A stretch of DNA of 32,215 bases from Pleomorphomonas sp. (GTDB taxonomy: Bacteria; Pseudomonadota; Alphaproteobacteria; Rhizobiales; Pleomorphomonadaceae). Of the stretch, positions 1-32,215 are shown one piece after another; the stretch's first letter is position 1; every line of letters begins with the position of its first letter. The translations under genes and the position numbers were made by a program. The stretch lies in contig JAUVXG010000031.1 of assembly GCA_030603685.1 (NCBI GenBank), positions 1 to 32,215 on the forward strand, in the 5' to 3' direction. Under the pieces are notes generated by a model, which was given only the letters and a program-made list of their open reading frames with translations, searched no databases and was not told where the DNA came from.

Positions 1-741
1 GCTGCGATCGAGGTGATTGCCGAGCGCATCCGAGCCCTCACCGAGCGACCCGACATCTCGGAAGTCGCCGGCCGCATCGAGGCCCTGCTCGACGATTCGA
101 TCGCGGGCGTGGAGATCACGGCGCCGATCCGCCTGGACGGCGACACCGAGGGGCTGTTCGACCTCTCTCGGCTCGACGTCGAGCGTCTTCGCGCGATGTT
201 CGAAACAGGTAATCGCCAGCGCACCGAGACCCAACGCCTTCGCCGCGCCGTCGAGGCCCGGCTCGAAGAGATGGCGGCTCGCAATCCCACCCGACGCAGC
301 CTCGTCGAACGCTTCGAGGCGCTGGTGGACCAGTACAACGCGGGGAGCCTCACGGCCGAAGCCCTCTTTGCCCAACTCCTCACCCTGATCGGCGATCTCG
401 ACACCGAGGACCACCGCGCCATTCGCGAAGGGCTTTCGGAAGAGGAACTTGCCATCTTCGACATCCTCACCCAACCGGAGCCGAAGCTCGGACCGGAAGA
501 CGAGGACCTCGTGAAGCGGGTGGCGAAATCGCTCCTGGACAAACTGAAGGCCGAGAAACTGATTCTCGACTGGCGTCTCAAGGAGAGAGCTAAAGCGGCC
601 GTGAAGGCGACCATTGCCACGATCTACGACGAGGGGCTGCCGCCAGCCTACGACCAAGGCATCTTCGACGACAAGGTCGAGCGTACCTATCAATGGGTCT
701 TTGAGAAGTACCCGGCCGAGCAGCCTGGGTGGATGAACTGA
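1..741 (+). CDS. hsdR: Type I restriction enzyme R subunit, C-terminal part (truncated by window start)
   Basis: The reading frame is open from base 1, so this is the 3' end of a longer gene; the GTG at 13 is probably internal. The roughly 245 residues are rich in charged helices and resemble the C-terminal helical domain of HsdR proteins (the EcoEI R C-terminal type). That domain links the translocating motor/nuclease subunit to the methylase core. The tail around FDDKVERTYQWVFEKYP matches the usual end of these proteins, where a 'VYQ.V...Y' pattern closes the last helix. No nuclease or helicase motif is visible because those parts lie upstream of the window. In the full gene, HsdR would cut unmethylated foreign DNA after ATP-driven translocation. 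The gene sits just left of a tRNA-like attachment sequence, which suggests it is cargo of an integrated element. The family assignment is fairly safe; whether the system is intact cannot be judged. Confidence 0.75.
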   Translation, partial: AAIEVIAERIRALTERPDISEVAGRIEALLDDSIAGVEITAPIRLDGDTEGLFDLSRLDVERLRAMFETGNRQRTETQRLRRAVEARLEEMAARNPTRRSLVERFEALVDQYNAGSLTAEALFAQLLTLIGDLDTEDHRAIREGLSEEELAIFDILTQPEPKLGPEDEDLVKRVAKSLLDKLKAEKLILDWRLKERAKAAVKATIATIYDEGLPPAYDQGIFDDKVERTYQWVFEKYPAEQPGWMN

Positions 742-808
742 GACAGCAAGCGTTTCCCAACGCAGGTAATGCTGTCGAGCGTATCCCATCTCGTTAGTTG
801 CACACCGC

Positions 809-990
809 TTACGCCTCCCACGAGCCGTCTGGCAGCTTCACGACGACGACGGACTCCCCGATTTGTACCGTGGTCTGCACTTCGAGGTTCGCGTAGCGGT
901 GGCACTTCAGGATATCCGACCAATACCGATCAGGAACGGGGTTTTCGGTTGTTGACCTTTAGTCAAGACGCTCCCACAATGCTCCCACAT
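809..990 (-). pseudogene. Short decayed or frameshifted ORF of unknown function
   Basis: On the minus strand an open frame of 49 codons (958 down to 812) ends with a stop at 809-811 and has a protein-like tail ending VVVVKLPDGSWEA, but it contains no usable start codon near its 5' end. A second frame begins with an ATG at 990 (MWEHCGS...) and reaches an AAAACCCC run near 935-945. Adding a single base in that run would join the two frames into one polypeptide of about 60 residues. This is what a frameshifted gene remnant looks like. I do not recognise the family. A sequencing error in the homopolymer run is the alternative. Confidence 0.25.
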
Positions 991-1049
991 GAACCCGAGG
1001 CAGACGAGAAACGCCAAGGAATCAGAGCGTTAGTGAGCAGGCGGGGCGT

Positions 1050-1067
1050 ATCCAGGTCCCCCAGCCA
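1050..1067 (+). other. Putative distal attachment site: 18 bp like a tRNA-Gln 3' end
   Basis: The sequence ATCCAGGTCCCCCAGCCA has the form of a tRNA 3' end: the last base(s) of the T loop, a T-stem strand (CCAGG), a 7-base acceptor strand (TCCCCCA), discriminator G and CCA. Bacterial tRNA-Gln genes end in this way (acceptor partner TGGGG.., discriminator G). No tRNA body precedes it: the upstream T-arm strand is absent. A fragment in this orientation is what an element inserted into a tRNA-Gln gene leaves at its far end, which places the element to the left, where hsdR lies. The call rests on pattern alone. Confidence 0.45.
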
Positions 1068-1139
1068 ATCTCTTTTCCCAAGAAATATCAAACGCTTAGG
1101 CGGCCTTGATTGGCCCGTCGCGCTTGGATTTTTGGTGTC

Positions 1140-3608
1140 TCAGCTCAGCAGTTTGTCGAGTCTGAGCGGTTTGTCGGACAATTTGAGTCTGTTTCCGTAC
1201 CGGCTTCCCAGCGGGGAGGCCTCGGGCAAGTGACCTGAGACGACGAAGACGGCGGTGGTTGGGTTTTGGACGAGTGCCCGTTCGGCAACCTGCCAACCCG
1301 TGGGTTCGTTGCCGAGATGCAGGTCCGTGATCACCGCGTCGAAGTGCTGTTCGCCTTGCAGGCGCTCGAACGCCATGGCCGCACTCGTGCAGAGCGTCAC
1401 CTTGGCTCCGGCTTCCGCCAACAGCTTCGTCGCTTTCGCGGCATCGGCCTGGTCGTCCTCCACCAGCAGTATTCTCCGCCAGGGGACGGACGGCGCGGAG
1501 AGGGCGGGCGTCTTTTCGCTGCGCGGCAGGATGAGTCGCACGATGGTGCCGACCCCTTGCTGTGATTCGATCTGAACATCGCCGTCGGACTGCCGGATGA
1601 AGCCGTAGACCATGGCCAGCCCCAACCCGGTTCCCTTGCCGTCGGCTCGGGCGCTGAAGAACGGCTCCATGGCGTGGGCCAGAATGCTCGGCGCCATGCC
1701 GAGGCCGGTATCCTCGATCGTGAGGACGGCGTCGTGCCCGTCGTCGGATGGTGCGAGGGCGATGGCGATGCGGCCGCTATCGGGAATGGCCTGGGCGGCA
1801 TTGAGGCAGATGTTGATGATGGCGCTTTCCAGCTGTCCGGCGTCGACGCGAACGAGGAGCTCCTCGTCGGCCGGCTGGACGCTCAGGGTGATATTGTCCC
1901 GCAATGTCAGATAGATCAGGTCGGTCAGCCCCTCGACAAGCTCGTTGAGCTCGACGAGTTCGGGTTCGAGGTGCTGACGACGGGCGAAGGCGAGCAGCCG
2001 CTGGGTGAGCGACGTGCCGAGCTCAACGGCGCTGGCGATCGACTGGCGCAGCTCGCGGCCGCGTTCGGGAGAGGCGGCTTCCAGCATGTGCACGCTGCTG
2101 GAAATGGTCGAGAGAATGTTACCGAAGTCGTGCGCCACCTCGCCGGAGATCTTGGCGAGCCCCTCGATGCGCTGGATCTGCTGCATGCGATCCTGAAACT
2201 GCCGGCGCTCGGTCGCGTCGGAGAACAGGGCCACCGCGCCGCCAGCCGGCAGGGCCCTGTCGCGGCGTTCGATGGTTCGGCCATCGGGATCGGTCAGCTC
2301 GGCGTAGTCCGACGCGGTGGTGGTGGCGCGCCAGCCTTGGGCCTTGAGCAACTGGTCGAGGTTGACTGGCCCCGCAAGGCTGGACGGTGGCAATCCCAGA
2401 ACCTCCGCCAGGCGGTCGTTGGTGGCGGTGATGCCGCCCCCGGGAGCCAGCACGGCAACGCCGTCGGACATGCCGAGCACCATGGTCTCCCAAAGGGTCG
2501 TCTGGCGGATGCGCTGACGATGCGCCCGGTCGAGCCGGATGGCGTTGGCCCGAAACACCCGAAAGGCGCGGAGCAGCTTGCCGATCTCGTCGCTCTTGCC
2601 GTAGCTGCGCGGCAGCGAGCTGGCACGATCGCCGGCGGCAAGGCGCATCATGCCGTCGGCGATGGCCGAGAGGTTGGCGGTGACATAGCGGGCAACGAAC
2701 TGGGCCGTGAACAGGGCGATGGCGGTGCCGATCAGCATGACGACCAGGATCGTGCTCTTGGCGACCGAAATCATGGTGGTCGTGCTGGTTAGTTCGCTGG
2801 CGATCTCCTTTTGGGCTGTGGCGGTGACGGCCGCTGCGTAGGCGCTGACGATCTCGGCACCTATGCGAATGCGCACCAGGGCGTTGGCCGCCGCGATGCG
2901 ATGGGCGAGTTCCCGCCGCCGGAGCTCGAACAGCCCGTTGTCGCCTTCGGCAAACGCGGCCAGTCTGTTGCGCGCCTCCCGCCCGCTGTCGGTGGCAATG
3001 GGCGACAGTCGCTGTTTGAGGCCATGGAACTCGCGTTGGAACTCACCGAGGCCGATCAGGTTCTCGGCCCGACCTGCTCCGAGGAGCGTGGAGGCAATGC
3101 GCTGAAGCGTCAGCCAGTCGCCGCCTTCGTAGAGCGATTGCCCGACTGTCCCCGTCCGGAGGGCAAGACTGCGCTCCTCGCGCGCCACTTCGGCGTTGAG
3201 GCGCAGGATTCGGTCGAGCAGTGCGGAGCGGGATTGGGTGGCCGCGAGAAGATCGAGCACCGCCTGACGCATCTTCTTGAGATCGTCGGCGATCCCCGGC
3301 TGCAGTTCGGGGCGCCCCTCGATGTTGGCGATCAGCGCGATGACGTGTTCCCCCTCCTGATGGACGCGAAAGGGGCTGTCGAGGGCCAGGAGGAACGGCA
3401 TGCGCGTGGCGAGATCGGCCGCGTCGCTGGACAGGTGGAGCGCGTCGTCCACCTCAGCCAGCGTGCCGGTGTTCAGCGTCTTGAGGCGGTCTTGGCCGCT
3501 TTCGAGCGTGATCCAGGCTATGGCGCCGGCAAAGCAGGTCAGCAGGGCAAGGATCGCCAAGGCGGACTGCAGGCGGGTGCGAACCGACAGGCTGGCGAGC
3601 GCCTTCAC
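1140..3608 (-). CDS. Hybrid sensor histidine kinase with C-terminal receiver domain (TorS-like layout)
   Basis: The 822-residue protein starts at a GTG that overlaps the stop of the upstream response regulator by 4 bp (GTGA), so the two are translationally coupled. In order it has a membrane helix (about 11-33), a helical periplasmic region of about 240 residues, a second membrane helix (about 278-305), a HAMP-like segment, a PAS-like region (about 375-460), a HisKA domain with the phosphoacceptor in VAHDFGN (about residue 492), an HATPase domain with N box (NICLNAAQA), G1 (DTGLGM) and G2 (GKGTGLGL), and a receiver domain with acidic pocket VEDDQ and acceptor Asp in VITDLHL (about 759). The all-helical periplasmic part suggests sensing through a bundle or a partner protein, as in TorS. 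The longer frame upstream to 3959 runs inside the regulator gene and is unlikely to be used. The natural target is probably the divergent ABC importer; the ligand is not known. Confidence 0.88.
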   Translation of the reverse strand: MKALASLSVRTRLQSALAILALLTCFAGAIAWITLESGQDRLKTLNTGTLAEVDDALHLSSDAADLATRMPFLLALDSPFRVHQEGEHVIALIANIEGRPELQPGIADDLKKMRQAVLDLLAATQSRSALLDRILRLNAEVAREERSLALRTGTVGQSLYEGGDWLTLQRIASTLLGAGRAENLIGLGEFQREFHGLKQRLSPIATDSGREARNRLAAFAEGDNGLFELRRRELAHRIAAANALVRIRIGAEIVSAYAAAVTATAQKEIASELTSTTTMISVAKSTILVVMLIGTAIALFTAQFVARYVTANLSAIADGMMRLAAGDRASSLPRSYGKSDEIGKLLRAFRVFRANAIRLDRAHRQRIRQTTLWETMVLGMSDGVAVLAPGGGITATNDRLAEVLGLPPSSLAGPVNLDQLLKAQGWRATTTASDYAELTDPDGRTIERRDRALPAGGAVALFSDATERRQFQDRMQQIQRIEGLAKISGEVAHDFGNILSTISSSVHMLEAASPERGRELRQSIASAVELGTSLTQRLLAFARRQHLEPELVELNELVEGLTDLIYLTLRDNITLSVQPADEELLVRVDAGQLESAIINICLNAAQAIPDSGRIAIALAPSDDGHDAVLTIEDTGLGMAPSILAHAMEPFFSARADGKGTGLGLAMVYGFIRQSDGDVQIESQQGVGTIVRLILPRSEKTPALSAPSVPWRRILLVEDDQADAAKATKLLAEAGAKVTLCTSAAMAFERLQGEQHFDAVITDLHLGNEPTGWQVAERALVQNPTTAVFVVSGHLPEASPLGSRYGNRLKLSDKPLRLDKLLS

Positions 3609-4351
3609 GATTCGCTCCGGGAGGTCGTCACGAAGATGTAGCCCTGGCCGCGACGGGTCTGCAGGTATACCGGCTTGGACGGAACGGTCTCGATCTTGCG
3701 GCGCAGCCGCAGGATCAGGACGTCGATGGTTCGATCGACATAGGTGGACAGGTTGCTGCCGAGCTCCTGGAGAAGCTCGACGCGCGGAATGATGCGGTCC
3801 CTGTTCCGGACCAGATACTCCAGCAGCCGGTACTCGCCGTTGGTGAGCGGTATCTCGCCGCCATCGGATGCGAGGAGTTCCCGCCGCGTCAGGTCGAGCG
3901 TCATGCTGCCGAATGTCTCGATCTGGTGGCCGGAGCGATCGGTGGCCGGCGCCTTCCATCCGGATCGCCTGAGGACCGCCCTCAATCGGGCGAGCAGCTC
4001 GCGCGGGTTGAAGGGCTTCATCATGTAGTCGTCGGCGCCCGTTTCCAGTCCTTCTATGCGGTCGGTCTCGGTTCCCCAGCCGGTCAGCATGACGATCGGG
4101 ATACCGAGGCGGGCCCGAATTTCCATCGCCAGATCGAGCCCGGATTCGCCGGCGAGGTTGAGGTCGATGAGCGCGAGATCCAGTCTCGGTGGCGGGTCGA
4201 GGCGGCGGTAGGCATCCGCATCGCGAAGCGGCAGCGTGGCAAAGCCGTTCTCGCCGAGCAGGGCCGTCATCGTGCCGCGCAGCTCGTCGTCGTCATCGAT
4301 GATCGCGATGGTGGCCCCATCGGAGGCCGGCGGTTCGTTTTCCTCTGTCAT
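3605..4351 (-). CDS. OmpR-family response regulator
   Basis: This 248-residue protein has an N-terminal receiver domain (about 14-125) with the acidic pair IIDDDDE, the phosphoacceptor Asp in LALIDLNL, the conserved Thr in VMLTGWG and the Lys in MMKPFNP. A C-terminal winged-helix domain (about 145-240) follows, with the typical ending RRGQGYIF. It should bind tandem DNA repeats when phosphorylated. The downstream hybrid kinase starts within its stop codon, so the pair forms one operon. The gene diverges from an AfuA-like binding-protein gene over a 213-bp gap, so control of that importer is the simplest hypothesis. The signal it answers to cannot be read from the sequence. Confidence 0.92.
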   Translation of the reverse strand: MTEENEPPASDGATIAIIDDDDELRGTMTALLGENGFATLPLRDADAYRRLDPPPRLDLALIDLNLAGESGLDLAMEIRARLGIPIVMLTGWGTETDRIEGLETGADDYMMKPFNPRELLARLRAVLRRSGWKAPATDRSGHQIETFGSMTLDLTRRELLASDGGEIPLTNGEYRLLEYLVRNRDRIIPRVELLQELGSNLSTYVDRTIDVLILRLRRKIETVPSKPVYLQTRRGQGYIFVTTSRSES

Positions 4352-4564
4352 GATCCATCAATCACCGATGTGCGGCGTCTCGGAAATTCGCCGTCAGTCG
4401 CGGTGCCCCACTTTGAGGAGGGGATTTCGCCGGCTTTGAAATATTGTTCATACAAAACCGGGCGATCGCGGGCATTCCGCGACCATTTGGGTCTGGTCCC
4501 GGAAGCGGCCGGCGTGTCACGGTTCGTGAGCCCCGGACGAGGACCGGGTGAACGGGAGGAAAAC
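4352..4564. promoter_or_regulatory. Divergent promoter region between the response regulator and the ABC importer
   Basis: The 213-bp gap must hold the promoters of both transcription units. A near-repeat (GGAAATTCGCCG at 4382-4393 and GGGATTTCGCCG at 4421-4432) lies about four helical turns apart, which could suit an OmpR-type regulator. An inverted repeat TCGCGG-N5-CCGCGA occurs at 4466-4482. A good ribosome binding site (GGGAGG) precedes the binding-protein ATG. No single promoter stands out. Confidence 0.4.
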
Positions 4565-5596
4565 ATGATCCGCCTTTGCACTGTCAGCGCCATCGCGCTG
4601 GCGGCCGGTTTTTCTGTGTCCGCAGCCGGCGCCGCCACGCTCAACGTCGTCTGCTCGAACGAGCAGGCTTGGTGCGACCTTATGGCCCAGAACTTCAAGA
4701 TCGACACGGGCGTCGACGTCGCCATGGTCCGCAAGAGCACCGGCGAGGTGCTGGCGCAGATCCGCGCCGAAGCCGGCAACCCCAAGATCGACGTGTGGTG
4801 GGGCGGCACGGGTGATCCGCACATGATCGCCGCCGCCGAGGACCTGACCGAGCCATCCGGCGTCGATACCTCCGAGTTGCTCGGCTGGGCCCGCAACATG
4901 GCGGACATGACCGACGGCAAGGCCATCGGCGTCCATGTCGGCCTGCTCGGCATGATCTACAACACGGAAGTCGTGGCGGAGAAGAAGCTCGATCCGCCGG
5001 CCTGTTGGCGCGACCTCGCCAAGCCCGAGTACAAGGGCGAGATTCAGGTGGCCAATCCGAAGTCATCGGGCACCGCCTACACCGAACTTGCCACGCTGGT
5101 TCAGCTGTTCGGCGAGGACGAGGGCTTCAAGCTGCTCGCCGAAATCGGCGCCAACATCAACCAGTACACCAAGTCCGGTTCGGCGCCGGGCAAGGCGGTG
5201 GCGCGTGGCGAGACCACGATCGGCATCGGCTTCATGCACGACATGGTCAACCTGAAGAAGCAGGGCTTCCCGGTTCAGATCGTCGCGCCCTGCGAGGGCA
5301 CCGGTTACGAGACCGGGGCCGTCAGCGTCATCAAGGGCACGCCGCATCTCGAAGAGGCGAAGAAGTGGGTCGAGTACGTCATCTCGGCCGATGCCCAGTC
5401 GGCTGGCCTTGAGGTCGGCGTCTACAACATCCCCTCGAACCCGGGCGCCAAGACCGATCCGGACGCGCCGGACATGGCCTCGGTCAAGCTGATCGACTAC
5501 GACTACAAGACCTACGGCTCTTCGGAAACGCGCACCCGGTTGCTTGAGCGCTGGGATGCCGAAGTGAAGAACGCCGGCGGGCAGATTCAGGAATAA
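4565..5596 (+). CDS. ABC importer periplasmic binding protein, FbpA/AfuA family
   Basis: The 343-residue protein begins with a Sec signal peptide (about 1-24, cleavage near AGAA) and then shows a type II periplasmic binding fold beginning TLNVVCS. The opening, the WWGGTGDPH segment and the tail NIPSNPGAKTDPDAPD...LIDYDYKTYGSS fit the FbpA-like cluster that includes AfuA. AfuA was first named as a ferric binder but was later shown in enteric pathogens to bind hexose phosphates. Which ligand this copy binds is not evident: I cannot see an obvious iron-ligand tyrosine pair. The start ATG has GGGAGG eight bases upstream. It leads a three-gene operon with a fused permease and an ATPase and is divergent from a two-component system. 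Family confident, substrate open (sugar phosphate, Fe3+, or another anion). Confidence 0.85.
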   Translation: MIRLCTVSAIALAAGFSVSAAGAATLNVVCSNEQAWCDLMAQNFKIDTGVDVAMVRKSTGEVLAQIRAEAGNPKIDVWWGGTGDPHMIAAAEDLTEPSGVDTSELLGWARNMADMTDGKAIGVHVGLLGMIYNTEVVAEKKLDPPACWRDLAKPEYKGEIQVANPKSSGTAYTELATLVQLFGEDEGFKLLAEIGANINQYTKSGSAPGKAVARGETTIGIGFMHDMVNLKKQGFPVQIVAPCEGTGYETGAVSVIKGTPHLEEAKKWVEYVISADAQSAGLEVGVYNIPSNPGAKTDPDAPDMASVKLIDYDYKTYGSSETRTRLLERWDAEVKNAGGQIQE

Positions 5597-5609
5597 TCGG
5601 TCGTCGTTT

Positions 5610-5634
5610 GGCCCGCTCCACATCGGGGCGGGCC
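5610..5634 (+). promoter_or_regulatory. Intercistronic hairpin between binding protein and permease genes
   Basis: GGCCCGCTCC and GGGGCGGGCC pair over 10 bp (one G-U) around a 5-base loop (ACATC). It sits between the binding-protein stop and the permease start with no T tract after it. Such hairpins often protect the upstream message or partly stop transcription so that the binding protein is made in excess over the membrane part. Confidence 0.6.
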
Positions 5635-5650
5635 GAAGTTTCCTTTCGGG

Positions 5651-7819
5651 ATGAATGGCATGAAACGCACGGCGGGGCTCTGGCTCCTGATCGGCCTCAT
5701 CGGCTATGCCCTGTTGCCCTGGTATCTCGTGGGCGACCCCGGCTTCTGGCGCTTCGGCTGGCTGGCCGATCCGGTTCTTCTTGGACCGTCGGCCCTCGTG
5801 TCGCTGTTCCAGGGGCGATGGTGGCTGGCCGCGCCGCTGGTCGGCTTCGCGGCCGCCGGGTTGACGCTCGGGCTCTGCGCCAGGCAACTTGCCGTGGCGC
5901 GCGGTCTGGTCGGCTCAGGTGCGCTCGGGCTTCTGCTGATGTTGGCGCAGGGTCTGCTGATCCTCGGTCAGGGACCGCGTTTCGGTTTTCCGTCGGGTGC
6001 GAGTCAGTCCGGCATGGGGGCGGGCGCCTTGGTTGTCGCCGCCGCGCTCCTGTTCGTGCTGACGACGGGCATCTCGGGCCTTGGCAAGGGGCGGGGCGAT
6101 GCTTTCATCTCCGGGCTGGTCGGCGCCATCGTGGCGCTGGTCGGCCTGTTCGTCTTCTATCCTATGGCGTTCATCCTGGTGCGCGCCTTCGAGCTTCGCG
6201 ATGGCAGCGGCTTCGGTTTCGGCGAGTTCCTGCCGCGCCTGTTTTCGCCCGAGATCTGGAGCGGCGCCTGCATGGTCGGGGCCGGCTGGTGCGGGCCGGC
6301 GGTGAACTCGGTCGTCCTGGCGCTGGCGACCGCCGCCGGAACGACCCTGCTGGGCCTTGCCTTCGCGCTGATCGTCACCCGGACCGAGTTCCGGGCCAAG
6401 AAGCTGCTCCGGGTTCTGTCCATCCTGCCGATCATCACGCCGCCTTTCGTGATCGGCCTCGCCCTGATCCTGCTCTTCGGGCGCGCGGGTACGATTACCG
6501 TCGGCCTCTACGAGGTCTTCGGCATAGAGCAAACCCGCTGGCTCTATGGTTTCTGGGGCGTGTGGCTGTCGCAGATGCTGTCCTTCACGCCGATCGCCTT
6601 CCTGGTGCTGATCGGCGTGGTGGAAGGCGTCAGCCCCTCCATGGAGGAGGCGAGCCAGACGCTCGACGCCGATCGCTGGCAGACCTTCCGCTACGTGACG
6701 TGGCCGTTGATGCGTCCGGGGCTGGCCAACGCCTTCCTGCTCGCCTTCATCGAAAGCCTCGCCGACTTCGGCAATCCCCTGGTGCTCGGCGGCAATTTCG
6801 ACGTGCTGTCGACGGAGATCTACTTCTCGATCGTCGGCACCGTCGCCGATCCGGCCCAGGCGGCCATCCTGTCGGTGACCCTGCTGGGATTGATGCTGGC
6901 GGTCTTCCTCATCCAGCGCCAGTGGGTCGGCAAGAAGAACTATGCCACGGTGACCGGCAAGGCGGATTCAGGGCGCAATGCGGCCCTCAACCCCGTGCTG
7001 CGCTGGACCTGCTACGGCGTTGCCATTCCCTGGGCGATGTTCACCGCGATGATCTACGCGCTGATCATCTTCGGCAGCTTCGTGAAGCTTTGGGGCTACG
7101 ACCACAGCTTCACTTTCGAGCACTATGTGCGTGCCTTCAAGATCGTGGTTCGCAACGGCGTGCACTTCGTCGGCTCGGCCTGGGACAGCTACTTCACCAC
7201 GCTGTGGATCGCCGGCATCTCGGCGCCGCTGACCGCCGTGGTGGGGCTCGCAACGGCCTATCTCCTGGTGCGGCAGAAGTTCGCCTTCAAGAGCGCGTTC
7301 GAGTTCTCGACCATGCTGTCCTTCGCCATTCCCGGCACGGTGATCGGCGTCGCCTACGTGATGGCCTTCAACTTCCCACCGGTCGAACTGACGGGCACGG
7401 CGATCATCCTGGTCATCGTCTTCGTCTTCCGCAACATGCCGGTGGGCGTGCGCGGCGGCATCGCCGCCATGAGCCAGCTCGACAAGTCGCTCGACGAGGC
7501 GTCGATCATGCTCGGGGCCAACAGCTTCACCACCTTGCGCCGGGTCATCATGCCGTTGATGGGGCCGGCGATCCTCGCGGCGCTGACCTACAGCTTCGTG
7601 CGCGCCATCACCTCGGTGTCGGCGGTCATCTTCCTGGTCTCGGCGCAGTACAACATGGCGACGGCCTTCATCGTCGGCCGGGTCGAGAACGGCGAATACG
7701 GCATTTCCATCGCCTACGCATCGGTGCTCATCGTCACCATGCTGGCCTGTATCCTCTTGATGCAACTGATGATCGGTCGGCGCCGCCTGCGCCGTTCCGA
7801 TCGCGTTGAAGCCCACTGA
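5651..7819 (+). CDS. ABC importer permease, two permease domains fused (AfuB/FbpB-like)
   Basis: This 722-residue membrane protein has an N-terminal hydrophobic extension of about 150 residues and then two binding-protein-dependent permease domains. Each carries the cytoplasmic EAA loop that contacts the ATPase: one near EEASQTLDADRWQTFRYV (about residue 335) and one near LDEASIMLGANSFTTLRR (about residue 615). Fused double permeases of this size are typical of FbpB and AfuB, so one chain can replace a homodimer. A second ATG nine bases downstream (5660) is an equally possible start. The gene follows the binding protein after a strong hairpin and is followed 18 bp later by the ATPase. Confidence 0.88.
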   Translation: MNGMKRTAGLWLLIGLIGYALLPWYLVGDPGFWRFGWLADPVLLGPSALVSLFQGRWWLAAPLVGFAAAGLTLGLCARQLAVARGLVGSGALGLLLMLAQGLLILGQGPRFGFPSGASQSGMGAGALVVAAALLFVLTTGISGLGKGRGDAFISGLVGAIVALVGLFVFYPMAFILVRAFELRDGSGFGFGEFLPRLFSPEIWSGACMVGAGWCGPAVNSVVLALATAAGTTLLGLAFALIVTRTEFRAKKLLRVLSILPIITPPFVIGLALILLFGRAGTITVGLYEVFGIEQTRWLYGFWGVWLSQMLSFTPIAFLVLIGVVEGVSPSMEEASQTLDADRWQTFRYVTWPLMRPGLANAFLLAFIESLADFGNPLVLGGNFDVLSTEIYFSIVGTVADPAQAAILSVTLLGLMLAVFLIQRQWVGKKNYATVTGKADSGRNAALNPVLRWTCYGVAIPWAMFTAMIYALIIFGSFVKLWGYDHSFTFEHYVRAFKIVVRNGVHFVGSAWDSYFTTLWIAGISAPLTAVVGLATAYLLVRQKFAFKSAFEFSTMLSFAIPGTVIGVAYVMAFNFPPVELTGTAIILVIVFVFRNMPVGVRGGIAAMSQLDKSLDEASIMLGANSFTTLRRVIMPLMGPAILAALTYSFVRAITSVSAVIFLVSAQYNMATAFIVGRVENGEYGISIAYASVLIVTMLACILLMQLMIGRRRLRRSDRVEAH

Positions 7820-7837
7820 CCCGGGAGCGTTCGTCCG

Positions 7838-8893
7838 ATGTCTGAAAAAGGTTCCGTCCAGTTCGCGGGCGTCAGCAAGCGCTTCGGCGAGGTCGTGGCC
7901 CTGAAGCCGCTCGATCTCGACATCCAGCCGGGCACGCTGGTGACACTGCTCGGTCCGTCCGGCTGCGGCAAGACCACCACCCTGAGGCTCATCGCTGGTC
8001 TGGAGAGCGCCTCCGAAGGGCGCATCCTGATCGGTGGAGCCGACGTGACGCACCTCTCCGCCACCTACCGGCGGGTGTCGATGGTCTTCCAGTCCTATGC
8101 GCTGTTTCCGCACATGACCGTGCTGGAGAACGTCGCCTATGGCCTGACCGTCAAGCGCGTGCCGAAGGCGGAGGCGCATGCGCGGGCCGAGGAAGGCCTG
8201 GCCATGGTTGGCCTCGTCGGCTTCGGCGGGCGTCTGCCGTCCGAACTCTCGGGCGGTCAGCAGCAGCGCGTCGCCGTCGCCCGCGCCGTGGTTCTTGAAC
8301 CGGAGGTGCTGCTTCTCGACGAACCGCTCAGCAACCTCGACGCCAAGCTCAGGCGCCGCGTGCGCGAGGAGATCCGCCAGATCCAGCAGCGGCTTGGCCT
8401 GACGGCCATCTATGTGACCCACGACCAGGAGGAGGCGATGGCCGTCTCCGACCGGATCATCGTCATGAAGAACGCCGAAATCGCCCAGGAGGGCACGCCG
8501 GAAGATCTCTACGAACGCCCCGCCTCGGCCTTCATCGCCGACTTCATCGGCGACGCCAACCTGATCGACGTCGACGTGACGCCCGATGGTGCGAGCACCA
8601 GCGTCGACCTCCTTGGACGCCGGATCGAGCTGCCGCTTGCCACGACGATCCGAGGGGCGGGCAAGCTGGTGCTGAGACCGCATCAGATGGCGATCTCCGC
8701 CAGTCCGGCTGCCTATTCGCTGCCCGCCGAGGTGACCTATGCCGCCTATCTGGGAAACCAGATCCAGTACTCGCTGGAAACCAAGGCCGGGCTGCTGTTC
8801 GCTTCGGTGGCGCCACGAGCCAGACCCTTCGCCGTCGGCGAGCACGTTCACGTCGGCTTCGATCCGGCGGATCTCAGGATCGTTCCCGCCTAG
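7838..8893 (+). CDS. ABC importer ATPase subunit (FbpC/AfuC/PotA-like)
   Basis: The 351-residue protein has all ABC motifs: Walker A GPSGCGKTT (about residues 44-52), Q loop QSYALFPHMT, signature LSGGQQQRVAVARA, Walker B VLLLDEPLSNLD and H loop THDQEEA. After about residue 240 comes a TOBE-type regulatory domain, as in ATPases of iron, sugar and polyamine importers. It should drive transport through the double permease encoded just upstream. The start ATG lies 18 bp after the permease stop. Substrate assignment must come from the binding protein. Confidence 0.92.
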   Translation: MSEKGSVQFAGVSKRFGEVVALKPLDLDIQPGTLVTLLGPSGCGKTTTLRLIAGLESASEGRILIGGADVTHLSATYRRVSMVFQSYALFPHMTVLENVAYGLTVKRVPKAEAHARAEEGLAMVGLVGFGGRLPSELSGGQQQRVAVARAVVLEPEVLLLDEPLSNLDAKLRRRVREEIRQIQQRLGLTAIYVTHDQEEAMAVSDRIIVMKNAEIAQEGTPEDLYERPASAFIADFIGDANLIDVDVTPDGASTSVDLLGRRIELPLATTIRGAGKLVLRPHQMAISASPAAYSLPAEVTYAAYLGNQIQYSLETKAGLLFASVAPRARPFAVGEHVHVGFDPADLRIVPA

Positions 8894-9152
8894 GGCATCA
8901 TCCGACCGGAGTGAAACGAGGATCGAAAAGCGGCTGCTCCAGCAAGGACTCCCGGGTCAAGCGACAGCCTTCGTTGCGCCGGGCGTCGGTTTGCGCTTTG
9001 CCGAGGCGTTGCCGGCGCGATTCATGCGGCCTTCAGATTCAGCATGTTACACATGCACCGCAGGAATCCCCGATATCGTCGGATCGGAGAGGCGGTGTCC
9101 GCCGCGGCAGGTGTTGTCCGGGCGGCTTCCGTGCGAGGAGCTGGAGAGCGAC

Positions 9153-10376
9153 GTGGGTGGCTTGGGCGAGTTTCTCGATATTCCGACCCTTCTCTACACG
9201 GTAGCGGCGGCGAGCCTGTGCATCTGCGTCAGTCTGCTCGTGACGTGGTCATCGGTCCGCGGCGAGATCTATATCCTGGCATGGGCGGCGGCCTATGGCC
9301 TTGCCATCCTGACGATGGTTCTCGTGGCTTTGCGCGGGCTTGTGCCGCACACCCTGTCCGTGACCATTGCCGATACCATCCTGCTGGCGTCCTTCGGGTT
9401 GCTCTGGCTGGGCTACCATCGGTTCGCCGGTTTTGATGGCGGATGGGGGCGCTTGACCGCTGGCCTGGGCGCGCTGATCTGGGCGGTCATGGCGGCCGCC
9501 ACACCCCTTCTCGACAACATGAATGCCCGCGCGGCCGTTCTGTCGGGCATCGAGCTGGTCTATCTGCTTTTCATCGTCGTCGACCTCGTCCGCCATTATC
9601 CCAGGGAGCCCTTGCCATCGGTGGGGCTGACGGCCGTGGTCGTCGGGGTTCACGCGGCGATGCAGGTCTACTGGGTCGTCACGACGATCGTCGCGCCCAC
9701 CGAACCGACCGCGATCGTTCTGCCCAACAGCTTGTCCATGGGGCTGAGATTCACCGAGTCGTCCCTGTTCGTGGTCTTTCTCGGTCTTTTGCAACTGGTG
9801 GTGATCGGGCAGCGCTCTGAGCGGCGCTACCGTATCGCCGCGGAGACCGACTCTCTGACCGGACTGGCCAATCGCGGGCACTACTTCGACCGGGCGGAAG
9901 ATGCTCTGATCGGTGGTAGGGAGCGCGGTGCTCTGATCCTGTTCGACATCGATCATTTCAAGTCGATCAACGACACTCACGGGCATCCCGTCGGCGATCG
10001 GGTACTGATCGAGTTCGCGGCCATCATCCGTGCGACGACGCCGACAGGGGGCATAGCCGCGCGCATCGGTGGCGAGGAGTTCGCCCTGTTCCTGCCGGAA
10101 GCGACCACGGACGAGGCGGTCGGGATCGCCGATCGCGTCCGCCGGGCGACGGCCAGCCTTCGTGTTGCTGCGGTGACAGGTACTGTGGGATTAACCGTCA
10201 GCTGTGGCGTCGCCGGGGTCCGCGAAACCGGATCGGACCATCAGGCCTTGCACGCGGCGGCCGATCGGGCGCTCTATGACGCCAAGAGAAAAGGGCGTGA
10301 TCGGGTCTCGATCCAACGGCCGTCGTCGTCAAGCCCACAGGTTTCTCCTGGGACCCCAGTTCTGTCCGTTCGCTAA
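9153..10376 (+). CDS. Membrane-anchored diguanylate cyclase (GGDEF)
   Basis: I place the start at a GTG (9153) preceded by GGAG; the longer frame upstream overlaps the ATPase gene and has poor coding quality. The 407-residue product has about six membrane helices in residues 10-210, then a GGDEF domain: DSLTGLANRGHYF opens it, DIDHFKSIND carries the metal and substrate residues, and the signature loop is GGEEF, an active form. The usual upstream RxxD inhibitory site is not visible, so product feedback may be absent. The enzyme should make cyclic di-GMP at the inner membrane from two GTP. The 259 bases before it show nothing notable, and its neighbours give no clear hint of the signal. Confidence 0.88.
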   Translation: MGGLGEFLDIPTLLYTVAAASLCICVSLLVTWSSVRGEIYILAWAAAYGLAILTMVLVALRGLVPHTLSVTIADTILLASFGLLWLGYHRFAGFDGGWGRLTAGLGALIWAVMAAATPLLDNMNARAAVLSGIELVYLLFIVVDLVRHYPREPLPSVGLTAVVVGVHAAMQVYWVVTTIVAPTEPTAIVLPNSLSMGLRFTESSLFVVFLGLLQLVVIGQRSERRYRIAAETDSLTGLANRGHYFDRAEDALIGGRERGALILFDIDHFKSINDTHGHPVGDRVLIEFAAIIRATTPTGGIAARIGGEEFALFLPEATTDEAVGIADRVRRATASLRVAAVTGTVGLTVSCGVAGVRETGSDHQALHAAADRALYDAKRKGRDRVSIQRPSSSSPQVSPGTPVLSVR

Positions 10377-10494
10377 GCGATGGGTTGATGAAGACGGCCG
10401 CTCGCGCCGAATGCGCCTTCAGGCTGGCGTTCCTCGCCGACTTTGGCCGATAATGGCTCCGAAAGCGCCATGAGCTGCGAGGATAGGGCATTCC

Positions 10495-10863
10495 ATGATC
10501 GAACTTCGGATTCAGTTGCGGGTGGATGCCGACACGCGCATCGGCCCAGGCAAGATCGCGCTTTTGGAGGCGATCGCTCGCGCCGGTTCGATATCGGCCG
10601 CCGCGCGGGAGATGGAGATGACCTATCGTCGCGCCTGGGAACTCATCGACCACATGAACAAGGCGTTCGGCCAACCGCTGGTCGTCGGTCACACGGGCAG
10701 TGCCGGCGGGGCGTCGCTCACGACGCTGGGGAGCGAGGTGGTTCGCCGCTATCGCCTCCTGGAAGAAATGGCCGGGGACGTTGCCGCGCCGCATCTGGCC
10801 GCACTCGATGCGGAGATCGTGACGCCCACGGCGGACGCGGACTCGGCTGTTGATCTCGACTAA
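10495..10863 (+). CDS. ModE-like DNA-binding protein, HTH domain only
   Basis: This 122-residue protein matches the N-terminal winged-helix domain of ModE. The segment GPGKIALLEAIARAGSISAA is followed by a recognition helix region with MTYRRAWELIDHMN, and a glycine-rich wing GSAGGASLTTLG precedes a final helix. The C-terminal oxyanion-binding Mop domains of full ModE are missing, so metal sensing would need another protein or a different mode. It is transcribed toward the AOR-family gene, and the gap between them carries two palindromes very like the ModE operator, so I infer control of the tungsten module (and perhaps itself). The fold and family are fairly secure; the regulated metal is inferred from context. 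Confidence 0.82.
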   Translation: MIELRIQLRVDADTRIGPGKIALLEAIARAGSISAAAREMEMTYRRAWELIDHMNKAFGQPLVVGHTGSAGGASLTTLGSEVVRRYRLLEEMAGDVAAPHLAALDAEIVTPTADADSAVDLD

Positions 10864-10895
10864 AGAATACTCGAGGCGATTCTGTTGGCTCGCCA

Positions 10896-10917
10896 ATTAT
10901 GTTCTTGAGAGTATAAT
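10896..10917. promoter_or_regulatory. ModE-like operator box 1, overlapping a -10 element
   Basis: A 22-bp imperfect palindrome has half sites ATTATGT and GTATAAT around 8 bases. It shares 17 of 22 positions with the second box at 11016. The E. coli modA operator has the same geometry (TTATAT-N8-ACATAA, from memory). The right half contains TATAAT (10912-10917), a good sigma-70 -10 element, so binding here would block transcription. Confidence 0.55.
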
Positions 10918-11015
10918 TCCGCCCTATTTGGTCCTTGTTGCGGGAATACCCACGTTTTCGGCTGGTTTGAATAGGGGTTGTCAGAATTTATGCTTCGGTA
11001 CCTGGTTCGAATTCA

Positions 11016-11037
11016 ATTATGTCGGTGAGAACATAAT
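11016..11037. promoter_or_regulatory. ModE-like operator box 2
   Basis: This 22-bp palindrome has perfect 7-base arms, ATTATGT and ACATAAT, separated by CGGTGAGA. It is 120 bp downstream of box 1 and is followed by an AT-rich TAGTATA stretch that could be a -10 element. The two boxes together suggest cooperative or looped binding by the ModE-like protein encoded just upstream. Confidence 0.6.
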
Positions 11038-11079
11038 AGTATAGGTTCGTATTTTCTCTGATTTGCTTGGATCGAAGAC

Positions 11080-11146
11080 TTTCGGCAAGGATGGCTCAGG
11101 CAGGCGTGGTCGTCACGCCGCCACCATCTTTTTGGCAAGGCCGAAA
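11080..11146 (+). promoter_or_regulatory. Terminator-like hairpin nested in the leader of the AOR gene
   Basis: GATGG (11090-11094) pairs with CCATC (11124-11128). Inside it GGC-(A)-GGCGTG pairs with CACGCC-GCC around loop GTCGT, and TTTTT follows directly (11129-11133). This is a good intrinsic terminator shape. An outer helix TTTCGGC (11080-11086) with GCCGAAA (11140-11146) can enclose the whole structure. It lies after the ModE-like boxes and about 50 bases before the AOR start codon, so it could act as a 5' leader attenuator. A plain terminator of the upstream regulator gene is the alternative. Confidence 0.5.
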
Positions 11147-11164
11147 TCACGAGGCATTTGGGGA

Positions 11165-11186
11165 CCTCCGGATCGGCAGTTGGAGG
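11165..11186 (+). promoter_or_regulatory. Hairpin covering the ribosome binding site of the AOR gene
   Basis: CCTCC (11165-11169) is complementary to the Shine-Dalgarno GGAGG (11182-11186) across a 12-base loop, seven bases before the ATG at 11194. Pairing would hide the ribosome binding site. With only five pairs the hairpin is modest, but together with the upstream terminator-like structure it suggests leader-based control. Confidence 0.4.
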
Positions 11187-11193
11187 AAGAGCC

Positions 11194-12927
11194 ATGCCTA
11201 AAGTCATTCGCATCAACATGACGGACCTCTCGGTCCGCATCGATGAGGCTCCGGAAGCCTGGGCCGGTCTCGGCGGGCGCGCCCTGACGTCGACGGTCGT
11301 TGCCGCCGAAGTGCCACCGACCTGCCATCCGCTCGGCCCCAACAACAAGCTGGTGTTCGCCCCCGGTCTGCTGTCCGGCACCGCTGCCGGCAATGCCGGT
11401 CGCATGTCGGCCGGCGCCAAGAGCCCGCTGACCGGAACCATCAAGGAAAGCAACGCCGGCGGCACCTGTGGCCGCATGCTGGGCCGCCTCGACATCAAGG
11501 CGATCATCATCGAAGGGCAGCCCGCTGCCACCGACACCTGGTACCAGATCCGCATCAGCAGCGAGGGCGCGGTCATCGAGCCGGAAGCCGAGACGGTCGG
11601 CATGAACAACTTCGCCGTCCTGGACTCGGTTGCGCGCCGCTATGGCGAGGACAAGGGCGTCATCACCATCGGTTCGGCCGGCGAGAACCTGATGCTGATC
11701 TCCAACATCTCGACCCGCGATCCCGAAGGCAAGCTGCGCAGCTTCGGCCGTGGCGGTCTCGGCGCGGTGATGGGCTCCAAGCGTGTCAAGTTCATTACCA
11801 TCGACCAGGAGGGCACCCGTCCGGTTCCGCTGGTCGACTCGGCCGCCTTCAAGGCCGCCAACATGGTGTTCACCAAGGCGCTCAAGGACCATCCGGTGTC
11901 CGGCCAAGGCCTTCCGACCTATGGCACCGCGGTGCTGGTCAACATCCTGCACGAGATCGGCGGCCTGCCGACCCGCAACTTCACGTCGGGCCAGTGCGAA
12001 CACCACGACATGATCTCGGGCGAGCACATGTACGACACCATCGTCGCCCGTGGCGGTGAGCCGACGCACGGCTGCTCGCTCGGTTGCGTCATCCAGTGCT
12101 CGCAGGTCTACAACGACAAGGACGGCAAGTACCTGACGTCCGGCTTCGAATACGAGACCATCTGGGCCTACGGCGCCGACTGCCTGATCGACAATCTCGA
12201 CCTCATCGCCGAGTGCGACAACGTCATGGACGATCTCGGCGTCGACAGTATCGAGACGCCGGTGATGTTCGGCGTCGCCATGGAGGCCGGCATCCTCAAG
12301 TTCGGTGACGGTGCGGAAGTGCTGCGCATGCTGCGCGAGGAGATCGGCAAGGCCACGCCGCTCGGCCGCATCCTCGGCGCGGGCACGGCCATGGTCGGCA
12401 AGACCTACGGCGTCGCCCGCGTGCCGGTGGTCAAGGGGCAGGCCATCCCCGCTTATGACCCGCGCTCCGTCAAGGGCATCGGCGTCACCTACGCCACGAC
12501 GACGCAGGGCGCCGACCATACGGCCGGCTATGCGGTTGCCACCAACGTGCTCAACGTCGGCGGCAAGGTCGATCCGCTGTCCAACGAGGGGCAGGTCGAG
12601 CTGTCGCGCAACCTCCAGATCGCCACGGCGGCCATCGACTCCACCGGCCTCTGCCTGTTCATCGCCTTCCCGGCGCTGGACATCGCCGAGTGCTTGCCGG
12701 CCACCGTCGACATGCTCAATGCCCGGTTCGGCACCAAGCTGACGATGGACGACGTCGTCGGGCTCGGCAAGACGGTGCTCAAACTGGAACATGAGTTCAA
12801 CCTGGCGGCCGGCATCGGGCCGGAGCAGGACCGTCTGCCGGAGTTCTTCGAGCTCGAAGCCATCGCCCCGCACAACGTGAAGTGGGACATGGAGCAGAAG
12901 GAACTCGAGACGTTCTGGAACTTCTGA
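11194..12927 (+). CDS. Aldehyde:ferredoxin oxidoreductase (AOR) family tungsten/molybdenum enzyme
   Basis: The 577-residue protein has AOR-family features throughout: an N-terminal domain with GGRALTSTVV, LVFAPGLLSGT and GRMSAGAKSPLTGT, then the cofactor and Fe-S domains. Two pyranopterin motifs are seen, DDLGVD (346-351) and DSTGLC (482-487), plus GADH with His442 and the EYET glutamate region. The [4Fe-4S] ligands would be Cys294, Cys298, Cys302 and Cys487; the first spacing is CxxxC where classical AOR has CxxC. The start is the ATG at 11194 with GGAGGAAG just upstream, not the longer frame from 11158. AOR enzymes carry a tungsten bis-pyranopterin and oxidise aldehydes or reduce acids in the cytoplasm. 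The substrate here is unknown. The surrounding tungstate importer, cofactor genes and iron-sulfur protein make a tungsten enzyme the best guess. Confidence 0.9.
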   Translation: MPKVIRINMTDLSVRIDEAPEAWAGLGGRALTSTVVAAEVPPTCHPLGPNNKLVFAPGLLSGTAAGNAGRMSAGAKSPLTGTIKESNAGGTCGRMLGRLDIKAIIIEGQPAATDTWYQIRISSEGAVIEPEAETVGMNNFAVLDSVARRYGEDKGVITIGSAGENLMLISNISTRDPEGKLRSFGRGGLGAVMGSKRVKFITIDQEGTRPVPLVDSAAFKAANMVFTKALKDHPVSGQGLPTYGTAVLVNILHEIGGLPTRNFTSGQCEHHDMISGEHMYDTIVARGGEPTHGCSLGCVIQCSQVYNDKDGKYLTSGFEYETIWAYGADCLIDNLDLIAECDNVMDDLGVDSIETPVMFGVAMEAGILKFGDGAEVLRMLREEIGKATPLGRILGAGTAMVGKTYGVARVPVVKGQAIPAYDPRSVKGIGVTYATTTQGADHTAGYAVATNVLNVGGKVDPLSNEGQVELSRNLQIATAAIDSTGLCLFIAFPALDIAECLPATVDMLNARFGTKLTMDDVVGLGKTVLKLEHEFNLAAGIGPEQDRLPEFFELEAIAPHNVKWDMEQKELETFWNF

Positions 12928-12939
12928 GCCGAGACAGTC

Positions 12940-13164
12940 ATGTTGATCACGGTCAAGCTCTTCGCGACCTTTCTCGAGAACCGCTTCAAGGAGGCCCGGC
13001 GGGAGTATCCGCCGGGAACCACCGTCGCCGACGTGGCGACGGAGCTTGAAATCGACCACGACCTGATCGGCATGATCTTCATTCACGGGCGCGCGGCCGA
13101 ACTCGACCGCGTGCTCGATGAAGGCGAAGTTCTGGCGCTCTTTCCCCTCCTCGGAGGGGGCTAG
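12940..13164 (+). CDS. MoaD/ThiS-family sulfur carrier with C-terminal Gly-Gly-Gly
   Basis: This 74-residue beta-grasp protein starts 12 bp after the AOR stop and ends LFPLLGGG, the Gly-Gly tail that is adenylated by a MoeB-type enzyme and then carries sulfur as a thiocarboxylate. Typical core features are LFATF near the N-terminus, GTTVADVATEL, and GEVLALFP before the tail. Its tight link to the AOR gene suggests a carrier dedicated to the dithiolene sulfurs of this enzyme's cofactor. An ordinary ThiS role is less likely because no thiamine synthesis genes are near. Confidence 0.85.
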   Translation: MLITVKLFATFLENRFKEARREYPPGTTVADVATELEIDHDLIGMIFIHGRAAELDRVLDEGEVLALFPLLGGG

Positions 13165-13248
13165 GCTCGTTTCCTCCTAGGGGCGTTTTAGTCGGGAAGC
13201 CTGCGCCCCCAACGCGTGCTTTTCGTTGGAGCAGCTGGAACGAACGTG
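13161..13248 (+). promoter_or_regulatory. Structured gap between the moaD-like and moeB-like genes
   Basis: The 88 bases can form several helices: CTAGG...CCTAG (13161-13179), GGGGCG (13180-13185) with CGCCCC (13204-13209), and CCAACG (13209-13214) with CGTTGG (13224-13229). A competing pairing joins TCGTT near 13223 with AACGA near 13239. The first two helices could stack on the third. With the strong hairpin that follows, this looks like an internal attenuator or a small structured RNA. I cannot match it to a known class by eye. Confidence 0.4.
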
Positions 13249-13275
13249 GAGGAGGCCCCGACAAGGGGCCTCCTC
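13249..13275 (+). terminator. Strong 11-bp hairpin before the moeB-like gene
   Basis: GAGGAGGCCCC pairs perfectly with GGGGCCTCCTC around loop GACAA. Only a short T-rich run (GTTTCTT) follows, four bases later. It could end or weaken transcription between the AOR-moaD pair and the cofactor genes, or stabilise the upstream message. Confidence 0.6.
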
Positions 13276-13312
13276 AGCCGTTTCTTGAAGTCGGCATGAC
13301 GGGAGGGCGACC

Positions 13313-14080
13313 TTGCTTTCGAATGTGGAACTCCAGCGCTACAGCCGGCATATCCTGCTCCGCGACGTCGGCGGTCCGGGGCAACACAAGCTCAAGGCGG
13401 CGCGCGTCCTGTGTGTCGGCGCCGGCGGCCTCGGCTCACCGGTGATCGAGTATCTCGCCGCCGCTGGAGTCGGTACCCTCGGTCTTGTCGATGACGACAG
13501 GGTCAGTCTCTCCAACCTGCAGCGCCAGGTGATCCATACCACCGCGAACGTCGGCAAGCTGAAGGTCGAGAGCGCGGGCGAGCGCATCGCCGCCATCAAC
13601 CCCCACGTCAATGTGGAGCTTCATCCTTCTCGTCTCGACGCCGGCAATATCGAAGATCTGGTAAGAGCTTATGATATCGTCGTCGACGGGACCGACAACT
13701 TTCCGACCCGCTTTCTGATGGCCGACACCGCCTATGCCCGCCGCAAGCCGCTGGTGACGGCGGGCGTGCTGGAGTTCTACGGTTCGCTGACGACGCTCAT
13801 GCCTTATGAGGCGGATGCGAACGGTCAACCCAATCCGAGCTGGCGTTGTTTGATGCCCAAAGAGCCGGATACCGCCGCGCTCACCTGTTCCGAGGTGGGT
13901 ATTCTCGGCAGCGTCGTCGGCGTGCTCGGCACGCTTGCCGCCTGCGAGGTGCTGAAAGTGATCACCGGCGTCGGCCAGCCGCTGATCGGCCGGTTGCTGA
14001 TGGTCGACATCCGCGACATGGGTTTCGACATCGTCGAGTACTACCGAAATCCGGCGTCCCCCGTCTTCGGACAAGCATGA
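13313..14080 (+). CDS. MoeB/HesA/ThiF-family activating enzyme with degenerate zinc site
   Basis: The 255-residue protein probably starts at TTG (13313) after GGGAGGG. It has the nucleotide-binding loop GAGGLGSP (residues 42-49), the acidic switch DDDRVSLSNLQRQ, the catalytic segment DGTDNFPTRF and the crossover Cys region ALTCSEVG. It should adenylate the C-terminal glycine of a MoaD-type carrier using ATP. E. coli MoeB binds zinc through a CYRC pair and an NPGCEVCG pair; here the first reads SWRC (only Cys179 kept) and the last reads NPASPVFG, so three of four ligands are gone. No rhodanese domain is attached. It lies between two MoaD-like genes, which are its likely partners. Confidence 0.87.
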   Translation: MLSNVELQRYSRHILLRDVGGPGQHKLKAARVLCVGAGGLGSPVIEYLAAAGVGTLGLVDDDRVSLSNLQRQVIHTTANVGKLKVESAGERIAAINPHVNVELHPSRLDAGNIEDLVRAYDIVVDGTDNFPTRFLMADTAYARRKPLVTAGVLEFYGSLTTLMPYEADANGQPNPSWRCLMPKEPDTAALTCSEVGILGSVVGVLGTLAACEVLKVITGVGQPLIGRLLMVDIRDMGFDIVEYYRNPASPVFGQA

Positions 14081-14089
14081 GGTGATCGC

Positions 14090-14440
14090 ATGGCCGGAGA
14101 GATCGAACTCATAGCCTTCATGGGGCTGCGTCAGCTGTTCAAGGATCGCGGCTGGTCGATCCCGCATTTCCTCGAAATCGAAGTCGACATGACCGGCGAG
14201 GAACTGCTGCGCTTCCTGTCGATCGACGGCGACAGGGTAGAATCGTTCATCGTCAACCGGTCCGCCATCGCGATCGAGGACGCCGTCATTCATCCCGGAG
14301 ATCGCGTCGCGCTGGTACCGCCGGGGGTTCCGGGGCCGCACCGTCTGCTGCTCGGCATTCATGGTCAGACGAAGCCGGCGCAGCCTTTCGGCCTGTCCTT
14401 CGCAAAAAGCGAAGACGGCGGGGAGGGCGGGGAGCAATGA
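14090..14440 (+). CDS. MoaD/ThiS-like protein without a terminal Gly-Gly
   Basis: This 116-residue protein has a beta-grasp look: LIAFMGLRQLF, a central helix with GEELLRFLSIDGD, then HPGDRVALVPPGVPG. In MoaD the last motif would end in Gly-Gly; here it reads PGVPG and continues for about 35 residues, ending GGEGGEQ. So it cannot act as a normal carrier unless it is cut. It starts 9 bp after the MoeB-like stop with GAGGTGA upstream, and its end overlaps the iron-sulfur gene by four bases (ATGA). A scaffold, chaperone or targeting role in cofactor assembly is possible. The fold call is from pattern only. Confidence 0.6.
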   Translation: MAGEIELIAFMGLRQLFKDRGWSIPHFLEIEVDMTGEELLRFLSIDGDRVESFIVNRSAIAIEDAVIHPGDRVALVPPGVPGPHRLLLGIHGQTKPAQPFGLSFAKSEDGGEGGEQ

Positions 14441-15933
14441 GCTTCGACAAGCCGGAGCTTCTGGCGCGCACCGTCATGACGACTTGCGTCAACTGCGAGC
14501 AGTGCCGCGAGCTGATGGAAGACGCGCCGTGCCAGTATTTCCCGCGCCTGTTCCATCTCGCCGACAGGGCCAAGTCGGGCGGCAGGCCGGTGTCGGGGCA
14601 GGATCTGGCCGAACTCGTCGATCTCTGCAACGCCTGCGGGCAGTGTCCGTGCCGCCCCGTTCAAAGCGATATCCGCAAGGCCAAGAACGCCTTCGTGGAA
14701 CGGGATGGCTTGCCGCTCGCCACCCGCTTCATCGAAAACGTCCAGTTGGTTGGCCGGTTGTGCGGCACCTTTCCCTCGTTGGTCGACGCGGTGATGAAGA
14801 ACCCGCTGCTTGGGCGGCTTGCCCGACGGGTCGTCGGCGTTCATCCGGATCGCAAGATGCCGTCGTTTCCGCGTGACCGTCTGGCACGGTGGGTCGCCCG
14901 GCGCGGTCTTGATCGCCCGACGCAGGCCGAGGGGCGCAAGGTCGCCTATTTCGTCGGCTGCACCGCCCGCTACCTGTTTCCCGAGGTCGCCAAGGCGACC
15001 ATCGAGGTGCTGGAGAAAAACGGCGTCACGGTCTACGTGCCGGACCAGAAATGCTGCGGCATGCCGACCTATCTGGAAGGCGACAAGCCTTTCACCCTCG
15101 ATCTTGTCGCGGCCAACCTGCCGATCCTCCAGCAATGCGTGGAAGACGGCTACGACATCGTGACAGCCTGCCCGACGTGTTCGTTCATGTTCAAGTCGGT
15201 GCTGGCCCGCGACGCTCAGTTCTCGCCGGCCTATCGCGACCGTATTCGGGCGTTGGCGGTTGAATGCGGCGGCGATACGGGGGACATCGCCGAGGTGCTC
15301 ACCGCCGAAGTGTCCGGTCCGTCCGGCCGAACCAGCAGCGTCGCCTCCGAGTTTCTGGCGCCTTGGGTGATCAACTACAATCTCGGCCTGCACGCGGAGG
15401 CGGATCGCGGGGACGTGGGCTATTTTGCCGGCCGGGACGCCTTCCAGCGGATCAAGGTCGCTGCGCATGTCTTCGAGCTCGGCGAGTATCTCGGCATCCT
15501 CGATCGCGAGGGCGCCCTGCGTTTGCCGCCGATGGATTCGCCTCAGAAGCTCGCCTATTTTGCGCCCTGCCATCTCCGGGAGCAGAACATGGGCCGCCCG
15601 TGGCTGCGACTTCTCGAAAAGGCGCCGCAGGCCGACTTATCGCCGGTAGGGCAGCCGATGGACTGCTGCGGACTTGGTGGCATCATGGGGTTCAAGACGG
15701 ACTTCCACGCCGCTTCGCTGGCCATGGGGCGCGGTCTGGTCGATCGGATAGGGGAAGCAGCGCCGGACCGGATCGTTACGGAATGTCTGGCCTGTCGGCT
15801 GCAATTCACCCAAATGCAGGAAAGGCCGGTGTCTCATCCCGTCGAACTGCTGGCTCGGGCCTATCGTGCCGAAGATGACGGGCGCGTTGCCGGCGAGGCC
15901 GGTTGTCGGGCAAAGTCAGGCGGCGGTTCGTGA
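14437..15933 (+). CDS. CCG-domain iron-sulfur oxidoreductase (HdrD/GlpC-like)
   Basis: The 498-residue protein starts by ATGA overlap with the gene before it. An N-terminal ferredoxin-like region has two cysteine groups, C17xxC20xxC23 with C32, and CNACGQCPC; both differ from the standard CxxCxxCxxxCP in the position of the last Cys. Two CCG domains follow: one with VGCTARY, QKCCGMPTYLEGD and CPTC (about residues 170-250), and one with APCHL, DCCGLGGIMGF and CLAC (about 375-455). Such domains hold Fe-S clusters in heterodisulfide reductase, GlpC and lactate-utilisation proteins. No membrane helix is seen. By position it is the likely electron partner of the AOR-family enzyme, passing electrons to quinone or another acceptor. 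The acceptor cannot be told from sequence. Confidence 0.87.
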   Translation: MSFDKPELLARTVMTTCVNCEQCRELMEDAPCQYFPRLFHLADRAKSGGRPVSGQDLAELVDLCNACGQCPCRPVQSDIRKAKNAFVERDGLPLATRFIENVQLVGRLCGTFPSLVDAVMKNPLLGRLARRVVGVHPDRKMPSFPRDRLARWVARRGLDRPTQAEGRKVAYFVGCTARYLFPEVAKATIEVLEKNGVTVYVPDQKCCGMPTYLEGDKPFTLDLVAANLPILQQCVEDGYDIVTACPTCSFMFKSVLARDAQFSPAYRDRIRALAVECGGDTGDIAEVLTAEVSGPSGRTSSVASEFLAPWVINYNLGLHAEADRGDVGYFAGRDAFQRIKVAAHVFELGEYLGILDREGALRLPPMDSPQKLAYFAPCHLREQNMGRPWLRLLEKAPQADLSPVGQPMDCCGLGGIMGFKTDFHAASLAMGRGLVDRIGEAAPDRIVTECLACRLQFTQMQERPVSHPVELLARAYRAEDDGRVAGEAGCRAKSGGGS

Positions 15934-15964
15934 TGGAACGACGGCGGAGACTGGAGGCTGGGGC

Positions 15965-17218
15965 ATGGTGCAGTTGAGTTCGGACGCCTTCGCATTCGGA
16001 GGCGATCTGATGCCGGTCGAAGATGCGCTGGCGTTGATCGCCGCCAGGGTTCCGCCGGTCACCGAGACTGAAAGGGTCGGCCTGATCGACGCCGACGGTC
16101 GTTTTCTCGCTGCTGACCTGATCGCCCCGATCGACCTGCCGGTGTTCGACAATTCGGCGGTCGACGGCTACGCCGTTGCTTACGCCGATCTTGCCGCCGA
16201 TGGGCCCACCGTGTTGCCGGTTGGCGCCAGGGTGGCGGCGGGTCAGGCGGCGCTCGATGCCGTTGCCCGGAAAACGACGGCTCGAATCTTCACCGGAGCC
16301 CCCATGCCGCAAGGCACAGATACCGTCTTCATGCAGGAAGACGTGACCGTGGCGGACGATGGCAGCGTCGAGCTGCCGCCGGGGCTCCGCAAGGGCGCCA
16401 ACTGTCGCCCGCGAGGGGAGGATATCGCCCGGGGAAGCGTGGCCGCACCGGCTGGTCGCCGTCTCGAACCACGCGACATTGCGCTGCTCGCCGCACTCGG
16501 CGTTACCTCGGTTGAGGTTCGCCGCAGGCCGCGTGTCGCCGTGTTCTCGACCGGTGACGAGTTGCGCAATCCGGGGCAGGCGCTCGGCGCGGCGGCGATC
16601 TACGATTCCAATCGCTTTTCCCTGCAGGTCATGCTCAGGCGTGCCGGATGCGATGTGACCGATCTCGGCATTCTGCCCGACGATCGCAGCGTCACGGCCG
16701 AACGTCTCGATGCGGCCGCGCGATCATACGATCTCATCGTGACGTCGGGTGGCGTCTCCACCGGCGAAGAGGACCATGTGCGGGCCGCGATCGCCGCCAA
16801 CGGCTCTATGGTTTTCTGGCGTCTCGGGATCAAGCCGGGGCGCCCGTTGGCCATGGGCATCATCAACGGCACGCCGCTGGTGGGCCTTCCCGGCAACCCG
16901 GTCGCGGTTTTCGTCACCTTCGCGCATGTGCTCCGGCCGTTGGTGACCGTTCTGGCGGGCGGAAGGCCCGCGCCGCTCGTCGCCATGACCGTGCTTTCCG
17001 GCTTTGACTACCAGAAGAAAGCCGGCCGGAGGGAGTATGTCCGCGTGTCCCTCGAACGCTCGGATGGGGGTGCGGTGGCGATGAAGTATCCGGTCGACGG
17101 TGCCGGTGTTCTCACGTCTCTGACCCGCACCGACGGGATGGTCGAGCTGCCCGAGGCGTGCACGGCCATCCGGATCGGCGATCCGGTTTCCTATTATGCC
17201 TACAACCAACTCACCTGA
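15965..17218 (+). CDS. moeA: Molybdopterin molybdenumtransferase MoeA (metal insertase)
   Basis: The 417-residue protein shows the MoeA signature set: FDNSAVDGYAV, FTGAPMPQGTDTV, FSTGDEL, YDSNRF, TSGGVSTGEEDH, KPGRPLAMG and GLPGNPVA. The last ones belong to the MoCF-type domain that binds molybdopterin. MoeA inserts molybdate, or in tungsten users tungstate, into adenylated pterin. The start ATG at 15965 is preceded by GGAGGCTGGGGC and lies 32 bp after the iron-sulfur gene; the longer frame from 15866 overlaps that gene. A copy inside the AOR cluster may be the tungsten-specialised form, as organisms often keep two MoeA proteins. That specialisation is inference. Confidence 0.93.
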   Translation: MVQLSSDAFAFGGDLMPVEDALALIAARVPPVTETERVGLIDADGRFLAADLIAPIDLPVFDNSAVDGYAVAYADLAADGPTVLPVGARVAAGQAALDAVARKTTARIFTGAPMPQGTDTVFMQEDVTVADDGSVELPPGLRKGANCRPRGEDIARGSVAAPAGRRLEPRDIALLAALGVTSVEVRRRPRVAVFSTGDELRNPGQALGAAAIYDSNRFSLQVMLRRAGCDVTDLGILPDDRSVTAERLDAAARSYDLIVTSGGVSTGEEDHVRAAIAANGSMVFWRLGIKPGRPLAMGIINGTPLVGLPGNPVAVFVTFAHVLRPLVTVLAGGRPAPLVAMTVLSGFDYQKKAGRREYVRVSLERSDGGAVAMKYPVDGAGVLTSLTRTDGMVELPEACTAIRIGDPVSYYAYNQLT

Positions 17219-17242
17219 CGGTGCCCCGCGGAGGTTGGCCCG

Positions 17243-18979
17243 ATGAATCTGCCAATCAAGAACTACGTCATGAATTGCCGGTCGACGACCGGAGCCGGCT
17301 CCGATTGCGAGCGGTGTTCGTCCTCGCCAAGACCACAAAGCTTGGCGCGCGGAGGCTGTCGTTCGATGCATCACGGCGATATTCTGGCGGTGCGATCGCG
17401 ATTTCTGTCCACGGGCGCGGTGCCCGACGGCGTGCCGACGCCCCTCGTTCGATCTTGGCAACGGAGCAGTCGGTTCGGTTTCGCGTCTCCGACCCTGGCT
17501 CGGCAACGCGACAGACTGGAAGACGCGGGGTTGAGAAGCCTCAAGGAGCGCAACGCCGATCTGATCGCGTCCTCGCTGGAGGAAATGGCCTCGCTCGCCA
17601 ACGAGCTGAGTGCGTTGGGTGGCGTCGTCATCCTGACCGATCCCACCGGCATCGTGTTGAACAGGCTGGGCGAGGGCGGTTTCTCCGACGATGCCGATCG
17701 GCTGGGTCTCAACGAAGGGGTCGACTGGTCCGAGAACGCCATCGGAACCAATGCCATCGGTACCGTGGCGCTGGAGATGGTTGGCCTGTCGATCATTGGC
17801 GCCGAGCATCTTTTCTGCCTCAACACGTCCCTCAGCTGCTCGGCGGTGCCGATCCTCGATCCATCTGGCCTGCTGGCCGGCGTTCTCGATGTATCGACAT
17901 CCTGCACCGTCGCCCACGACCATCTGCTGCCGTTGCTCAGACGCGCCGTGATCGAGATCGAACGTCGCTTGTTCGACTTGCGTTTTCACGGGCACGCGCA
18001 ACTACGCTTTCATTCCAGCCAGTATCTGTTCGGAGGACCGCGAGACGGGGTGCTGGCCTTTGACGAGGATCGCCTGATCGGCGCCAATCGCGCGGCGCTG
18101 GAGCTTCTGGGGCACGATTGGTCGGCCGTTGGGCGCGCTCGGTTCCAGCATCTGTTCGCCGCCGGTTACGATGTCGCCGAGCAGACGGCAGTGGCCGGTG
18201 AGTGCAGGCTTCGCTCGGCCGACGGAGAGGAGTTCTTCGCGCGTTTGCAGTTGCCGCGCAGGCCGTTGCGTGGACCAGCTCGATCGGGCAGGCACAGTCC
18301 GGTCGCGACGTCCGATGTCGAGGCGGATGGCCAGGAGATGCGGCCGCATCTCGCGCTTGAGAAGATTCAGAACCGGGCGGCGCTCAAGTTTCGTCGGATG
18401 ACGGTTGGCCAACTCATCTATGGCGCCGACCTGATGGACGACTGTGGAGAGGCCATTCTGATTGTCGCTTCCGGTCGTTACCGCTGCTTTGCCTCGCACG
18501 AGGGACGGGAGCTGACCCTGTTCACGCTTGGCTGCGGCGACGCGCTGCCGCTTCGGGCGGACCTCGCGGTGGAAATCACCACCGAGGGTGACGCGGCCTT
18601 GGTTCCGCGCGCGCTGTTCCAAAGGCTGGTTCGCGACTATCCCGAGTTCGGTCGGTGTGTGCTGTCCGTCATCGAAACGCTTCTCGGCCGATCATTGTCG
18701 ATGGTTGGCGACATGGCTTTCCGGAGCGTGCGCTACCGGGTCATTCGGCATATATGCTCGCTTGCCGAACGTGATGGCCGAGAGACGTCAACCGGAACGC
18801 TCATCGATCCGGCCCCGACCGGCGATGAGCTCGCAGCGGCCATAGGGGCGGCGCGTCAGTCCGTCTCGACGATTCTCGCCGAACTCACGCGATCGAACGA
18901 TGTTCTCCGCCCAACGCCGCGCAGTCTCGTGGTCTGCGATATCGAGCGTCTTCGGGCAGAGCTGACGCGTGCGGCGTGA
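17243..18979 (+). CDS. Fusion transcription regulator: Cys-rich N-terminus, AcoR-like GAF and PAS, Crp/Fnr-like HTH
   Basis: The 578-residue protein starts at ATG 17243 with GGAGG upstream, 24 bp after moeA. Residues 1-42 hold Cys12, Cys22, Cys25 and Cys39, a pattern able to bind a metal or Fe-S cluster. Residues about 60-235 match the N-terminal half of AcoR-type sigma-54 activators (VRSWQRSSRFG, GGVVILTDPTGIVL, WSENAIGTNAIGT, LSCSAVPILD, GVLDVSTSC), including a GAF sensor. A PAS-like part follows (about 260-325). Where AcoR has an AAA+ domain, this protein has a Crp/Fnr-type sensor core (about 395-490) and a winged HTH (about 520-575; GDELAAAIGAARQSVSTILAEL). So it should act with the vegetative sigma factor. 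It likely governs the AOR and tup operons in response to a small organic ligand and perhaps redox. Ligand unknown. Confidence 0.8.
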   Translation: MNLPIKNYVMNCRSTTGAGSDCERCSSSPRPQSLARGGCRSMHHGDILAVRSRFLSTGAVPDGVPTPLVRSWQRSSRFGFASPTLARQRDRLEDAGLRSLKERNADLIASSLEEMASLANELSALGGVVILTDPTGIVLNRLGEGGFSDDADRLGLNEGVDWSENAIGTNAIGTVALEMVGLSIIGAEHLFCLNTSLSCSAVPILDPSGLLAGVLDVSTSCTVAHDHLLPLLRRAVIEIERRLFDLRFHGHAQLRFHSSQYLFGGPRDGVLAFDEDRLIGANRAALELLGHDWSAVGRARFQHLFAAGYDVAEQTAVAGECRLRSADGEEFFARLQLPRRPLRGPARSGRHSPVATSDVEADGQEMRPHLALEKIQNRAALKFRRMTVGQLIYGADLMDDCGEAILIVASGRYRCFASHEGRELTLFTLGCGDALPLRADLAVEITTEGDAALVPRALFQRLVRDYPEFGRCVLSVIETLLGRSLSMVGDMAFRSVRYRVIRHICSLAERDGRETSTGTLIDPAPTGDELAAAIGAARQSVSTILAELTRSNDVLRPTPRSLVVCDIERLRAELTRAA

Positions 18980-19431
18980 CCGCCGATGACGCCGTGATCT
19001 GAAAGCCCGGGCAAGCGCCGCCGCGCTTTCGAAGATGGATACCTGTGGTCCGCACGCGATCACCGGCGTCGTCGCGATGAGCTTCTCCCAACAAAATACC
19101 GGACTCGGGAAGAAAACTTACCGGCTCCGACTTGTCGCCTAGGTGACAGCCTTTCCCCAGACGCCAAGATAAATGGGGGCGAGGCGCGGGTATAACGGCC
19201 GGATCAGGAGGAGCATCCTGCCGAACAGGAGCGCTGCAGGAGGAAGGCTGCGCTCGATCTCGTCCAAAACGTTGTAATTTACCGAACTCCGTTAGAAGAC
19301 GGACATGATCTGGCTGGTATTGTCCAAAAGTCCATGTTCCTAAACTGACAGAATATGGTGATGAACATCCTGTCGGGCTACCTTCTCTGGAATAAAACTC
19401 TGTTTTTCCGGAGATATACGTGGAATAACGC
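18980..19431. promoter_or_regulatory. 452-bp upstream region of the tup operon
   Basis: No convincing gene is present. It holds a 16-bp palindrome at 19133-19148 (listed separately) and several possible RNA hairpins: CGG-CAGGA with TCCTG-CCG (19200-19223) and GAGCGC with GCGCTC (19229-19255). The last 150 bases are AT-richer (19270-19420) and probably contain the tup promoter. I see no clear ModE-like box here. The length and the hairpins leave room for a structured leader. Confidence 0.4.
19133..19148. promoter_or_regulatory. 16-bp palindrome upstream of tup, possible regulator site
   Basis: TGTCGCCTAGGTGACA is a palindrome with one mismatched pair. Its length and TGTC...GACA ends fit a dimeric winged-helix regulator such as a Crp/Fnr-type protein. 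The fusion regulator with a Crp-type HTH is encoded immediately upstream, so it is the obvious candidate binder. No second copy was found by eye. Confidence 0.35.
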
Positions 19432-20142
19432 ATGCAGCAGGACGCGATACCCATTTCTTCGATTTTGTCATTGCTTACCGGCGATGGCGGAAACTTCTTG
19501 GGCATCATTCTCCTGTCGCTTCAGGTTACGATTACTGCCGTCACGTGCGCTGGGCTCGTCGGATTGCCCTTGGGCGCCGGTTTGGCTCTGGTCCGCTTTC
19601 CTGGACGCACGGTGATCATCGTGCTGGTGAACACCATGATGGGGTTTCCTCCCGTCGTCGCCGGTCTTGCCATCTTCCTGCTTCTGTCGCGCTCAGGGCC
19701 GCTCGGAGATCTGGGACTGCTCTTTACGCCCAAGGCGATGATGATCGCCCAGTTCGTGCTGGTTTTGCCCATCATCGTCGCGCTGACCCGGCAGACGATC
19801 GAGGACCTCTGGACCGAGTATCAGGATCATATGACCTCTCTTGGCGCCGGTCGGCTGCGTTCCATTCCGACGCTGTTGTGGGACGCTCGCTTCTCGTTGG
19901 TGACGACGCTGCTCGCCGGGCTCGGCCGGGCCAGTGCCGAAGTTGGCGCCATTCTGATCGTCGGCGGCAACATTGCCGGCTTTACCCGTACCATGACGAC
20001 CTCGATCGCCCTCGAGACGTCCAAGGGGGATCTGCCGCTGGCCATGGCGCTCGGCGTCGTTCTCATGAGTCTCACCCTGATCATCAACAGTCTTGCCTTC
20101 GGCATTTCGCGCGTCGGCGCACGGTTCTCAGGGAAAAGCTGA
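19432..20142 (+). CDS. tupB: Tungstate ABC transporter permease TupB
   Basis: The 236-residue membrane protein has about five or six helices. Its EAA-type loop (TSLGAGRLRSIPTLLWDAR) is followed by LGRASAEVGAILIVGGNIAG, a segment characteristic of tungstate/molybdate-type permeases of the TupB group. The stop overlaps the TupC start (TGATG-type overlap at 20140-20144), and TupA follows, giving the order B-C-A. The substrate call depends mainly on TupA. The ATG at 19432 is a reasonable start. Confidence 0.87.
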   Translation: MQQDAIPISSILSLLTGDGGNFLGIILLSLQVTITAVTCAGLVGLPLGAGLALVRFPGRTVIIVLVNTMMGFPPVVAGLAIFLLLSRSGPLGDLGLLFTPKAMMIAQFVLVLPIIVALTRQTIEDLWTEYQDHMTSLGAGRLRSIPTLLWDARFSLVTTLLAGLGRASAEVGAILIVGGNIAGFTRTMTTSIALETSKGDLPLAMALGVVLMSLTLIINSLAFGISRVGARFSGKS

Positions 20143-20870
20143 TGCGCGACACAACGTCCATGCTACCGCTGATCGTGCGCGACCTTCGCCTGGAGATGGA
20201 CGGGCGGATTTTGCTCGACGTTCCCCTGGCACGCATCCAGAACCGGCAGCGCAATGTCATCCTGGGACCGAACGGAGCCGGCAAGTCGCTGTTTCTCAAG
20301 ACTTGCCATGGGCTCATTCCCCCGACATCGGGGCGGATCGAGTATACGCTTCCTGTCTCGACCGCCGAGGTCCGGCGCAAGCAGGCGATGGTGTTCCAGA
20401 AGCCCGTGATGCTTCGCCGGTCGGTTCGGGCCAACTTCACGCATGCGCTCGCCATGGCGGGCGTCGGTTGGTACGAGCGTCGCCGCATCGCCGACGAGAC
20501 CATGGCGCAGTTCGGTCTTTCGGGCTTGGCCGACAGTCCGGCCCGCGTGTTGTCCGGTGGCGAGCAGCAAAGGCTTGCGATCGCTCGCGCCGCGAGCCTC
20601 GGCCCCGATCTGTTGTTTCTGGACGAGCCGACGTCATCGCTCGATCCGACGGCCAGCCGCCAGATCGAGGACATGCTGGACGTGTTGCACGAGCGCGGCG
20701 TCACGCTGGTGCTGACCACGCACGATCTGGGCCTCGCTCGTCGCTTCGCAGACGTGATCTTCTTCTTTCACAACGGTCGGCTCATCGAGGAGAGCGATGC
20801 CGAGCGTTTTTTCACCCAACCCGAAACCGAAGAAGCCAAGGCTTTTCTGGAACATCGCCTGTTCTGGTGA
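20142..20870 (+). CDS. tupC: Tungstate ABC transporter ATPase TupC
   Basis: This 242-residue ATPase has Walker A GPNGAGKS (about residues 43-50), Q loop VFQKPVMLRRSV, signature LSGGEQQRLAIARA, Walker B LLFLDEPTSSLD and H loop TTHDLGLA. The QKPVMLRRSV stretch is common among tungstate and zinc-uptake-like small ATPases. It starts within the TupB stop codon, so the two are coupled. It lacks the long C-terminal Mop/TOBE domain found in ModC, which fits TupC better than ModC. Confidence 0.87.
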   Translation: MRDTTSMLPLIVRDLRLEMDGRILLDVPLARIQNRQRNVILGPNGAGKSLFLKTCHGLIPPTSGRIEYTLPVSTAEVRRKQAMVFQKPVMLRRSVRANFTHALAMAGVGWYERRRIADETMAQFGLSGLADSPARVLSGGEQQRLAIARAASLGPDLLFLDEPTSSLDPTASRQIEDMLDVLHERGVTLVLTTHDLGLARRFADVIFFFHNGRLIEESDAERFFTQPETEEAKAFLEHRLFW

Positions 20871-20906
20871 GGCTGCGCCACATTTTCACGAGATTGGAGA
20901 AACCCA

Positions 20907-21743
20907 ATGCTGCGTCGTATCTTCGTCACCGCTGCGGCGTCCGTACTGGTCGCCATCGGCATGTTGTCGGCGGCCGAGGCCCAAGACCGTTTCATCACCG
21001 TCGCATCGACGACATCGACCCAGGACTCGGGGCTTTTCGACGCGCTGTTGCCGGCGTTTACAGCCAAGACCGGCATTACCGTGAAGGTCATAGCGCAGGG
21101 AACCGGGCAGGCGCTCGACACGGCACGTCGCGGTGACGCCGACGTCGTGTTCGTCCACGCCAAGGCGCAGGAACTCAAGTTCCTGGAGGATCGCTTCGGC
21201 GTGAAGCGCTATCCGGTGATGTACAACGATTTCGTCGTGGTCGGTCCCAAGAGCGATCCGGCAGGCATTGCCGGTGGCAAGGACGTTGCCGTAGCCTTGA
21301 AGGCGATCGCCGACAAGAAGGCGCCGTTCGTCTCCCGTGGCGACAAGTCCGGCACCCATTCCGCGGAACTGAAGCTCTGGAAGGCGGCGGATATCGACCT
21401 GCCGGCAGTGCGGGGTGAGTGGTACCGCGAGATAGGCCAGGGCATGGGCGCGACGCTCAACACGGCAAATGCGATGGCTGCCTACACGCTGTCGGATCGC
21501 GCCACCTGGATCGCCTTTGCCAACAAGGGCGATCTCGGCATCGTCGTGGAAGGCGACAAGAAGCTGTTCAACCAGTACGGCGTCATGCTGGTCAACCCGG
21601 CCAAGTTCTCGACGGTGAAGGCCGACGACGGCCAGGCCTTCATCGACTGGCTGGTGTCGCCGGAAGGGCAGTCCGCCATCGAGAACTATCGCATCGGCGA
21701 TCAGCAGCTCTTCTTTCCGAACGCCAGTGATCCCAAGGCCTGA
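20907..21743 (+). CDS. tupA: Tungstate-binding periplasmic protein TupA
   Basis: The 278-residue protein has a signal peptide (about 1-25, ending AEAQ) and then the TupA hallmark TTSTQDSGL (about 35-43), part of the oxyanion pocket. Other family features are VIAQGTGQALDTARRGDADV, YNDFVVVGP and SRGDKSGTHSAEL. TupA proteins bind tungstate far more tightly than molybdate. This makes the operon a tungstate importer and is the best evidence that the neighbouring AOR-type enzyme uses tungsten. It is the last tup gene and is followed by a terminator-like hairpin. Confidence 0.93.
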   Translation: MLRRIFVTAAASVLVAIGMLSAAEAQDRFITVASTTSTQDSGLFDALLPAFTAKTGITVKVIAQGTGQALDTARRGDADVVFVHAKAQELKFLEDRFGVKRYPVMYNDFVVVGPKSDPAGIAGGKDVAVALKAIADKKAPFVSRGDKSGTHSAELKLWKAADIDLPAVRGEWYREIGQGMGATLNTANAMAAYTLSDRATWIAFANKGDLGIVVEGDKKLFNQYGVMLVNPAKFSTVKADDGQAFIDWLVSPEGQSAIENYRIGDQQLFFPNASDPKA

Positions 21744-21767
21744 TGGGCGTTGACTGAGTTATGAGCG

Positions 21768-21804
21768 GAAGCGGCCGGAGCACCATTTGATTTCCGGCCG
21801 TTTC
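21768..21804 (+). terminator. Hairpin terminator after tupA
   Basis: GAAGCGGCCGGA (21768-21779) pairs with TCCGGCCGTTTC (21793-21804) over 12 positions (one G-U) around a 13-base loop. A short TTT is part of the right arm and there is no long T tract. It most likely ends the tup transcript and separates it from moaA. Confidence 0.65.
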
Positions 21805-21871
21805 AGACGGATGTCAGGACCAGGCGCGTCCATGGAGACGGCGTTTCAGCGAATAGCGGCGGGTAGAGATC

Positions 21872-22870
21872 ATGCAGTCCAGACTCGTTGACGACTTCGG
21901 TCGAGCGATCACCTACCTCAGGGTCTCCGTGACTGACCGGTGCAACTTGCGCTGCGGCTATTGCATGGCCGGTGAGGTCTCTTTCTCGCCGCGTCGGGAT
22001 GTCCTGACCATCGAGGAGCTGGAGTTCCTGACCTCCGCCTTTGTCGCTTGCGGCATCCGCAAGGTCAGGATCACGGGTGGCGAACCGCTGGTGCGCAAAG
22101 GCGTCCTGCACCTGTTCCAGGGACTGTCGCGTCATCTTCGGAGTGGTGACCTTGATGAGCTTTGTCTGACGACCAACGGCATCCTTTTGCCGAAGTTTGC
22201 GCGCGATCTGGCCGACTGTGGCGTTCGTCGGGTGAACGTTTCGCTCGACAGTCTCGATCGCGATCGCTTCGCCGAGATCACGAGCGGCGGCGATCTCGGC
22301 GCGGTCCTGAACGGGATCGATGCCGCCCTTGCGGCCGGTCTGGCGGTTAAGCTCAACGCCGTCGCCCAGAAGGGCTATATCGAGCGCGACGTCTTCGACC
22401 TCGTCCAGTTCGCCCAGGACCGCCAGCTGGATGTCTCGTTCATCGAGACCATGCCGCTCGGGGAGGTCAAGACCAGTTGCGCGGATCGCTATCTTCCGCT
22501 TGCCGAGCTGCGGCGGCTTATCGAGGGGCGCTGGAGGCTCACCGATGTCGACGTCACAACAGGCGGTCCCGCGCGGTACGCCCGGATCGAGGAAACCGGT
22601 GGGCGGATCGGGTTCATCACCGCTTTGAGCGACTGTTTCTGCGAGGGCTGCAACCGCCTCCGGTTGAGCGCCACCGGAGGGCTCTATACCTGCCTTGGTC
22701 ACGATGATTTCACCGATCTTCGCGCGATCATTCGCCGGGAGGGTGGGGCGGTCGGACTTGAGGGGGCCATTCGCGCCGCCGTCGCTGGCAAGCCGAAATC
22801 CCACGAGTTCGGCACCACGCCGGGCAGAGAGCCTGCGCTCAAGAGATACATGTCGGCCCTGGGCGGATGA
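21872..22870 (+). CDS. moaA: GTP 3',8-cyclase MoaA
   Basis: The 332-residue radical SAM protein has the N-terminal cluster motif CNLRCGYC (Cys27, Cys31 and Cys34 region), the SAM-binding TGGEPLVRKG, and the C-terminal second-cluster motif CFCEGCNRLRLS...GLYTC. It ends ALGG, the Gly-Gly tail needed for the reaction. With MoaC it makes cyclic pyranopterin monophosphate from GTP, the first step of molybdenum and tungsten cofactor synthesis. No moaC, moaE or mogA is near, so this copy may add capacity for the tungsten enzyme. It lies downstream of the tup terminator and probably has its own promoter. Confidence 0.93.
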   Translation: MQSRLVDDFGRAITYLRVSVTDRCNLRCGYCMAGEVSFSPRRDVLTIEELEFLTSAFVACGIRKVRITGGEPLVRKGVLHLFQGLSRHLRSGDLDELCLTTNGILLPKFARDLADCGVRRVNVSLDSLDRDRFAEITSGGDLGAVLNGIDAALAAGLAVKLNAVAQKGYIERDVFDLVQFAQDRQLDVSFIETMPLGEVKTSCADRYLPLAELRRLIEGRWRLTDVDVTTGGPARYARIEETGGRIGFITALSDCFCEGCNRLRLSATGGLYTCLGHDDFTDLRAIIRREGGAVGLEGAIRAAVAGKPKSHEFGTTPGREPALKRYMSALGG

Positions 22871-23032
22871 GGTACCCTGGCCCACAAGGGAGCTCCTGAA
22901 GCGCCAACGTCCGAAGGTCCGCCCGGCGAGCAAGGACTGATACGGACTGTCTATGTGGTGGGGCCGCGGCTATCGCTTAGACTTCAGCAACTCGCATCCC
23001 TGTAGGATTGCCGACACAGGGGGCTTTTGACG

Positions 23033-24766
23033 ATGACCAACGCCGCGCTCGATCTCCGGGAAATGGTCGTGTTTCTCGCGGCGACGGGTGTCGTGCTGCC
23101 CTTCATGCACCGCCTGCGGATCAGCCCGGTCATCGGTTTTGTCGGCATCGGCCTGCTTCTTGGTCCGGGTGGTCTCGGGCGGGTTTCGGATTTCGTGCCG
23201 GGCATCGAGTACCTGCTGATTACCGACCGGGCGGGGATTGCCATCCTTTCGGAACTCGGGCTCGTCTTCCTTCTGTTCATGATCGGCCTCGAGCTGTCGC
23301 TTGATCGTCTCTGGGCCATGCGTGTTCGCGTCTTCGGTCTGGGCGGCGCCCAGATGATCGCCACCGCCGGCGTCATGGTCGGCCTGCTGCTGCTGGTCGG
23401 TTTGCCGCCTCCGGCGGCCGTGGTCGTCGGCTCGGCTCTTTCGATGTCGTCGACGGCCATCGTCATGCAACTGCTCGCCGAACGTGGGGCCGTCGGCAGT
23501 CGCCTCGGTCGCTCGGCCTTGGCGATCCTGCTGTTCCAGGATATCGCGGTCATTCCGGTTCTCGTGATGACTCAGGCTTTTGGCAGCGCAGGCGAGCAGT
23601 CCGTCGGACTCGATCTCGCGCTGGCCGCCGTCAAGGCGTCGCTCGCCGTGGCCGTGATCATGGCCCTCGGGCGCCTGCTGCTTCGCCACCTTTTCCGCAT
23701 GGTGATCGCGACCGGCATCCGCGAGCTGTTCCTGGCCCTTGTTCTCGTCACAGCGATCGGCACGGCGGTCCTCACGGAAACGATCGGTTTGTCGCTGGCG
23801 CTCGGCGCCTTTTTGGCCGGCCTTCTTGTTTCAGAAACCGAGTATCGCCATCAGATCGCCGTCGACATCGAACCGGTGAAGGGTCTTTTGCTCGGCGTGT
23901 TCTTCGTGTCCGTCGGTCTCGGCATCGATCTCGACCGCGTCGTCTCGGCGCCTTTCCTGCATTTCGGAGCGCTGATCGGCTTTCTCGCGGTCAAGGTCGC
24001 CATATTGCTGGTTGTCTGCCGCTTGGTCGGATTGCCGAAGTCGGTGATGGCGGAGCTGTCGCTGCTGCTTGCCGGCGGCAGCGAGTTCGTCTTTGTCGTG
24101 GTCGGCCTGGCCGCCGGTTTCGGCCTGCTGACAAACGAGGTGAGCAGCCTGATTGTGGTTGTTGTCGGGCTGTCGATGCTTTCGGCGCCCACGGTCGGGG
24201 TCGTTGCACGGCACCTTGTGCCGCGCCTTCTGCGCAACGAGACACCGGTTCCTGATCTGCCGCCGGAAGGAGAAGACGGGCATGTCGTGATCGCGGGCTA
24301 CGGCCGTGTCGGCCGGGCGGTCGGCGGAGCGCTTCGCGAGGCCGGCATCCCGATCGCGGCGGTCGATGCCGATGCGCTCACCGTGGGGGTCTTGCGAAAT
24401 GCCGGCATCGCCATTCACTGGGGCAATGCCATCCATCGGCCCTTGCTGAAACGGCTGGGGACGGGGAGGGCGGCGGCCCTCGTCGTCACCATGAACGACA
24501 CGGTCGCGGCCGCCGACGTGGTTCGCGTCGCTCGGGCGGAGTGGCCCGATCTGCCTATCTTTGCCCGTGCCCACGATGCTCAGCATGCCCGGCTCTTGCT
24601 GGAATCCGGAGCCTCCAAGGTTGTTCTGCTGCCGCTGGAGGCGAGCCTGCAGCTCTCCGAGGCCGTGCTTTCCGCCGTCGGCATCCCCGAGGATCTGGCT
24701 CATGCGATCACCAGCGCCGAGCGGGATCGCCAGTTGTCCGCTCTTCTGCCGCCCGCCGGGCGCTGA
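23033..24766 (+). CDS. KefB-type monovalent cation:proton antiporter with RCK domain
   Basis: The 577-residue protein has about 12 membrane helices of the CPA2 exchanger fold in residues 8-400 (SPVIGFVGIGLLLGP, LFLLFMIGLELSLDRLW, SMSSTAIVMQLLAERG, LFQDIAVIPVLV). A TrkA-N/RCK nucleotide-binding domain follows, beginning HVVIAGYGRVGRAVG (about residue 418). It should exchange K+ for H+ under control of a nucleotide ligand, for pH or electrophile stress. I choose the ATG at 23033, after AGGGGG, over the TTG six bases upstream. There is no evident link with the tungsten genes. Confidence 0.88.
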   Translation: MTNAALDLREMVVFLAATGVVLPFMHRLRISPVIGFVGIGLLLGPGGLGRVSDFVPGIEYLLITDRAGIAILSELGLVFLLFMIGLELSLDRLWAMRVRVFGLGGAQMIATAGVMVGLLLLVGLPPPAAVVVGSALSMSSTAIVMQLLAERGAVGSRLGRSALAILLFQDIAVIPVLVMTQAFGSAGEQSVGLDLALAAVKASLAVAVIMALGRLLLRHLFRMVIATGIRELFLALVLVTAIGTAVLTETIGLSLALGAFLAGLLVSETEYRHQIAVDIEPVKGLLLGVFFVSVGLGIDLDRVVSAPFLHFGALIGFLAVKVAILLVVCRLVGLPKSVMAELSLLLAGGSEFVFVVVGLAAGFGLLTNEVSSLIVVVVGLSMLSAPTVGVVARHLVPRLLRNETPVPDLPPEGEDGHVVIAGYGRVGRAVGGALREAGIPIAAVDADALTVGVLRNAGIAIHWGNAIHRPLLKRLGTGRAAALVVTMNDTVAAADVVRVARAEWPDLPIFARAHDAQHARLLLESGASKVVLLPLEASLQLSEAVLSAVGIPEDLAHAITSAERDRQLSALLPPAGR

Positions 24767-24912
24767 GCGCCTAACCGGCTACGCCCTTGGGCTTGGTCGG
24801 CCGGCTTTTGCACAGAATGAGCCGAGGTGGTGAAGGCCCCTATCTTGAACGCTTCCCTCCGGTAGTCGATAGCTTTGCTCAACAAACAAAACTGGGCAGG
24901 GGCGAAGCGAAC

Positions 24913-26268
24913 ATGTCTCAAGGTCGCGACGGGTTCACCACGGCATTCGGCGCACTGATGGCCACCCTCGGGTCGGCCGTAGGGCTCGGCAACATCTGGA
25001 AGTTTCCATCGTTGACAGGCACCAATGGCGGCGCCGGCTTTCTTCTGGTCTATCTCGCGGCGACGATTCTGGTCGGTCTGCCGGTGATGATTTCCGAGAT
25101 CATGCTCGGTCGAACCGCGCGGGCGGACGCCATCACCAGCTTCGAGAAGCTGGCACCGAGGAACCAGTGGTGGTGGAAGGTGATCGGCTGGATGGGGTTC
25201 GCCGCGGCGCTCCTTATCATGGCCTTCTATTCCGAAGTCGCCGGCTGGGTTTACGCCTATATCTTCAAGTCGTTGACCGGCGAGATTGCCACCACCGATC
25301 CGAAGGCGGCCGAGGCGGTGTTCGGCCAGATGGTCTCCAATCCGTGGTCCTCGCTCATCTGGCAGTGGATCGTGCTCGGTCTCACCGGCTTCATCATCGC
25401 CTTCGGCGTTTCCAAGGGCATCGAAGCGGTGACGCGACGGTTGATGCCGCTGCTCTTCATTCTCCTCCTGGTGCTGTGCGTGCGCAGCCTGACGCTCTCG
25501 GGAGCGGGGGAGGGGCTGGCGTTTCTGTTCAGTCCGGACTTTGCCAAGATCACGCCGGCGGTGATGCTGACCGCGCTGGGCCTCGCCTTCTTCAAGCTGT
25601 CGCTCGGCATGGGCACCATGCTGACCTACGGCAGTTATTTCCGGGAGAACCAGAACATTGCCGGCACGGCGACGCGCGTGATGTTCGCCGATCTTTCGGT
25701 ATCGCTGCTTGCCGGCATCGCCATCTTCCCGGCGGTGTTCGCCTTCGGCTTCGAGCCCGCGGCCGGTCCGTCGCTGGTGTTCATGACCATTCCTGCCGTG
25801 TTCACGTCGATGCCGGGCGGCATCGTGTTCATGACGCTGTTCTTCATTTTGACGGCCATCGCCAGCGTCGGCGCCATCCTGTCCCTGCTCGAAGTGGTCG
25901 TCGCCATTCTGTCGGAGCGCTTCGGCCTGCCAAGAAAGGCAGCGGCGATCAGCACCATCGTCATGATCGCCGTGCTCGGCGTCCCGGCGGCGCTTTCCCA
26001 GGGAGCGATGGCGGACTTCAAGCTCTTCGGCCTCAATATGTTCGATCTCTTCGACTTCCTGAGCTCGAACATCCTGTTGCCTGTCGGCGGCATCCTGATC
26101 TGCCTGTTCGTCGGCTGGGTCTACGGTTTGGCGGCGCCCGAGAAGCGGCTTGCGGAAGCTGGCACCCCGGTTCAGCGCGTCGTCATCCGGAGCGTCTTCT
26201 TCCTCGTCCGCTTTGTGGCGCCGGTGGCCATCGCCATCGTGCTCCTGAACGGGCTCGGAGCGTTCTGA
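24913..26268 (+). CDS. Neurotransmitter:sodium symporter (NSS) family transporter
   Basis: The 451-residue protein has about 11-12 membrane helices and the family N-terminus GSAVGLGNIWKFPSLTGTNGGAGFLLVY with the sodium site in helix 1 and the unwound region. FFKLSLGMGTMLTYGSYF (helix 6 region) and the later FFILTAIASVGAILSLLE (helix 8) are also characteristic. Bacterial members import amino acids or amines with Na+. The longer frame from 24787 lacks family similarity, so the ATG at 24913 is preferred. A hairpin at 26309-26326 may end the transcript. The substrate is unknown. Confidence 0.9.
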   Translation: MSQGRDGFTTAFGALMATLGSAVGLGNIWKFPSLTGTNGGAGFLLVYLAATILVGLPVMISEIMLGRTARADAITSFEKLAPRNQWWWKVIGWMGFAAALLIMAFYSEVAGWVYAYIFKSLTGEIATTDPKAAEAVFGQMVSNPWSSLIWQWIVLGLTGFIIAFGVSKGIEAVTRRLMPLLFILLLVLCVRSLTLSGAGEGLAFLFSPDFAKITPAVMLTALGLAFFKLSLGMGTMLTYGSYFRENQNIAGTATRVMFADLSVSLLAGIAIFPAVFAFGFEPAAGPSLVFMTIPAVFTSMPGGIVFMTLFFILTAIASVGAILSLLEVVVAILSERFGLPRKAAAISTIVMIAVLGVPAALSQGAMADFKLFGLNMFDLFDFLSSNILLPVGGILICLFVGWVYGLAAPEKRLAEAGTPVQRVVIRSVFFLVRFVAPVAIAIVLLNGLGAF

Positions 26269-26308
26269 GGTTCGAAGCCTCTGCTCTGAAACAATTAAGC
26301 TTAGTCAT

Positions 26309-26326
26309 CCGAAGTGTTTTCTTCGG
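26309..26326 (+). terminator. Possible terminator after the NSS transporter gene
   Basis: CCGAAG and CTTCGG form a 6-bp stem with loop TGTTTT, 40 bp after the stop. Only a GTTGTGT run follows, so it is a weak candidate. A smaller hairpin overlaps the stop codon itself (26267-26281). Confidence 0.3.
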
Positions 26327-26383
26327 GTTGTGTCCGGCGCGGCCTCGGCTAAGCTGGTTGCATGTTGAATCGGGGGAATGATG

Positions 26384-26722
26384 ATGAGGATATCTGGAGG
26401 GCTGGCGCCTGTGCTGTTGGTCGCAATGGCTTTGGGAGGCTGTTCCATGACGTTGCCGGTCACGGGGCAGATGACCACTGGAGACGAGACTTTCTCAGGC
26501 AAGGCCACCGGTTATCTTGATGGTGCCGGCACCCTCGAACTGACCAGCACGCGCGGAAAACACTGCAAGGGAACGTTCGTATATGTGACCCATCGCAACG
26601 GAGCGGGCACATTCACCTGCAAGAACGGTCAAAGCGGCTCCTTTGACTTCGTGTCGACGGGAACGCGGGGAACAGGGACCGGCCGCATCGGCAAGCAGGA
26701 GTTCACCTTCACTTTCGGCTAA
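26384..26722 (+). CDS. Small secreted lipoprotein of unknown function
   Basis: The 112-residue protein has a lipoprotein signal: a short basic start, a hydrophobic stretch LAPVLLVAMAL and the lipobox ALGGC (Cys about residue 20). The mature part has many Gly, Thr and Ser residues in alternating beta-like pattern (FSGKATGYLDGAGTLELTS, GTGTGRIGKQEFTFTFG) and two further Cys. It is probably anchored in the outer or inner membrane facing the periplasm. Three ATGs in a row lie at 26378, 26381 and 26384; GGGGGA at 26372 is best spaced for the last. I do not recognise the family. Confidence 0.7.
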   Translation: MRISGGLAPVLLVAMALGGCSMTLPVTGQMTTGDETFSGKATGYLDGAGTLELTSTRGKHCKGTFVYVTHRNGAGTFTCKNGQSGSFDFVSTGTRGTGTGRIGKQEFTFTFG

Positions 26723-26902
26723 ATGCCATTTCGCTCTGGGTATGTCACGCTTTGCGAGTTGCATCGAAGCGTACCGTTTGCCCATTGATTTGGCTTGTCG
26801 ATCCGGTTTCCGGGGAGTAGGAGCGCGCCGTCACCGTTGAGGCGCCGGCGGTTGGAGACGGGCGTCTTGGCCCGCGCAACCGTCACCTCCGGAAAGCACA
26901 TC

Positions 26903-27901
26903 ATGCACACGAACAAGCTTGTCGTCATCGGCGTCGGCCACGTCGGTTCCTACGTTTTGGCCGACGCGATGAAGACGGGATTGTTCGCCAGGATCGGGGT
27001 CATCGACATTCTGAAGAATGTCGCCTTCGGCGAGGCTCTCGACCAGGCGCAGGCGACGGCGCTCACCTACATGAACAACGTCGACGTGACCGACGGCGGC
27101 TACGAGCAGTGCGCCGATGCCGACGTGATCATCATTGCAGCCGGGGGCAGCGTCGTGCTCGACCCCGCCAATCCCAAGGCCGAGCCGGATCGCGCCCAGC
27201 TGACCCGCGCCAACCGCTGCGTCATCCGCGAGGTGATGGCCGGGATCACCCGCTACACCCGCGACGCCATCGTCGTCCTGATCACCAACCCGCTCGACAC
27301 GATGGTCTACATCGCCGAGAACGAGTTCGGCTATCCGCATGGCCGCGTCTTCGGCACCGGCACCATGCTGGACTCGGCCCGCCTGCGCAAACTGATCGCC
27401 AACACCTACGGCATCGACCCGAAGTCGGTAACAGGTTTCATGATGGGCGAGCACGGGCGCACGGCGTTCCCCGTTCTCAGCCACGTCAACGTCAGCGGCA
27501 TTCCCTTCGATGAACTGGATAGGCACTTCTCTCCGAAGGAAGACATACGGGACCCCGATGTCGTCAAGGCGCGGATCGTCTCCGCCGCCTACGAGGTCCT
27601 GAACGGCAAGGGCTGGACCAATGCCGGCGTCGCCCAGGCGGCCATCACCATGGCCAAGGCGGTCCTTCTCGACGAGCGTAGCGTCTATCCCGCCTCCACG
27701 ACGCTGCGTGGCCAGTATGGCTACGATGGCGACGTAGCGCTCAGCATGCCGTGCCTGATCGGTCGCGAAGGTGTCCTGAAGCAGTTGCCGGTCGAGCTGA
27801 ACGATTGGGAAAAGCAGAAGCTGGTTGAATCGGCCGAGTATATCCAGGCGACGATGAGGGACGCCGAGACCGGCCCCACAACGCTGAGCGTCGCCCGGTG
27901 A
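26903..27901 (+). CDS. L-lactate dehydrogenase-like NAD-dependent 2-hydroxyacid dehydrogenase
   Basis: The 332-residue protein has the Rossmann loop GVGHVGSY (about 10-17), the conserved ITNPLDTMVY, the LDSARLR segment with the Asp-Arg pair and the catalytic His in MMGEHGRTAFP. These place it in the LDH/malate dehydrogenase superfamily. The substrate loop (PKAEPDRAQLTRAN) is not the clear Gln-type of classical LDH or the Arg-type of malate dehydrogenase, so L-2-hydroxyacids such as hydroxyisocaproate are possible substrates. The ATG at 26903 follows a weak site (CTCCGGAAAG); the longer frame from 26795 seems not to be coding. Confidence 0.85.
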   Translation: MHTNKLVVIGVGHVGSYVLADAMKTGLFARIGVIDILKNVAFGEALDQAQATALTYMNNVDVTDGGYEQCADADVIIIAAGGSVVLDPANPKAEPDRAQLTRANRCVIREVMAGITRYTRDAIVVLITNPLDTMVYIAENEFGYPHGRVFGTGTMLDSARLRKLIANTYGIDPKSVTGFMMGEHGRTAFPVLSHVNVSGIPFDELDRHFSPKEDIRDPDVVKARIVSAAYEVLNGKGWTNAGVAQAAITMAKAVLLDERSVYPASTTLRGQYGYDGDVALSMPCLIGREGVLKQLPVELNDWEKQKLVESAEYIQATMRDAETGPTTLSVAR

Positions 27902-27919
27902 CGTGGCTTCCTGGGCGCT

Positions 27920-28231
27920 TCAGCCAGTACTGAGCTTGCGCCCCAGCGTGTCTTCCACCGATGCGATCTTGCTCGCAAGGCGGCTCGTTTCTCCGTGACG
28001 ATAGTCGACCTTCAGCGCCACCTCGACGCGCGGGCAGTCGGCCCGCATTGCCTCGAAGCAATCGGTCACCACGGCCATCACCTCGTTCCATTCGCCCTCG
28101 AGGATGGTTCCCATGGGCGTGAGCTGATAGGCAAGACCGCTCTTGTCGATGATGTCGAGCGAGCGGGCGACAAAGGGGCTGAGGCTTTCGCCCTTGCCGA
28201 CGGGATACATTGCAAATTCCAAGAGGACCAT
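27920..28231 (-). CDS. MTH1187/YkoF-type thiamine-binding protein
   Basis: This 103-residue protein matches the small MTH1187 family: EFAMYPVGKGESLSPFVARSLD at the start, a central YQLTPMGTILEGEW and a final VEVALKVDYRHG segment. Members form tetramers of ferredoxin-like folds and bind thiamine or related pyrimidines. AAGGAATCC precedes the ATG at 28231. The gene converges with the dehydrogenase gene (18 bp between stops) and lies just downstream of the AraC-type gene on the same strand, 38 bp apart, so they may be co-transcribed. Function in the cell is not established for most members. Confidence 0.82.
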   Translation of the reverse strand: MVLLEFAMYPVGKGESLSPFVARSLDIIDKSGLAYQLTPMGTILEGEWNEVMAVVTDCFEAMRADCPRVEVALKVDYRHGETSRLASKIASVEDTLGRKLSTG

Positions 28232-28269
28232 CTGGATTCCTTTCAGGGTCTTGTGGGGCGGAGTGAAGG

Positions 28270-29205
28270 CTATGCCGCCGGTTGGACTGCCTCTGCGCTG
28301 CCCCGCAAATTCGCGCTTCGCATGAAGCGGCCAGGGGGCAGGCCGACATGCCGGCTGAAAGCCGTGCTGAACGTGCTGGCCGAGCCATAGCCGATCCGCC
28401 TTGCCACCTCGTCGAGCGCCATGCCACCGCCCCGCAACATGTTTTTGGCAAGCGCCATTCGCCACGACAACAGGTATTCCATCGGGCGGACATCCACCGT
28501 ACGGACGAAGCGGTCGAAAAAGGCCGAGCGCGACATTCCGGCCGCGCGCGCCAGCTCCGGTATCGTCCAGGGGCGCTCCACGTCGCCGTGCATCTGGCGG
28601 AGTGCGATGGCAATGCGAGGATCGGCCAGCCCGCGCAACAGGCCCGGCCGCGCTTCCTCAAGCGGTGCGGCGCGGAGCGCTTCGACCAGCAGGATTTCCA
28701 CCAAGCGTTCGAGAATGAGATCGCGGCCGATATCGTCCCGCGCCGCTTCCTCGCCGACGAGGCGAACCAGCTGCGTCAGTCGTGGAACACCGCGAATGTG
28801 GATCATGCGCGGCAGGAGCGAAACGAGCAGGCCGGCGTCGGGCGAGGCAAAGGCGAAGTAGCCGCCGAACTGCCGAACGTCCGGTGGCCCTTCGTGGCGG
28901 CCATGCCGGACCTCTCCGTCGGATGGCGGGACAGTCGTCGGGTCGATGCGCACCACAGGCGCCGGCTCAAGTCCTGACATGGTGAAGGCCGGCGTGGCAG
29001 GCAGGAGGACGAAGTCGCCCTCATCGAGGATCACGGGCGCCTCGCCATCGACGGCGAGGCGGCATCGACCTTCGGTCACGGCGCAGAAGCCAGGTTGGCC
29101 GAACTCGGCGTAGCGAACGGCCCATCGGCCGGCGCCGCTGATCCCCTTGGAATAGATGGCCTTCGGGCTCAAGAGCCGGATCACCTCGGAGAGTGGATCG
29201 CTCAT
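28270..29205 (-). CDS. AraC-family transcription regulator
   Basis: The 311-residue protein has an N-terminal cupin-like sensor domain (about 5-190; the segment CRLAVDGEAPVILDEGDFVLLP is typical) and a C-terminal pair of HTH motifs (about 205-295): ARAAGMSRSAFFDRF and VARRIGYGSASTFSTAFSRHVGLPP. The ATG at 29205 follows AAGAG; a TTG at 29220 is the alternative. It is divergent from a short-chain dehydrogenase gene, with 95 bp between their starts. This arrangement is very common for AraC regulators of the cupin_6 group that control the neighbouring dehydrogenase in response to a small organic molecule. Confidence 0.9.
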   Translation of the reverse strand: MSDPLSEVIRLLSPKAIYSKGISGAGRWAVRYAEFGQPGFCAVTEGRCRLAVDGEAPVILDEGDFVLLPATPAFTMSGLEPAPVVRIDPTTVPPSDGEVRHGRHEGPPDVRQFGGYFAFASPDAGLLVSLLPRMIHIRGVPRLTQLVRLVGEEAARDDIGRDLILERLVEILLVEALRAAPLEEARPGLLRGLADPRIAIALRQMHGDVERPWTIPELARAAGMSRSAFFDRFVRTVDVRPMEYLLSWRMALAKNMLRGGGMALDEVARRIGYGSASTFSTAFSRHVGLPPGRFMRSANLRGSAEAVQPAA

Positions 29206-29300
29206 TTGGACTCTTGCCAATGAAATATGGACTTATGATCGGCGATAATCCTGATGATGCCAGCTACAACTCTCCTGTCAACGGCGCACAGGAGACCGCC

Positions 29301-30044
29301 ATGAAAACCGCGCTCATTACCGGCTGTTCGTCCGGCTACGGACTGGAGACAGCCCGCCACTTCCACGCCCAGGGCTGGACAGTCATCGCCACCATGCGCA
29401 GCCCTCGCGAGGATCTGTTTCCAAAATCAGATCGGATTCGTATTCTTCCGCTCGATGTCACCGTGTCCGACAGCATCGCGGCTGTTGCGGACGCATCGGG
29501 ACCGATCGATGCTCTGGTGAACAACGCGGGCATCGGCGTCGTCGGCGCCTTCGAGGCCACGCCGATGGCACATGTCCGCAAGGTATTTGAGACCAACACG
29601 TTCGGTGTGATGGCGATGACGCAGGCTTTTATCCCCAAGATGCGTGCGCGTCGATCCGGCGTGATCATCAACGTAACCTCCAGCGTCACCCTGGCGCCGA
29701 TGCCCCTGGCGGCGGTCTACACGGCCAGCAAACAGGCCATCGAGGGTTTCACCGGGTCGCTGGCCCACGAACTCGCGGAATTCGGCGTACGGGCAAAGCT
29801 GGTGGAGCCCGGTTATGCGCCGACGACGCGCTTTGCCGAGAACACCGACATTCACGTCATGGACCTTATTCCGGAAGCCTACGCCGAGTATGCGCGACCG
29901 ATCTTCGCCGCCTTCGCCAATCCACCGCTGACGACGAAGGAAAGCGATGTGGCCGAGGCGGTGTGGTTGGCCGCGCACGATGCCACTGGCCGGCTACACT
30001 ATCCGGCGGGAGCGGATGCCGTCGTACTCGCGGGGGATGCCTGA
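29301..30044 (+). CDS. Short-chain dehydrogenase/reductase (SDR)
   Basis: The 247-residue enzyme has the classical SDR marks: cofactor loop TGCSSGYG (about 7-14), NNAGIGVVG, catalytic Ser in NVTSSVTLAP and YTASK with the Tyr-Lys pair (about 145-149). It should oxidise an alcohol or reduce a carbonyl with NAD(P). CAGGAGACC precedes the ATG at 29301; the longer frame from 29193 runs into the shared promoter region. It is divergent from the AraC regulator and probably its target. Substrate unknown. Confidence 0.88.
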   Translation: MKTALITGCSSGYGLETARHFHAQGWTVIATMRSPREDLFPKSDRIRILPLDVTVSDSIAAVADASGPIDALVNNAGIGVVGAFEATPMAHVRKVFETNTFGVMAMTQAFIPKMRARRSGVIINVTSSVTLAPMPLAAVYTASKQAIEGFTGSLAHELAEFGVRAKLVEPGYAPTTRFAENTDIHVMDLIPEAYAEYARPIFAAFANPPLTTKESDVAEAVWLAAHDATGRLHYPAGADAVVLAGDA

Positions 30045-30193
30045 CTTCGGCTGGAGACATCCGGTCCAGAACCTGGAGTGCTCGATGGGCAGGAAAGAAA
30101 ACCCCGCGTGCCCGGCAGGACCGGAGCGACGCGGGGGAGAGTTGGCCGAGGCGAACGCCAGAAGGCGAGGGGTCGAGGCGCCTCGGCGGGGCG

Positions 30194-30400
30194 TCAGGGC
30201 TGATAGCCGATCAGAGCGGCCATTTCGGTAATGCGAGGATCGCAACGGTCGCCGCCAAGACGCCCCTCGGCGTCGGCGCGTTCCTGGTTGCGGCTCACGA
30301 AATCCTGCGCGGTGAATCGGAGAATGTCCTTCGGTGCATCGCCGCTTTCGATGAGATAGTCGCGATACTCGTCTTCGAGCTCCTGCAGACGGGCGGTCAT
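30194..30400 (-). CDS. Small conserved-looking protein of unknown function
   Basis: The 68-residue protein starts at an ATG (30400) with GGAGAGAAGCC upstream, and is mostly helical and acidic: ARLQELEDEYRDYLIESG, then DFVSRNQERADAEGRLGGDR and a tail ending GYQP. The coding frame has the high-GC third-position bias of its neighbours, which supports a true gene. There is no signal peptide or metal motif. It may be expressed with the downstream-oriented hydrolase/catalase pair or alone. I do not recognise the family. Confidence 0.6.
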   Translation of the reverse strand: MTARLQELEDEYRDYLIESGDAPKDILRFTAQDFVSRNQERADAEGRLGGDRCDPRITEMAALIGYQP

Positions 30401-30505
30401 GGCTTCTCTCCGTTTGTGGTGAGCGAATTCAAACAGGCAACCCGCGAGGGGACCTCGTGGTTCCATTCCTTTCGGAAGTTTGGGACGACAGAGGAGGCAG
30501 CACCA

Positions 30506-31114
30506 TCACCGCCATTTTTCCAGGACTTCGTCGGCGGTCGCGACTTCAAGCTGCTCGGTGAAGCGGGTCAGGTAGAGCTCCATCAAGGCGTCGTGCGTCT
30601 CGTCCACAAAGCTGCACAGAGCGTCGCCGACCAGCACGACACGATAGCCGCGATCGATGCCGCCGAGCGCCGAGGCCAGCACGCAGACGTCGGTCTCGCC
30701 GCCGGTAATGACCAGCGTGTCGACATCCGAGCCGGATAGAAGCGCGTCGAGCCCTCCTTCGGTCCAGGGGGAATAGACGTGCTTGTCCAGTATCTTGGCC
30801 GGAGGAACAAACCGTTCGAGAGCCGGGACCAGTCGCACGGCGTCGGCTTCCAGCTTCTCAAGCGTGATGGCGCTCCAGCGCTGGTAGTAACGCCTCCATG
30901 CGCCATGTCCTTCCCCTGGCCGGGCCGCCGGGATGAAGCGGGTGAACAACGTGCGATCGGCGTGCCTGTCACACAGCCGTTCGATCGCCGGCGTCACGCG
31001 TTCCATCCACGGCATCGCCCAGGGATAGCCGGGTCCGAAGAGGCGCTGCATGTCGACGCAGACGTGCAGCGCACCCGCACCCAAGGGGCCATGGATCAGA
31101 CCTTGTCCGGCCAT
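30506..31114 (-). CDS. Isochorismatase-fold cysteine hydrolase
   Basis: This 202-residue protein has the catalytic triad of the cysteine hydrolase superfamily: Asp in CVDMQRLF (about residue 21), Lys in ILDKHVYSPW, and Cys in GGETDVCVLASALGG. The cis-peptide VITGGETDVC motif precedes the nucleophile. Members include isochorismatase, nicotinamidase and N-carbamoyl hydrolases; the substrate cannot be told here. It starts 9 bp after the catalase stop on the same strand, so the pair is one operon. That link hints at a role in stress or detoxification. Confidence 0.88.
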   Translation of the reverse strand: MAGQGLIHGPLGAGALHVCVDMQRLFGPGYPWAMPWMERVTPAIERLCDRHADRTLFTRFIPAARPGEGHGAWRRYYQRWSAITLEKLEADAVRLVPALERFVPPAKILDKHVYSPWTEGGLDALLSGSDVDTLVITGGETDVCVLASALGGIDRGYRVVLVGDALCSFVDETHDALMELYLTRFTEQLEVATADEVLEKWR

Positions 31115-31123
31115 TGGATGTCT

Positions 31124-32215
31124 CTAGAGCTTTACGGCCGCTTCGCGCGCCCACAGGCGGAGCTTGCGGCAGCTTGCCAGGAAGGCGGACACCGACGCGT
31201 TGCCTTCAAGCGAAATGAGGCCTTCGTCGGCGTCGGGCGCAACGCCGGCCTTCTCCAGCAAGGGGACGGCTTCCGGGGTAAAGGCCATGAACTTGCAGTG
31301 CGCGAAAGCGTCGGCCACGAAGTCGCGCGCGGTCGCTTCCTTGATCAGCATCTGCGCACCCTCCGCCGAGAGAACGAGCGCGACGGCGTCGAAAAGCACC
31401 GACGGCCCGCCGTCGATCATGTACTGCGCCGGCAAATGGGTGCCATCGGCCGTCACGACGCCGCCAACCTTGGGCGCCACCAGTTCGACCATCGCGCCTT
31501 CCTTTTCGATGGCGCTCTGCAGCGCCTTGAGGAGCTTGCCGTCGCAGCCGTTGGCGACCAGCACGCCCACCTTGCGGCCGGTAAAGCTCTCGGGGCCGTT
31601 CTCGATGATGCTGAGGGCAGGGGAAGCCGGCAGGTCGTCGCGTGGCGGCACGGCGGCATCGGCGGGCTTCGGCAGCTTCTCGATGCCCAGCTTGTCGGCC
31701 ACGGCCGCGCCGAGCGCCTCGTCGATGTTGAGAAGATGAGCAACCATGCGCTCGCGTATGACCGGGTTCTCGCAACGGCTGAGCTCGAAGGTGAGCGCCA
31801 TGGCGATATGCTTCTGCTCGACCGTCGTCTGGCTGTTGAAGAACTGGCGTGCCTGGCTGTAGTGATCGGCAAAGCTTTCCGGCCGCAGTCTTGCCTTCGT
31901 TCCCTCGATGGGCTCGCGGAAGGACCGCACGCCGCGTGTCGGATCCTCGCGCGGGCCTTCGCCCCAGGAGTTCGGCTGGTAGTTGGCCCGTCCCACCGGA
32001 TTGCGCGTCGCCATGTGTTCGTCCTGCTGGAAGTGAGCGAATGGGCACTTGGGCGCGTTGATGGGAAGGTGCGTGAAGTTGGGACTGCCGAGGCGCTTCA
32101 GCTGGGTGTCGAGATAGGAGAAGTTCCGGCCCTGCAGCAGCGGATCGTTGGAGAAGTCGATGCCGGGCGGCACGTTCTGCGTCATGAATGCGACTTGTTC
32201 GGTCTCGAAGAAGAA
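31124..32215 (-). CDS. katE: Large-subunit catalase, C-terminal half (truncated by window end)
   Basis: The frame is open to the last base of the window (read backward: [22 protein letters not shown]), so the 5' part lies beyond 32215. The segments [21 protein letters not shown] and the region around [14 protein letters not shown] are characteristic of heme catalases; the proximal Tyr-type motif itself would be just upstream or near YLDTQ. From about 31230 to 31600 a C-terminal flavodoxin/DJ-1-like domain follows ([24 protein letters not shown]), which marks the large clade 2 catalases of the KatE/HPII group. It degrades hydrogen peroxide. It heads an operon with an isochorismatase-fold gene. 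Confidence 0.9.

Follow-up and report, generated by a model that had tools for sequence, protein, structure and literature searches.

Tungsten oxidoreductases (WORs) have been sorted into classes by electron partner, and only 5 of their 92 clades include an enzyme whose physiological role is defined (PMC13328260). According to the same paper, class I includes CsWOR87 of Cetobacterium somerae, described as ferredoxin-type. In class I WORs of this kind, with worX and thiF, the aldehyde oxidoreductase (AOR) gene is followed by MoaD/ThiS and ThiF genes with no WorS, an order that we observed beside a Cetobacterium AOR. A gene for the polyferredoxin WorS (four [4Fe-4S]) is required in classes II-V; class III AorABC of Aromatoleum aromaticum comprises a polyferredoxin (AorA) and an FAD subunit (AorC), and the class IV benzoyl-CoA reductase BamBCDEFGHI of Geobacter metallireducens joins a WOR-family enzyme to the Hdr-like BamD/E. 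In Methylorubrum extorquens, a moeA1-mobB-tupBCA locus neighbours formate dehydrogenase, and residues R291 and A312 of MoeA1 have been tied to tungsten selectivity (PMC13197769). CCG proteins such as GlpC, LutA and GlcF combine a ferredoxin-like region with two CCG domains and adjoin a flavoprotein dehydrogenase, and PMC3543383 describes a CCG pair as typical for enzymes with quinone or disulfide substrates. Apart from BamD/E, we found no earlier description of an AOR with an HdrD or CCG partner in searches of open PMC papers.

The window analyzed here, a 32,215-nucleotide stretch of a Pleomorphomonas contig, carries a single plus-strand run of genes whose content, strand and order are as a sequence-only reading had described them, every gene it named being confirmed:

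10495..10863, plus strand, ModE-type HTH protein of 122 aa, limited to the DNA-binding part
10897..10916, imperfect palindrome TTATGT-N8-ACATAA, one mismatch
11017..11036, palindrome TTATGT-N8-ACATAA, candidate operator upstream of the AOR gene
11129..11193, plus strand, AOR leader, with CCTCC able to pair with the ribosome-binding GGAGG
11194..12927, plus strand, aldehyde oxidoreductase (WOR/AOR large subunit, CX3CX3C lineage; 577 aa; PF02730, PF01314)
12940..13164, plus strand, MoaD/ThiS sulfur carrier (PF02597; ends GGG; position matches "WorX")
13249..13275, plus strand, GC-rich hairpin in the moaD-moeB gap, stem GAGGAGGCCC/GGGCCTCCTC
13313..14080, plus strand, MoeB/ThiF-type adenylyltransferase (NF004281 294.9 bits, above the cut-off of 266)
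14090..14440, plus strand, p116, MoaD-fold protein by predicted fold (116 aa; motif PPGVPGPHR)
14437..15933, plus strand, HdrD/GlpC-like Fe-S protein (the CCG protein; PF02754 twice, GlpC model below cut-off, Cys alignment)
15965..17218, plus strand, MoeA (Arg/Ala where M. extorquens MoeA1 has its metal-selectivity residues)
17243..18979, plus strand, fusion regulator (DhaR-like sensor part, C-terminal Crp-type HTH)
19432..20142, plus strand, TupB-like permease (NF038017 240.8 bits; TupB model 159.7, cut-off 320)
20142..20870, plus strand, TupC-like ATPase (PF00005; between tupB and tupA)
20907..21743, plus strand, TupA-like tungstate-binding protein (NF041772 245.5 bits, cut-off 400)
21872..22870, plus strand, MoaA (TIGR02666 347 bits, above the cut-off of 284)

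No genes for WorS (the four-[4Fe-4S] polyferredoxin), WorN, WorABC, an FAD subunit or a bifurcating (HydABC-like) subunit are found among the ORFs of 10495-22870, and the locus therefore lies outside the definitions of WOR classes II-V in PMC13328260. Class I is defined by a lone large subunit with no redox subunit gene next to it, and WorS, WorN and WorABC are missing here, yet a CCG iron-sulfur gene stands in the run. Like the CsWOR87 locus, the AOR gene is followed by MoaD/ThiS and ThiF-type genes, moaD occupying the same location as the MoaD/ThiS gene beside the Cetobacterium AOR; unlike it, the enzyme has CX3CX3C rather than CX2CX3C spacing, p116 and CCG genes are additional, and tup, moeA and regulators lie within the same run. 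The AOR belongs to the same catalytic family as AorABC (8c0z, 260 bits), but the cluster has no gene for AorA or AorC. A WOR-family enzyme with an Hdr-like partner recalls Bam, although BamB is a weak match (4z3w, 51 bits), other Bam-type genes were not seen and BamD is likened by description only. The earlier claim that the electron partner departs from described complexes is supported as regards the missing WorS, FAD and bifurcating genes and has to be qualified by the Hdr-like BamD/E. As in M. extorquens, a MoeA whose residues at the R291 and A312 positions are Arg and Ala is encoded near tupBCA, but mobB was not seen and the neighbor is an AOR, not formate dehydrogenase.

We propose, with a probability of about one half, that the run is a self-contained tungsten unit serving one cytoplasmic aldehyde oxidoreductase, with electrons passing to the CCG protein. 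Tungstate would be imported by TupBCA; the MoaA product would be converted to molybdopterin with the help of MoaD and MoeB, and MoeA would insert the tungsten. The AOR would turn aldehydes into acids, or carry out the opposite reaction given a strong reductant, and electrons would leave it through its own [4Fe-4S] cluster. What the sequences show directly is the gene content, its conservation and co-occurrence, the active-site residues and the palindromes; tungsten in the enzyme, an aldehyde as its substrate and operator binding are inferred from these. The route of the electrons via the CCG protein is the most speculative step.

The enzyme itself is a member of the AOR family, with N- and C-terminal AFOR domains far over their cut-offs (PF02730, 195 bits; PF01314, 244 bits) and 9mqx, 1aor and 8c0z among its PDB relatives. 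Its start is most likely the ATG at 11194 behind GGAGG rather than an upstream TTG. All 39 aligned sequences share the cluster cysteines C294, C298, C302 and C487, spaced CX3CX3C as in the rest of the lineage, in comparison with CX2CX3C in five solved relatives. Equally invariant (39/39) are T245, E321, Y421 and H442, which alignment to 1aor matches to T243, E313, Y427 and H448 of PfAOR, the second-shell set listed for broad aldehyde oxidizers in section 7 of PMC12096430. An aldehyde is accordingly the probable substrate, and with all four residues of aldehyde-oxidizing AORs conserved, the suggestion that the substrate may be new finds no support. A dedicated reaction (a specific or aromatic acid or aldehyde, or acid reduction) in place of general aldehyde oxidation could be argued from the separate CX3CX3C lineage, which has no characterized member among the sequences compared, and from a sister AOR (L051) lying among genes that by eye resemble ring-cleavage genes. 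It is improbable, however, given the broad-oxidizer residues and the lack of any visible catabolic gene among the ORFs of the unit.

Tungsten is the metal to which the importer and MoeA point. TupA, TupB and TupC homologs stand together in the cluster, and the nearest solved structures to TupA are tungstate-binding TupA-type proteins (3lr1, E 7e-75; 5my5, E 2e-61); TupA and TupB score under the NCBIfam equivalog cut-offs and are therefore termed Tup-like. MoeA, most likely starting at 15965, scores 406 bits against its best NCBIfam model (cut-off 440). Arg and Ala occupy the two selectivity positions in all 15 readable cluster copies, as against Lys in 16 other readable MoeAs and Arg/Ala in one (genome G005). 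TupA together with a MoeA bearing both residues suggests tungsten use, and the AOR probably contains tungsten. The AOR might instead hold molybdenum in vivo, with Tup and MoeA serving something else or being unselective: Escherichia coli YdhV takes molybdenum (PMC13328260), G005 has kept an Arg/Ala MoeA with neither AOR nor tupA, and the Tup scores fall short of the NCBIfam cut-offs. We consider this very unlikely, since in the genus tupA is present exactly where the AOR is (11 of 14 genomes), TupA is nearest to solved tungstate binders, and Tup is reported in virtually all organisms with class I-IV WORs in PMC13328260. For the MoeA residues put forward as determinants of tungsten selectivity, the unit is a second, independent test case.

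A neighborhood comparison showed that the genes co-occur, so that the refuting outcome named in the sequence-only reading, neighbors that fail to accompany the AOR in other genomes, did not arise. The order modE-like-AOR-moaD-moeB-p116 recurs in every one of the 10 further genus genomes that have the AOR, and these also have the CCG gene and moeA; the remainder of the cluster is collinear in 9 of the 10 other loci (one of these ended by a contig end) and inverted in G007. This retention of order across genus loci places the arrangement beyond chance. AOR, CCG gene and tupA share one identical set of 11 genomes among the 14 of the genus, and a second family of the order (f27) also has the AOR unit with different flanks, three of its genomes having an adjacent CCG gene at 53-57% identity; these co-occurrence counts derive from two families only and are not phylogenetically independent. 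They bear out the earlier proposal of a tungsten-linked, co-inherited unit for AOR, CCG gene and tupA. Its membership was drawn too widely in that moaA and moeA, which are kept in G005 without the rest, are not strictly members; because moaA persists there in the absence of the tungsten block, we rejected it as a dedicated part, and MoaA is probably shared. In all comparisons carried out dN was less than dS, and a scan of genome contigs returned eight loci, all 94-99% identical. In wider taxon samples, with three to four candidates scored per genome, the genome itself was the only one of 398 phylum genomes to give an AOR at E<=1e-100 and the only one of 385 class genomes to give the CCG gene at 1e-60. 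A plasmid search with the AOR returned Acetoanaerobium (Clostridia) at 56% identity, the others being at most 37% among the best 30 of 87 matches. The unit occurs in cultured alphaproteobacteria, with AOR, p116, CCG gene and tupA all present in P. oryzae and P. diazotrophica, as part of a lineage having no characterized member among those compared, and one genus provides a natural experiment, with the whole unit in some species and missing from others.

The strictest companion of the AOR is p116, found alongside 17 of 17 AORs of the clade and in 9 of 295 order genomes, which are all nine with the AOR clade. It has no match in Pfam or NCBIfam. Among solved structures, the MoaD subunit of molybdopterin synthase comes closest to its predicted fold (pLDDT 78.5; 6jbz_B, TM 0.72 by target length, E 1.1e-3), although E 0.001 was not reached by any structure match, and it is missing the C-terminal Gly-Gly, its tail reading PPGVPGPHR and then continuing. 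We suggest that p116 may be a MoaD-fold accessory for this AOR clade, such as a chaperone, maturation factor or small subunit.

Like GlpC, LutA and GlcF, the CCG protein has a ferredoxin-like region and two CCG domains, with complete motifs at C175, C206-C207, C245, C248 and C378, C410-C411, C450, C453; unlike them, it falls below the cut-off of its best NCBIfam model (GlpC, 216.4 bits; cut-off 278) and has no adjoining flavoprotein dehydrogenase. Its N-terminal region contains eight cysteines (C17, C20, C23, C32, C64, C67, C70, C72) that likely bind two [4Fe-4S] clusters; its predicted structure was too poor for use (pLDDT 45). Electrons from the AOR would most likely enter through these two clusters and pass to a quinone, by a GlpC-like route, or to a disulfide. 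Relatives are only 23-31% identical among the best 25 of 143 matches. One in Burkholderia lies between rubrerythrin-like and DUF3501-like genes (by eye) and is uninformative for the AOR. An apparent TGA inside the G007 gene was ruled out, the aligned frame being open across residues 1-481.

Among 397 order genomes, with the best three candidates per genome scored, the CCG gene was detected in 15, all within the 16 that have an AOR of at least 72% identity, and an electron-partner role is plausible on these sequence grounds. To name it as the partner outright, as had been done, is too strong, because G651 (a 99% complete draft in 390 contigs) has the AOR unit and p116 with no CCG homolog at 1e-20, the two CCG copies of G672 lie away from its AOR unit beside molybdenum enzymes, none occurs within 15 kb of the Acetoanaerobium AOR, and the gene sits among maturation genes (moeB, p116, moeA). 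That setting gives credibility to a tentative alternative, in which the AOR, as a class I WOR, reduces ferredoxin and the CCG protein has a redox service or maturation role for pterin-metal enzymes. One G672 copy is on the same strand as AioA-DUF2478 and the other near IorAB, the cluster gene lies downstream of a conserved hairpin together with maturation genes, and the 15 kb around the Acetoanaerobium AOR include p116 and MoaD genes but neither a CCG nor a tup gene. Against this alternative stands the absence of the gene at 1e-60 from 381 order genomes without the AOR clade (best three candidates per genome scored), many of which presumably have molybdenum enzymes, and we know of no step in the Moco pathway that requires a CCG-type protein. 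For the ferredoxin half of this alternative, the Cetobacterium AOR shares the AOR-MoaD-ThiF order and CsWOR87 is ferredoxin-type (PMC13328260); according to PMC4967309, P. oryzae has genes for a short ferredoxin, PFO and [FeFe]-hydrogenase, which makes ferredoxin a readily available acceptor and counts against the CCG route.

The tungsten unit with electron transfer to the CCG protein remains our preferred reading. In its boldest form, which we think somewhat unlikely, it would be a sixth WOR architecture in which a CX3CX3C AOR hands its electrons directly to an HdrD/GlpC-like protein whose two CCG clusters are non-cubane, bypassing ferredoxin, NAD and polyferredoxin, and the lineage-specific p116 is dedicated to the tungsten cofactor. 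If true, the oxidation of aldehydes would be coupled to the reduction of a quinone or disulfide; the CCG gene and p116 provide handles on whether a CCG protein can serve such an AOR as acceptor.

In all 10 other genus loci, and likewise in all five f27 loci, the modE-like gene stands upstream of the AOR gene. Its product scores 76.7 bits against TIGR00637, the N-terminal ModE HTH (cut-off 98.5), and above the cut-off for PF00126; only this HTH part was matched, with no molybdate-binding domains. It may bind the two palindromes that precede the AOR gene. The 11017..11036 site was expected zero times in 100 shuffles, for a pattern taken post hoc from the site itself, and 12 of the 16 module genomes have an exact TTRTGY-N8-RCATAATA. 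The pair allows binding by a ModE-type HTH protein without metal-sensing domains to be tested. The AOR leader is almost unchanged in 10 of 11 aligned genus loci and the predicted fold of 11070-11210 is good (z -3.48); a riboswitch was considered and rejected, since neither the window nor the region matched any Rfam family and the f27 leaders differ by eye. The hairpin stem GAGGAGGCCC/GGGCCTCCTC recurs in 9 of 11 genus loci, and the four f27 loci examined leave no space for it. The fusion regulator is absent from the stretches examined in G008 and G007, and a 55% paralog adjoins a moaC-moeA-moeB locus on contig C231.

The window is the whole of contig C267 in a 4.75 Mb draft genome of Pleomorphomonas (Hyphomicrobiales, Alphaproteobacteria). 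Open reading frames together with domain and profile matches bear out the gene list that the sequence-only reading had drawn up for its module:

10495-22870, + strand: module, in the order modE-like, AOR, moaD, moeB, p116, CCG gene, moeA, sensor-Crp fusion regulator, tupBCA, moaA
11017-11036: palindrome upstream of AOR
11194-12927, + strand: AOR, an aldehyde oxidoreductase (large subunit, tungsten oxidoreductase (WOR)/AOR family), its start being better placed at 11194
14090-14440, + strand: p116, a 116-aa MoaD-fold protein
14437-15933, + strand: CCG gene, encoding an HdrD/GlpC-like Fe-S protein

We predict, with a probability of about 0.85, that the module joins tungstate import and cofactor assembly to an aldehyde-type AOR; tungstate would be imported, the cofactor assembled and the enzyme would then act on aldehydes.

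The AOR is the only member of its family matched in its own genome; it shares 99% identity with the AOR of Pleomorphomonas sp. NRK KF1 and 94-97% with seven other loci, including P. diazotrophica and P. oryzae. A midpoint-rooted tree was built from 39 AORs taken from genus, order and wider searches and from named records, leaving out four loci and two unplaced matches. The window's AOR and 22 others form one lineage (support 0.99) with the cluster motif CX3CX3C, the remaining 16 having CX2CX3C, as do all five of the nine solved relatives whose alignments could be inspected. T245, E321, Y421, H442 and four cysteines are kept in 39/39 AORs, and since residues at the four named positions are among those listed for aldehyde oxidation (PMC12096430), this is the default expectation for the reaction. 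The earlier suggestion that the substrate may be new thus finds no support, and no gene in the cluster points to a named substrate. A sister CX3CX3C AOR (39% identity; L051:4838-16703) lies amid what appear by eye to be aromatic ring cleavage and oxygenase genes, a setting that could point to aromatic substrates for that branch. In Azospirillum thermophilum (L104:8503-17871), what comes after the AOR is annotated as large subunits of complex I-like and nickel hydrogenase type, possibly an aldehyde-linked membrane complex.

For the metal, the nearest solved structures to TupA are tungstate-binding proteins, and the cluster MoeA has Arg and Ala at the positions of Methylorubrum extorquens MoeA1 R291 and A312, as do 15/15 readable cluster MoeAs. 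In M. extorquens, replacing these residues by Lys and Ser increased Mo-dependent activity, though the authors caution that the cells still had MoeA2 (PMC13197769). The 30 MoeA places in 10 genomes comprise seven in clusters, one further Arg/Ala (genome G005), nine Lys/Ser, seven Lys/Ala and six that the pattern did not read; in genome G029, whose AOR is a different one, one MoeA is Arg/Ala and adjoins a tupA-like gene, and another is Lys/Ser. AOR, CCG gene and tupA are all absent from G005, where the window's chromosomal site (L136:7345-11384) has the same flanking genes and holds only moeA and moaA between diguanylate cyclase and antiporter genes. Either G005 lost both blocks around moeA, or the blocks were inserted around an older moeA-moaA pair. 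Under both histories the Arg/Ala MoeA can exist without a tungsten importer, and it is therefore weaker as proof of tungsten. The window's own genome has a second cofactor locus (contig C231, L138:1462-6745) with a regulator paralogue (55%), a moaC-like gene (by eye), a Lys/Ser moeA and a moeB 76% identical to the cluster copy.

The gene-neighbourhood comparison called for by the sequence-only reading was run, and AOR (at least 79% identity), CCG gene and tupA co-occur in the same 11 of 14 genus genomes, counting the window's own, in a 60-genome search; CCG gene and tupA are absent from the other three. All 10 stretches from the other AOR-bearing genus genomes keep modE-like, AOR, moaD, moeB, p116, CCG gene and moeA, with tupBCA in nine (the tenth contig ends, its tupA lying on another), the fusion regulator in eight and moaA in seven; G007 carries the block CCG-moeA-tupBCA in inverted orientation. 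Among 397 order genomes, with the best three candidates per genome scored, AOR matches at 1e-95 number 21, of which 16 share at least 72% identity (11 genus, five from a second family, f27) and five 38-39%. The CCG gene (E<=1e-60) occurs in 15/397, all within those 16, an association whose Fisher value of 3e-26 overstates the evidence, the genomes being related and from two families only. In a class-wide sample, 1/385 genomes has the CCG gene, the window's own. The f27 loci have different flanking genes; p116 follows moeB in 5/5, three loci have moeA and tupBCA beyond modE and one has them 3' of the CCG gene, and in the G684 stretch tupC and tupB appear but no moeA.

The strictest companion of the AOR is p116, present with 17/17 AORs of the window's clade and in 9/295 order genomes, all nine carrying an AOR of that clade; the CCG protein is a strong but dispensable one, its gene not being found beside the AOR in three AOR-bearing genomes. 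In G651 (f27) the AOR unit is present and no CCG homologue was found at 1e-20. G672 has an AOR unit without a CCG gene and two CCG paralogues (57% identical; L087:1749-5967 and L088:4753-10607) elsewhere, one on the same strand just 3' of a DUF2478 gene and an AioA-type molybdopterin oxidoreductase, the other convergent with the genes of an IorAB-type enzyme (names assigned by eye; Pfam confirms the molybdopterin families and DUF2478). In the clostridium Acetoanaerobium noterae, p116 and MoaD adjoin an AOR of 56% identity; no match to CCG, moeB or tup lies within 15 kb of it. The 2.63 Mb Acetoanaerobium record L032 (NZ_CP154629.1), which is labelled plasmid pTPELB2 and has four annotated features, appears to be a chromosome under the wrong label.

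The proposal that the CCG protein is the electron partner, passing AOR electrons on to quinone or disulfide, keeps tight co-occurrence in its favour and is weakened by these three genomes; we give it roughly even odds. Its main rival makes ferredoxin the acceptor and gives the protein a service or maturation role; ferredoxin, PFO and [FeFe]-hydrogenase are reported from P. oryzae (PMC4967309). WORs have been sorted by partner into five classes in a paper whose main text lacks HdrD, GlpC, CCG and heterodisulfide, though its supplementary neighbourhood table may include these loci unlabelled; the Hdr-like subunits noted in that text are BamD/E of benzoyl-CoA reductase (PMC13328260). A non-exhaustive search of the open literature found no AOR with an HdrD/CCG partner.

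Upstream of AOR, the palindrome TTATGT-N8-ACATAA (11017-11036) is the sole exact match in the window against 0 expected in shuffles, for a pattern drawn from this very site, and a one-mismatch copy lies 120 bases further upstream. Because matches with up to two mismatches are not unusual (four found, 2.9 expected), the case rests on conservation: in 12/16 module genomes the 400 bases upstream of AOR contain an exact TTRTGY-N8-RCATAATA, and in 15/16 they contain TTRTGY-N8-RCATAA if one mismatch is allowed, G007 having none. The ModE-like gene lies alongside in 16/16, and its product may bind this candidate operator. The AOR leader (11129-11193), nearly invariant in 10/11 genus loci, matches no Rfam family, and its CCTCC could pair with the ribosome-binding site. 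AOR synonymous divergence falls below that of most other module genes in distant comparisons (G009, G012, G008, G007), perhaps a sign of codon bias in a gene that is highly expressed.

Within the module, 12 bases separate AOR from moaD; p116 shares four bases with the CCG gene, and moeA comes close behind the latter. The 148-base moaD-moeB gap contains a strong GC hairpin (13249-13275), its stem constant and its loops variable in 9/11 genus loci (G011 lacks it and G007 has a different one); the gap is only 7-23 bases in the four f27 loci examined. Such a hairpin may keep expression of the genes 3' of it below that of AOR and moaD.
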